A model generated the notes under the pieces. The model had not been told where the DNA came from and made no database searches. It saw only the letters and a program-made list of their open reading frames with translations. A stretch of 64,000 nucleotides of DNA from Polychytrium aggregatum (Eukaryota > Chytridiomycota > Chytridiomycetes > Polychytriales): NCBI RefSeq assembly GCF_025602895.1, contig NW_026516272.1, forward strand, positions 183,715 to 247,714, in the 5' to 3' direction. Below, piece by piece: positions 1 to 64,000 of the stretch. Numbering within the stretch: position 1 is the stretch's first letter; each line of letters begins with the position of its first letter. Made by a program: the position numbers and the translations under genes.

Positions 1-108
1 CGGACGGCACACCGAGGCAAGCCCCCGGCCCAGAACACACCCGAACAGACCCGAACAGGACCAGCCCGGCCAGAACGGGTCTGCCCAGACGGCATCCACC
101 TGGGTTTC

Positions 109-154
109 CTCGCTGCGGCTGCCTCGCTGCGGCTGCCTCGCTGCGGCTGCCTCG
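109..154. repeat. 14-bp tandem repeat, about 3.3 copies
   Basis: The unit CTCGCTGCGGCTGC is repeated three times exactly and then starts a fourth time. It lies about 470 bases upstream of the stress-protein start codon. No gene is seen in bases 1-447. Confidence 0.9.
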
Positions 155-447
155 CCAAGGGTGGCGACGATCCACGTGTAGCCAATTCCAGCCAATGGCA
201 GCCGGCGAGCGGTTTGTGCCGGAAGTGGTCCCGAACTGCTTCCAAAGTGGTCTGTCACAGGTCCGTCCGCAGGCTTGTTCCCCCTTGTCTGGTGCGCCAC
301 GCGCCGCCGCCACTGGCCCTCGTGGCATGACCAACCACAGCGCCGCCGACCAGCAGTCGCCATGTCTGCAAAAAAAAAATATGGAGGGGGGTGGATGCAT
401 CGCGAGCGGCTCTGACCCGGCCTGGCACGGCCGGCTGGAGACAGGGA

Positions 448-455
448 TATAAATA
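448..455 (+). promoter_or_regulatory. TATA box candidate of the stress-protein gene
   Basis: TATAAATA stands about 170 bases upstream of the ATG at 621, in otherwise GC-rich DNA. CCAAT-like motifs (GCCAATTCC, GCCAATGG) lie near 181-197. Position and composition suggest a core promoter; no transcript start is known. Confidence 0.5.
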
Positions 456-549
456 CACTCCCTCCCTGGCTCGTCTCTCGGCCTCCATCGACACCGCCTC
501 GACACCACCTCGACTCGAAAGCATCACCGCCCACAGTGTGCAATCCAGT

Positions 550-570
550 CTGCAATCTGCAATCTGCAAT
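550..570. repeat. CTGCAAT heptamer x3
   Basis: Three perfect copies of CTGCAAT sit in the probable 5' leader of the stress-protein gene, 50 bases before its start codon. Confidence 0.85.
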
Positions 571-620
571 CTATCACCACCCACACCAGCCCAACACCAG
601 CACCACAGCCTGTCCTCAGA

Positions 621-1630
621 ATGGCCGCCAGCAACCTCGTTCTCATCCCCATCGACTCGATCTCTGAGCTCTCGCGAACCGTCATCCTCCACGCACTCAA
701 GCACAGCGTGGTGGCCACCGACAATGTCGAGATTCTCCATATCATCAAGCCGTCGCTGTGTAAGTTGCGGGTCCCGGCGGTGCATGGAGTGTTGGTGCTG
801 TGTGTGGCTTGTTGTTCTGTCGATCAGCGAGTCAGTCGGCCAGCCAGTCAGTCAGTCATCTAGTCAGTCATCTAGTCAGTCATCTAGTCAGTCATCTAGT
901 CAGTCGGCCAGTCAGTCGGCCACCCGGCCAGTCCTTCAGTCGCACTCACATCCTTCGCATGTCCCGACGCTGCCCCGTTCCTCTGTGCTTCCGCCCGTTT
1001 CTGCTTGCCTCCAGTCTCTGCCATGCAATCTGCATACGAGCACCGCGAGATCGTCGAGGTCACCCAGCGCCTCACCAAGTTTGTCCAGGAGATTGTCCAA
1101 GCAAGCGGCGTCGCAAACAAGGTCTCGCTCAACGTGATCCATGGAGAGGCCAAGGGCCACATCATGATGGAGATCAGCGACCGCGCTCCGCGACTGGTTG
1201 TCATGGGTGCCCACCCACATGGCCCCCTCGCTGGCACTGGTGAGTTGGTGTGTGGTGTCTGTCTGTCTTTGCGGTGTACCATGCTGCTGCGGTGCAGTGT
1301 GGCCTGTTGATGCGGTGCAGTGTGGTTTCTCTCGATCGGCGACTCCAGGATCGCATCAGAGCAATGCCGAGACTGGCCAATGTCGGCCACCCACTCCCAC
1401 ATCCACCCACAACCACTCCCACAACCACCCACTCACTGTGTCTGCTTCAATTGCCCGCACATCCCAACCGCCACCCCAACCACCCGTCTCGTCTCCCACA
1501 ATCTGCAGGCAGCATCACCGGATATGTCTCACAGCGATCCCCGTGTCCCGTGCTGGTTCTGCCTCACTCCATCGCCAAGACTGCCGTCCCGATGGAAGGC
1601 AGCAGCAGCAGCATCCCGATTGCTGCCTGA
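621..1630 (+). CDS. Universal stress protein (UspA) family
   Basis: Exons 621-759, 1015-1239 and 1509-1630 give 161 residues in one frame (GTAAGT and GTGAGT donors, CAG acceptors). The start is the first ATG of the frame that carries the family pattern. The protein is a single Usp domain: an N-terminal beta strand (LVLIPIDSISE), a middle strand ending in PRLVVMGAH, and the C-terminal glycine/serine ATP-binding loop (GPLAGTGSITGYV) followed by SPCPVLVLP, which is diagnostic of Usp proteins. Small cytosolic Usp proteins bind ATP or act as stress chaperones; which applies here cannot be told. The first glycine spacing of the ATP motif is not canonical, so nucleotide binding is uncertain. Intron 1 holds a tandem repeat. 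Confidence 0.9.
853..900. repeat. 12-bp intronic tandem repeat x4
   Basis: CAGTCATCTAGT is repeated four times inside intron 1 of the stress-protein gene, flanked by further CAGT runs. It adds length to the intron without touching the splice sites. Confidence 0.9.
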
Positions 1631-2289
1631 GCGAGCACCGTCCCCGCACCGTCTCCACCACCGTCTCCAGCACCGTCTGCAACTGCGTGACCCAGTCTCT
1701 CTTGTCTCGCTGCTGCACTCTGTCCCGTCTGGCCTCGTTGCTGCGCCTCGTTCTCTCCCAGCCGCAACCCGTCGCCCACCTGCTCCCTCCGCTTCCTGCG
1801 TGCGCCTCTATATCCCCGCTATGTTCCCGCTATGTTCCCGCTATATCCCCGCTATGCTCCATCATGTTCTCGATGTTTCATGCGGGTTTGTTCTCCTTAT
1901 TTATTGGCCGGCGTTGGTCCTGGATCTGTCGCCTCTGGCGGCGATGCGATCCCGACCTCGCTGTTCCCGGCCTCCTGTGCGATACCATTGTCATTGATTG
2001 CCATGGGCTGTCTCGGCCGTCCTTGACTCTCTGCCATTGGCTCGATCTGCTTGAATACACACATTCGCAACCAACCTCGTCTTCCGGCGATATCGGATGG
2101 TGGTCCGAGTCGATGTGGCTCGGAATTCAAAGTCGCTGGCTGTTCCACCCACTTCATTCCGACACAGCGCGTTTCGTTTTTTGCTTGGGCGCTTCGCGAT
2201 CGACTCGCGTCCAGCTTCGGATCCGCCAAGCTGCCTCCCTCTGACATCGTCTCTGCTGGTACCTCGCGGCTACGCACAGCAGCCCAGCC
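1631..2289. other. Intergenic, stress protein / TGS1
   Basis: This holds the 3' end of the stress gene and the TGS1 promoter. A short imperfect repeat based on CCGCTATGTTC lies at 1810-1860. No gene was recognised on either strand. Confidence 0.7.
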
Positions 2290-4907
<2,618 letters not shown>

Positions 4908-5383
4908 ATAGACCAAAGCACCATGGCGTACAAAGCCCTGTCGAAGTCAATAGCACCCAACGACGGAATCTCCCCTGCCGGGCTGTGAGAATGGCGGTGT
5001 GTAAGGGATTTGTATGGCAGCCTCGGGATCTGGTATTGGTCGCGCCTGGTCTGCCCACAGCGCATGTCTCCAATATTGTAGTAGCCCTCGCTACGACCTC
5101 CTGTTCGCAGCACCGTGCGATCCGGGCAGTCGCTGCTTCCGTGCGGGCAGAGCCGCAGCCTCCATGCGGGAAGGACGCCGATTGCGGACCAGTCGGAGGG
5201 ACAGCAACCGCGAAATGGGACAGCAGCCTCGAAAAGGGGCAGTCGCCAGCGAGCGCCTCTTGAGTCTGCCTGGATCGTCTGCCTGGATCGTCTGCGCCCT
5301 CCCCCAGCCGAGACTGCATCTGCATTCTTAAAAGGCACTTGCTCGGCAATATCTCCTCCCACGCCCTGGCACGCACCGCCCCG
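4908..5383. other. Intergenic, TGS1 / ASCC2
   Basis: Spacer between two genes on the same strand, presumably the TGS1 3' end and the ASCC2 promoter. A 15-base direct repeat built on CTGCCTGGATCGTCTG lies near 5268-5300. No gene seen. Confidence 0.65.
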
Positions 5384-8300
5384 ATGACGCTCAGATTGCT
5401 GCCATTCATCCCTCCTTCGGAGACCCGCATTCCCGACGATGCCAAGATCGAGTCGGCCCGATACATCCTGGACGATCTCGATGCCGTCCTGGCCCTCCCC
5501 TTCGAGGAGATGTGGGCTGCGCTGGTTTTGCCTGCCCTGACAGAAGCACAAGAAGAGTCGCTGATGATCTCTGTGCCCGAGTTTCTCCAGCATTTTTTGC
5601 GGTACCAGGCTCGCAACCACCAGCGGCGCTCTCTCAAAGCAGCGCACCATGCCGCCTCGGACCAGCAGCAGTGGCTGCGGGACCTGCACGATCTCGAGCT
5701 TCAGATCACCGAGAAGGTGTTCTGGCTGATCACCAAGATCGTGAACCCCCCAGCAGGCTCGGCACAGGTTGAAGGTTGGGCAGCCGAGCTGTTCGATCGG
5801 CACATCCTGACCACATCGCTGCTTCTCGATATCGCCACGGTCTACTCTCACGACAATCAAGATGCCATCCGGGCCGTCTTTACCAGCGTTCTGGCCAACG
5901 AGCCTCGTTTCATCGCAGAGCTCCGCGAGCTTCAGGAATTCGTTCTCGATGAGATCGACGATCTGGCAAGAAGAAACTCAAAGTCGTCCGGCAAAGGCAA
6001 GGGCAAAGGCAAGGGATCGGGAGAGACTGGCTCGGCTTCTCGTCCGGCACCGGAAGTGGCTATCGATATCCTCCACTTGAGGGATGCATCGCTTGCCCTC
6101 GACAACCTCGTTCGAGCCTGTGGGCATGCCGTCTCCTCGGACCTGACCTCGGACGACTCGACGTTTCTCCGGACCCTACTGATGGCACATGAAACTGCGA
6201 GCCTGGCTCTCAAGCAGGCTGGCGATCCGGAAAACGACCAGTCGACCTCGGCTCCGGACTGGTACGAGCTTTTCATCGAGAAGCAGCTCGATGCCTCAAT
6301 AGTTTCCGATAACCTCGCCGCGGCAGATCCAAACTATATCGCCGTGGCCCAGAGCCTGAAGCTGGCTCTCTGTCAGCTTGCCGACACCACGCTGAGGGCC
6401 AGTTTTATCGACCCCTTGCTCGAAAGTCCTCCAAATGGCGTTAGCAATGCCAGACACCATGAGGAAGGTCTGTGTGACTTTTTGTTGGAGTTGATCAATC
6501 AGTCTCACTTTGACGGCCCCGTGCGCTTTCTGTGGGATGCACCGTTCGGAATCGATCTCGAGGTCGAGCACGACATTGTCGACAGGCTCAAGCGCATCAA
6601 GGCACACTCTGGTGACCAAGATCACGCTCGACTGGAGTACGCTATCGCATCGCTTGAGCATCTGCTGACCTTTAGTGGAAACTCTGAAGTCAAGTACCAG
6701 CGCATGAACCAGCGAAGCGAAAGACTGACTATGCGGCTGTTATCGGAAGAAGCTGCCGCCCGCTCCTCAGGCGACGCTAGCACTAAGCTCTCCCCTGCTC
6801 TGGAGCGTCTATCGGTGAATGACATTGTAAGCACATGCAGCATGTCATTTTTGCCAGAAGCAGCTCGATCGCGGGGATGTGTATACTGACCATGTGCGGC
6901 CGCATTATCTCGCTGAACTCCAGACCAACGGTGCCACAGATGATCTGGAGTACGTCCAGCGAAGCTCGCTCATTTCGCAGATACACGATCTGTTCCCGGA
7001 TCTGGGAGATGGCTTCATCGAGGTACGACAGCGGTGTGCGGCTGTTTGCAGTTCAAAGGAATCGCCTTCAGCACTGCCCGACAGAGCGATTGCGCGGTGT
7101 GGATTCTGTGCTGATATCTCTATTGCTGCACAGGCATGTTTGATGGCCTACAACAATGACGTGGAAGTTGTGACGATGAAGCTGCTGGAAGACGATCTGC
7201 TGCCTCATGTTGCGGCACTCGACCGCAGTTTGAAGAGGTAGGTTCCGCCTCGCCGACAGTTGGGGCTGAACGAATGGACCACGATCCGCCTCCAGAATAC
7301 GAAATCTGACAGCCCAAACCGACTCCTGCAGAGCGCCGCCAAAGATCCAGTCCAATGTTGCGTCCAATCCGGAGGCCGACGAACCTCTGTCAAAGACATT
7401 GTCGACTCGCAGAAACATCACCGATGGCGATGAGTTTGACATCTTCAGCCACAAGAAGATTGATATGAGCAGCGTCATTGTTGGAAAGAAGCAGTAAGCT
7501 GGATGCCGCAGCCAGTGCCGGATGCAAACGTCGCCGCTTTGCTCTGCAGGAATCGTTAACCATGACCTTGGTCACAGGGACACTGGGGTAGTGCTGAACG
7601 ACCCCAAGTTTGTGCACGATCAGAAACAAGCCATACTCGATATGCAGTACGATGAGTACGATGATGAGTACGTATCCGGCTGCTGGTCGTGCTGGCTATC
7701 CGAGCGCCTGCATGAGCTCATCTGCCTAACCGGTCTTCACGCTCCAGATACGACGACACGTATGATACCGTCGACATCAAGCTTGCTGGAACTGTTGAGC
7801 TTCATCTTCTCGATGAGGTTGAGGGTGTGCCTGAGGAGAACCAACGGGCCCCTCCTCCTGCACCCAAGGTAGGCAGTCGCCGTATGCACGACGCGCAGCT
7901 GTATCGACAGTTTTGTACCTTGCCTCGATCGACTCACTGTTGCCGTCCTGCAACCTGCAAGCCTGCAATCAACCCTGCTGTCGAGGCCCTGGCCATCCAT
8001 GAGGCAGAGTTTGTCGCCCTCGCCACTTCGAATCCATCCATATTTGACATCAAGCAGCGAAAGTCACCACTGCGCGCCAAGCTCCGACAGACAACGTCCA
8101 TGTCGGACGAGCAGATCGAAGGATGGTACAAAATGTTTCTCCGGAATGTAGGTTTCGTGGCTTGTACACCCCAAGCACGACATCGGAGGTCGATAGGTTG
8201 AAGCATCCTCGATCGAGCAATGCGCCAGACTGATCCAGTGTTTCCCATCTTGTTCCAGCCTCGCAAAGATGCGATTCGATCCAAGTATGAGTGGAGAGGC

Positions 8301-8621
8301 AACCGCGCAAACCAGCAGCCAAGCATCAACAAGACCCAGTCCAGCAGCGAATCAGAAGAGGACGAAACCGTCGAGTCTCGACCTGCTCTGTCCGGAGATA
8401 CTTCCCGCAGCGGAGCATCCAATCAAAGAGGAGGACCGCAAATCGGCGGTGCTGGGCACAGAGGCGGCCGAGGCGGTGGTCAAGGCGGTGGTCGAGGCGG
8501 CGGTAACTCTCCGATGGACCGTGCCCGAAAGGACCGGAACAAGGCCAAGGTCGGCAACCACAATCGCAAGGATGGGCACGCCAGGAAACTGGCGCGGGGC
8601 TCCATGGGGATGCCGGAGTAG
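5384..8621 (+). CDS. ASCC2: ASCC2/Cue3-like subunit of the ribosome-quality trigger complex
   Basis: Eight exons: 5384-6826, 6924-7022, 7134-7237, 7296-7493, 7578-7667, 7748-7868, 7962-8147, 8259-8621; 867 residues (human ASCC2 is 757). The start ATG opens the family-like N-terminus (LRLLPFIPPSE). A CUE ubiquitin-binding domain lies near 485-550 (LISQIHDLFPDLGDGFIEA, then CLMAYNNDVE and LLEDDLLPHV). It is followed by the acidic Tyr-rich segment YDEYDDEYDDTYD typical of ASCC2, and by a basic Gly/Arg-rich tail (GGRGGGQGGGRGGG). Known role: with a helicase partner it recognises ubiquitinated collided ribosomes and splits them; in animals it also serves alkylation repair. The helicase partner is not in this window. 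All exon phases agree. Confidence 0.82.
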
Positions 8622-9130
8622 ATCAAGCGAGCGCCGGCGAGACTGATATAGAATACAAGGTGTCCAACACATTGAGAGCTTCCGCGACGCTATCACTACA
8701 GCGATATCCAGTAGGAAGGAAGAATATATCTTGGCGTGCGCGGCTCTCACGCTACCGCTCTTGAGTTGGCTCGCGAGGTGTAAACGTCCTATGCAGAGGT
8801 TGAAGGACGAAGGCCATGTTGGCAATCTCCGCAGGGGCCATTGCATCAATCTGCCAATCGCCGTGTCCCATTGTCGCTGAGGGCCCCGTCCAAGCACCCC
8901 GAGGTGGATCAACAATGCCGGGACCATATTGCAAGCTTGCGGCCGCCTCGCAGACAGCAAGAACAATAACCCCCGACCAGCGAGCTCTGCACAATCCAAC
9001 GCCATCCAAAATCTCCCTTCTTAAACCAAGGCGCTTCCCACAGTCGAAAGACACCAGGCCCTGCTCGACCTCAGACGCCTCTCCACCCCCCCCCAACTCC
9101 CTCGTATACATCCAGCCCTCTCTCTCCACG
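8622..9130. other. Intergenic, ASCC2 / RPEL gene
   Basis: Spacer with a C-rich stretch just before the RPEL start codon (9081-9095). No gene recognised. Confidence 0.65.
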
Positions 9131-10162
9131 ATGGCATCCAGACGCGGCCGTCAAAGAAGCGCCACTGTCGGCCAGGAGACCTTCAAGAACAAAACCGAAG
9201 ACAGCGACTCTGGATTCCACGCTCTGTCCAAAGGTAATTCTACTGCTTTGGCGGCACCGCATGCAAGGGTTGGCTGGAGCAAGCCTGGAGGAGAGGACCG
9301 TATAAGCACCAAAGAGTACTGACAAGCGTGCTACGATCGTATGCAATTCGCAATCAACAGGTGGAGGATGCACTTTGGTCGAGAAGGATGAGAGTGCCTT
9401 CATGGCCGCGCCGACTTCGCCCAGCATGGCTCCAAAGAAGCTTGGCCGATTTGTGGGGCTGGAGAATCTGAATTCTGCTCTGGCGAACCGCCCCGACAAG
9501 CAGACGCTGATTGACCGGAACGTATTGAAGCGTAAGGCACACGCTTTCGACTGAAGCCACAATGCAAGGGGTATGGGGCAGGCTTGCTCGTGTCTGCACC
9601 GTCTCTGACTATCTCATGTCCACGGTGGTGGGTGGGTCATTGCGGTCGAAACTCAGCCGACAACGTCTCGGCCAAGCTTCAAGGTGCACAAGAGATGTTG
9701 AAGAAGCAAATCATTGAGGTAAATGGCCGACTGGGAGTGTGCCCGGGGCAGGATACGGCCATACATGCCGGGAAGAGTTGGATACTCATCTCGAGCTCGA
9801 TCGCAATGTGCCAGGACAACTTGAGGGGCAAGATTGCTGCACGACCAGACAAGAACACCCTGCTCGAGCACCACATTTTGAAGGACGGCGAGGCTGCCAA
9901 TGCCACCCAGGTAACAAGCAACATGGCTTGGCGCTTAAGTAGCTCGAGGAAGCCGCATCGATTATGCTTCTAATGCCCAGTACAACGTGATAATGCTCAG
10001 GCAGCATCCCAGCAACCTGAAGCTGCTCAGAAGCAACTGCCAGGTCAAGCCAAACAGAGTCAGTATCAAAGTGGGCGAACGCAGGCTCGGCGGCTGCATG
10101 AACGCAGGGTGGATCTGTCTTGGGCATCGGATGGAGAGCAAAGGCAAACTGCAGAACCCTGA
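9131..10162 (+). CDS. RPEL-repeat actin-binding protein
   Basis: Exons 9131-9233, 9361-9531, 9657-9718, 9815-9910 and 10001-10162 give 197 residues. Two RPEL motifs are clear: LNSALANRPDKQTLIDRNVL and LRGKIAARPDKNTLLEHHIL, each with the Arg-Pro core, the downstream Leu and the closing basic residue. The linker PDNVSAKLQGAQEMLKKQ is helical, as between RPEL repeats. RPEL motifs bind monomeric (G-) actin in MRTF and Phactr proteins; no SAP or phosphatase-binding (RVxF) element was recognised, so the partner is unknown. The N-terminus is Ser/Arg rich and the C-terminus is a Gln-rich tail. It probably acts in cytoplasmic or nuclear actin sensing. Frame and phase agree throughout; the last exon is the least certain. 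Confidence 0.85.
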
Positions 10163-10633
10163 TGCCGATTTGTCGCCTGGACGGCCGGATGCGCATCGGC
10201 TGGACTGGACCTGTGCTGCGGACTGACGCTCTGTCGCTCTATCGTGGTTAACGGTTGACGGCACGGACTCTCAATCTGCAGCTCCTGTTGGCGTTTGAGT
10301 CCATTGTATGCAGGCGGCTTGGATGTGCCTGCCGCTTTTCCAGCAGAGACTGCCTACTTGCAGGACAGCTCCTGCAACGAGCTCCGCTGATGCCACGGCG
10401 AAACAGTTCTTTGGGGCTGTGTCTGCAATATATATATCGACCATTGGCCATACTCGAGACTGCCGGGCCGTGAACGCTCGTCTCAGGGGTTGACGAGGGA
10501 GGTGTCTATGGACAGCAACATCACCGCGAGGGATGGGGCGGGCTCGCCCGACTGGGTTCAGCATTGATCTCCATCGGCGCCGAAGACAACCTCCTCCCTC
10601 ACACCAGCGACTGCCCAGACTCGACTTGCAAGC
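10163..10633. other. Intergenic, RPEL gene / otubain
   Basis: Spacer between two + strand genes. A short AT run (ATATATATCG) lies near 10430. No gene recognised. Confidence 0.65.
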
Positions 10634-11988
10634 ATGGATCCAGCGAGCCAGCCCGATCGCCCGACAGACGAGGTACGCATAGCCGTCTGATGTCTGATGT
10701 GCTTGGATCGTCTGCAGACAGCCAACTTCATCCGCCCAATTGCTCCGCTGCGACTTGACTGCGACGCAGGAAATCCTTCGCTTTGAGCGATCCATCAAGG
10801 AGCAAGAAACCGGGAACCAGCCTCTTGTCTCGGAATTGCTAGGATTTGAGGGCCTGCGAGCGGTAGGTTCATGGATCATCGATACGCTCAGGTCCGCCTC
10901 GTTTGCCACTGCATCGTTCACACTTGGCGACTCACCGATGGACAACTATTCTCCATGTCTAGGAATATCAAAGTGGGCTCGAGGCGTTCCGAAGCAAGGT
11001 CGAGGTGAGTGGATCGGGAGCCGGGGCCCAAAAGCAAATCGCTGCAGCATAGGCTTGTCGACGAGGATCGAGCATCCAGGAGAGCGGTATAGTCAGTCTT
11101 GCTGCACAATGCGGCCACTAGCCCTCACTGAGACGCTTTCGCTCCCTTCAGCAACTGGCTGAGAGCCACATGGGTCTGCGGACGATCAAGAAGGACGGCA
11201 ACTGCTTCTACCGAGCCTTTGCCTTTCGTTTTTGCGAGCTTGTCTGGAAGAATGCTGGCACCGATTGGGCAAGCGTGATGCTGAACAGGGCGATTGCATC
11301 GCAGGCGCTGATGGCAGAGATGGGCTACGACATGAACCTGCTGGAGGAGTTTTGGGATTGTTTTGCCGAGGCACTGAAGCCTCATGGAAAGACGCCGGAG
11401 GACCTCCTGACGATCTTCCAGACGGACTATCTCAGCGACACGATCGTTTGCTATCTGCGACTTGTGACGGCAGCAGTCTTGAAGAAGGTAAGCTCAGTAG
11501 AATGTGCCGTCTGATCCAAGACCTCCGTGGTCGCTTGGAGAGCCACAAGCGAGAGCTGCAAGGCTAACGCAAGAACGGGGGCATCTCTTGCTTGCAGCAT
11601 GCCGAGATGTACGAGGGATTCGTCCTGGACAGCTATCCAAGCCTGACGGCCTTTATCTCTGCTCAAGTGGAGCCGAGTAAGTAACGAGGTCGATTTGCAG
11701 CCACTGCGGTGGCGCTCTGGTTGTGGGCTTCGTCTGCCAACTGAATGCGACTGCCCATGCCCAGTGAACGTCGAATCGGACCAGATCCACATCGTGTGCA
11801 TGGCCAACGTATTCGGAGTCGATGTGAAAATCGCCAACCTCGACCCGACCGAAGGGTCGGACGGAGCCGTGCTGAACTTTCACGAGATTACGCCCATGGA
11901 TGCCGTCGGGATCGACGAAAAGGACCGCCCGAAGGTGGTGCTGCTCTACAGGCCCGGTCATTACGATGTCCTGTATCCTCGGGCCTGA
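10634..11988 (+). CDS. OTUB1: Otubain deubiquitinase (OTU cysteine protease)
   Basis: Six exons: 10634-10672, 10770-10862, 10963-11004, 11152-11487, 11598-11676, 11765-11988; 270 residues, the usual otubain length. The catalytic triad is visible: Asp and Cys in KKDGNCFYRAF and His in RPGHYDVLY near the C-terminus. Other family blocks are DTIVCYLRLVTAAVL, YEGFV and the SDQIHIV strand. Otubains cleave ubiquitin chains (OTUB1 prefers Lys48) and can inhibit E2 enzymes without catalysis. The N-terminus is short and acidic, so the E2-inhibiting extension may be reduced. The first exon codes only 13 residues; the start is the only ATG in phase with exon 2. Confidence 0.95.
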
Positions 11989-12182
11989 TATGGGCCATAC
12001 AGATACACACCTCCAAGATAGAGCTGAGCGCCAACGACACTCGCCATCAGAGCGGAATGCACCGTGGTTGAGGGTCGGTAGTGGCATATTCTGGATTATG
12101 AATACACATGTCCAGTGTGCTCATCCAAGTGCACCACCGCCCGTGGGAGGAGGTGTGGGGTACTATTGGATACGGGCTCTAC

Positions 12183-13131
12183 CTAGGGCTCTAGGCTGGG
12201 TTTGAGCGGAGGAATGGGGATGAACCCAAGATCTTTGCGCACCTGGTCAATGTCCTGATCCAGCAGATCCTCGTACATGACGCTCATGAGGAACTTGCAG
12301 CTTTCGGCGCACTGCAACGCCCACGGGACATAGTGGGTAAAGAGTCGCTCGCGCTCCAGGGGCGTCAGACGCAATGGACCCACGAGGGCCGAGAGGATGG
12401 CGACTGGGAGACCTGTTTGGTGGGCCTCGAACCACTTGAGCGCCAGCTCCGCCTCGACGGTGATTTGGTCGAGCCCAGAGAGCGTATGCCAAAAGTCGTG
12501 GACCTGGCGATATCGGAGGATCACATAGGCAAGCTCGGGGTCATCGACGTACTTGACCTTGTAGCGCACATGCGGTTGCATACGGCAATGGCGCATGGTT
12601 TGTTTGGTTGGTTCAACAGCAAACGGGAGGGGATGGCAGCGGAAATATCGATTGAGCAAAGCAGTCAGAAGGGAGAGCCGGCGCATCGAGCCGGAAGGAG
12701 CCGAGATCGTGCCATTTGCAAATGATGATACGCACAGGGCTTCGTTCGTCTGGGTCAAAGTGATACTGGTCCATAAAACGGGTGTATGCAAGCCCGAAGG
12801 AGTTTGGGGGATATTGCCGGAGCTTTTCGAGATCGAGTGTGGTGGAGTTGATGACCGGCCGCTCTCGCAATATCTTCCTGCCGGTCGGGTCGAGGAGCAT
12901 CTTGTCGCGGATCTTGCGCAGAAATATCGGGCCCGTGGCCTCGCCGAGGGCAGCAATCTGGTCCGCCTGGGTCGGATCGATGAGGCCACGGACGGCAGAA
13001 GATATCGCCAGGATCGGGCGCCACGACGGGCCAGAATGTGACAGGCGGGCCGGCGACAGGACGACCGGGGTGGCCAGGCGCCGGCTCTGCAGCGAGGCGA
13101 TGGATGAGCGAGGGAAGCGAGGGAAGCGCAT
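12183..13131 (-). CDS. COQ4: Coenzyme Q biosynthesis protein COQ4
   Basis: Two exons on the minus strand, 13131-12736 and 12557-12183, give 256 residues. The join uses a GTGCGT donor and restores the family sequence SPVKYVDDPELAYV. COQ4 is a mitochondrial matrix/inner-membrane protein of the CoQ synthome; recent work in other species assigns it C1 decarboxylation/hydroxylation of the quinone ring. The metal site HDFWH (HDxxH) is intact, with a downstream Glu (AELALKWFE). Blocks DPTGRKIL, ERPVIN and SALVGPLRL are typical. The first 30 residues are rich in Arg/Ser and lack acid, a good mitochondrial presequence. It is divergently arranged with MEF1, another mitochondrial gene. Confidence 0.95.
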
Positions 13132-13585
13132 GGGTTGGGCGTCGAGCGGATGGCGGTCTGGATGCAGCCCAGGACAGGGATATCGATCGAAGATGGATTT
13201 CGGTCCAAATCGATCGACCGACACGGCCGCGCGCTGATTGGCCGCCGCGGCCGTCACTGTGAATCACCTGGATGTCCACGTGACCAGCGCCTGCGATTTT
13301 TCTTTCCATGAATGGGTGCGCGGTCAGCCGAGAGCCCGCGGCCTCGGCGAGGACACAGCGCGCGCAGTTTCCGGCAGCAGGCGAGAGGGCGAGGACGCAC
13401 GCCGAGGACGTTCGCCGAGGACAGCGAGACCGCGCGGCCCCAGATCGCATTTTTCTTCACCGTCTGTTTCGCAGCCAGCCATCCTCGCTCGGATCCGGAT
13501 ACTTGCTCGCAGCGCAAGTCGCAGCAGCCCCTCTCCCGCTCGGCACTCGGCAGCACTTGGCAGCACATCGGCAGGTCGGCGCACC
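13132..13585. promoter_or_regulatory. Shared bidirectional promoter of COQ4 and MEF1
   Basis: A 454-base GC-rich gap between two divergent start codons of mitochondrial-protein genes. It contains an inverted CCAAT core inside ATTGGCCGCCGCGG at 13237-13250. No TATA box is obvious. Co-regulation is inferred from the arrangement only. Confidence 0.6.
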
Positions 13586-17071
<3,486 letters not shown>

Positions 17072-17481
17072 ACTGCATCTGCATGTTGAGGCCATTGTCC
17101 CATCATGTTTCTTGTTTCTGTTATAATCGACCACTGCTCCCTCCTGAGCAAACACCGGGTTGTCAAGTTCATTCCAATTGGCGCAACGATTTAATCGCCA
17201 TCTTCTTTGCCTTGGACTGCTTTGCTCCGTCCACTTTATGATTCTTTCCAGCTTATCATCAGAGTCTGCATTCACCCTGGGGACATGTGCTGGCCTGGCT
17301 CAGCGTGGCCGTTCAAGAAAATATAGTCCTTGCAGCGTGTTCGGAACGAAACGGGACAGTGCCCGTTCGTGCGCATTCACATCAAACACTGCTTCTTCAT
17401 AGAGAACGAGATGCTGGGGGTGTGTGACATGTTCCGACCACGGCAGGTTGTTGTCTGAGCGGGACGATGGGACCTGTTGTT
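17072..17481. other. MEF1 3' flank with a stray transposon-type end
   Basis: No gene is seen. At 17348-17360 GAAACGGGACAGT repeats the terminal motif of the neighbouring Fanzor element (same sequence at 17498-17510), 150 bases outside that element. It may be a solo end or a nested copy. Confidence 0.6.
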
Positions 17482-18116
17482 TACAGTCGGTCAGAAAGAA
17501 ACGGGACAGTTCCTTCCTGGCTTCAGTTCTCTGAACCCCGCTGACTGACTTGTAGGCCCAGCGGGCAGGCCGTGAGATTGTTTCCCGTCTTGGTTGGCAA
17601 TCGAGTGGTTTTGGTTGGTTTGGGAAGCATGGTCTTGAATACACCCGGCCGATCTCCTGTGGCGATGATCGACTGGCATACCGAGATCATGTTCCTTGAG
17701 GCATTGATGTCTCGATGTGGGAGTGTGGTGGATGCATTCGACCCTCTGCACAGCTTCATGGTTTCTCGATATCAAGATGCTCAGCCTTCTCGAGTCGCTT
17801 GGCTTCCCGACAATGTGAGCACACCTGTGATGTGTTGAACTCGTTCACCGAGCACACATGGATCTTGGAGACGGATCGGTCTGGTGGGCGTCTCTGGTGG
17901 TGGGTGAACTGCTCAAAGTACTTGGCAAACCTGAGCCTCCTGGGACTGGATGCGTATCCCTTCCCTTGCTTCCACAAGGCATTCCCAAAGACAGCCACCA
18001 CTTCGGTCTCCTTGGACATACTTGCTTGGCCATGAATGCGATGAATGGGTGGGTGTATTCAGGTTCCAGAAAACACACTGTCCTGGTTAAAAACGGGGTG
18101 TCCCATTTCATTGTGG
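17482..18116 (-). mobile_element. Fanzor (eukaryotic TnpB) element, copy A, degenerate
   Basis: About 635 bases on the minus strand. The 5' end (plus 18095-18108) reads AAATGGGACACCCC; the 3' end (plus 17499-17510) is the inverted partner of the same AAACGGGACA core, followed by a conserved TTTCTTTCTGACCGA. The same ends are found at 33.1-33.7 kb and, for the left end, at 63.74 kb. Inside is the C-terminal half of a TnpB/Fanzor-like protein. No clear target-site duplication could be fixed, since the true borders are not sharp. The element is too short for a complete Fanzor gene and must be non-autonomous. Confidence 0.75.
17523..18019 (-). pseudogene. Fanzor/TnpB C-terminal remnant of copy A
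   Basis: The first frame (18019 down to a stop at 17756) shows VFGNALWKQGKGYASSPRRL, then VCSVNEFNTSQVCSHC, which is the TnpB strand, the TSxxC zinc-ribbon entry and the first Cys pair. A second frame, offset by two bases, carries HRDINASRNM, the RuvC-III motif with its catalytic Asp, and ends at 17523. The second Cys pair expected between them is degraded. No RuvC-I or RuvC-II acidic residue was recognised. TnpB/Fanzor proteins are RNA-guided DNA nucleases; this copy cannot make one. Family assignment rests on motif order and spacing. Confidence 0.75.
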
Positions 18117-18660
18117 AAACGCTGTACCAGGAGGCACTCGACATCAAGATCAAGATCTATGGCACACGAGAACACCCCTCAGTTGCCGCCACTTTACACG
18201 AAATATGCAATGTAAAATCACTCCGGTTTGCCGACGAGGCAACAATCAAGCACTAACAGGAAGCGCTTGACAACTTCACCAGTGGCTATCACGCTTGTGA
18301 GCATTCTCACATTGGGTTGGCTCTTGATGGACTTTGTGAAGCAGCTCCTGACCAAAATCGCAACGACGATGCTGTCAAATACTCTAGCGAATCGATCGAT
18401 ATTTACCATAGACCATGGCACTCATGAACGTGTAGGTGTTGCTACAGCAGTTCACAATCTTGCAATCATCTCCCTTGACAACGGCCGTATCGATGATGCA
18501 GCCAAGTATTACCAAGAGGCGCTCGAGATTCGCACCAAGCTGCTCAAATCAAGAGAACATGTTGAAATCGCCAAAACCATCCGTGTTCTGGGGGAAGTCG
18601 CCACAAAGCAGGGAAGATGCGACGAGGCTCTGTCCCTGCTCCAGGAGCCAGCGTGTGACC
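18117..18660 (+). pseudogene. Broken TPR-repeat gene (kinesin-light-chain-like repeats)
   Basis: Right at the left end of Fanzor copy A starts a run of TPR units: LYQEALDIKIKIYGTREHPS, then after a stop and frame change EALDNFTSGYHACEHSHIGL, and after another change VHNLAIISLDNGRIDDAAKY, YQEALEIRTKLL and ALSLLQE. The repeats match the TPR_12/kinesin light chain type used in large fungal and bacterial TPR proteins. No start codon or splice set restores one frame. The rest of the gene is not found on the other side of the element, so it is a fragment rather than a cleanly split gene. Confidence 0.65.
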
Positions 18661-18807
18661 GGCGCTGGCGTCATCATGAATGCGACGCCGCAGCTTTTCT
18701 TTTGGATCCGCTTGCTTGCCAACGCTGGAGCTCCCTTCTCTTGAGCCCGTATCTTCCCGAGCCTGCATCTCGCCGCTCATTCCGCCGACAACCTCTCGTC
18801 CCCGCCC

Positions 18808-19670
18808 ATGACTCCCGCCGGCACACCAGCGCCATTCAGCGTACAGCCGATCGACGGGCTGGTGCTCTTCCAAGACTTTATCTCTCCCGAGCAGGAGGCG
18901 GATCTCATCCACAACCTCGACTCGCGGCCCTGGGCTGGAAAGGGTGTGCCTCCCAACGCTGAGCTTCGCCGGCGGACACAGCAGTACGGCTTCCTGTTCT
19001 CGTATCGATACCGTCGCATCGAGGAACACACCGGCGGGCTGCCCGAGTTTCTGCATCCCGTCGTCAGCCAGATCCAAGTCCTGCCCCCGGCCCCACACCA
19101 CGAATACGAGTCCAAATCAGCGCCTAATTTTCTCGTCGTGAATGAATACGAAGTCGGCCAGGGCATCATGGCGCATACGGATGCAAGTCTCTTTGGCGAG
19201 ACGATCTGGGTTGTTTCGCTGCTGTCAAGCTGTGTGATCTCGTTCTTCCGGGATGACCGCAAGGTCGACGTCCTCCTTCGTAAGCGATCTGCGTCTGTGG
19301 GCTGGCCATGTGCGCATGAATGTGCCGAGTGGGTGCTTGGCAGGTCTCTCGGGGTCTGGGATCGCTGTTGCTCGCCCTCTCTGCCTGCATCGCTCTGACG
19401 ACTCGGCTTCGTTGCTGCCCCGCCGGCTGCCTGTTGCTGTGCACAGCGCCTCGCTCGTTGCTGATCATGAGCAGAGAGTCCCGATTCGCTTGGAAGCACG
19501 AGATCTCGAAGCAGCCGATCGACTACTATGACGACGTTCCGATCGAGCGATCTCGGCGGGTGTCGCTTACGTTTCGCTCTGTGGATGTGAACGGCGTCGG
19601 AGCAACGACCGATTGCCGGCTGGGTGCTGATCCGGGCTCGCCGGGTCCTGTTGCTGGAGATCGGCAATAG
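18808..19670 (+). CDS. AlkB-type Fe(II)/2-oxoglutarate dioxygenase, ALKBH8-like
   Basis: Two exons, 18808-19279 and 19447-19670, give 231 residues. The jelly-roll motifs are complete: QQYGFLFSYRY, GGLPEFL, NEYEVGQGIMAHTD with the HxD metal ligands, then PPRSLLIMSRESRFAWKHEI with the distal His, and RRVSLTFR with the 2-oxoglutarate-binding Arg. These blocks resemble the AlkB domain of ALKBH8, which hydroxylates wobble uridine derivatives in tRNA. The methyltransferase and RRM domains of animal ALKBH8 are absent; in many organisms they sit on separate proteins. ALKBH6 or ALKBH4 type cannot be fully excluded. The start ATG is 147 bases after the broken TPR tract. Confidence 0.88.
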
Positions 19671-20133
19671 ACTTCCGTCATATCGAGTCCCGAAGCGATG
19701 CACTGAAGGGTTCCCAGAATGAGCTGTATTCAACTGTCCAAAAAGCAACGGCGGCTGCGTCCATCAGACAAGCCCCGCCCCATCATTCATCCCCACACAG
19801 TTCGCTCTGTAACTCCGAATCGCAATAAATTAGAGGGGCTCGTTAGCATCACACAGGCGCTCGGATGCGTCCACCCGTGGGTGCCAAGCACAATAACAAC
19901 GAGTGCGGGAAAGGCAGATTGTTTGCAATATGGCGCATGAAGAAATAACGAAAGAGAGAGAGAGAGGGAGAGAGAGAAAATCAAAGCAAGAAAAGCGGGT
20001 GTAAATTGTAGCAGCTATCGCTGTGGTCAACTAGTGGTAGTGTAGTAGTAGTAAGTGCACATGGAGAAGGCAGACGTACAAAAATGAGTCTATGGGGGGG
20101 GGCACAGGAGGTCGGAGGACGGGTCCCTGGGCT
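19671..20133. other. Convergent 3' region, dioxygenase / CDC4-like
   Basis: Holds both 3' ends. A GA-rich microsatellite lies at 19948-19977. No gene recognised. Confidence 0.7.
19824..19829 (+). terminator. Poly(A) signal candidate AATAAA
   Basis: AATAAA lies 154 bases after the stop codon of the ALKBH8-like gene on the same strand, a plausible cleavage/polyadenylation signal. Confidence 0.45.
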
Positions 20134-23100
20134 TTATGCTTCTGCTTCGGGCTCTTCGTCGTCAGTGTCTAGTACCTGGATCGGGCTTGCTGCGGTGTTG
20201 TGGCTCGTTGCGATATATGAACTGTCGTTTTGCTGGGTCGGTGTGCTGGATGCGCTGCCTCGTGCTGCAGACGATGGCCGCGAGGGGTACAGTCGGCTGG
20301 CGGTGCCGCCGTGGCCACCGCTTGTCCTTGGCGGCTGGGTGGGGTCCTCGGACATGGCTCGCGGCGAGTCCAGAGCACTTGTATCCGCTTCTTCGCTGCC
20401 TATGTGATCAAAGGGCGAACTCTCTGCTCCGACCATGGGATCGTCGGCAACATTGGAGGGCGTCGACACGGGCTCGCTTTGGTGTGCGTGACGAGAGCGC
20501 CGGGACCGACTACCGGATGTTTGGTGCAGGAACTGACTCGCCAGGAAGCTGGCTGAGGACATGGCAGCCGTGGCATCGCTGGTCTGTCCAGGGAATGGGG
20601 ACACCCCGGCGCTTCCCTGAGTCGAGGCAGCCTTGGCGTGGGAAGCGGATCCATTGAATCGCTTGTGTATCGACGCGTGGCCCTCGGCGATAGGGATGCC
20701 ACTTCTCGCAGAAGGCGTGCCCCTACGGGAGGCGGTCATGAACTGGGCCATCTCCTGCGCATGTTGTCCCATGGCGGCATGCCAGAGAGAGCTGCTATCT
20801 GTTGGGTTGGCGGCAGTTGCATCGCTCAGTCCGGAAGGGCCAGCTGCGGACTGGTGTGCGGCGGCACTTGATCCTCCGGCGGCAGTTTGGCGGCTTGAGG
20901 CGCCATCGGGTACACTGAGGGCGCGAAGTGTCCATTCTTGCATCGAAGCATCGTGGGCGGCATTCGGGGGGCGCATGGGCATCAACAGAGGCTGTCCGAA
21001 CATGGCATTGAGCTTGGCACTGCCGTGAGGGCCGTACGAGGTTCGTGGTCGACGGATGTTCGCTGCAGCCGCATGTGCAGGATGTGCAATGAACGTTCCA
21101 TATGCGCTGTTCGCTGATGGAGCCGACTGAGGGGCGGCCGACGGCTGGACAGGGCTCGAGCCGCTTGCAGAGGGCTCGGCATTTGGGTCTCCGTGCAGCG
21201 GCATTCCCCGGGTGATTCTGCGCATGGGACGATCCAGCTGGTTCAGCAACGCCGCGTTCCTGGCAGCGAGCCCAGACCCATGAACATGGGTATGGGTATG
21301 GGCATGGGCATGGGCATGGGCGGAAGGCGGGCCAGCGGCGAGGCCACCACCGCCCCCGTGGCCTCCATGATCGCCGTCGTTTTCGCCAACAGAGCCGCCA
21401 TCGGCGTCGCCGTCGTGGTCGTCGTCATCGTCGCCTGTCTCGTCGTCGGGTGCCGACTCGGAATGGCGGTCGCCCATGCCTTCGACTTTCTCGCCAGGGG
21501 TGATGCCTTCGTCAAAGTCCAGGACCTCAAACCAGGTGCGCTGCTGGTCCTTCTGGACGGCACACACCAACCTGCGCTCGTCCATGCGGACCCTCCATAC
21601 GCCGGCAACGTCGCTGATCAGATCTCGAATGAATCGGCCGTGGACGACTCGGTCTTCAGAGAAGGGCCCATTGGAGGGGTTGGAGGCCGCGCCGTCCTTC
21701 TTGGGTGAGCTGCTCTCGCCTCTAGCACTGGGGCCCGCCGACGACAGCTCCCACACCTTGACGCCGCCATCCGAGCCCGAGACGATGCGGTTGAGCTTGG
21801 GATCGTGGTGGAAACACGTTATAGCGGCGCTGTGGCCCGTCAAGGTCGCTAGGCATTCGCCTGTGAGCGGGGACCAGATCCGGAGGGTCGAGTCTGCCGC
21901 GGCCGAGACCACGTAGGATGGAGAGAGCTCGAGCAGACCGACGAGCGAGGCGTGTCCTGAGCAGCAAAATGCGACCAGTGGCACGACAGCAGCAGGTCGG
22001 ATCGATCGATCGATTTGGGAACACAGACAGACCGAGGCGGTGGTGTGAATGAAAATAGAGGGCCAGGCGTTAGTACCGAGAATAGGACCGCAGCGGCGAG
22101 CAGCACACAGCCTCGAGCGACACAGCAGCGGATGCACACATCGGTATTGCTTCAGGTTTCGGGGCAGTGCAGCGCCAGTCCGTGCTTCGTCCAGCGCCAC
22201 TACTTACGCTCAAGGGAAAACAGAGCCGCGCCCGTTTTGGTGCACCAAACTCGCACGGAGGCGTCCATGCTGCCACTCACGGCTCGTTGCAGCTCGTGGG
22301 AATAGCCGACACTATACACCTTTTCGCGGTGGCCGGTAAAGTGCCAGATCTGCCGACCCTGGACGACGTCCCAGACGCGAACGGACGAGTCGTAGCTCCC
22401 GCTGACGAGAATGTTTCCGTAGCCGGCGATGGCGCGGACCGAGCCACTGTGGCCGGTGAGCACATGCATAAAGTATGGGTTCGTGGTGGCAGCGGCGGCT
22501 CCGTTGGCATGTGCCTCGGGCAGATGCGGCGGGTCGACCTTGGGGTCTGGCAATCGCCACACCCGCAGAGTCGCGTCTCTGGAGCCCGTCACAATCAGGG
22601 GTACGGCGGGCTGGATGTTGCTCTCATCGCCGTTGACAGGAGAGGGTGTGAGGATCGTGAGACAGCGCACGGTGCTTGTATGGCCCTCGAATATGTGGGT
22701 GCATTGCCCCGAGTCCATGTCCCAGACCCGGACGCTGCGATCGGTTGAGCCGGAAACCAGAACGTGCTTCCAATACTGCAGCGCCCAGACACCGCCGTCA
22801 TGGCCAGAGAGTCGGCGAACCATATTTCCGGTCTTGGTATCGTATATGTGCATCGTCTGGTCGTCAGAGCCCGACACAATCTTGTCGGTATCGAACTGCA
22901 GGCAAGTCACCACGCTTGTTTCGTGTGCCGGGAAGGAGATTTGCTTGTAGCGGCCGTGTAGCCAGTTTTGACGAATGGTGTGGTGGCGCCGGTTCAGTCG
23001 CTTGTACAGTCCCGGCGGTAGGTCAGCGGGCCCGTCGGCCTCAAGCTCATCGCTATCCACGACGGGCGATACGGGGGTATCCGAGAATCGGGTCGGGTGT

Positions 23101-24942
23101 TGGGATGTCGTTGGGGCGACGCCCTTGTGTTCGACGACGTCGACCATCAGGTCGTCGTTGACGTCGGGTGAGAGCGCCGTCGATCCAAGCGGCAGCTCGA
23201 CTTCCATCCCGTCGGCTGAATCCGAGTTGATTGCGACAGACTTGCCCTTGCGCGCTTTCCGCTCCTTGATTTCCATCAGCCGTTCGAGGCGATGCTTGCG
23301 GACCTCAGACTGGATTTCCTCCTCGTTGTACCACAGCTCGTCCATCAGGCGGCGCTTCCACACCGCGCGCTCGGCACCGGGGCCATCGAGGACGGCCTTC
23401 CATCGCTTCGAGACGCGGCAGCATCGGCCCATGGTCCTCAGGTCTAGATAGCCCATGATCTGATAGCTGATTTCGGCAGGAAGGAGGCCAAAAAAGTCAC
23501 GCTTGAAGGTGGGCTGGATCACTGTCGAGACAAAACGGAGGACCGGCATCTGCGAGCGCTTCAGCAACTGGAAAAGGAGATATGACTGGAGTTCGTGCGG
23601 AAGCGTGTCATAGAGAGAAACGACATAGGGAATGTCCAAGAGCGAGGCGCTTGCCGGCTGGGGAAGCTTGCCACTCAGGGGCTGGCTGGAGGCGGCGAGC
23701 GAGTGGCTTGAGACAGGAGGCTGGAAGTCCTCGGGCAGAGTTCGGATGGTCGTGGGGGAGAGCGTGGGGCTCGGTAGTGTTGGCGAGTGGGGCCAGTTCG
23801 AGTCGCTCGAGGGCGATTTGACATCTTCGGACGGGCTGCCGCCGCTCACTTTCACGGCCGGTGTATACCGCTGGCCCAGCGCAGCATGCTGGCCGAGAGG
23901 CGCGGGGCTGTGGGTCCATGTGGGGATTGCATGGGAGTCGGGCTGGCCCATCGAGCCGGTGGAGACATGGCGCTTGTGTGAACGGGGAGCTGTACTGACA
24001 TCGACGCCTCGGTAGGATGTGGAGGAGGCACCCAACCGGTCGTGGTGACCCAGCGTCGACGAGCGCAAGGATGCGGCCTCGTGCGGGGCCTGGGGGATGG
24101 CCCCGCTTGAAGACGAGGTGGAAAAGCTCGAGAGCATGCTGGTTTCGCCGTCCGAGTCGGAGGACCGTTTTCGCTTGGACACCTTTCTTGTTGACGCCGA
24201 CAGCGAGTCGACGTAGCTCTGGTGCTGAGTGTGGTGCTGGGGATGGTGGTGCTGAAGTTGTGGCGCAGGGTGGCTGCTGGTGTTCTTGAGGCTTGTGGTC
24301 TTGACTGTTTTCGAGCCAAGGGGGGTATTGTATTCTCGCTCAACCTGCCCGCGCCAGGAGCAGAGGCAGAAGGGGGAATGGCAGCAGGAGTGGCAAGCAC
24401 GGGGTGAGTCAGTGACAAGCTCGACTGCGGGGCCGCACGGGCTGTGCTGGCAGAGCGCCTGGGGAGGGCGAGGGGACCAGAGGGATCCAGTTGGGAAGGC
24501 GTCGGACCAGCTCACAGACGGACGACGATGCCGATGAGCCTTGGACGGGCGGTTCCCAGCCAAAGCAGAGCGAGGCTCGCGAGAACCAAGGACAGAAAGG
24601 GAAGATGACAGCGACGCTGACCCAAGGCGCACTCACCTCTTGCTTGCTCTTGAGCTCCTTGAATTCGAACGGTACGCCGCCCAGCTCAAAGGCAAAGTTT
24701 TCCAAAATATCGGGAGTCTCGGCCGTCGCCAGCGGAAAGGAAGACAGGTCCACGCCCGAGGAATTCGAGTGTAGTGGCGGAATGACGATGGGAGGAAATT
24801 TTGTGGTTTGGGTGGTGGTCGTTGTCACCACGGTCGTAGTAATGGAGTGGGAGCCGAGCGTGAATTGCGCGAGCGACGATCCAGCCGGCAGCGGCGAGGG
24901 CTGCTGGGAGATGGTGCTCTGAGAAGTGGGTTGGGAGTCCAT
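20134..24942 (-). CDS. CDC4: CDC4/FBXW7-type F-box and WD40 protein
   Basis: Three exons on the minus strand, 24942-24637, 24344-22208 and 21956-20134; 1421 residues. It is the substrate receptor of an SCF ubiquitin ligase, usually for phosphodegrons in cell-cycle proteins. Residues 1-350 are Ser/Thr/His rich. An F-box lies near 385-425 (LLPAEISYQIMGYLDLRT, CRVSKRWKAVL). WD40 repeats from about 570 to 885 show IVSGSDDQTMHIYD, LVSGSTDRSVRVWD, LVSGSYDSSVRVWD, AVSGSMDASVRVW, VVSAAADSTLRIW and IVSGSDGGVKVW, the Cdc4/Fbw7 signature. A tail of about 530 low-complexity residues follows, with a His-rich stretch (HAHAHAHTHTH). Yeast Cdc4 is 779 residues. The first exon could extend upstream; the ATG chosen is the first good one before the splice site. 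Confidence 0.92.
21286..21321 (-). repeat. Coding hexamer repeat (His-rich run)
   Basis: ATGGGT/ATGGGC hexamers on the plus strand encode alternating His-Ala, His-Thr and His-Val on the minus strand, in the tail of the CDC4-like protein. Confidence 0.9.
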
Positions 24943-27396
24943 GGTGTAATGCAACGGAATGTGAGCCAACAGACAGACGGGTGGCGGAAGCGGGTCCAAG
25001 AGGGCAGCCGAGGCCGCAAGCCCAGCGGCGATAGTTTGGGTTGGGCGGACAGGGGAAGGTGAAAGCGAGTCAGCCGAGAAGAGTCGACGTCCGAGAGGCG
25101 ACGGAATGTCAGAATAGCCGGCGCCAGAGTCGAGAAGGAGGATTGTCAAGGACGGCAGCAGCCAGGATCAGGAGGCAGAAACAGGCACGACCAACGGGAG
25201 GGGAAGACACTGAAGGCGGATGCGTATGTACAATAGAGAGAGTGAGAGCGTGGAAATGCGAGGATATCTACAGGCCAAAAACGGTGGGCGGGGATATGAT
25301 ACACATGCGCGATGTGTATGGGAGGGGGGGGTTGGGTCGGCAGAGTATCGAGAGGGGAGGGAGAAAAGGCGAGATCAGAGAGCCAAGCGAGCGAAATTCA
25401 AGAGATTCCGGGAGGATGCCGGCCGCTTCTTTGGTGGACCAAGCCCGACAGCGAGAGCAGCCGAGGCGGGGGGCGAGCGAGAGCACACAGACAGCGCACC
25501 GACAACAGAGCGAGAGCGCGGGCAGGGGGCTCGGCGACACAGCGCCAACGCGAGCGGCCGTCCTTCCGCCGAGATTGTGGGTCTCCTTGCTCGACGACCA
25601 GGACGGAGAGCGGCAGCAGAGGAGGGTGGCGGACAGAAGCGAGAGAGGCGGCATCACAAAGGAGCAGATGACAGCAGACGAGAGGCCGGCGACCGAAAAA
25701 CGGCTGCAATTGCCGCCCCGCTCCCAGCTGCAACCAAGGCAAGGGATCGCGGCCTGGGCTGGGAAAGGCAGACGGACAATAGTACACCCGGCTGCAATCC
25801 CACGGCCTGGCGAGCAGCATGGCATGCCGATGCAACCAGCCAGCAGCCAGCCAGCAGGCGAGGCCGCATGGCCAGAGCAACCGTGTGTCTGTCCCGCTCC
25901 GTCTCTGAAAGCCAACCAGACCCAGCCAGGCCCGAGCGCCAGGGCACGACGCAAACGGAAAGCACAAATAGTAAGGGAGGGGGAGGCAGCGCCGCAACAA
26001 GACCATGCCGCCCTGTAATGCCTGCCGCCTGCCTGTGGGTGATGGGAGAGGCCGGCCATCATACGAGACAGACAAGGCAACAGCAGACAGAGACCAGGGC
26101 GGCTGGGATGAACGCAGGTCGCCGCGTGTCTGGGAGTGGGTGGGCTGCCGCCTCCGTGCATGATCGCCGGTGTGCTTGCTCGCCGGCTCACGGCTCGATC
26201 ACGTCTGGGGTGCGAGCAGAGCGAGAACAGAGGGCATTCCCCGTCCGCGGGATTCGCGATCGGCGGAAGGGAGAGAGGCCACAAGAGGAAGAAGGGGCTG
26301 GGTGTGGCCAGGTGCTGAAAGAAGCAGATGGAAATGGTCGGAGGCCAATCTGATTGATTCAAAAAGACGACCTACCTCGACAGTGTCTTCACCAAGACAA
26401 CGTTGCGCTGCAGATCGCACCGCAACTCCAATTCAGTCCAGAGTCGAGCTCGGGAGTACTTGCCGACAGATCAGACGAGATCAGATCAGACGAAATCAGA
26501 CGAGATCAGAGGGCCCGAGACGACTGCGACTTGAATGCAGGCAGGCAGTCGAGAGAGAGGAGGGAGAGGCGCCAAAGCCCGGGAAGAGTGAGGCAAGTAA
26601 CGATGGAAGCCTGGGCCGACGGGTGTCGAGACGACGGTGCTGGGAAACGACAGGGCGAGGGTCGAGGCGGGGGGCAGGCCGTGGACTCCCACGACCAGCC
26701 AGCACCTGAGCCGGAGCTCGGCCAGCGGGCGGGCGGGCAACCAGGCGGAGGGCAGCCGACCAAGTCTCGCCTCCCGCCGCACTAGTCGCTCTCGGCTGAG
26801 GGGGGGGGTGGAAGGCCAGCGACGACGCCGGCTCAGGTGCGGCTTGTTTCTTCTGCTTGGCATCGGAGGGGAGTTGCTGCCAGGGTCCGTGATTGTCTCT
26901 TCTCATGTTTCCTCCGCCGACACGATCCCGAGGGAGCACCTGGGGACCAGCCATCGCCCGGCCGCCGCGAGTGCAGCCGTGCAGGCTCGAGGGCTCTTTC
27001 CTGGAGTTTCTTGCGGGCGGAGGACCAGTCAACCGGCTGTGGTCGCTGCGAATTTGCAGCACTTACTGCGCCGAGCATGTAATGTATTCAGGAGCCAGAA
27101 AACCAATACCGGCCGCTCTATGAGCATGGAGTGTGCCGCCTTGCATTGAAAGCGTTGCAGAAAGCAATGAGGCCACGAGCGTTCTGCATACGACACACTC
27201 CGATGCCGCTGCACAGGCGCGGCGTCACTGTTCGAACGACGTTGAAGCCACACGAAGGCCCCTGCCTGAAACAAAAAAAAAGAAAAGCAAACAACAGTCG
27301 AGATATACGAGATAATAGAGGATGCGGGGCGCACGACACCAGAAACGAGGGGCTTTTTCAAACGGCAGATTGGACTGATGTGGACTGCGCCATGCA
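24943..27396. other. Long gene-free stretch, CDC4-like promoter side
   Basis: About 2.4 kb between the CDC4-like start and the 3' end of the PUS1-like gene. It is purine-rich on the plus strand, which keeps several long frames open by composition. They show no family motif or plausible start and are not called. Likely contents are a long promoter and 5' leader, possibly with leader introns. Confidence 0.6.
26469..26510. repeat. GATCAGACGA-type tandem repeat
   Basis: Imperfect copies of ATCAGACGAG and ATCAGATCAGACGA follow each other about four times upstream of the CDC4-like gene. Confidence 0.8.
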
Positions 27397-29403
27397 CTAG
27401 AGCTTGAACTTGTCGAACTGGACATGGAGACTCAGTCGGTTGTCCTCACCAAGCTTTCCTGGCTCGGTCGTGGTGTCGGCGGGAACTCGGATAAATGCAT
27501 TTGCCGGCAGGATAACACCGCGATGGTTCAGGAAATGCGTGTACAGGAACGAGTACGAGTCGATGGTGCGAATCCAGTCCTCAAAGCTGGTAGGCGAATG
27601 TCAGCAACGGGTCAATCAGCAAAGGCAACGGGGTCGAGCGTGGGATCTGCACGGCGTGCGGGCGGTCAGGCTACTCACATCATGACGGCCTCTTCGGCAG
27701 TGAAGATGGCCTGGTGAATGAACTGATGTTTCATCTGGCTTGCCTCGGTGTGATAGTCCTCGAACGAAACCAGGTGCTTGGATGCCTGGATGGTTTGGTC
27801 GGCATTGTATTCGGCATAGAGCACATTGTCGAGGATGAGGCCTGTAGCGGGGGCTTCGGGGATGTTGATCGTGGCCAGACCGAAGGAGTTGGCGATGAGA
27901 GAGCGGGGGGTATTGGTGCGGATGACCAAGATGGCCAGGGCTGGGGCAGCAGGGATATGCGGGATATTTAAAGGAGACAGAGTCTGCATCAGCCTGCGAG
28001 CAATCGAGCAATGGTGGAATGATGGAATGGAGCCATCGGATATGATACGCTGATGGAGTGGAGCCATCGGATATGATACGCTGATGGAATGGAACCATGC
28101 AGACGGGCGTGGTCGTGTCGCCACTCCGACAGACCGCTCTGGGCGGAGGTGGGGCTGTGGCTGCAATGACATGCGCCTGCAGAACTTGCATATACTTTGA
28201 TCATCTCTGTGGTACGACGTTCAGTATGGCCTGCTACATACCCATCATCTTACGGATCTGGAAGCTCGCAAAGGCTTTGGCCTGGAACTTGACACGGATC
28301 CACTCGATGCCGTGGTGGATCTCGGGTGAACTGGCCTCGATCTGGAGAATGCGCATGTAACACCGCGAGTCGTCTGCAGAGGCGCCAGGGATGTAGTTAT
28401 GCCAGTTGTGTGTGCCGCGGTAAATGGAGAAGATGTCCTCGAGGGTGCGGATCTGGTGGCCGGTGATGCGGTAGGCCTTGAGGGCGGCAAGCTCGTCGGC
28501 GCTGGGCTTGGGGATGGCAATGGGGTCGTAGTAGACCGGGGCGGCGCTTACAGGCTCGGGATTGTCCTGAGGAGGCAGCTCGTTGGTGCCCTTGCGTGAG
28601 AGCGTGCGCTTGATGGTTTCAAAAAGCTTGGCATCCGAGTGGGAGGATTCGTCGGTGGGGGTCTGAGGGATGGCCGTCGAGGTTGGGGCCTCCTTGGCTC
28701 GGCCCAGACTCTTGAAGAAGCGCGAAAAGGTACCGCCGCCTTCGTGCTTTGAGGGAGAGGCAGCACTAACGGCCGCCGGAAGGGCAGACAATGGTGGCTG
28801 CTGCTGCTGCTGTTGCTGCTGCTTCGAGAGGGACTTGGAGCGGCCGATGGTTCGGCCGCGGTGGAGAGTCTGGAAGAGCGTTTCGCCCTCCTCCCGGGTC
28901 TGGACGGCCGAGATATCCTCGTGGTTCTCGGGGTAGGGCTCAAGCAGGTCAAAGTGGGAAGCCGGTGGGGGCTTGGAGAGGATGTAGGTCGGGAAGACGT
29001 ACTCGTATGTGCGAGCGTCGCAGCTGCGGCGGGCCGAGAAGACCGAGGCAATCTCAGTAATGCCATAGACCCGGATCGGATCGGGCAGGGCAGCGTTCAC
29101 GGCCGAGACCGTCGGCAGAGCAAGCGAGCCGGATTGGCTGGTGACCTCGAGCGAGAGACACTGGCGAGCGGCGTGCTCGCCCTGCTCAGTCTTGGAGGCC
29201 CGAGATAAGTTGATAAAGGCGATTTGATGGGCTTGGGCGCCGCCGCTGCTGGAGACTACGGTGGCCAGGGCGTTCAGCAGCTCGCCTTCGATCGATCTCT
29301 GGGCGGACAAAGCCTCGAGGCTGGCGAACTCGGTGCCAAGGTAGCCGTACAGGATGGCCAGGGAGATGTGGGCAACGCCAGAGGCATCGACGACAGCGGG
29401 CAT
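27397..29403 (-). CDS. PUS1-family (TruA) pseudouridine synthase homologue, catalytic Asp replaced
   Basis: Three exons on the minus strand, 29403-28242, 27940-27679 and 27586-27397; 537 residues. Family blocks of Pus1: SCDARTYEYVFPTY, HNWHNYIP, FQIRKMMALAILVIRT, INIPEAPATGLILDNVLY and the final HRGVILPANAF region. Pus1 converts uridines in tRNAs and mRNAs to pseudouridine. The motif that should read ARTDKG appears as SKTEQG (about residue 70), so the essential Asp is Glu. Between the two halves sits a 150-residue Ser/Gln-rich insert with a poly-Gln run (28799-28826). It may be an inactive or RNA-binding paralogue; a second, normal PUS1 would be expected elsewhere. The first ATG is chosen because the upstream sequence in the same frame has no family features. 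Confidence 0.88.
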
Positions 29404-30980
29404 GTTGCGAATCGAGAAAGAGGCAGGCTTTGGCGTGACGGGAGCTGGCGAGGGAAGCCGGACGAGCTGGAGAGATAGACAGCGACTGAACGATAGGCTA
29501 CAAACGGCAGTTGGTGCGGCCGGGTTGATGGAGCAAGTTGCAGGCAGCGCGATCGAGGGATAAGAGCAGAACAGAGCAGACAGGAGGCAGGCAAGGACGA
29601 ACTGTGGCGGGGCGGGAGGCGACACGCCGATTGGCTGGCCAGTGGCACAAGAGAGAACGACGACCGCGTGGGAGGACAAGTCTTGCCGGCGGTGGGACGA
29701 GGACGGCTGCGCACAGGCAGCCCACAGACGCGTGGGTGTATGGCCACCCTCTGGCCTGCTCAGCAAGGTGCCAGCCCAGCCGAAGCCAGAAAGTTTGCGG
29801 GAAGCTCAGAGTTGGTCGGGATGACAAGCGGGTCCACCGGTGCAAGCCCGTCGGCGCAAGCCCGTCGATGCAGGATCGGGCACCGGCGACATGTGACAGG
29901 CGAGCAGATCATTCGATAGCGGATATATGAGCGAAAAAAATCCAGCGGATCGAACTCATACGGGCCGCGACAGTCGGCCGGGCGGGTGGTCGGGCAGATC
30001 GATTGCTCTTGAGTAGCAAACGCCCTTCGCGGTGGATGAGCGCCGCCATCGGATGAGCAGCAAGCCGGAGAATGCCAAGAGAGACGAGGGCGTATGTGGC
30101 GGGTGACGAGGTCGAGCGTGCAGCTGGCAGGTGGCAAGATCGAGTGGCCAACTGCATATGGTCGAAGCGAATGCGGAGAAGGCTCCGGGCCACACCGGAA
30201 ACGTCACAGCCGTTGGAAAAACGGCAGCTTTCGAGTTGTTCGGCGCGCCGGATCCATGTGAATTGCGTAGATGCCAAGGGCCCGTCGGCGATGACTCATC
30301 GTGGCGCCAGGACAGGCAACGCTCACGGCTGAAAACGATCTTTGGAACGGCTTGCCGACAGCGATCACCGTCAGCGATCGCCGACAGCGCTCATGGCCAA
30401 GTGACGCACGTCCGGCATTCATGCGTCATGCTCTGGCGATGCATTCCGTGCATTCCATGAAATCGCTCTGGAGCAGCCAATTGGCCGCCGCGGACACACC
30501 GCCACACGGCCAGCCACAGAGCGGCTGCACATGCACAACAGCATGTCAGTACAAGCACAACGGCGTGTCAGCACACACACACACAGCATCGCCACACCAC
30601 AGTCTACACTGTGCTGCGCTGCTCTGCATTTCACTGTGGCACACTCGCACACTCTCCGACGCGTGCCCATGCCCAAAAGCGTGCAGGAAGACGCAAGGCG
30701 TCAGCCTGTGTCAGCTCGGTGCACCAATCAGCCGGCCTGCATGCGCGCACAGTCGCACTGCACGCGCGTTAACACGCTCCCACTCCCAGCCACCCGGCTC
30801 GCCACAGTCGCTGTCCATTCGCTTGCACTGTCTTTGCAGCTTGTCGCGCCTCCCTCCCACCACGCCGCCCAATAGCCCAGAGGCTTGCATTTCGTCGCCT
30901 GGCTGGTTCTTGGTCGCTTCGGCGGGTCTTCCTTCCTTCTGCGTCTGGCCGTCCTGCCGTCTGCATCTGCCACCCCTTCC
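29404..30980. promoter_or_regulatory. Divergent intergenic region, PUS1-like / membrane protein
   Basis: A 1.6-kb gap between divergent genes with no recognised gene. A CCAAT core followed by ATTGGCCGCCGCGG lies at 30478-30493, the same 14-mer as in the COQ4/MEF1 promoter. A CA-rich stretch lies at 30575-30590. Confidence 0.5.
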
Positions 30981-32450
30981 ATGCCGGCATCCCGTCTACG
31001 AAACCGACAAGACTCTCCGCCCTCGACTCTGTCTGCCTCGCCTGCGCCTGCGGCCTCCACCGGCCAAACGGCAGATACCGCTGCTGCCTCGTCTCTCTCG
31101 CCCACTCAGAGCGACAGCTCATCTCCGTCCGCTGCCCAAACGGCATTGTCCGGAACAGCAGCCGGCGCTGTTCCCTCTGCTTCCGCTCCCGCATCGGCGA
31201 CGGCGGCGGTAACGGCAACAGCAACGGCAGCGGCGCCAGCCGATTCGCTCGATGATTTTGGCATCAGGATCCTTCTCTATGGATTCCTGCCGCTTCTGGG
31301 CCTGGGGCTGCTTGTCTTCTTGCTGTTGCTCGCATTCCGCTACTGGCGACAGCAGAACCGGGTGTCTTCCGGGTCCGGACGGCGCATGCCCGCACCAGGA
31401 TCAAAAAAGCTTGTCGATATCGAAGGCAGTGCCGGCGAGCCCCCGGTCGGCTCTGGAGTTCGGATTCAAACGTCTGCTGCTTCCAGTGGCCGCGACGATG
31501 CCCAGTCGAGATTCGGACCCGCCGATCATCCGCCGATCACCCGCCTCAGCATCGCACCCTCGTCGGTGATGGACGGCTCCGTCCCCGAATATTCGCAATG
31601 GCTGGAGCCGGCACAGAGCAGCATATCGTCGTCGACTCCGCTGCATGGCCGGGTATTTGTGCCTCCCAGGCCCTCAATCGACATTGGCCAGGCTGCACCA
31701 CCAAGCATACCGATGACGACCCTCCCTCCTTTGAACGGCGCGGCCGCTGCTGCCCCTTCGCAACAAACCGGCGGCAGTCTGCGCTTCATTCGAGATCCGA
31801 TCAGCAAGGTGATTCGGCAGGTATCGGACGACCCCACTCCTGTTGCTCTGACAACAGTGGTGCCGCCAGATACAAGCTCGACCGAGGCAGGCTCCCGAGG
31901 CAAGAATGCCAGCAAGAAGCAGCCGCCTCCTCCACCGATCGTCACTACCGTCTCGCAGAAGCCGCAGAATCTCCAGCGCGGGGCGCTTGCTTCCCGGCCC
32001 CCTGTCGGCCCCCGGGCTGCAGAGGCCGGCACAGACCCGAAGCCCGTCGGCAATGTTGCCGGAGCCAAGGGCCAGCTGCTGTCGCCCAAGCACTACCGAT
32101 CCGAGTCCGCCAATACTCTTCTGTCGACTCGATCCGAGCTCAAGCAAGACTGGAAGCTTGGCAACATGAAGTTCCAGACACAGGAGCAGAAGCTGGCCGA
32201 GAGGGAAGCTCAGGAGCGCGAAGAGCAGCAGAAGCGTATCTTTCAGCGGCAGCAGACGATTGTGCAGCCGCCAAGTCCCTTTGGCGAGCCAGCAGCTGTT
32301 CGAGAGAGCGTCATTTCGATTGTGCATCCCCAGCCTCTCAGTCCTGCCAATGTCGATCTGGGTACCGACGGCGCTGCGCATTGGAGTCCAAACGAAGTGC
32401 CCAAGACTGGGGATCAGGCCTTCTCGCTGGGCAACAAGGGACTCTGGTAG
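30981..32450 (+). CDS. Single-pass membrane protein with Ser/Ala-rich and Pro-rich arms
   Basis: A single exon of 489 residues. I do not recognise a family. Residues 1-92 are Ser/Ala/Thr rich, as in O-glycosylated fungal surface proteins. One hydrophobic segment follows at about 97-120 (LLYGFLPLLGLGLLVFLLLL) and then Arg residues (RYWRQQNR), which places the C-terminal 370 residues in the cytosol. That part has Pro-rich patches (KKQPPPPPIV) fit for SH3 binding and a charged helical stretch (EQKLAEREAQEREEQQKR). No signal peptide follows the ATG, though hydrophobic codons just before it (30950-30975) would form one if an upstream exon exists. Similar layout is seen in fungal Wsc/Mid-type sensors, but no WSC domain is present. 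Confidence 0.7.
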   Translation: MPASRLRNRQDSPPSTLSASPAPAASTGQTADTAAASSLSPTQSDSSSPSAAQTALSGTAAGAVPSASAPASATAAVTATATAAAPADSLDDFGIRILLYGFLPLLGLGLLVFLLLLAFRYWRQQNRVSSGSGRRMPAPGSKKLVDIEGSAGEPPVGSGVRIQTSAASSGRDDAQSRFGPADHPPITRLSIAPSSVMDGSVPEYSQWLEPAQSSISSSTPLHGRVFVPPRPSIDIGQAAPPSIPMTTLPPLNGAAAAAPSQQTGGSLRFIRDPISKVIRQVSDDPTPVALTTVVPPDTSSTEAGSRGKNASKKQPPPPPIVTTVSQKPQNLQRGALASRPPVGPRAAEAGTDPKPVGNVAGAKGQLLSPKHYRSESANTLLSTRSELKQDWKLGNMKFQTQEQKLAEREAQEREEQQKRIFQRQQTIVQPPSPFGEPAAVRESVISIVHPQPLSPANVDLGTDGAAHWSPNEVPKTGDQAFSLGNKGLW

Positions 32451-32546
32451 ATTCCCAGCTGTGCCCCGCACGCCGGATGGATGTGCAAGCTTCTTTGCCG
32501 GCCACTGTCAAGCCGGGCGATAGCACCTCTACTCTTCATTCCCAAG

Positions 32547-32590
32547 CTCACCTGCTCACCTGCTCACCTGCTCACCTGCTTACCTGCTCA
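32547..32590. repeat. 8-bp tandem repeat CTCACCTG
   Basis: About five copies, one with a single change, about 100 bases after the stop codon of the membrane protein. Confidence 0.85.
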
Positions 32591-33055
32591 CATCCCCCTC
32601 TGCTCCCGTCCGTCCATCGTGTACTCTGTGGTTATCCTTTTTGTATTTCTATAGTGGCCCTCCCCCGCGGCACATTGTGCTTTCCCGGGAAGGACTTTGC
32701 CTTTTGCCGTACCATACTTATCCTTACTCGTTCGTTTGTTTGCCTGCATTGTCTATACATGGGCATCACCGTCCACCCTCTCCCATCCAAACTTCTCTCG
32801 AACCCCGCACGCCACATCTTCAAATTGACTCTACGACATTGCGTCATCGAGCCTTGTTTTGCTCTTCCAGTCTCCTGCCGTCTTTGCTTTAGTTTCTGTT
32901 CACCTGCTCCAATCCCATCCCATCCACCGTTCTCGTTATCCAGCTGGGCACATTGCTGTGCATCTCCGTTTCGCTTTGTGTCATTGTCCGAAGCCTGGGT
33001 CCTTTGCTGTGCTGCTTGCCTCTCCTCCCATCACATATCACCATGCGCCTGTGTT

Positions 33056-33080
33056 TCTCTCTCTCTCTCTCTCTCTCTCC
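33056..33080. repeat. (CT)n microsatellite
   Basis: Twelve CT dinucleotides, ending about 35 bases before the left end of Fanzor copy B. Confidence 0.9.
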
Positions 33081-33112
33081 CTTTCCTTTCTTTCGTCGGC
33101 ATTCTTACAGTC

Positions 33113-33743
33113 AATCCAATAAAAACGGGACACCCGTGATTTTGACGATTGATCAAATATTTTGTTACCCAAGGCCAATGCACGATGGCCATGACCATTC
33201 TGTGATTTGAATCAAGGACGCCATTGTGGGAATCGCTTCCAGCTTCAAGACGCGCTGGATGAGCACCACACCAAGTCCCAAGATCCCTGGGTTGACTTCC
33301 TTCCTGCAATACATTCGCCATGTGTTCGATGGAGACATGTTGGAGAAACAGCTGTACTTCAGCCTGACCCAGCGACGGCGGTTCAAGCGACTCGATCTCC
33401 AGGTGTGCTCACATTGTCGAGAAGCCAAGCGACTCGATAAGGTCGAGCATCTTGATATCGAGAAACCACACTTGTCCGGAGCTGTGCAAGCTGCCATACG
33501 CTGTGGGATCGAGACATCAATGCAGCCAGGAACATGATCTCGGTATGCCAGTCGATCATCGCCACAGGAGATCGGCCGGGTGTATTCAAGACTGTGCTCC
33601 CGAAACCAACCAAAAACAAAGAGATTGCCAACCAAGACGGGAAACAATCTCCCGGCTTGCTCACTGGGCCTACAGTCAGTCAGCGGGTTTCAGATATCTG
33701 AAGCCAGAAAGTGACTGTCCCGTTTCTTTCTGACCGAATGTAT
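33113..33743 (+). mobile_element. Fanzor element, copy B, degenerate
   Basis: About 630 bases. The left end reads CCAATAAAAACGGGACACCC (33117-33136) and the right end CTGTCCCGTTTCTTTCTGAC (33715-33734), so the core AAACGGGACA is inverted at the two ends. The left 90 bases match copy C (GGCCATGACCATT start included) and the right 230 bases match copy A. The middle lacks most of a Fanzor coding region, so it looks like an internally deleted, non-autonomous derivative. Confidence 0.75.
33406..33701 (+). pseudogene. Fanzor zinc-ribbon and RuvC-III remnant of copy B
   Basis: The first Cys pair QVCSHCREAKRL is at 33403. Two bases out of frame, the second pair and the catalytic motif are intact: VRSCASCHTLWDRDINAARN, with the RuvC-III Asp at 33513-33515, then MISVCQSIIATGDRPGVF and a stop at 33701. 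This order (CxxC, CxxC, W-D-R-D-x-N-A-A-x-N) is specific to TnpB/Fanzor. The start codon shared with copy C is followed three codons later by a stop (MTIL). The 33226-33400 stretch is open in the first frame but shows no motif I know. Confidence 0.78.
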
Positions 33744-34732
33744 CGTTCGCCTATCTAGAGCCTCCCATCCACCACATGCTTGGGCCTTGGTCGTTACCGC
33801 TGCTGCTGCTGTTGTGCGCGGCTTGCGTGTTATGTTATCATCCAGCCCAATCTTGTAGTCAAGCAATACATACAGCCGGACTCTTGAGATCGAGGCAGTG
33901 CGGGTGTGTCCAGTGTTGGTTGTTTTTGCTGCTGCTACTAATGATGATGATTCAGTGGGATCTCATCGGCTCGTCATGCGTCGACATTCGGCATTCGGCA
34001 TTCGACATTCGGCATTCGACATTCGACATTCGGCTGGGTGCTGCGCATGTTCTGTGTCATGGATCGGAGTTGCGCTGCACAGACAGAAGGCCGTGGAATG
34101 CGATGGATTTCCTTCCTTGGCCGCTGGTGCCATGACATCGACGATATCGGCTGTCGGATGTCGACTGCCCTGGCTGTCTCTGCATGCCATCGTCGTATGC
34201 TGCGACTCCCGCCCGTCCATCGCATCTGCTCTTCAACCCGCCATCAGCCCAGTCCTTCCACTCCTCCGTCGATCGCCGCACCACCGCATCGGCCCGCACC
34301 GGCTTTGAGCTATTTCTGGCGGGGGCTTGTGTCACCGGTCTTCTCCATCCGTTTCCGCGGTCCTCCTGCGCTCCCCGCCCCCCCCCCGAAAAAAAAGGCA
34401 CAAAAGGCGATCGGGCTGCTGGACGATCGCTTTCGCCCCCCAGCACCTCTGCGCTCGCTCATTCGCCTCGTCCGTCTGTCTGGCTGTCGATTGCCGGTCG
34501 TCTGCCCGACACCCCTGCCGTGCACCGCATCCCCTTCCCGCTTCTCCCACCTTTTCTCCCAGCTTGCAACGCCGTCTGGTTGCGACCGGCCTCAATTCGC
34601 ACACTCCCATCTGGATCCCGCTGGCTGCATCTCCTGCCCCCCCTCCTCCTTTGCTCGCCCACGCCAGCTCTCCCAACGCACTTCTCCCCTGTCTCGCGCA
34701 ATCCTCTGCGATACACCCCACCCTGAATCAAG
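33744..34732. other. Intergenic, Fanzor B / DNAJC7
   Basis: The DNAJC7 promoter side. It has a heptamer repeat and C- and A-rich runs (34377-34402). No gene recognised. Confidence 0.65.
33983..34033. repeat. ATTCGGC / ATTCGAC heptamer repeat, 7 units
   Basis: Seven tandem heptamers alternate between ATTCGGC and ATTCGAC. Related units in the opposite direction (ATGCCGGATGCCGAATGCC) lie at 63620-63640, just before Fanzor copy C. Confidence 0.9.
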
Positions 34733-37700
34733 ATGGACATCGATCATGTGTGCGTATTTGCCTCTGTTGCGGCAAGGATAGCCTCGACCACGCCCAAGAC
34801 GATGGGCGGCTCCAGATACCGTGGTTCAACACGGGCTGCCAGTGTCATCGGCTGCTGGCTTCGGCTGCGTCCTGCGTCCGGATGGCAAGAGCAGGACAGG
34901 AACAGAGCTGCCAGTGCCGCTCTGGCTCACGTCGTGGCCCGGCAGCGATTCGGTTGCCGTCGCCATCGTATCGACCTTCCGGTGCTGGCGGGAGCAACTT
35001 GTCCATCCATCTCTTGCCCTAAAACCACACATCCTTTCCACTACTTCCCTCTACAGTGAACCCGAGCCGGTTCTCTCCGCTGAGGACTACAAGGCTCAAG
35101 CCAACACGGCCTACAAGAGTGCCGATTACACCACCGCCATCAAACTGTACTCGGAAGCCATCAGTAGGTGTCCGAGAATGCGCTGGAGGCGAGGACACTG
35201 CTCTGCTGGGGCGTGGGAGCGCATCGGACGTGCTGGTGGGCACCGCCGTGGCTCGTCGGCGAGTTGCTGATTGTTGCTGGCGATCGAGAGGCCGCAGTGA
35301 GCGTGTTGTGGTTGATGCCGAATTGGTCGGATTGGGCCGAATTGGCCCCCACAGTGCCCACACATGCCCCCGATCTGCTGAAGGCTATGGGCGCTGAGGA
35401 CGATGCAGTCCGGCAGAGGCTCGGGCGTATCACCAATGTTTTTCTGTGGGGATGGCAATCCTGTGTATACGGGCGCTTCTGGCCGAAACGTGTCGATCCT
35501 GGGCTGAATCACCAACGATCCAGACCGAGTCGCTGACGGGGTTGCGTCTCTTTCCGCCTCTGCTGTCCAGAACTCGCCCCGGTCAACACAAGCTATTATG
35601 GCAACCGCGCCGCCGCCTTGGTGATGCTCAAGCGATACGACGAAGCCATCAGGGACTGCAAATCGGCAACCGAGCTCGATCCCCACTATATCAAAGCCTA
35701 TCTTCGCGGCGCCAAGTGCAACGTGAATCTGGGCAACTTCACCCAGGCGAGCCTGCTGCTGAGCCAAGCCAAGGAGGTGTGCCTGAGCAACAACGATCTC
35801 CAAGTCAATCTCTCCGCCATCGAGAAGGAGGTCAGTCCAGCGGCTGGATCTCGATCCCTGGAGGCTGCAATGTCTCGCGCATCGCTGGCCGCGAGCTCAA
35901 CGTGCGCAAACGGGCTTGGCCACCGCGACCTGCGTCTTCCCCTTCCACTGAAACCAATGCCCCGATATGACGTTTTGCAGATTGCCGCTCTGACCAAGCT
36001 CCAGGCGGCCTACGAGGGTGCTCGGTCACTCCTGGACCGGGGCGATTCCAACAAGGCTCTCGAGTCTCTGGAGGACGCCATGATCGTGCTTGAGCCCACG
36101 CTCAAGTCGTCTGTATCGTACACCAAAAGTAAGTACCGCTCGTCGCCCAGATCAGGCGGCATCCTACCCCAATTCCCAAACGCTAATTCCCAAACGCCAA
36201 GCGCAATCTCGATCCTGGCCACGCCGCCTCGTCCTAACAGTCTGTGGGTGCGCGTTCTGTTGCAGGCGCATCTCGATTCATCGGTGCCGATCTCAGCCCC
36301 ATCCCCCCGAAATGGCGACTGCTGCGTGCCGAGTGCATGGTGGGCTGCAAGGAACTCGAGGAAGCCAACCGTGTTGTCTCGTACGTAGACTCTGCTGCAG
36401 CTCCATGGAAGCACCTGCGCTGCTTTGCGGCTGGGCTGTGTCCCCCAGGTCGCCCCTGGAGAGCCCAGTCAAGTGTCGATGTTTCCAGCCGATTTTACTT
36501 TGCATCGTATCTGATTGCCTCTGCTCTCCTCCGTGGCCACACAGATGGATTCTGATGGAGGACCGGTCCAACTCGGAGGCTCTCACCCTCCGCGCCTACC
36601 TGCTCTTCATGAACGACACTCAGACCGTCGCCCAGATCCAGCAGGTTCTGTCCAATGCGCTGGCATATGACCCCGACAACGCCAAGGCCCGTACCCTTCT
36701 GAAAAAGATCAAGCTGGTTGACTCGATCAAGAAGGAAGGCAACGATGCCTTTTCCAACGGGCTGTGGACCGATGCCGTTGATGCCTACACGCGCTGCCTG
36801 GACGCCAACACCGACGGAGGCATCGTGCGCGTGAAGGTTCTCAGCAACCGCGCTAACGCCAAGAGCAAGGTAAGCACCAATCGATCCCCGCGAGCACCTG
36901 GACAGCGGGGTGTTTGCTCGTCAAGCGGCCTCGCCATCGATTGCTTGCAAAAAAACACTGTAACTGAGCCTGTGAATGGGTTGTCATGGTGGACTCGATA
37001 GCTCGGAAACCACGGATCGGCTGTTGCCGACTGCTCCGAGGCCCTCAAGCTGCTCGAGATTCTGTCGTTCCCTGGTTACTCGGAGGACTCGCCCGCCTCT
37101 GGCGAAGACATGGGCAACTCCATCCAGTCGGGCTTGTTCCTCAAGCTGCTTCTGCGACGAGCGGATTGCTACATGAAGCTCGAGAGCTACGAGGAGGCTG
37201 TGCGCGACTATGGAACCGCCGGCAACGTCAATCCACAGGACCACCGTACGTATCCGAGCCGTGCTCTCCACACTGCACGCCATCGAGCGCCCGTGTGGAC
37301 CTCGGTTAAGGGCTCACCTGACGAAAAGTGCGCATACTCGCAACTCACCCATCTCCCTGGCTGCCTTCATACCCCAGAGATCAAGAGTGCCCTGCGAAGT
37401 GCCCAGCAAACCCTCAAGCAGTCCAAGAAGAAGGACTACTACAAGATTCTGGGTGTGCAGCGATCGGCCGACGAGAGCGACATCAAGAAAGCCTATCGCA
37501 AGATGGCCCTGCAACACCACCCTGATAAGAATTCGGGTCTGTCGGAGGAGGAAAAGTCGCTGGCCGAGACCAAGTTCAAGGAGATCAGCGAGGCCTACAG
37601 TGTGCTGTCGGATCCCCGGAAGAAGAACATGTTCGACTCTGGCATGGACATTGACGGCTCGTCTGCCTCGGACGGCATGAACGGCTTCAGCCCGTTTGGC

Positions 37701-37868
37701 GGCGGCGGCGGCATGCACGGCATGCACGGCATGCATGGCATGCAGGGTATGGATCCCGAGATCCTCAACATGTTCTTTGGCGGCGGCCGGATGGGCGGCC
37801 AGGGCGGTTTCCGATCCAACTCGGGATATTCGTCGCAGGGCTTCTCGTCCCAGGGCTTCCCCTTCTAG
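34733..37868 (+). CDS. DNAJC7: TPR and J-domain co-chaperone
   Basis: Eight exons: 34733-34749, 35057-35163, 35571-35830, 35981-36128, 36266-36380, 36545-36869, 37002-37245, 37378-37868; 568 residues (human DNAJC7 is 494). It is a cytosolic co-chaperone whose TPRs bind the tails of Hsp70 and Hsp90 and whose J domain stimulates Hsp70. TPR units include [40 protein letters not shown] and [20 protein letters not shown]. The J domain (about 440-510) begins [20 protein letters not shown] and carries the invariant HPD in QHHPDKN. The tail is Gly/Met rich with repeated GMHGMH, as in type II J proteins. The first exon codes only five residues plus two bases, so that join is less certain. Confidence 0.94.
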
Positions 37869-38683
37869 GCCAAGTGGCTCCCTCCCCCTCCCTTCCCCAC
37901 TCCAAGGCGTTGTCAGCAGCGGCCATCCACGCCGTCCTGTCCATATCTCGGTATCGTTCACATCCAAGGCGCAAATGCACATCGCAAGCTCGATACTCTC
38001 TGCTCTTTTCTACCTCCTTTTCCATGCTCCACCGCTCCCCTCGATAACTGGCATGTGCATGTTTCTCTTTCTGCGCGATCTTGCCTCTGCCCTTTGCCCC
38101 TCCTGTATTGATGCGCATGATTGCTCGCTCGCTCGCTCGGGTGGACGGCCCCCGGCTGCTGGATTCTTGCGATCCACTCTCAACACATTGAGCAGAGACT
38201 TGGTTTGCTGGATACCGGCTTGGCCAACCTGTATATTTTGGCACGATGTAGAATGAAATGCAGACGCAATTCCTCTGGGCCTCGATTGCATGCGCGGCTT
38301 GTTGGCTGGATGGATGGATGCGGCCACCGGCGATCGCCAAGACTGTGTTGCTGGGGCTGGACCCGCAGCCACATCAAAGAACCATGCCAGAGCACCATGC
38401 ACGGGAGTCTCAAGCACAGCCTATATACTGGACCAAGTATAGATGGTGTTGTATTTTGGGTACCTCAACTGCAGCAATCAACCCATCCAAAGAACCATCC
38501 GCCTCCATCTCCGCTCTGCCTCACAGCCCTCGCCGTGGTGTATCAGGACAAGCGACCTTCCTGGGATCGCAGAAAAGGGAGCCAGGACGGCACTTGCAGG
38601 CATTTGAGGGGTAATCGCGGAGCACGAAGTTGTCGACGATGGCTGCAGACGGCGGCTCTGACGACACTGCCGTGTCGAGGCTT
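37869..38683. other. Convergent 3' region, DNAJC7 / ZNF706-like
   Basis: About 0.8 kb between two gene ends. A GCTC tetramer run is near 38123-38138. No gene recognised. Confidence 0.65.
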
Positions 38684-39570
38684 TCACTTTGCAAACGAGG
38701 ACTCGGCCGGGATTGCAGCCGAAGGATGCTTTGACTCCATGTGCTGTACTAAAATTTTGTAACCTGGCATGGCGATCTGAGGGGCGTGGGGGAGAGAGAT
38801 GTGGGGGAAGGGGTCGATGGACGTGAGTCGAAGGACCGGACAGTGTTCGAGGCTTGTGCCGCGCTGTGTCGATTCTATCATGGAACGTTCAAGCGAGTAC
38901 CGCCAATTTCGTTGGCCAGTCTCGCACGGTGTGGGGTTCAGAACGATAACGGCCATCCACCCAAGACAAGATCGTACCTTGCATGAGGGGCAGATGATCT
39001 TGAGGCCCTCGGCGCGGGCCTTGAGCTGGCTTTCGCCACCCTTCATAGCCTCGGCCTTCTTCTGGGCCTTTTGTCTAAACCACATCCGTCGGGATCGGCG
39101 GGTGCGTTCGGGTTTGAGCCCGAGCAACGGGGATGATGATCATTGTGGTGACGGGCCAGTGTTCAGTTCAGTTCCCCGCGATTCAAATGTCCGAGATTCC
39201 ATAAGGATACAAGGGGTCCGTTTGATATGTGGGTGGGATTGGGGCGGGGAGGGTGTCGCGGGAACAGCGGCGCATCGTTTGCGCCAGGTCGGCAAACGGC
39301 AGCCAGCAGAGAGAAGAGAGTCGGACGGGTTAGCGACCAGAGTGGAAGTGCAAGACCTTGGTAGCGCTTTGCGATGCAGCACGAGACGGCTAGCCAACTG
39401 CCGCCAATGCAACGAGACATCGGTGTGGCGTGCACGGGACAAAGCACTCTCTAGAACATGGTCAAGCAGCTGCAGAGTCATGGAGGGCTGCTCAGCTCAG
39501 GCCAGCCCCGAGGTTTGCTGTTGGATTGTCGACCGCACCTGGCTTGTTCCTTGGCAGCACCGCGGACCAT
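38684..39570 (-). CDS. ZNF706: ZNF706-like small zinc-finger protein
   Basis: Three exons on the minus strand, 39570-39539, 39074-38978 and 38776-38684; 73 residues (human ZNF706 is 76). The N-terminus MVRGAAKEQARQKAQKK and the block GGESQLKARAEGLKIICPSC match the family. One C2H2 finger is complete: CPSCKIAMPGYKILVQHMES then KH. Such proteins are short, basic and nuclear, conserved from plants to animals; ZNF706 has been linked to repression of pluripotency genes in mammals, but its role in fungi is unknown. The 11-residue first exon lies 464 bases upstream and is accepted because phase and N-terminal sequence both fit. Confidence 0.9.
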
Positions 39571-40073
39571 GATGCGACTGGACCGGCCACGACAGGCGGC
39601 GAGAGTTGGAGCGGGACGGCGTCAGTTCGGCGTGGGGAGCAGCGGATACGCTCCGTCCAACGAAAGCGGCGCCCTACCTTTGCTATCGAGGCAGCAATCA
39701 CTCCCAAACGGACGGCTGGGTGCTCTGAAGCGGATGCAGGCGAAAGCGGCCAACGGGCAAGCCAGAGCCAACCACTGCCGACCACTGGCGAGCACAGGCA
39801 GCCAATCAGCCGGCTGCGGCTGGGAAAAAAAGCCGCAGAGCCCTTGCCCTGGGGGTGCGTCCAGCCCCAGCCCCAGCCCCAGCCCCAGCCCTAGTACTCC
39901 CGGCTGCCCAAGCGCGCGGCTCGAAAAACAGCAAAACGCAACCCCGGCCTGGCCATCTCACTCTGCATCTCCTCTGGCCTTGGGACCTTCCTGCCGTCAG
40001 CGCCGCCTCAGTCTGCCCCTCCCCCGCCGGAACTGCCCGCCGACCCCTTCTCCATCCACTCCCATATACCGAC
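39571..40073. promoter_or_regulatory. Divergent promoter, 503 bases, ZNF706-like / MIC10
   Basis: Gap between two divergent start codons. It contains a GCCAATCAGCC motif near 39799 (CCAAT box) and the hexamer repeat below. No TATA box is obvious. Confidence 0.5.
39862..39892. repeat. (CAGCCC)n hexamer, about 5 copies
   Basis: Five tandem CAGCCC units in the divergent promoter, 180 bases upstream of the MIC10 start codon. Confidence 0.9.
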
Positions 40074-41155
40074 ATGTCCTCTCTGCCCAGTGAAGAAATC
40101 CTGGCCCGAAAGGTTCCGCATCGACATCCACCCATCCACCCATCCACCCATCCACCCATCCAACCATCTATCGTGCATGCTGGCGACGAGAGTCATATTC
40201 GATCCTGCCCAGAGAGCTCTTTCGTGCAACATGCCTCGGGCTGGCTGCGACCAATGTTTCTCGCTATGGCCGCTGTGCTAACCAGCTTAAATCTCTCTTT
40301 GATCTCTTTGGGCGGCGGCGTCGATCGTTATGAATCCGCGCTCGTCGATTGTTCCGGACCAACGGGAAACGCCATCGGATTGCATGCGACATGCGGCTGG
40401 ATCTGATCTTGGACGGGGCACGGATCGAACACTACTCGGATGAAACTGGCTGCTGAAAATCTCGATTAAATACCAAACTGTGGATTTGCTGGCACACCAC
40501 CCTGGCTCAACGCTCTGGCTCAACGCTCTGGCCCACCACTCTGCACCTCAACATGGCAACACAATCATCGGCTGATGTGAACTCTTGGTCTGGGCACTCG
40601 CCTTTCTCGACGGGCGATATCGACGGCCATTCGATGATGACTCGCACTGTAAACCGACGATCTGTCGGCTGGTTCGGCAATCCAGTGGGATCGATGCCTG
40701 GCCAACTATGGCCAGAAGGCCGCCATTGGACTCGCCGTCGGCATTGGCCTGTCCTTCCTGTTCTTCAAAAGTACGGACAGTCTTCGAACTACCGCTGCTG
40801 TATCTCAGTGTTCATCGTTGCTGTATCCCAGTGTTCATCGTTGCTGGATACGAGGTGCTCGTCTCTTAGGTAGGCACTGATCCCAGTATCTGTCCCCATG
40901 ATTCCTCCCATACAGGACGAGCCTGGCCCTTGGGCTTGGGTGTCGGTGCAGGACTGGGTAAGTGACTGGCTGACAGGATGGCCGCTGTCCTGATCGACTG
41001 CAGGCTCTTGTCACTGGCTGGTTTAGTTTGGTTTGATATGATGTGATGACGAATAGACTAACGAGTTGGCTGGACCCGCGATCTGATCTACAGGCATTGC
41101 TCACTCCGAGTGTTCAAGGTGGGTGAATGCTTCAGCGGATCGGATGCGATGTTAA
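40074..41155 (+). CDS. MIC10: MICOS complex subunit Mic10
   Basis: Four exons, 40074-40112, 40686-40770, 40916-40957 and 41094-41155, give 75 residues (human MIC10 is 78). Mic10 forms oligomers that bend the inner membrane at mitochondrial crista junctions. Visible: KWDRCLANYGQK start block, first membrane segment with GLAVGIGLSFLFF, a positive loop (KRRAWP), second segment with the glycine ladder LGLGVGAGLGIA, then HSEC with the conserved Cys. Both Gly motifs needed for oligomerisation are present. The first intron is 573 bases with a weak donor (GTTCCG) and contains a CATCCACC repeat (40126-40160). The last codons after the Cys could instead be spliced to another exon. Confidence 0.9.
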
Positions 41156-43123
41156 CCGATGCCTATCCCAGCACCGCTTGTGTGATCTCCACCAGCTCTG
41201 ACGCTATCCAATCTTGCCTCTCTGTGGCTCCCTTGGTGACCTCTGTCGGCTGCTGATTTCGGCGGGGTGTGATGTGCAACTTTCTATGGCCTCTGGGCCT
41301 TCACTGCATCATCAACTACGTGCGATCGCAGAGCCTTCAACCCGGATCTCCAGATCGGACAGACCTGGAAGAAAGCCTAGATCGGCCCAGCAAGCCTGTC
41401 CTTGTTGCGTCCCGCACACCGATATCGACACAATACACTGCCGTACCAACTTTGCAGCACACGGTCCGATATGCGAGCGAGGCCATGTGCACATGTCGAT
41501 TGTGCAGGTCGATGTATCCATGTCTACCAGCCCGCCTATCGATTGTGGCATTGACGGATCGCGGTGCAGAAAGTGCCCCGATGCCGTCGCTATACCTGCA
41601 ACCTGGTCGATGGTCTTTGCTTTGGCTTGGCAGGAGCTGTGACTGAACATGGGGCTCGGCTGGATCTGGCTCCATTCGGGTCGCGAGAGCCCACAGGCAG
41701 CGGCGATAAGCCTGTTGGCCCCAGGATGCGAGCGGGGAAGGGCGGGACATGCCGCCACGGCAGATTGGATGACTCCAGGGGACCAGCGGAGAGCGGGCTT
41801 GGGTGTTGGCGGGAGACTGTGGCAATGCTGTCGGAATATCCGGGAGAGAAGACCAGGGAGGGACCTCTGGCTGACAGTCCTGCCGCTGCAGACAGCAAGG
41901 ATTCCGTGCGGCCCTTCGGCGTGGGAATCGGGGGTGGGTCGTTGGCTGGCCGAGATGGCAGTCTGGGATGGCTGGTGGTTGGCTGAGACGGTTGGCTCGT
42001 GGGCTGACGATTTGGCGAACGACATGCAACGCCGGTATTGGCGCTATCGACACTGTCGACGCTATTGGCATCGACACCGTCGATACCGTCCCATCGCAAC
42101 CACCGTCGACGCACACCCCGGCACATCGTCGACCGACTCCCCTCGTCGACACCCGTCCTCGGCTTCGGGCGGATCGCTGCGGTCCAGGCGGGTTGTGGCT
42201 TTGGGCCTTGTCCCGCGGGGCGCCGTCGCTGGCTCACGATGGCTCATCGGGCCCAACGCCCGCTTCCGCCTGGCCCATCGCCAACTCGATTTCCTCGATT
42301 TCCACCGGGCTTCGGCTCGCCCTCCCGCCTGGCCAGCCTGTTGCCGATCTCGAATCTGCGTCTGCTGGGGCACCGGCTTGGTTGTTGCTCAGCGTTGCTC
42401 AGCGTTGCGTCGGCATCCCGGCACTGTCCGATATCGATCCAAGTTATCTCGGCCCACAGCCCAGCCATCCACAGCACCAAGACCGCTTTGCCGCATCCTG
42501 CACATTCCACCGACGGCTCTACCCGCACTCTGGCTCGCCTCGACCGCACCCTGCTCAATCACGGAACGTGCCGCAGAGAAACCCTGCAGGAAACAAACCC
42601 TTCGGTGCCTCCTGCCTCCCCTGATCGCTCGCTCGCTCTGGTTCAGTTACTGTGGTCGGTAGTATCCATCGTACGCCCTGTTTCTGCTCCAGCCCTGCTT
42701 GCCTTTCACTTCGCCGCGGTAATCCGGATTCCACCGGCCATCTCGGGATCGCAGCACTTCCGGCCGACCGTACATATTTGCTCCACCGCCATCGACGGCC
42801 ACCGGCAACAACCACCAGCTCGAACCCGCTCTACCGCCGTATCTGCAACAGGCAGCGACATCGCTCATCTCTCGGATCATCCCCGACATTGCTTTCGTTG
42901 TAGGCATCCGCCATTTCCGTACACCCATTTTCCTTGCCGCTCTTGCTCCCGCTCCTCGCTGTGCGGTCGCAGCGATCCGTTGCCCCGCCGCCTCTGGCAC
43001 TCTTCTGTCGTGCTTTTGCCTGCAACGCGGCCAATGCCTACTCGTTCGCCTGCCTCAACTCCTCTCTCCTTGCCCTCATTCCTCTCCAGACTCTGGCACG
43101 ATTCCCGTTCTAGCGACAGAGCC
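41156..43123. other. Gene-free 2-kb stretch before the bZIP gene
   Basis: Long frames exist on both strands but show no family motif and overlap one another. At 42030-42115 there is an imperfect repeat rich in GTCGAC and ATCGACAC palindromic pieces. It probably serves as promoter and leader of the bZIP gene. Confidence 0.6.
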
Positions 43124-46100
43124 ATGCCCGATGGAAAGCCCCCGCAATGGAAGGCCAAGATCCAGCTCCAGCGACTGGACGACTACAACCATCTGCTGAC
43201 GAGCTTGAGCAGGTAATGCCTCCAAGATCGCAATGCCCGTGGGTTGGTTGGTGTCGAGAGGCATGGGATTGATGCAGTCCCTGCAAGTCAGCCGATCGAA
43301 GGCTGGCAGGCAGTGTCCCGCCGTCCCTGCTGGGTCCTCTTCCATCCTCGTGCCGCATCCATCGATGCAAGGCGGGTCCATATTGTGGGCCGTTTTGCAG
43401 CGGCTGTCCGGCCAGAGCAACAGCCTCCCCGAACACAGCGCATCCCAAGGGCCACGATCTGGATATTGCCGTCGATTCGGCTTATCGCGGCTTGCTCGTT
43501 GCCGATACCTTTGCTGCCACTACTTTTGCGGGCTTGCCTTGCGTTTCGCTGTGCCGCTTGGCTGCATTGGCTAAGCGCCGCATTTGGCCCAAGCCAGCCC
43601 CGGAGGGCGGCCTCGTCACTGGAAGAGTTCCAGAGGCAAGGCCCCGCCGCTCGATGCGTTTGGAGCATGGCGGTTCCTCGGCTTTGGCCTCCAAATACGC
43701 TGTCGAGTGAACCGCCAGCCGGCCCTTCGATCGCACCTGACGCTCTCGATACTCGACCAACTCTGTCGATTCTCCAGCCTCAGTGATAGGCCGATAGGGA
43801 GGGAGGAAGAACGAGCGACAGAGAGAGCGATAGAGCGGTTCACTCGTCTGGTCGCTTGATTGCACTGTACTAACTCTCTCCCTTGCCGGTGATCGCCGCT
43901 GTCCCTCAGGAACTACAAGCTGCTCAAGTTCACTTCGCTGATAGACTGCGTTTTGGACAGCTCCCAGCATGAGCTCTGGGCCCAAGGACTCACGCTGCTG
44001 ATTCGGTACAGCTCACAGTCTGGCGGGTCCACGAGCTCGAGTCTTGGCCAGGTATGATGCAGGCCTGCTCTGCTGCCAACGATATACGCTCTCGAGGCCT
44101 CTTCTGGGCCAGGAGGTGGCCCTCGGCATCGATCGCTGCCCATCCTCGACCGCTCATCGGTTTCGGGTTTCCGCGTCCACAGACTTGTACCATCGCATTC
44201 AAGGAAACCATCTTTCATGACGTTGATCCCGAACGACCCTATTTCGAAGTGAGCGAGAAGGAAGAGCGGACCGAGATCGATGAGGAGATCTGGATGATTC
44301 TGAAGGGGAAACCGATATCGCCCAACACAAAAAGGTGAGAAGAAGCGTCCGTCGACCGATGATCGTGCGGTCGCCCAGCTGCCCGCATTCAACGGACCGA
44401 GCGAGCAAGCTCTCGACAGCACTATCCACCGCTCCCGTCTGACTGCCTCGCTGTTCTTGCTGCCCGCAGCCACATTCTACAACACGTAGCCAGCAAATAT
44501 CCAAACCAGTGCATTCAGTGCATCGGTAGGTTCGAGTCTGTCCCGTCCTGGAGACTCGGCAGTGCTTCTCCCCCCGGATGACAATCTGACTGAGCTCGGC
44601 GCTGGCTCCGATTCGTATTTGGCGGGAAATCCGCCCCTCGACTCAACCTCGGCATCTGACTCTACCGCTCTTGCCGTCCAGGGAGCTATCGGAATATCTG
44701 CCACTACTTTGAGATGGCCAGCAACATTGTTCTGGAGGTCGATCGAACCACGTTTAGCTTTGGAGAGGCGTTCTTTTGCCGCTTCTCGCTCGAAGAGGAG
44801 ATCATCCAGACTATGTAGCGTATCGCCCACGCAAGGGCTGTGTCTGTCCAGGCGGACTTTTGACGAGTACCGAATTCCGCCACCAGCCCACTTGCCACCT
44901 CGTCTTTCGACTCCGTGTTCCCGCCGCCTCTTCCTCCCATCATTCTGCGTCGGCGCCATTCTCCTTCGTCTGTGGTCCACCCCCGCTGGACTCGCGAGAG
45001 CTAACCCGTAGTGACCAACCCGACGACTCTCGACTCCTTCCCATGTTTACAGCCTGCAGTATCTTCAGAACGAGCACATCATGTACGAGATCAATATGTC
45101 ATCCAAGACAGCCCTCTTCTTTGACAGGCTGTACGAGGCAGATAGGTAAGCCACCAATCGACGGCATTCGTTTGGTCTGTTCGTGCTCGCGTTGTCCCGG
45201 GAGCCTGGAACCAGAAGGCGCCCTCGAGCTCATCAGACCAGGACTTGCCGATCTTCTCGTGCCGTCGCTAGCGTGGCCGACGTGGATAAAGTGTGTACAG
45301 CGGCAATGGTGCTCGAGGCTGACCCGATGGCTTTCAATGCGGCTGACTCGTGCGCTGCTCCGTCTCAGGGCCTCGTCGTCCCGCGCCAACAACACAGCAT
45401 TACTACCGCCCGAGGCCAACGCGGGCTACGACAACTCCATGACGCGGGCAAACCATTCGGCTTCTGCATTCAGCGCCGCATCTGTAGGCTCGCACGGGCG
45501 GTCCTATTCGCATGCCGATCTGACAAGTCGGCTCCTGGAATCCTCCGGCACATCGTCCTATCCTGCTGTCCTGGCACCCAATTCCCACCACAACCTCGAT
45601 CACACCAACGGTCACCGCGAAAGCGGCAAGCTCAACACGAGTGCTCACTGCGCCCAGCCAGCCACAAGCGCATTCCTGGAAAGCAGCAGCAGCGCCTGGG
45701 CGCGCCACTCCGAAACACGTCCCGAGTTTGAGAGCCGATCGACTTTTCAGTCGCCCGAGTTTTTGGCAAAGTCAGGGACAAATTTCAACACCTCGATTGT
45801 ATCGAGTCGCACAGAATTTATCGCCATAGACCATCCCGTCCGATCCACACTTGCGCAGGGCTCCGAGTCCGGAAGCATCGTTACCCCGCGCTCCTACTAT
45901 GTCCGCAGCGACTCGGCTCGCTCTCGGTCACCGCCCGTGTCATCCTATCCGCATTCCCAGTCCCACGATGCCCCGCTACCGCCCACACGGCCAAGCCATC
46001 ATTCGTACCTGCCGCCGTCCTCCAGATCGGCAGATGCACCCGAGCCAAACGGACATCTGCCCACGTACCATCCGCCGGTATCCTCAGACAATCCCCCCGT

Positions 46101-47072
46101 GGCTCTCACAGGACAGGGATGGGTCGATCGAAGCGTCCCACCCTCATCCAAGTCATCGTATCACCTAGATTCGGCAACGCATCACTCGCATTTCGTCGGA
46201 CCGAGCCGAGAGCCATTTACCGGGCGAGGGCCACTCTATCCGCCATCATCATCCGCAGCCCCGATGCGGATATCGAGTATCGCCTCGCATGACTCTACGA
46301 CACCGCCGCTCCATCCGTCGATGGCCATCAAGGATAGAGCTGAGGGGTGGGAGCGGCTACCCCCGACCTGGGACTCGAGCCACGTCAGCCGCCCTCCAAT
46401 TCCATCCTATTCCACCAATCACACCCACGCCGTCAGCGGCGACGACCCTCGCATGGATGCCTCGGGCGATCGGGCGTCCAGCGTCTTGGCGACCGACCAC
46501 TCGGTGGAGCGCAACGACCACCCAGATCTACACGGCGTTGCATCTCCGCTCTCGATCAAGTCCAACGGATCGGCACACGACAGCCATGCGGATGAGCACC
46601 AGTCGAGCCACGCTGCGGCAGCGTCGTTCGAGGAGGAGCAGAAACGCAAGAGCCGCGATGCAAGCGCGCGTTACCGCAAGCGAAAGAATCAGGTACAGGA
46701 TCCGGTGCCTGCATACAGTCGGTCGTCCACATGCACTTGACCGTTCACATACACTCGGCCATCCTGTGTACTTGCGCACGCACGCACGCCCACCGAAACG
46801 ATCGGCCCATTCGTCTCTCCCGACTTGTCTGGCTTTGCATAACCAATAACCTCCTCCTTCCATGTCCAAATACACTGTCCACCCGAAAGGAATTTGAGGA
46901 CCAGAAGAAGACCATTTCCAAATTGAAAGCTATGGTCCAGTCGCTCGAGACCGAAAACACGGTCCTCAAACGACACATCAAGGCGCTCATGAGTAACAAA
47001 GACCAGAGCAAGGCACCCGCCGAGCCGACCGGCTCGAAGGACTCAGCCCGTCCGCCCAGTGATCCTGCCTAG
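43124..47072 (+). CDS. bZIP transcription factor with unrecognised N-terminal domain
   Basis: Eight exons: 43124-43212, 43910-44051, 44183-44334, 44470-44525, 44682-44814, 45053-45145, 45369-46692, 46890-47072; 723 residues. The C-terminal bZIP is clear: basic region KSRDASARYRKRKNQ (about 648-663) split by the last intron from the zipper, with heptad hydrophobics in ISKLKAMVQSLETENTVLKR. The usual Asn of the basic region is Asp (RDASARYRKR). The middle (about 220-640) is Ser/His/Pro rich, typical of activation regions. The N-terminal 220 residues, in six exons, are a compact charged domain (for example YFEVSEKEERTEIDEEIWMI and YFEMASNIVLEVDRTTF) that I cannot assign. A stop at 44816 would end a separate gene, but GTAGCG at 44815 and the CAG at 45050 keep phase and continue a helix (EEEIIQTILQYLQNEHIMYE). 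Confidence 0.8.
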
Positions 47073-48093
47073 AATGTTCGATCTGGTGCACTGCGACCGA
47101 TCTGCAATCTTGTCAACTCGCGAATGCCCGTATCAGCTCCAACAGGCCGCACGAGGGCTTTGGCTGGTTGCGGCGGCGACGGCAGCCAGGGTTCCAGCCC
47201 TGTCACCCGCTCTGCTTCGTTGAGATCCCACTTGGCGGTGTGCTGCCTCCGCCTCTGATACTGTCCCGTCCTTCCTAGTCGCTCTAATCCCTCGATTGGA
47301 GTGAATGTCCCTGCGAATCGGAGGGTGCCTCTGCTTCCCTTCCCTTCCCTTCCCTTCCCTTCCCTTCCCTTCCCTTCCCTTCCCTTCCCTTCCCTTCCCT
47401 TCCCTTCCCTTCCCATTCCTCACTCTCCACGTTCTATCTGCCCACACCAACCTCCTACGCCATTTTTGTATCATCATTGCCGATAACGCCCCACCCCCAA
47501 GTACACATTGGCCGAATCAATAGCCAACCGCATCGAGGCCTGGAATCGTCATACCGGCCAGCCGATCACCCCAAACCCACCAGCCAGCCAGTCGACACTT
47601 GTCCTCTCACAGTAGCAGTGGGAAGGGAGGGATCAATCCAGAGCTTCCAGTACATGCCAGTGCTTGCACCGCGAACCAGGATACCCTTGTCTCGAGAGCA
47701 TTCCTGGTTGCTTTTGTATCATGGGACACTGTAATGCCAACGACCCATCATCATCTATCTGATCGTCGCTGCTTTCGCACTTTCGCTCGTTCGTGTCGCA
47801 AGCCTTGTATTGGAAACAGCGCATTCCATCATCAGTCAACGAAGGCAAGTCGACAGGGTGTACAAAGGGTATCCATTTGGAAACAGAGATCAATCTAAAG
47901 GGCGAGTGGAGGGCCGTGCATACGCTGAGCCACTGCACACCGGGATATTCCAGCGCTGATGCTGGCTGGGCTGGTTGAAGACAAAAGGGCACAGACAAAC
48001 ACGACGGCACAACGGAATGCCAATTGATAGAAACAGTGCCGTCATAAATAGGGAGACCAGCGGGGGGGGGGCCGTTCTTCATGGCCAATCTGC
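47073..48093. other. Convergent 3' region, bZIP / phosphatase
   Basis: About 1 kb between two gene ends, with the TTCCC microsatellite described separately. No gene recognised. Confidence 0.7.
47334..47414. repeat. (TTCCC)16 microsatellite
   Basis: Sixteen perfect TTCCC units, a pure polypyrimidine/polypurine tract, 260 bases after the bZIP stop codon. Confidence 0.95.
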
Positions 48094-49819
48094 TCAGAAC
48101 GACGACGACAGAAACTGCAACGACTTCGGGATTGGATATGGACCCAAGGCGGTGGTGCCACGACAGGCAAAGCACAGATTCGGCCTGGCAGGAGATATCC
48201 TTAGTCCACTGTCGTCATCGCCGATGGCATCCTCGCCCATGAGGTCGCTGAGCCCCCTGCCGCTGTCGGAGAGCGAGTCGAGGTCGCTGTCGTCGCTGTG
48301 GTCCGGCTCACGCGCAAGGGGGCTTTCGTCCACGGGCTGCTGTCCCATCGAGTCAAGTCGTTCGTCCAGCTCGCGGTCGGCCTTTTGGACCTTCAGGGCT
48401 TCGACCGCATCAGGCCCGCTGCCAAAGACAAAGCTGGGATGCTTGTGGGCGTACGGGGACGGCCGCGGGGACGCAAAGGACGACTGCCGATTGACCAGGA
48501 TGCTCCTCCGCATATTCAGATGCGGGTTGAGCCGGGCAAGCGTGGATACGGGGGGATTCAGTGAGTTCAAGGATTGGGGCCGGCTCAGGTACGCCGTGCG
48601 CGGAACCAGGGTGCCGGCAGCGAGTTCGGACGACGACAACGATGACGACGACGGCGATGACGGCGATGACGGCGATGATGACGATGACGATTCCAAGGTA
48701 TCGTCGCTGCGGACGGCCTGAGCTCGAGGCTTGATAAACAGCAGCCAGTAGCGCTCCAGAAACCGCTCCTGCAGTCGATTGCGAATAAACTCCTCCGAGG
48801 GAAGTGACGAGAATGGATCGATGAGCCAGTCCCGAGTTGACGCCGATCGGAACTGCAGCGACTGGGGACGGATCTGGCGCAGGCGGGCCAGGGCCTCGGA
48901 TGCGGTGCACTGGTACTTTTCCATAAGATAGACGGCCAGGAAGAGGCCGGTGCGGCCAACACCGGCCTGGCAGTGGACGGCGACCTTTTGGCCGCGGCTG
49001 ATGGCCAGCCGGGTATGCTTGACGAACTGCTGCAGTTGCTCCCACTTGGGAATGGCGCCGTCCTCGACAGGGACAAAGAGCACTCGTATGCTTGTGTCGT
49101 GATGGAGGTTCTCGAACAGATCGAGGTCGACGGGGCCGTCCTTGAAATAGCCTGTGTTGCGCGGCGATGGAGCGATGGAACGATGGAACGATGGGACGAT
49201 AGTGAGATGACGAGGCGGCGGTATGGCGGGATCGATGGCACCGGGGCAGGGTGGCTAACGTCTTTGGGCCGTCGAAAGCGCCCAGCCGCAAGGATATCGG
49301 ATTCCCGCGGGCCAAGGAATGGACCAAGCCAAACCACGAGCAATCACCATGGCGATCGAGCAGTGCAAGAGACAGCACCTGGCGAGACCTACACTGTGTG
49401 CACTCAATCATTTGGTGGCTTTTCTTTGGGAGAACGGGCGACTCGGTCAGGTTGACAACCAAGCCGACTCCGTGGTCGGCGAGGGCGGCCCAGTGAAAGG
49501 CTCGGTTCGGGATGCTCATGCCGGCAACCCAGCCGTCGTCGATCCACGAGAAATGAGCGGGCAGCCGGGGATCGGCGGGATAGTAGTCGAGGCTCGAAAG
49601 CGAACCCGGGGCCATGGTCGAAGGCATGGACGAGGGCTGAGGGGCCGATGTGGACAGGAAGAGAGGAGCGGCCAGCGCCAACGAATCTTGCTGCAGCTTT
49701 GCCTGGCGAGGCAGAGCCGGGAAGCGCTGCTGGCGGTCGCCGGCATGTGCAGAGATGGGAGTCGGCACCGGTGGCTGCTCGGAGAAAGCGACTTGATGCA
49801 CAGGCGAGGCGGCGGCCAT
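48094..49819 (-). CDS. DUSP23-type tyrosine/dual-specificity phosphatase with long tail
   Basis: Two exons on the minus strand, 49819-49393 and 49151-48094; 494 residues. The catalytic loop VHCQAGVGRTG has the nucleophilic Cys and Arg, and PVEDGAIP carries the general-acid Asp. The block HFSWIDDGWVAGMSIPNRAF and GVGLVVNLTESP fit the small atypical DUSP23/VHZ group. A Thr/Ala-rich N-terminal extension of about 90 residues and a Ser-rich C-terminal tail of about 250 residues (SSSSSPSSPSSPSSSSLSSS) are extra; DUSP23 itself is 150 residues. The tail gives possible phosphorylation sites. The splice GTAGGT/CAG restores phase and the strand before DLDLFENL. Substrate unknown. Confidence 0.87.
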
Positions 49820-49924
49820 CGTGTTTGTTTGGCGAGGAGGAGTTGGGCGACGGAGTTGCGGGATTGGGAGCAGGGAGTAGCAGGGGCAGCAGCAGCAGCA
49901 AGAGCAGAAGCGGATTGCCGAGAG

Positions 49925-49962
49925 ACGACAACGACGACAACGACGACAACGACGACAACGAC
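49925..49962. repeat. 9-bp tandem repeat GACGACAAC x4
   Basis: Four perfect units in the 5' leader of the phosphatase gene, about 100 bases from its start codon. Confidence 0.9.
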
Positions 49963-50032
49963 CACGGGGAGGAGAGCCGCGAACGAGTGCCAGGAAAAGG
50001 CAAAGACCGAGGGGGTCCTACGATGGGCCGGG

Positions 50033-50040
50033 TTTTTATA
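50033..50040 (-). promoter_or_regulatory. TATA box candidate of the phosphatase gene
   Basis: TATAAAAA on the minus strand, about 215 bases upstream of the ATG at 49819, in GC-rich surroundings. Confidence 0.5.
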
Positions 50041-50691
50041 GCCCGCATGCGCTGACGCACATCGGCGACGACTCACATCGCCGGACGATCGCTGAGCAAC
50101 CAGCAAGGCGATGGGCACCTCGGCAGCAAGGGACCGGGCGGGTCAGGCGAGCCTGTGCTGCACTGCCGATGGTCTCGTGCACGGCGACGGCCTTTGCTGG
50201 CCGACTCGGCCGTGCTGCGTGGCGCCCAGAGCCGAGTCGCTGTGCGCTGCTGGCCAGGGCCCACCGAGGACAGACGCGCCCTGTGTCGCTCACACGGGCG
50301 GTCATGCTGGCGGTCAGCTGGGACTGGGTTGCGACCAGGGAGGAGGCTCGGCCAGGGTGATGATGCTCACGGGGTGGGCGCGCATGATCGGTGGAGAGAA
50401 CAGCCGGGCAGGCGGATAGATGGGTGGATGGAATGGCCCGATGATGGATGATGGACGCGGGGTGCAATGCGAGCCAGGCACGGGCCTGGACGAACGCAGG
50501 ATGCTATTCCAAAACACAACTGCAGGCCCGCTGAGTGTCTGGGCTCGGTCTGCGCAAGTCTTGCCCATCGCATCACGATGTCTTGCGCACGCAGTGGGCT
50601 GGAAAGAAGCCAGCCGTCTTGGAGTTCACTGTTGGGATGGAAGCATCGTCAGCAAGTCTCTATGCCCATTCCTGCATCCATCCAAAGTCTC

Positions 50692-51846
50692 TCAATCAAG
50701 CACCAGTGGCGACCTACAGTTGAGTCCATAGAAGAGTGCCCTGCCTCCCGTCGCGGATCCAGAGTCCTGCTGGATGCGCACGGCCTCGCCCTTGTGGAGA
50801 TGGATATGGAAGCGCTCGTCGACGTCGTCGCCGGAGGGGTGGTACTCTTGGATGACCCGGTACAGCGCCGATGATGTCTGCGACAGCCCCGAGAGACCTG
50901 CACACAGCTGCACGTTTTGGTTCTCAAAGGTGACCTGGCGCGGCAGCGATCCGTACTGGGGTTGTTCCTGCTGCTGCAAGCCTTGTTGGTAGCCAGGCTG
51001 GAAGTGGTGATCGAACGAGTGCTGGTCGCATTCTGTCTGGTCGTCGCATTCCGCTTGATCGTCGCATTCCACTTGGTCATCGCATTCCACTTGGTCATCG
51101 CATTCCGCTTGATCGTCGCATTCCTCTGCCTCATATTCATGGTACGGGCCCATGTCCAGTGCAGGCCCACGATCAGGCACCGGGTCCGGATCGGGCTCGC
51201 GGCAGTCTCCTCTTCTCTCGATTGTGTCGTGCAGGAAGGCCGGGAGGGCCGGAAGCGGGCGGCTCGGTGGAGGCGTGCGATAGGCATACGACTTGTTTGA
51301 ATTCAGGGTGACTGCCGGCGACCGCAGGGCCTCGAGCGCATACTTTCGGCTGGCCGAGCGGGGCTCGATCGTTGGCCCCAATGGCTGCCCAGTAGCCGGG
51401 GAGAAAGTGTCATGGAATGGGTTCGACGCAAAGCTGCGGGCTGGCGGGCGGATCGGGGTGGAAAGCCCATGGAAGGGCAGCTGAGTGGTGGAATATGCGC
51501 TCTGGGACGGACAGGCTTCCCAGGTCCCGATCGGCTTGATGATGATGGAGTGGTGACTGGCGACCGGAGACAGCGGAATCGAGTATGGAATCGAGTGTGG
51601 AATAGAGTGCGAGATCGAGTGTGGAATCGAGTGCGAGATCGAAAGCCTCCCCGGAACAGCCCAGGCTTGTGCCAGAGGAGGCTCCTTTGCTGCAGCCGGG
51701 AGCCCGCCCAGCTCGGACGAGCTGCTCTTGATGGAAGCCGCCCGGGCCCAATAGCGATCCCACAGTAGTTTGAATATCCAGACCACCAGAGCCAGCAGGA
51801 GCAAGCCAAGGACCGGAATGACGATGAGCGGCCAGATCCTGAGCAT
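50692..51846 (-). CDS. Single-pass membrane protein with SH3-like C-terminus
   Basis: One open frame of 384 residues. The start is immediately followed by a membrane segment (PLIVIPVLGLLLLALVVWIF, residues 6-25) and then a positive cluster, so the bulk is cytosolic. The middle has two coding minisatellites and a proline-rich patch (TPPPSRPLPALP) that resembles an SH3 ligand. The last 60 residues start like an SH3 domain (YRVIQEYHPSGDDVDERFHI, then HKGEAVRI) with the ALYDY-like strand and acidic RT loop, but the conserved Trp and the later strands are not visible. Either the domain is degenerate or a further exon replaces the last residues after a GTAGGT at 50715. Function not known; layout recalls fungal Fus1-like membrane adaptors. 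Confidence 0.65.
   Translation of the reverse strand: MLRIWPLIVIPVLGLLLLALVVWIFKLLWDRYWARAASIKSSSSELGGLPAAAKEPPLAQAWAVPGRLSISHSIPHSISHSIPHSIPYSIPLSPVASHHSIIIKPIGTWEACPSQSAYSTTQLPFHGLSTPIRPPARSFASNPFHDTFSPATGQPLGPTIEPRSASRKYALEALRSPAVTLNSNKSYAYRTPPPSRPLPALPAFLHDTIERRGDCREPDPDPVPDRGPALDMGPYHEYEAEECDDQAECDDQVECDDQVECDDQAECDDQTECDQHSFDHHFQPGYQQGLQQQEQPQYGSLPRQVTFENQNVQLCAGLSGLSQTSSALYRVIQEYHPSGDDVDERFHIHLHKGEAVRIQQDSGSATGGRALFYGLNCRSPLVLD
51027..51125 (-). repeat. Coding 18-bp minisatellite (ECDDQx)
   Basis: About five and a half 18-base units encode Glu-Cys-Asp-Asp-Gln plus Ala, Val or Thr in the SH3-like membrane protein, giving a regular array of six cysteines. Confidence 0.9.
51575..51642 (-). 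repeat. Coding 12-bp minisatellite (HSIP/HSIS)
   Basis: Five to six 12-base units encode His-Ser-Ile-Pro or His-Ser-Ile-Ser in the same membrane protein. Confidence 0.9.
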
Positions 51847-52960
51847 CGAGGCAGTGAATAATGACGATCTCTGGATCGCCAGGGAGATGCTTGCGGGAGC
51901 GGTGCGAGCTGGGCCGATCAGATGCTATGTATCGACCAACGACAGAAAGGTTGAGTGCAGTATGCCCCGTCGAGGACCAGCGGATATTGGCGATCTTGGG
52001 AATTGCGTTGCTGGAGAGCGGTGGATTTGAGAGAGCAGAGGCGCACCAATCGATCGTATGCCAACGCAAGGATGCGTAGGATGCAATCGCCGCAAGAGAA
52101 GGTGGCGACGGCAATGGATATCCGCTCCACGCAAATGCCCAAGAGACAGCCATGCCCCGACTGGCGGTGGAGGGAGAAGTAACCGGATCCCTTGCTTGCC
52201 GCTCCGCAACTCAGACCGTGGGAGAAAGCCGCAGCCCAGTCCCGCAGAACCAGCATCGGCACATCTGTGCATCAGTGCATCGGTGCATCAGTGTATCGGT
52301 GCGGCATGGCTCGTCCTCCCCATCAGTGATGCAACCGAGGATCTCTTGCTGATGCGCTCCCTCTAAGACCTTCGAGCCGAGATCAGCCCGCCGAAGGTCG
52401 CCGAGCAGCGCCGCTCTTTGGAGACACGCGCGGCCGCGAAAGAGAAAAATGCTCCGCTCCAATCCAACTCCAGGACATGACCTGCCCATCGGATTCGGGC
52501 CGCTGAATACAGAGGCTGCGGGCACCGCAGCTGACCTCGAGATATGACCACGGGCTGGTGCGCGCTCGGTTCGTATGAGCTGCATCCGTGCGCTCATTCG
52601 ATCGCCGTTCACGAGCGACGATCGCCCGACATGCCAAGATCATGTTCCCGGCGGCACTGGAATGAAGAGAGTGGATGTATTCATGATCCCAAAACAGAGT
52701 GGCTATCGACACCAAAAACGGCACTTGTTGCATCCAGGCGAACAGCACATCAATGCTGCCGCTGCAATGCGCCGCCTCAATAGTCTCGAGGAGGACATCC
52801 GAGCCCGATTCCGCGGCACACAATCTCGACCCGACCGTCGTCCAGGGCGGAAGTCTCAAAGCGGGCCTGTCGGTGTGGATGTGTGTGTGTGTGGGGAGTG
52901 GACGAAGTGGACCATCGGATCGAGGCATATCGGCGTTACATAGGCGTCGCAGCTTGAAAT
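51847..52960. other. Intergenic, RTCA 3' side / membrane-protein promoter
   Basis: 1.1 kb with no recognised gene. GCATCGGTGCATCAGTG direct repeats lie near 52264-52305. Confidence 0.6.
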
Positions 52961-55603
52961 TCACCAATGGAGCTGCAAATGAGGCTGCCGAATGTGCCGT
53001 TGCGGTCGCATGCGGGGGGTGTCTCCCTGGTGAGGCAACTTTACCTCGGAGAGGTCACTCATCACTTTGATGGCGGTCTCGGTATGGCTTGTCAGCGGGC
53101 CTGTGACGACATGCGATGTGCCGGCAGCCAGCGCCATGAAGATGATGATTTGGTCCTGGACGTGCCTGTGTCGTGGGGAGAGGCGGCATCTGAGCCGCGA
53201 TACTTGCGACGATCGTCTTGGCTGATGCGAGCCTGGCTCACACGGATTTGACTGCTCTGTCCAACTTACTCATCAACGCATCCGCCAAACTCGAGCTGCT
53301 TGATCAGGCTCTCGGCCACCATCACGCCACTGCGCTTGGGCTTGGTCCCTTCAATAATCGGCGAGAGAGATGTGAGACGTGTTCCTCCGAGAGACTGCAT
53401 ACCTTGCACATGTCGATCAGTCACCTCCCGACGCCCTCATCAATGTGCCCATCAATTCAAAAGTGTCACCGATGCTACGTACGTTTTTCACCCAGGGTCG
53501 ACGAGCCCAGGATGCATCCTGTGTCAGTTACGGCCCAAAGACTAGAGCGAGAGGGCGTGTGCGAGGATGAAGATGGGTATTGCAATGAGCGCCAAGCCCT
53601 GTGCAATTACCATTCGGCCTCCAGCAAGCAGCACCTCTTTGCAGCCACACACACATCCAATGCACTGAGCCGATACTTGCATGGCGCCACTGGCATTTCC
53701 GCCCCTGCGAGCGGTCGTGTCTTGGGTCAGCTCGATGTTCAGCACCACCTTGTCGGATAGATACGGCTGCAGTACGCTCAGGATGCCACTTCGGATGTCC
53801 TTGGCGATCTGCATGGGCAGCACGCCAGCGACAAAGACCCGTCTGAGTCGGGAGGTGGATAGTCAGCAAGTGTAGGCGTTGGGGATGAGTGCTGGTCGAC
53901 GATCGATCCCAGATCGATGAGCTCCGTGGCACACCAACCCTGTCAGCTGCCAAGTCTCACCCATCAAGCAATATGGGTTGCGGTGACCTTACCCATGCAC
54001 ACGCACGACTTTGCCTCGGTCGGTGAGAACCATCGGAGTCAGTCCCTTGTTGCCGACGGGATGCACTTTCAGGTTGACTTGTCCACCGCCAACGGGCATG
54101 TATCCTCGAGACAGCACGGAGATGCTTGCTGTGAAGCCAAAATGCTTGGTGACCACGGGCAGGAATACCTTTGCATGTCAGATGTCCGCGTCGGCAGGAA
54201 AGAGAGGGTTGGATCAAGAGTGAGGACGGGATGGCAGAAATCAGCTGGCTACATGGTGTGAGGGATCAGAGTGAAGAGACACTGATGGCAACATGCAACA
54301 CGATTGGCCATGCCCACAGGATTCCTGCACAGTACCGCCCTGTTGCTCGGCTGTGCATACCGTCTCGAACTCGTCAATCTGCGGCGCCAGAGCTGTCAAT
54401 GCCAAATATTAGGGTGAGCCAGGGCCTATACTCTATGTTGGCTACCCCGTCCTTTGGTCAAGATCGCTTGTCCATTCACTGCTCAATGCAACTCGGTTGT
54501 GTCGGGGCTGCTGGTACTCACGAGCATTCGTTCCACCAGTCATTGAGATGGTGCTTTCCCCACCACCAAAGAGGAGACACGGCAAGGCAATCTGGATCAG
54601 GAGACTGATGGAACCGGCTGTTCCGATATCGACGCTGTAGACCTGGACCCCCAATGAATCGAGCGGGTCGATGAGCCGAGCATGAAGGCGTATGAAGCAG
54701 TCAGCAGAGTTGAGCGGGGGGTATTCCGGCGGACATAACTCGTTGCTGGGGATATTGACCCCAGCGCATGCTTGGTGACAAGCAGCCTTACCCCAGACTT
54801 CAGGCGGGACGGCCGGAAGCTGATTTCCTGGGAATCCACCTGCATAGCCGAGTGTCAGCTCATCAGAGATGTGCGGCCTGCGGGGGGGGGAGCGAGACAG
54901 AAACGGCTGCATCCACCCTTCCATTCGCAGACCAGCCTCGTGGATTCAGAACAGACCTTCCCGCCTGTCAGATCGGCCTCGGACAGGTCCCTGAGCATGA
55001 GGATTCCTGCCAGGTGTTGGGGCCTTAGTCCTGCCGATCAGATGTGGTCATGGTAGATGGTCCCCAAGCCCAGCACCAAAAAGAAAGATCGCTGTCAACT
55101 GATGGAACCCCGGGTCCACAGCACCAGACTCTGATCGCTGCACCCGCCAAGCGAAAGTCGATCGACCGTGCTGATCGTTCTTTGACGCCGCGTACCTGGC
55201 TTGCTGCGGTTTGCTCGAATATTTGTGACATGGATGGGCTTTCGAAGCAAGCAGCTAGTTTCCAGCGAGACTCATCAGGACACCGCTCCATCGACACATG
55301 CGCTTGCCACGAGGCCCAAATCTGGGCGGCGTCCTTGGATCTCACCTGAGAGCGGTTGTGTATCTCAAAACTGCGAGTCATGTCCAGGAAGGCGTGAGCA
55401 ATATGGTTCCAAGATCAGTAGAGAGCGTTGGAGCCGGGGCAATGCCATGCGGATGCGGTGAAGGCAAGCCGGGCACGGGTGTCTGCAGTTCGAGGCTTAC
55501 TTTGACCACCGCCCTCCATCATGCTGCCATCGATTGGAATGGGTTGGGTGTCGCTGTCCTGGAACGCATTCTCGGTCGGGGTGGGGTCGGGATCGGCAAC
55601 CAT
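52961..55603 (-). CDS. RTCA: RNA 3'-terminal phosphate cyclase
   Basis: Twelve exons on the minus strand: 55603-55501, 55370-55346, 55254-55196, 55030-54957, 54839-54792, 54642-54522, 54392-54361, 54168-53993, 53842-53681, 53541-53483, 53348-53270, 53165-52961; 380 residues (human RTCA is 366). It converts RNA 3'-phosphate to 2',3'-cyclic phosphate using ATP through an enzyme-AMP intermediate. Blocks: DGSMMEGGGQILR, NIRANRSKPGLRPQHLAG, TAGSISLLIQIALPCLLF, GGTNAPLAPQID, RGYMPVGGGQV, GRVFVAGVLP, FGGCVDEHVQDQIIIFMALA and GPLTSHTETA with the catalytic His. The GGCVDEHVQDQ motif separates RTCA from the inactive nucleolar RCL1. Intron 9 is GC-AG (GCAAGT at 53680). The last 28 residues are read through and uncertain. 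Confidence 0.93.
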
Positions 55604-56383
55604 TGCTCAGAACACAGGGGGACGGCACGGCTTGGGCTAGCGGACTCGTTGACGAGCGGATGGTGTGGATCCGGTCGATGATCTCGATGGTGCGGGCGCT
55701 GTGGAGTCGGTGCCGTGGATGCTGTCGTCCAGATGGATCGATCGATCCAGCCGCGATCATGGAGAGGCTGTGGTCAAGCAACCTGTGGCGCGGCAAAGGC
55801 GGCGCGGCTGTTCCGTGCCACCAGCAGGGCCAATGTCTCAGCGAGGTCTCGATGAGCCAAGCAAGCCTCACGGATGGGTGGATGGACAGGGCGAACAGGT
55901 CGGGCTGACGAGCTGAGTGCGTCTCTATTGAGCATAATGATGAGTTCAGGGCATTCCAGGGGTGGTGAGGTAGAGCGCCGTCCGGCTTTGGGGACGGACC
56001 AGGCAGAGCGCCTTCTAGGAGCATAATTCACAGAGCGAAATACAGGCGATGAAGTCTAAGTTTGGGTAGCATATAGCATATAAATTACCAGATATAGAGA
56101 AGGATGGCATCCAAAACTCGGCGTGCGGGCCGAGGTCCGGCAGGGTGGGTGTGCGGTGGTGGTGGAGAATTGGATTGCGTGCGCGGTGTGGGTCGGATAC
56201 ACGGTGGGGGGGGGGAAGGGGAGAACGAAGCGGCAGGCCAGGCCTCCGGCTTGGAACCGGTTGTGCGGGGAGGGGGTGGAACGATGGCAGATTGTGCAGG
56301 AGACAAAGGAGCAAAGGGGGGAGAAGTGAAGCATGCACGCTGAGGAGAGAGGAGAGAGGCAGAGCGCTGAAAGAAAGGTTTAT
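55604..56383. other. Intergenic, RTCA promoter / RGS 3' end
   Basis: 780 bases between two minus-strand genes. No gene recognised. A G-rich stretch lies at 56150-56280. Confidence 0.65.
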
Positions 56384-56384
56384 T
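56379..56384 (-). terminator. Poly(A) signal overlapping the RGS stop codon
   Basis: On the minus strand the sequence is TGAATAAA: the A of the stop codon TGA is the first base of AATAAA. Confidence 0.5.
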
Positions 56385-57776
56385 CAGCGGATGCTCTTGG
56401 AATAGGAACGCCTCGGTGGAGCTACCGGGGCGGACGAGAGGCTTGAGGCGTCCATGTCAAAGAAGCCGACGGTCGAGTTGGAGCGCTGGGTTCTGCGGAA
56501 TGCCAGGTCGACGGGAGGCTCCTCGGGCTCGTTGCTCTCTTGGGCGGTGATGACGATCCAGCGGATGAACAGCTGGTAGAGCTGCGCCATCACAATATCC
56601 GAGGCAGGGTCAAAGACGTTTGAGGGGATGTGGGCTTCGTGCACCAGCGACGTGATGAGCTGGGCCTTCTCTGGCGGAATGCTGATGATGTGGGTGGCAT
56701 CTCGGGAGATGAAGTTGGTGTGGAAGAGCCGGTAGCCCCGCACCAGCTCGGATGGGACCATGACGACATCCAGCGAGGGTTTTCGCCGGGCGGCGGCGAC
56801 TGTGGCGGCGTCGCTGGCTTCGATGAACTTGTCGAGGGTACGGGTGGGGCTCTGGTTGATGTGAGCCAACAAATCGTTTTCGGCGGAGGCCAGCCGCTGC
56901 TCGAGGGTAGCGAGGGATTCATAGTATGTGGCAAGCTCGATACAGCCTTCATCCTGCGAGAGGGGGGATCGATAGCGGCGGTTAGTGCCAAGTAGCAAGC
57001 GACCAGATGAGCATGGCGAGAGTATCGACGGCGATGGCGAGGGGTGTCGATGGCTATGACAAGGAAAGCCAAATGGCGATATGGAATAGGAGGGGCATTG
57101 GCGTGAAAGTACAGAAATTGATGCAGCACGCGATAGGCCAAGCTCGACAAGCTCGACAAGCCAGAGCGCAATGGGGACGGCTGTGACTCGACGATAGACA
57201 GCCAGCTGGAATCGAGAACGCCCTCTCAACAAAGCAGGACCGGCTGCTCGATAAGGCAAAAGTCGGGGCTCAATCCGGGAGGCGGCTGGAGGGGGCAATG
57301 GGACTCACTCTGGCAAAGGCCTTGAATCTTGCAAACAGGAACTTGTCCTTCAGAACGAGAGCGAACGACTGCGGGCTTGTGTCGATCTGGACGGCGTACT
57401 CGGAGGGGTTCTCGAGCGAGCCCGACGTCGGCCCGGAATACGGCGAGTCGATGGGCGCGACGGGAGACCGAGGGTTGCTGGGTCGTGGGGTTTTCGAGGC
57501 CGAGGAGCTCGGGGAATCAAAAGGGTGGATGAATGTCGACTCGACCAGCAGCCGAACCTGGCCCGAAATATCCTGCTGCTGGTTGGGTTTCCGGCTGGCC
57601 TTGGAGGAGCTCGTGGGCCCAGAGGAGCTGGTCGAGGTGGACGAATTGATGGAGGAGCCGGAGGGCGTGGGCTGCAAGTTCGGCGGGGTGGCCGCCTTCA
57701 GGCTGGCGGAGGACGACGACGGCGAGAGCATCCGGAAGGGCAGCTTCCATTTGGAGTGGTCATTTCGTGTGCTCAT
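56384..57776 (-). CDS. RGS-domain protein (regulator of G-protein signalling)
   Basis: Two exons on the minus strand, 57776-57309 and 56953-56384; 345 residues. Residues 1-130 are Ser/Pro rich. From about 136 the sequence follows an RGS helical bundle: FALVLKDKFLFARFKAFAR, DEGCIELATYYESLATLEQR, later YRLFHTNFISRDATHIISIP, VFDPASDIVMAQLYQLFIRW. RGS domains speed GTP hydrolysis by heterotrimeric G-alpha subunits. The long insert between the second and third blocks (about 175-235) resembles fungal RGS variants. Without a profile search the match is by pattern only; a related helical domain is possible. The C-terminus is Ser/Arg rich. The splice is GTGAGT/CGCAG in phase 0. Confidence 0.68.
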
Positions 57777-58037
57777 CTTTCTCTCTCACTCTCGGTGCTT
57801 TTTTCGATGGGGGTTTTTTGGTGTTGGATCTTGGCAGAGTCAGTGGACAGCGGCGGCTGCTCAAAAAGTACGACAGCAAGGTCCAGACGGTTGCAGGAGG
57901 AAGGCGACGCACGGACAAGCGATGCCGGATGGGACGGGTGACAGAGGCGGTACGGGATGGAGCCGGGACAGCGAGGAGGCAAATAAGGATGGCTATTTTG
58001 GCAGGAGCGATGCTGCCGACAGCGAGGGCGAGACGAT

Positions 58038-58072
58038 GAACGAACAAATGAACGAACAAACGAACGAACGAG
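58038..58072. repeat. GAACGAACAAAT / GAAC repeat
   Basis: Tandem GAAC tetramers and 12-base units about 260 bases upstream of the RGS start codon. Confidence 0.85.
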
Positions 58073-58349
58073 CGGGACAGCGGGGGGGGATTGCTGGGCA
58101 GTGCGGCTTTATTAGGCTGGGAGACATCCGCGCGGTACCCGCGATGTGGGACAGGGCGCACGCCTTTTTTTTCGTTGGGGCGACAGCGGGCGTGATCGGC
58201 GGACGGATGCGCTTGCCTTCTTGCCGCGGATGTGCTTGGAGACACAGCCGCAAGCAAGGGCGCGGGTGTGGCGAACAAGATGGATACAGAGACCGATGTG
58301 TGGTGGTGTGATGGCAATGCAGCCGGGTCTTGTTCATCCAGCGACGATG

Positions 58350-58415
58350 CTCCATGGCGATACGCAACACTCCAAGGCGATACACAGCTCTCCATGGCGA
58401 TACACGGCTCTCCGT
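58350..58415. repeat. 20-bp imperfect repeat, 3 copies
   Basis: Three copies based on CTCCATGGCGATACACGG, spaced about 20 bases apart. Confidence 0.8.
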
Positions 58416-58708
58416 GGTCAGGAAACAGCACTTCCGATGATCGTTTTCGACGCTCCAGAGCCGCCTGCTCGCCTGCTCGCCCCAATTGGCCCGAAATCGA
58501 CGGCAAGGGCATGGGGCACGCCTCGCTTGGCCTGCGCCAGCAGCTCGTTCTTCGCCGCCAACTCTGTATCCCGCTTCCTCGAACATGCCCGCTGGCGATC
58601 TTGTCCGGGCTCTCTGGGCTGCCCGGCTTGACGATGGCGCAACCCACCGCCAGTGACACGGGCGCAAAACGTGCTGGCGACAAGGGCCGGCGCCCAGCGC
58701 ACGTCGCT

Positions 58709-58770
58709 GCTGTGGCCGCTGTGGCCGCTGTGGCCGCTGTGGTTGCTGTGGTTGCTGTGGTTGCTGTGTG
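58709..58770. repeat. 9-bp repeat GCTGTGGCC / GCTGTGGTT
   Basis: Three units ending in CC(G) are followed by three ending in TT, a two-step expansion. Confidence 0.85.
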
Positions 58771-58845
58771 CCGGGCCGATCGAGCCGCCAGGGTCTGTGC
58801 TGACGCTGCTGTGCTGCCAGCCAAGTGCGTGCATACGGCCCGGGG

Positions 58846-58890
58846 CTGCTCTGCTGCTGCTCTGCTGCTGCTCTGCTGCTGCTCTGCTGC
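58846..58890. repeat. 11-bp repeat CTCTGCTGCTG x4
   Basis: Four tandem copies in the RGS/ARF6 gap; period 11 rather than a codon-like 3 or 6. Confidence 0.85.
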
Positions 58891-59133
58891 GAATCATTGT
58901 TCGGCCTGGCCGACCCACGCCCCGGACTTGCAGCATCTGCTCGGGGTCTGGCCCAGCCCAGCCTCGAATTGACTCGCCTTGCCTCGACTCGACTGTTGTC
59001 CTCCCAAGGTTTCGTGCCAGCGCGTTGGCAGCGGTTCCAAGCAGCGACATTGCCGATGCTTGCCCAGCAAGACTGACCCCGCCAAGGCCCCGGGGCAGGG
59101 CCAGATCCGCGTTGCGCCGCGCGGGTGCTGGCC

Positions 59134-59186
59134 GGTCGATCTGGACGAGGTCGATCTGGACGAGGTCGGTCTGGACGAGGTCGATC
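59134..59186. repeat. 15-bp repeat GGTCGATCTGGACGA, 3.5 copies
   Basis: Three and a half tandem units with one change (GGTCGGTCTGGACGA). Confidence 0.9.
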
Positions 59187-59814
59187 AGGCGGGCAAGACC
59201 AGGCTCGTTCCTCGCTCCCGCCGTGGTCCGTGCTTCGCTGTGCATTCATGAATGCTATCGCTCAACATAGGAGCCCCAGTGCCCGCACCACAATCCATCG
59301 CCCAGATCGATCGCGCTGAGGCCGTGCGTTCGGCATCGAGAACAAGACCGGCAAGCACCACAAACAGAAGGCGCAATGCCCTCGCCTGGAGGATGTGGAA
59401 TATGCAGCCTCATGCTCCGTGCTGCCCTCGCTTGGTGAAGCTGGGAATAGCCGGCCCGCCAGCGAACCCTCCAAAGAGCAGCCCGGTATTCACATGGATT
59501 CACATGGATGTGGCGGTGAGGGTCACTGTTGCACAGCGAGTGCAGCGTGGCACAGACCGCGCGCACTACCGGCCACAGTTGCTGTGCACCGATGCACCGC
59601 CACACAGACATGTCACAGACACAGACACAGGCACAGTGCCACAGCGACAACAACGGCATGAGGCACGCGACAACAAAGGGCGCGTGTCGCGCTGACACGT
59701 ACCGCCAGCCCACCGCCGCCCGCGGATTGGTCGGCGCGTCGGTGGGTTGGCGCGGACTGTCACGCCCGCCGCGGTTTCCTTTTCGGGTGTTTCTCTCGTC
59801 CGCGTTGTCGCCGG

Positions 59815-59849
59815 CGAGCGAGAGCCGAGCGAGAGCCGAGCGAGAGCCA
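59815..59849. repeat. 11-bp repeat GAGCGAGAGCC x3
   Basis: Three tandem copies, followed at once by a degenerate GACAGCCATGTC repeat to about 59890, upstream of ARF6. Confidence 0.85.
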
Positions 59850-60222
59850 TGACGACAGCCATGTCGACAGCCATGTTGACAACCATGTCGGTCCCAAGGG
59901 CCGTCTTCAGCCAATATCCATCCAGGGATATCCGCACTCCATTGCTATCGATGCCGACAGGAGCATTCGATTCTGCACTCGCCTCTGCATCGGCCATCGA
60001 CACCCGCACACGAGCCCCGTCGCATGCTTGTGTGTGCGCCGCTGTGCTCTCTTGTCGTCGCTGTCCTCGCCCCGCCTCGCCTCGTCGTCCCCGCCTTCTT
60101 CGGGTCGTCCTGGCTGTCTTTTGCAGACCCGTTGCTCTCTCGCCTCGTCTGGCTGCACTCTGTCCGATCCGCCACCGCCCGTCCTCCCAGCCCGTCCTCC
60201 TGCACCCCTGCTCTGCCTCAAA

Positions 60223-61658
60223 ATGGGAAGCGCCCTCGCCAAACTCTTTCCCAAGCTCTTCATCGGCAAGGAGCTCCGGATTCTGATGCTCGGACTGGAT
60301 GCCTCCGGCAAAACCACGATCCTGTACAAACTCAAGCTCGGCCAGTCCGTCACCACCATCCCCACCGTCGGATTCAATGTCGAGTCGGTCACCTACAAGA
60401 ATGTCAAGTTCAACGTCTGGGTACGTCCGCTCGATTTTTCGTTCGCGGAGGTCTGCCCAACAGCAGCCAATGCCGGTCCGCCCACCGTGCTGGCCATTGG
60501 CGACAGGCTTGCGCATCAGCCATTTGTGCCTCATGTCGCTCGGCTGCTGCCCACAGTCTTGGGATAACATCGGTCTGATGCCACAGCAGCTGCTCAGTTC
60601 GATGTACCCACCCGCTTGGCGCCATGTGTCTCGGTTCTCCTGCATGGCTCTGAGCAACCCCGACCCAGCCCACCGCTCTAATTGCTTTCGTCATCCCCAC
60701 ACATCCAACCGCACCGCTGCCTGGCTCAGGACGTTGGAGGCCAAGACAAGATTCGACCCCTCTGGCGCCACTACTACAACGGCACCCAGGGTCTGATCTT
60801 TGTCGTCGATTCTGCCGATCGCGACCGGTAAGCATCTCCTTGGGCCACCCATTTTACTTTGGGCATGCACCTCCTGGCATCCATTCGGACACGTTGCTGC
60901 TGCAAGTCGGGCCGGATCGGCACCGGTCGGCCTACCTCTGGACTCTGTATCGATTGCTCGAACAGCTGTATCGGAGCTTGCTGTTGCAAGGCAGAGTCCC
61001 TGTCACAATGGCCGTAGCTCTTACTCTCGACTGACTCCATCTCGCTTCCCCCCCCCCGCAGCATCGACGAGGCCCGTGTCGAGCTCTTCCGGATCATCAC
61101 CGACCCTGAGATGGAAGGTGTCACCCTGCTGGTGCTTGCCAACAAGCAAGATCTCCCAGGAGGTAACAGCTTGCTCCAAGCGACATGGAACTCGGGTCCC
61201 GCCACCTGTTTGAGTTGTCCTGCATCCGTTGCGATGCCTCTGCTGTGATTCTGAGTCCTGTGCCTTTCTCGTCTCGTTCTCTCGCTCGCTCATCCAGCCA
61301 TGAACCCAGAGGAGCTCACCGAGAAGCTCAAGCTGCGAACCCTCGACTCGAATGTCGTGTGGTACGTCCACCCCACCTGTGCGGTCACTGGCAACGTAAG
61401 TATCTCTGATCCAAGGCCAGGTCATGAGGCTGGCCCATCCGTCCCTTTCCCTGTCCCTGTCCCTCTCTCCGATCCCCATTCCCTGTGGTCCATGCCATTC
61501 TTGTCTCCTGATTCCACCACCACCACCACCACCACCACGCCACGCTCGGCGCACGTCGTTGTCCGTACTCACCCCTCATCGACCCACACTGCTGCCTCTA
61601 GGGTCTGTACGATGGGCTGCTCTGGCTGAGCGAAAACACTCACGTCGAGACGGAGTGA
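60223..61658 (+). CDS. ARF6: ADP-ribosylation factor 6 (small GTPase)
   Basis: Five exons, 60223-60420, 60730-60827, 61062-61162, 61298-61395 and 61602-61658, give 183 residues. Gly2 after the Met allows N-myristoylation. GTPase motifs: GLDASGKTT, switch [11 protein letters not shown]-like ([18 protein letters not shown]), switch [26 protein letters not shown] and TCAVTG. The short N-terminal helix and the switch sequences match ARF6 more than ARF1, though the N-terminus is three to four residues longer than in animals and the last third is less conserved ([16 protein letters not shown]). ARF6 works at the plasma membrane in endocytosis and actin control. Intron 4 contains a CAC trinucleotide repeat (61515-61538). 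Confidence 0.95.
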
Positions 61659-62282
61659 GCTGCCGCCCTCGTCCTCGAAAGAAAGAAAAAAATAGAGCTG
61701 CAATCTAGATCAACTTTCTTGGCCTTTTCTCCCCGCTTCCTCCCTTGTCGTTCCGCCTTTGCGCCGCAAGATGCTCTGAAGCTCGGGTCCGTGCTGCGGT
61801 CGATCCACTCTCCTCTTCACTCATTCTCTCACTCCCACTCTCTCACTCCCACTCTCTCACTCTCACTCTCACTCTCACTCTCTCGCTCTCTCACCCATGG
61901 CTGGCCCTCTGCCTTGCCCAGCTTTACCCAATGCAGTCCGCGACACCACTTCTCCCGCTCCCACCCCGCCTGTCCTTCCCCATGTGAGCGATTCACTTCG
62001 CGGCGTCATACATGTAATCCTATGCGCTTTGTCTTTCCTCATTTACTCTATATACTTTGTCAGGGTTGCTGGTGCTGTGGCCTTCCCACACCCCACCTTC
62101 CGCATCGCAGCCGGGTTTTGAAACGTACGAGCGACTGCTATATCCAACCCTGTACTCCTCCTCATCTCTTTGTCCCTCCCCCCCTCCTCCGTCTTCCCTT
62201 CGTGCGAGGCCAGAGCTTCGGCTTGTTCGCGCAGCAAATCCGCATTGATTACAGCTATCAAACCAAAATACATTCTTTTTTC
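61659..62282. other. ARF6 3' flank
   Basis: Pyrimidine-rich spacer with no recognised gene; contains the CT-rich repeat below. Confidence 0.65.
61806..61890. repeat. CTCTCACT-type microsatellite
   Basis: Tandem units of ACTCTCTC, ACTCCC and ACTCTC extend over about 85 bases after ARF6. Confidence 0.9.
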
Positions 62283-63199
62283 TTCTTCTTCAGCTGTAGT
62301 CGGGGTCTGCTTTGGTCCACTTGCCGGTGTGGTCCTCGTGGATCTCCATGCCGTTTCGAGATATCAGGTCTGGGGCTGGCCAGGAGTGTTCAGAAGCATC
62401 TTCGATCGCTATCGCTATCGCCATCAGCACCCTGGCCTGCCAGGATTTCTCGGTGATTTCATGCCGTTGCAGCTGAGCGCATTTGGCTTGTTCCGTCAAA
62501 CGTGAGCAATCTCCTTGGATCTCCTTGGGTCTTCTCATTCAGTCCTCGGGACCGGGGTCGCTTGCAACTTTGGGTTTTTTGGGTTCCGGCAGAGCAGAGT
62601 CCATCGCTCCGGTCGACACCAGACGTCGGCTGCGTCGCAAAGATCGCCTCGTTTGGGCGGTCCGACAGGCTCCGCGGGGGTATCTGGACAACCACGCAGT
62701 CGGAACGGATAAGTCCACTGGGACAAGCGCCCGTCAGCGAGACTTGACGACATTCGGACGCATCGACCTTGCGGAGCACATTTCGGCCAAGGGCAAGTCG
62801 GAGACTGCTGTTTGTCGCCGTCATGCATACTGTCCGCTCGCTGCCTCCTCGGATCACTGCCTCCTTGGATCGCCTGTCGTCGGCTCGATCTCGGAACTTA
62901 CCTTCAGTCTGACCTTGGCCAGGTAGCAGCATGGGCTGTAGCCAGAGACGAGTCGTACCAAATGGAGGTCAGTCTGACGCAGTGCATCGACTGTCGCTGC
63001 CATGCCCTCCCCTCAAGAGTCGATGATCCTTGTCTGCATGGGGGAGGGGAGGGAACCGCCGAGTTCCTCCGACCGAAAGAGAGCTCCAAACCTGATTCTC
63101 GGGCTTCTGGTAGAGCGCACGTATAAAGGGCGAGAGCTTGCAGTCGTTGATCTCCACGGATTGATGGATCGGACTGGGGCGATGGATGTACGTCTTCAT
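62283..63199 (-). other. Unassigned spliced locus, minus strand
   Basis: Several short open stretches on the minus strand end in good splice signals, but I could not assemble one frame or recognise a family. A candidate first exon starts with ATG at 63199 (MKTYIHRPSPIHQSVEINDC, LSPFIRALYQKPENQ) and ends at a GT. A GTAAGT donor lies at 62899 (read downward) and a candidate final exon ends MEIHEDHTGKWTKADPDYS plus stop at 62283, followed by A-rich DNA. Codon use and splice signals look genuine, so a small multi-exon gene is likely. Confidence 0.3.
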
Positions 63200-63740
63200 G
63201 CTGGGCTGGCTTTTCTGTCTCGACCCAGAGTCGGTGCGTCAGATGGGGGGAGGGCGTAGTTTTCGATGTTCAGGGGGCTGCGATGACCGGCGAGAGGGGC
63301 GAGCAGCAGCTCTTGACATCGTCGAGACAAACGAGCACGGATATGTCTGACCCGTGGGGTTGACAATGCTACTTTCGCGGGGGGAGGGAGGGAGAGGAGC
63401 AGGGCGATGCCAGCGGCCTTACCGGATCGCCGGGGTCGGGCATCCGGCTGAAGAGCGATGTGTTGCTGCTGGGCCATTGGAAGAGGTCTATCGGAGGCGA
63501 TGCCTCTCTCTCGACGCTTCCAGAATCCGGCTCCATCAGGCTGAAGAGGAGATGTGTCGATGGTGGATCCTGAGGGTGTCTGTCGAGGAACAGGGTCGAG
63601 AAGAGATCGGGGGCAGACGGATGCCGGATGCCGAATGCCAAAAGCTGGGTCTTTCTTCGGCCTTTCCCACACAGCCCCGTTCCACTCTCACATGCAGCCC
63701 GCGATCATCTGGGAGCCCGAGTGTTGATATTACAGGCGAT
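63200..63740. other. Spacer before Fanzor copy C
   Basis: No recognised gene. It holds a short GATGCCG-type repeat at 63620-63640. Confidence 0.55.
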
Positions 63741-64000
63741 CCAATATAAACGGGACACCCGGGTTTTGACCATTCATCGAATATTTTGTTACCCAATGTT
63801 ATCGCGCGCTGGCCATGACCATTCGCCACACATCCGACTTTCGCACTGCCGCATTGCGATGCTACGCCCTCATCCATAGCCTGCGTAAGGTCGCCTCCAT
63901 ATTCAGTGTATCCAAGAGCACCATCCATCGAGGCACCGAGGATGCAAGCTGGATGACCCATCCCGGGTCCCAGCTCGCAGATCCATTTCTTCGAGCAGGC
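63741..64000 (+). mobile_element. Left part of Fanzor-family element, copy C
   Basis: The left end CCAATATAAACGGGACACCC is the same as in copy B, and homology continues for about 85 bases (GTTTTGACCATTCATCGAAT, ATATTTTGTTACCCAA, GGCCATGACCATTC). The element runs past the window edge, so length and intactness are unknown. Confidence 0.7.
63815..64000 (+). CDS. N-terminal helix-turn-helix of a Fanzor-element protein (partial)
   Basis: From an ATG that matches the broken start in copy B, 62 codons are open to the window edge. The sequence FRTAALRCYALIHSLRKVAS, IFSVSKSTIHR is a helix-turn-helix of the transposase/resolvase kind (S-x-R-x-VA-x-x-F-x-VS-x-x-T). Fanzor1 proteins are known to carry extra N-terminal DNA-binding domains; here the link to Fanzor rests on the shared element end with copy B, whose right half has RuvC-III. 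Alternatively it could be the first protein of a host transposon that carries Fanzor as cargo. The 3' end is missing because of the window limit. Confidence 0.6.
   Translation, partial: MTIRHTSDFRTAALRCYALIHSLRKVASIFSVSKSTIHRGTEDASWMTHPGSQLADPFLRAG

Follow-up and report, generated by a model that had tools for sequence, protein, structure and literature searches.

Internally deleted copies of a TA-flanked transposon that probably encoded a Fanzor1-type nuclease in its full-length form

The locus described here, a 64 kb stretch of DNA (the window), raises the question whether the related short sequences found in it are copies of one transposon, whether that transposon carries a Fanzor gene, and by what it is moved. 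Two of these sequences, c1 and c2, are probably dead, internally deleted copies, in a eukaryotic genome, of a TA-flanked transposon of Tc1/mariner type with terminal inverted repeats (TIRs), the full-length form of which would encode an RNA-guided nuclease of Fanzor1 type. This explanation draws directly on the common ends, the adjoining TA, the C-terminal TnpB/Fanzor remnants with a rearranged glutamate, and on the frameshifts and the loss of the central part of the gene. Coordinates of all features, including a third copy (c3), are compiled in Table 1.

Table 1. Features of the transposon family in the window, with the basis of each assignment.
Feature	Position	Strand	Basis and remarks
c1, internally deleted Fanzor element copy	17482..18126 (645 bp including both TAs)	-	Ends and self-comparison; leftmost 9 bases doubtful
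c1 right TIR with TA	17482..17508	-	27-base end pattern, 0 mismatches
c1 left TIR with TA (degenerate; exceeds the other TIRs by one base)	18099..18126	-	28-base pattern version, 3 mismatches; profile E = 0.07
c2, internally deleted Fanzor element copy	33106..33742 (637 bp including both TAs)	+	Ends and self-comparison
c2 left TIR with TA	33106..33132	+	27-base end pattern, 0 mismatches
c2 right TIR with TA	33716..33742	-	27-base end pattern, 0 mismatches
c3, third copy, left end only (truncated at the window edge)	63731..64000	+	Aligns with c2 at 84.4% over 96 bp; end pattern fits without mismatch
Possible isolated remnant of a right end, outside c1	17340..17363	-	nhmmer E = 0.11; exact 10-mer AAACGGGACA
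c1 Fanzor remnant VFGNALW...VNEFNTSQVCSHC...DIEKP, rearranged RuvC-II glutamate and first CxxC	17759..18019	-	PF07282 E = 0.00071, 20.1 bits alone
c1 Fanzor remnant, different frame, RDINASRNM...GDRPGVFKT with RuvC-III and the C-terminus	17610..17741	-	Alone no Pfam match; second CxxC not recognisable
c2 open stretch, upstream residues running straight into QVCSHC...DIEKP (zinc-ribbon start)	33211..33495	+	Most of the piece alone: no Pfam match
c2 Fanzor remnant, different frame, CASCHTLWDRDINAARNM...GDRPGVFKT, second CxxC and RuvC-III	33477..33614	+	PF07282 E = 0.00028, 21.4 bits (slightly longer piece, alone)
Possible far-decayed relic of a Fanzor C-terminus, SAAGNMILACRAIVARERR	52602..52694	-	45 bp at 80% to the c2 RuvC-III region, blastn E = 2.2e-5; tblastn E = 0.33
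c1 right-end region, candidate omega-RNA scaffold	17482..17581	-	Two hairpins in common with c2; fold z = -1.35
c2 right-end region, candidate omega-RNA scaffold	33643..33742	+	Fold z = -2.59; c2 left end also -1.94
c3 open-frame start with HTH-like stretch HSLRKVASIFSVSKSTIHR	63815..64000	+	Weak HTH matches, all below cut-off

The copies are delimited by their ends. The 10-mer AAACGGGACA has exact matches at 17349(+), 17499(+), 33123(+), 33716(-) and 63748(+), i.e. five in the 64 kb against a mean of 0.06 in 100 dinucleotide shuffles, none of which reached five. A longer, 27-base end pattern, TACANNCNNTCNNANNNAAACGGGACA, fits without mismatch at the right end of c1, at both ends of c2 and at the left end of c3, and no further place in the window fits it with up to 3 mismatches; the mean of 0.02 in 100 shuffles is to be read with the pattern having been derived from the very ends it fits. 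The left end of c1, which the 27-base pattern misses, carries AAATGGGACA at 18099-18108, which is AAACGGGACA with one mismatch, and its TA lies one base further out from the 10-mer. It is caught by a 28-base version of the pattern with 3 mismatches (7 of 100 shuffles had one match or more). A profile built from the left ends of c2 and c3 matches it weakly, starting only at position 10, so that the outer 9 bases stay outside the match. This terminus is the weakest of the ends and is doubtful; an open frame passes through it and on into a TPR-like gene fragment.

In their right halves, c1 and c2 agree at 85.6% along 348 bases up to the common right terminus, and the alignment of the left ends of c2 and c3 starts one base outside the common TA. 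TA adjoins the TIR on its outer side at all five ends (with the doubt just mentioned for the left end of c1), the common sequence starts with TACA at five of five ends and with TACAG at four of them, and the sequence beyond the TA differs between ends. TIRs flanked by TA, as in Tc1/mariner elements, are seen at all five ends, again with the left end of c1 doubtful; the flanking TA may be part of the TIR rather than a target duplication. TIRs beginning with CAG are typical of Tc1 elements. Judged from sequence, the TIRs and the TA beside the ends point to Tc1/mariner, and they may likewise point to carriage by a eukaryotic non-IS607 transposon, as expected of Fanzor1 rather than Fanzor2.

An earlier note on this DNA had placed copies with common inverted ends at 17.5-18.1 kb (-) and 33.1-33.7 kb (+), and a third left end at 63.74 kb. 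Both copies and the third end, which starts at 63731, were recovered, and the proposal that the ends define a transposon was borne out: it is a TIR element whose ends abut TA, degenerate at the left end of c1. The limits of the two copies were revised and now run from TA to TA, 17482-18126 and 33106-33742.

Other sequence lies close to these boundaries. Approximately 125 bp beyond the right end of c1 and in the same orientation, AAACGGGACA recurs within 17340-17363; this may be a solitary end left by an older copy, with c1 inserted into that copy or next to it. On the other side, a TPR-repeat coding stretch at 18125-18959 (PF13424, 3e-12, ORF 18216-18959) seems to start at the left end of c1, and this TPR gene may have been interrupted or truncated by c1. 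EF-G/2 domains III and IV (PF14492, PF03764) at 15749-16507, part of an EF-2-like gene, are found about 1 kb from c1, and a (CT)n microsatellite at 33058-33080 lies approximately 25 bp upstream of the left end of c2. Over the window, EF-G/EF-2 domains, WD40 and F-box proteins and TPR repeats were recognised by Pfam in 4 of the 10 open frames given; the remaining six comprise one phosphatase match below cut-off and five frames without match. This domain content and the GC content of 59% are consistent with a eukaryotic chromosome.

Between the ends, c1 and c2 contain pieces of the C-terminus of a TnpB/Fanzor gene. The cut-off of PF07282 (TnpB/Cas12f zinc domain) is 26.3 bits, and the single pieces of both copies all stay below it. 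When the frameshift of c1 is bridged with one X, the match rises above the cut-off (9.2e-7, 29.4 bits); both c2 pieces bridged in the same way come to 24.4 bits, just under it. In c1, the glutamate of EFNTSQVCSHC stands exactly six residues ahead of the CxxC and is the rearranged RuvC-II glutamate, whereas the stretch ahead of CSHC in c2 differs and is without it. The pattern Ex2[ST]Sx2CxxC occurs once, compared to a mean of 0.05 in 60 shuffles. Bare ExxxxxxCxxC also fits, by chance, a second place in c2, ahead of its other CxxC, and the bare glutamate pattern is therefore not specific alone. The RuvC-III motif RDxNA is present in both copies, as RDINASRNM in c1 and RDINAARNM in c2, and RD[IVLF]NAxxN[MIL] occurs twice, whereas 60 shuffles gave a mean of 0. 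The second CxxC is CASC in c2 and is not visible in c1. The CxxC zinc ribbon (CSHC) and the RDINAxRNM motif claimed in the earlier note were accordingly found in the copies, and its assignment to TnpB/Fanzor agrees with c1 exceeding the PF07282 cut-off, c2 lying just below it and the rearranged glutamate in c1.

The RuvC-I motif DPG was found in none of the nine frames read from c1, c2 and what is visible of c3; c1 and c2 lack the central part of the gene, and c3 is cut. The full published Fanzor pattern, which includes both CxxC pairs, likewise fits no frame among these nine. PDB sequence searches listed no Fanzor for the remnants; with the RuvC-III piece, Cas12m and TranC came out best (E 0.004-0.04). 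TnpB matches in NCBIfam were weak (E 0.0055 or worse), and the AlphaFold model of the c1 piece (pLDDT 51.6) was too poor for a fold search. Scans of viral contigs with three window pieces, one two-row alignment and the right-end 20-mer gave no relative. Elsewhere in the window, the stretch at 52602-52694 is possibly a much older Fanzor relic, judging from its similarity to c2.

Among the PDB matches, designed 'Pizza' repeat proteins were rejected as sums of sub-threshold repeats, and so were beta-2-microglobulin and receptor matches (E 0.57 to 1.5).

Each about 640 bp long, c1 and c2 are internally deleted and frameshifted and lack the middle of the gene; thus, neither can make a working nuclease. 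Of 62 codons compared between them, 13 differ, 7 synonymously (dN 0.053, dS 0.264, a small sample); the lean towards synonymous differences in this small sample points to sources that were still coding at the time of divergence. The divergence of approximately 15% is no sign of recent movement. The earlier note's idea of an active or recently active family found no support in this window: both copies are deleted and frameshifted, they are about 15% apart, and DPG was found in neither of them nor in the visible part of c3. Copies of SPu-1, an element of about 2.1 kb, are described as approximately 92% identical to their own consensus (PMC3627910), so that, by inference, SPu-1 and the present family may be similar in age.

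The right ends were examined as candidate sources of an omega-RNA. For SPu-1 of S. punctatus, a right-end RNA of 88-90 nt is described, consisting of a 75-nt scaffold and a 14-15-nt guide (PMC10432273). The right ends fold mildly better than shuffles (c1 and c2, z = -1.35 and -2.59 for 100 nt, -1.13 and -2.13 for 80 nt), compared to z = -0.07 and -1.94 for the left ends used as controls, of which that of c2 folds about as well as the right ends. In the last 100 nt of c1 and c2, two common hairpins pair in 10 of 10 and 21 of 22 cells. No compensatory changes were found in these hairpins between the two right ends, the pair count of the two-sequence alignment was reached by 500 of 500 shuffles and has no support above them, and Rfam gave no match at gathering scores. 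The predicted folds are compatible with an omega-RNA yet give no evidence for one.

In c3, a frame starting with MTIRHTSDFRTAALRCYALIHSLRKVASIFSVSKSTIHRG opens behind the left end, and 62 residues of it are visible before the window edge. Among HTH models, SpoIIID matched best (E 0.001), followed by HTH_psq (0.03) and HTH_23 (0.042), none above cut-off, and the HTH-like piece had no PDB match. A single-sequence AlphaFold model (pLDDT 66.2) consists of one long helix with no HTH and was too poor for a fold search. No catalytic (DDE) domain of a transposase was recognised in c1, c2 or the visible part of c3. By its sequence, the frame weakly suggests the N-terminus of a transposase or of a Fanzor. 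As to what mobilises the family, which the ends could show according to the earlier note, the TA beside the ends and the weakly HTH-like start of c3 are hints only.

Two matters have to be weighed, namely what the remnants are and what moves the element. It is very improbable that the remnants derive from an unrelated zinc-ribbon gene or from a TnpB other than Fanzor. Such an origin would agree with a match that is short and above cut-off in c1 alone with its frameshift bridged, with the missing DPG, and with the fact that DINAARNM by itself also occurs in a bacterial ORF (L001, 4800-5507), the sole confirmed genome-contig match among 95 stretches fitting a pattern. This ORF, which we take to encode a chain-length-type membrane protein, was rejected as a relative because the protein looks unrelated, and it shows that the motif alone does not identify a Fanzor. 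However, the glutamate, TS..CxxC and RDINAxRNM occur together, in this order, inside one copy bounded by the common ends, and no unrelated zinc-ribbon family, the alternative for which the earlier note had proposed a check, matched better: for the c1 remnant, the Pfam search listed no family other than PF07282. Of the two marks that combine to the Fanzor fingerprint, DPG and the rearranged glutamate (PMC10711439), c1 shows the glutamate only; taken alone, this mark is described for some TnpBs and is missing from most (PMC10711439).

With c1 and c2 read as deleted copies of a Fanzor1-carrying Tc1/mariner-type transposon, the transposase may be encoded by the element itself or act in trans, and these are two sub-readings of the same explanation. 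On the former, c3 would be the 5' end of a two-gene Tc1/mariner-Fanzor element moved by its own transposase, a gene which c1 and c2 would have lost. We consider this possible, if somewhat doubtful: the HTH-like frame opens directly after the left end of c3, and PGv-1 and PUl-1 are described as carrying both genes (PMC3627910), but the 62 visible residues give weak, sub-cut-off matches without a PDB counterpart, the model shows a long helix of low confidence instead of an HTH, and no DDE domain was recognised. On the latter, the HTH would be the N-terminal DNA-binding domain of the Fanzor itself, with the transposase supplied by another element. This, too, is held tentatively. The open stretch of c2, IKDAIVGIASSF...FLQYIRHVFDGDML...RRRFKRLDL, is in one frame with the Fanzor zinc region, but c2 is deletion-joined, hence such adjacency proves little, and the upstream stretch has no Pfam match of its own. 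In S. punctatus, no transposase was found between the ends of SPu-1 (PMC10432273), which agrees with a supply in trans; the presence of an HTH in Fanzor1 is left undecided in PMC3627910. A still more specific combination is unlikely, namely that c3 begins a full-length element with a Tc1/mariner-type DNA-binding domain, fused to or beside the Fanzor, and so provides the kind of mobiliser not found for SPu-1 in S. punctatus, while the deleted copies c1 and c2 donate guide RNA in trans.

For the transposon that probably gave rise to c1 and c2, the following course is proposed. A DDE transposase would act on the TIRs and move full-length and deleted copies into TA. A full-length copy would make the Fanzor, which would pair with an RNA transcribed from the right end; the bases directly outside this end would presumably serve as guide. 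The Fanzor would then cut empty sites, which would favour keeping the element. Deleted copies retaining the right end could still supply guide RNA, as proposed for the ghost copies of SPu-1.

With this window, one more host genome probably joins those in which a TA-flanked Fanzor transposon occurs together with shortened copies of it. If c3 is intact beyond the window, it would reveal which transposase or DNA-binding domain works with Fanzor, a partner that the S. punctatus study did not find between the SPu-1 ends (PMC10432273). In the literature searched, in ways other than by host species, there was no earlier report of the family.

Fanzor1 within Tc/mariner elements with TA duplications was published in 2013 (PMC3627910). 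By description, the closest likeness is to SPu-1/SpuFz1 of Spizellomyces punctatus, which has TIRs of about 30 bp (given as 33 bp, with putative TA duplications, in PMC3627910), TA at its ends, a Fanzor C-terminus and shortened copies retaining both ends. For S. punctatus, partial copies and ghost copies of about 550 nt are described, and the count of 2023 gives 42 loci at which the Fanzor gene is full-length (19 of them) or partial, besides 134 ghost loci that have no ORF (PMC10432273). While these ghosts have no Fanzor ORF, c1 and c2 retain pieces of it and are thus nearer to the partial copies. Full-length copies of SPu-1 exist, whereas none is visible in this window, and the conserved CA described before the left end of SPu-1 is not found directly before the TA at any of the three left ends here. 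PGv-1, PUl-1 and PUl-4, the Tc/mariner-Fanzor1 elements described in PMC3627910, are alike in their adjoining TA, TIRs and Fanzor cargo; a transposase is described for PGv-1 and PUl-1, compared to a possible HTH start only in c3. Bacterial TnpB of IS200/IS605 and IS607 shares the zinc domain and the RuvC-III motif, but the elements studied here differ by TIRs with TA and by the c1 glutamate in its rearranged position, which is described as lacking in most TnpBs. Since c1 and c2 fit the picture from S. punctatus and come nearest to its partial copies, c1, c2 and c3 appear to be one more case of an element type that has been reported before from a fungus and from further eukaryotes.
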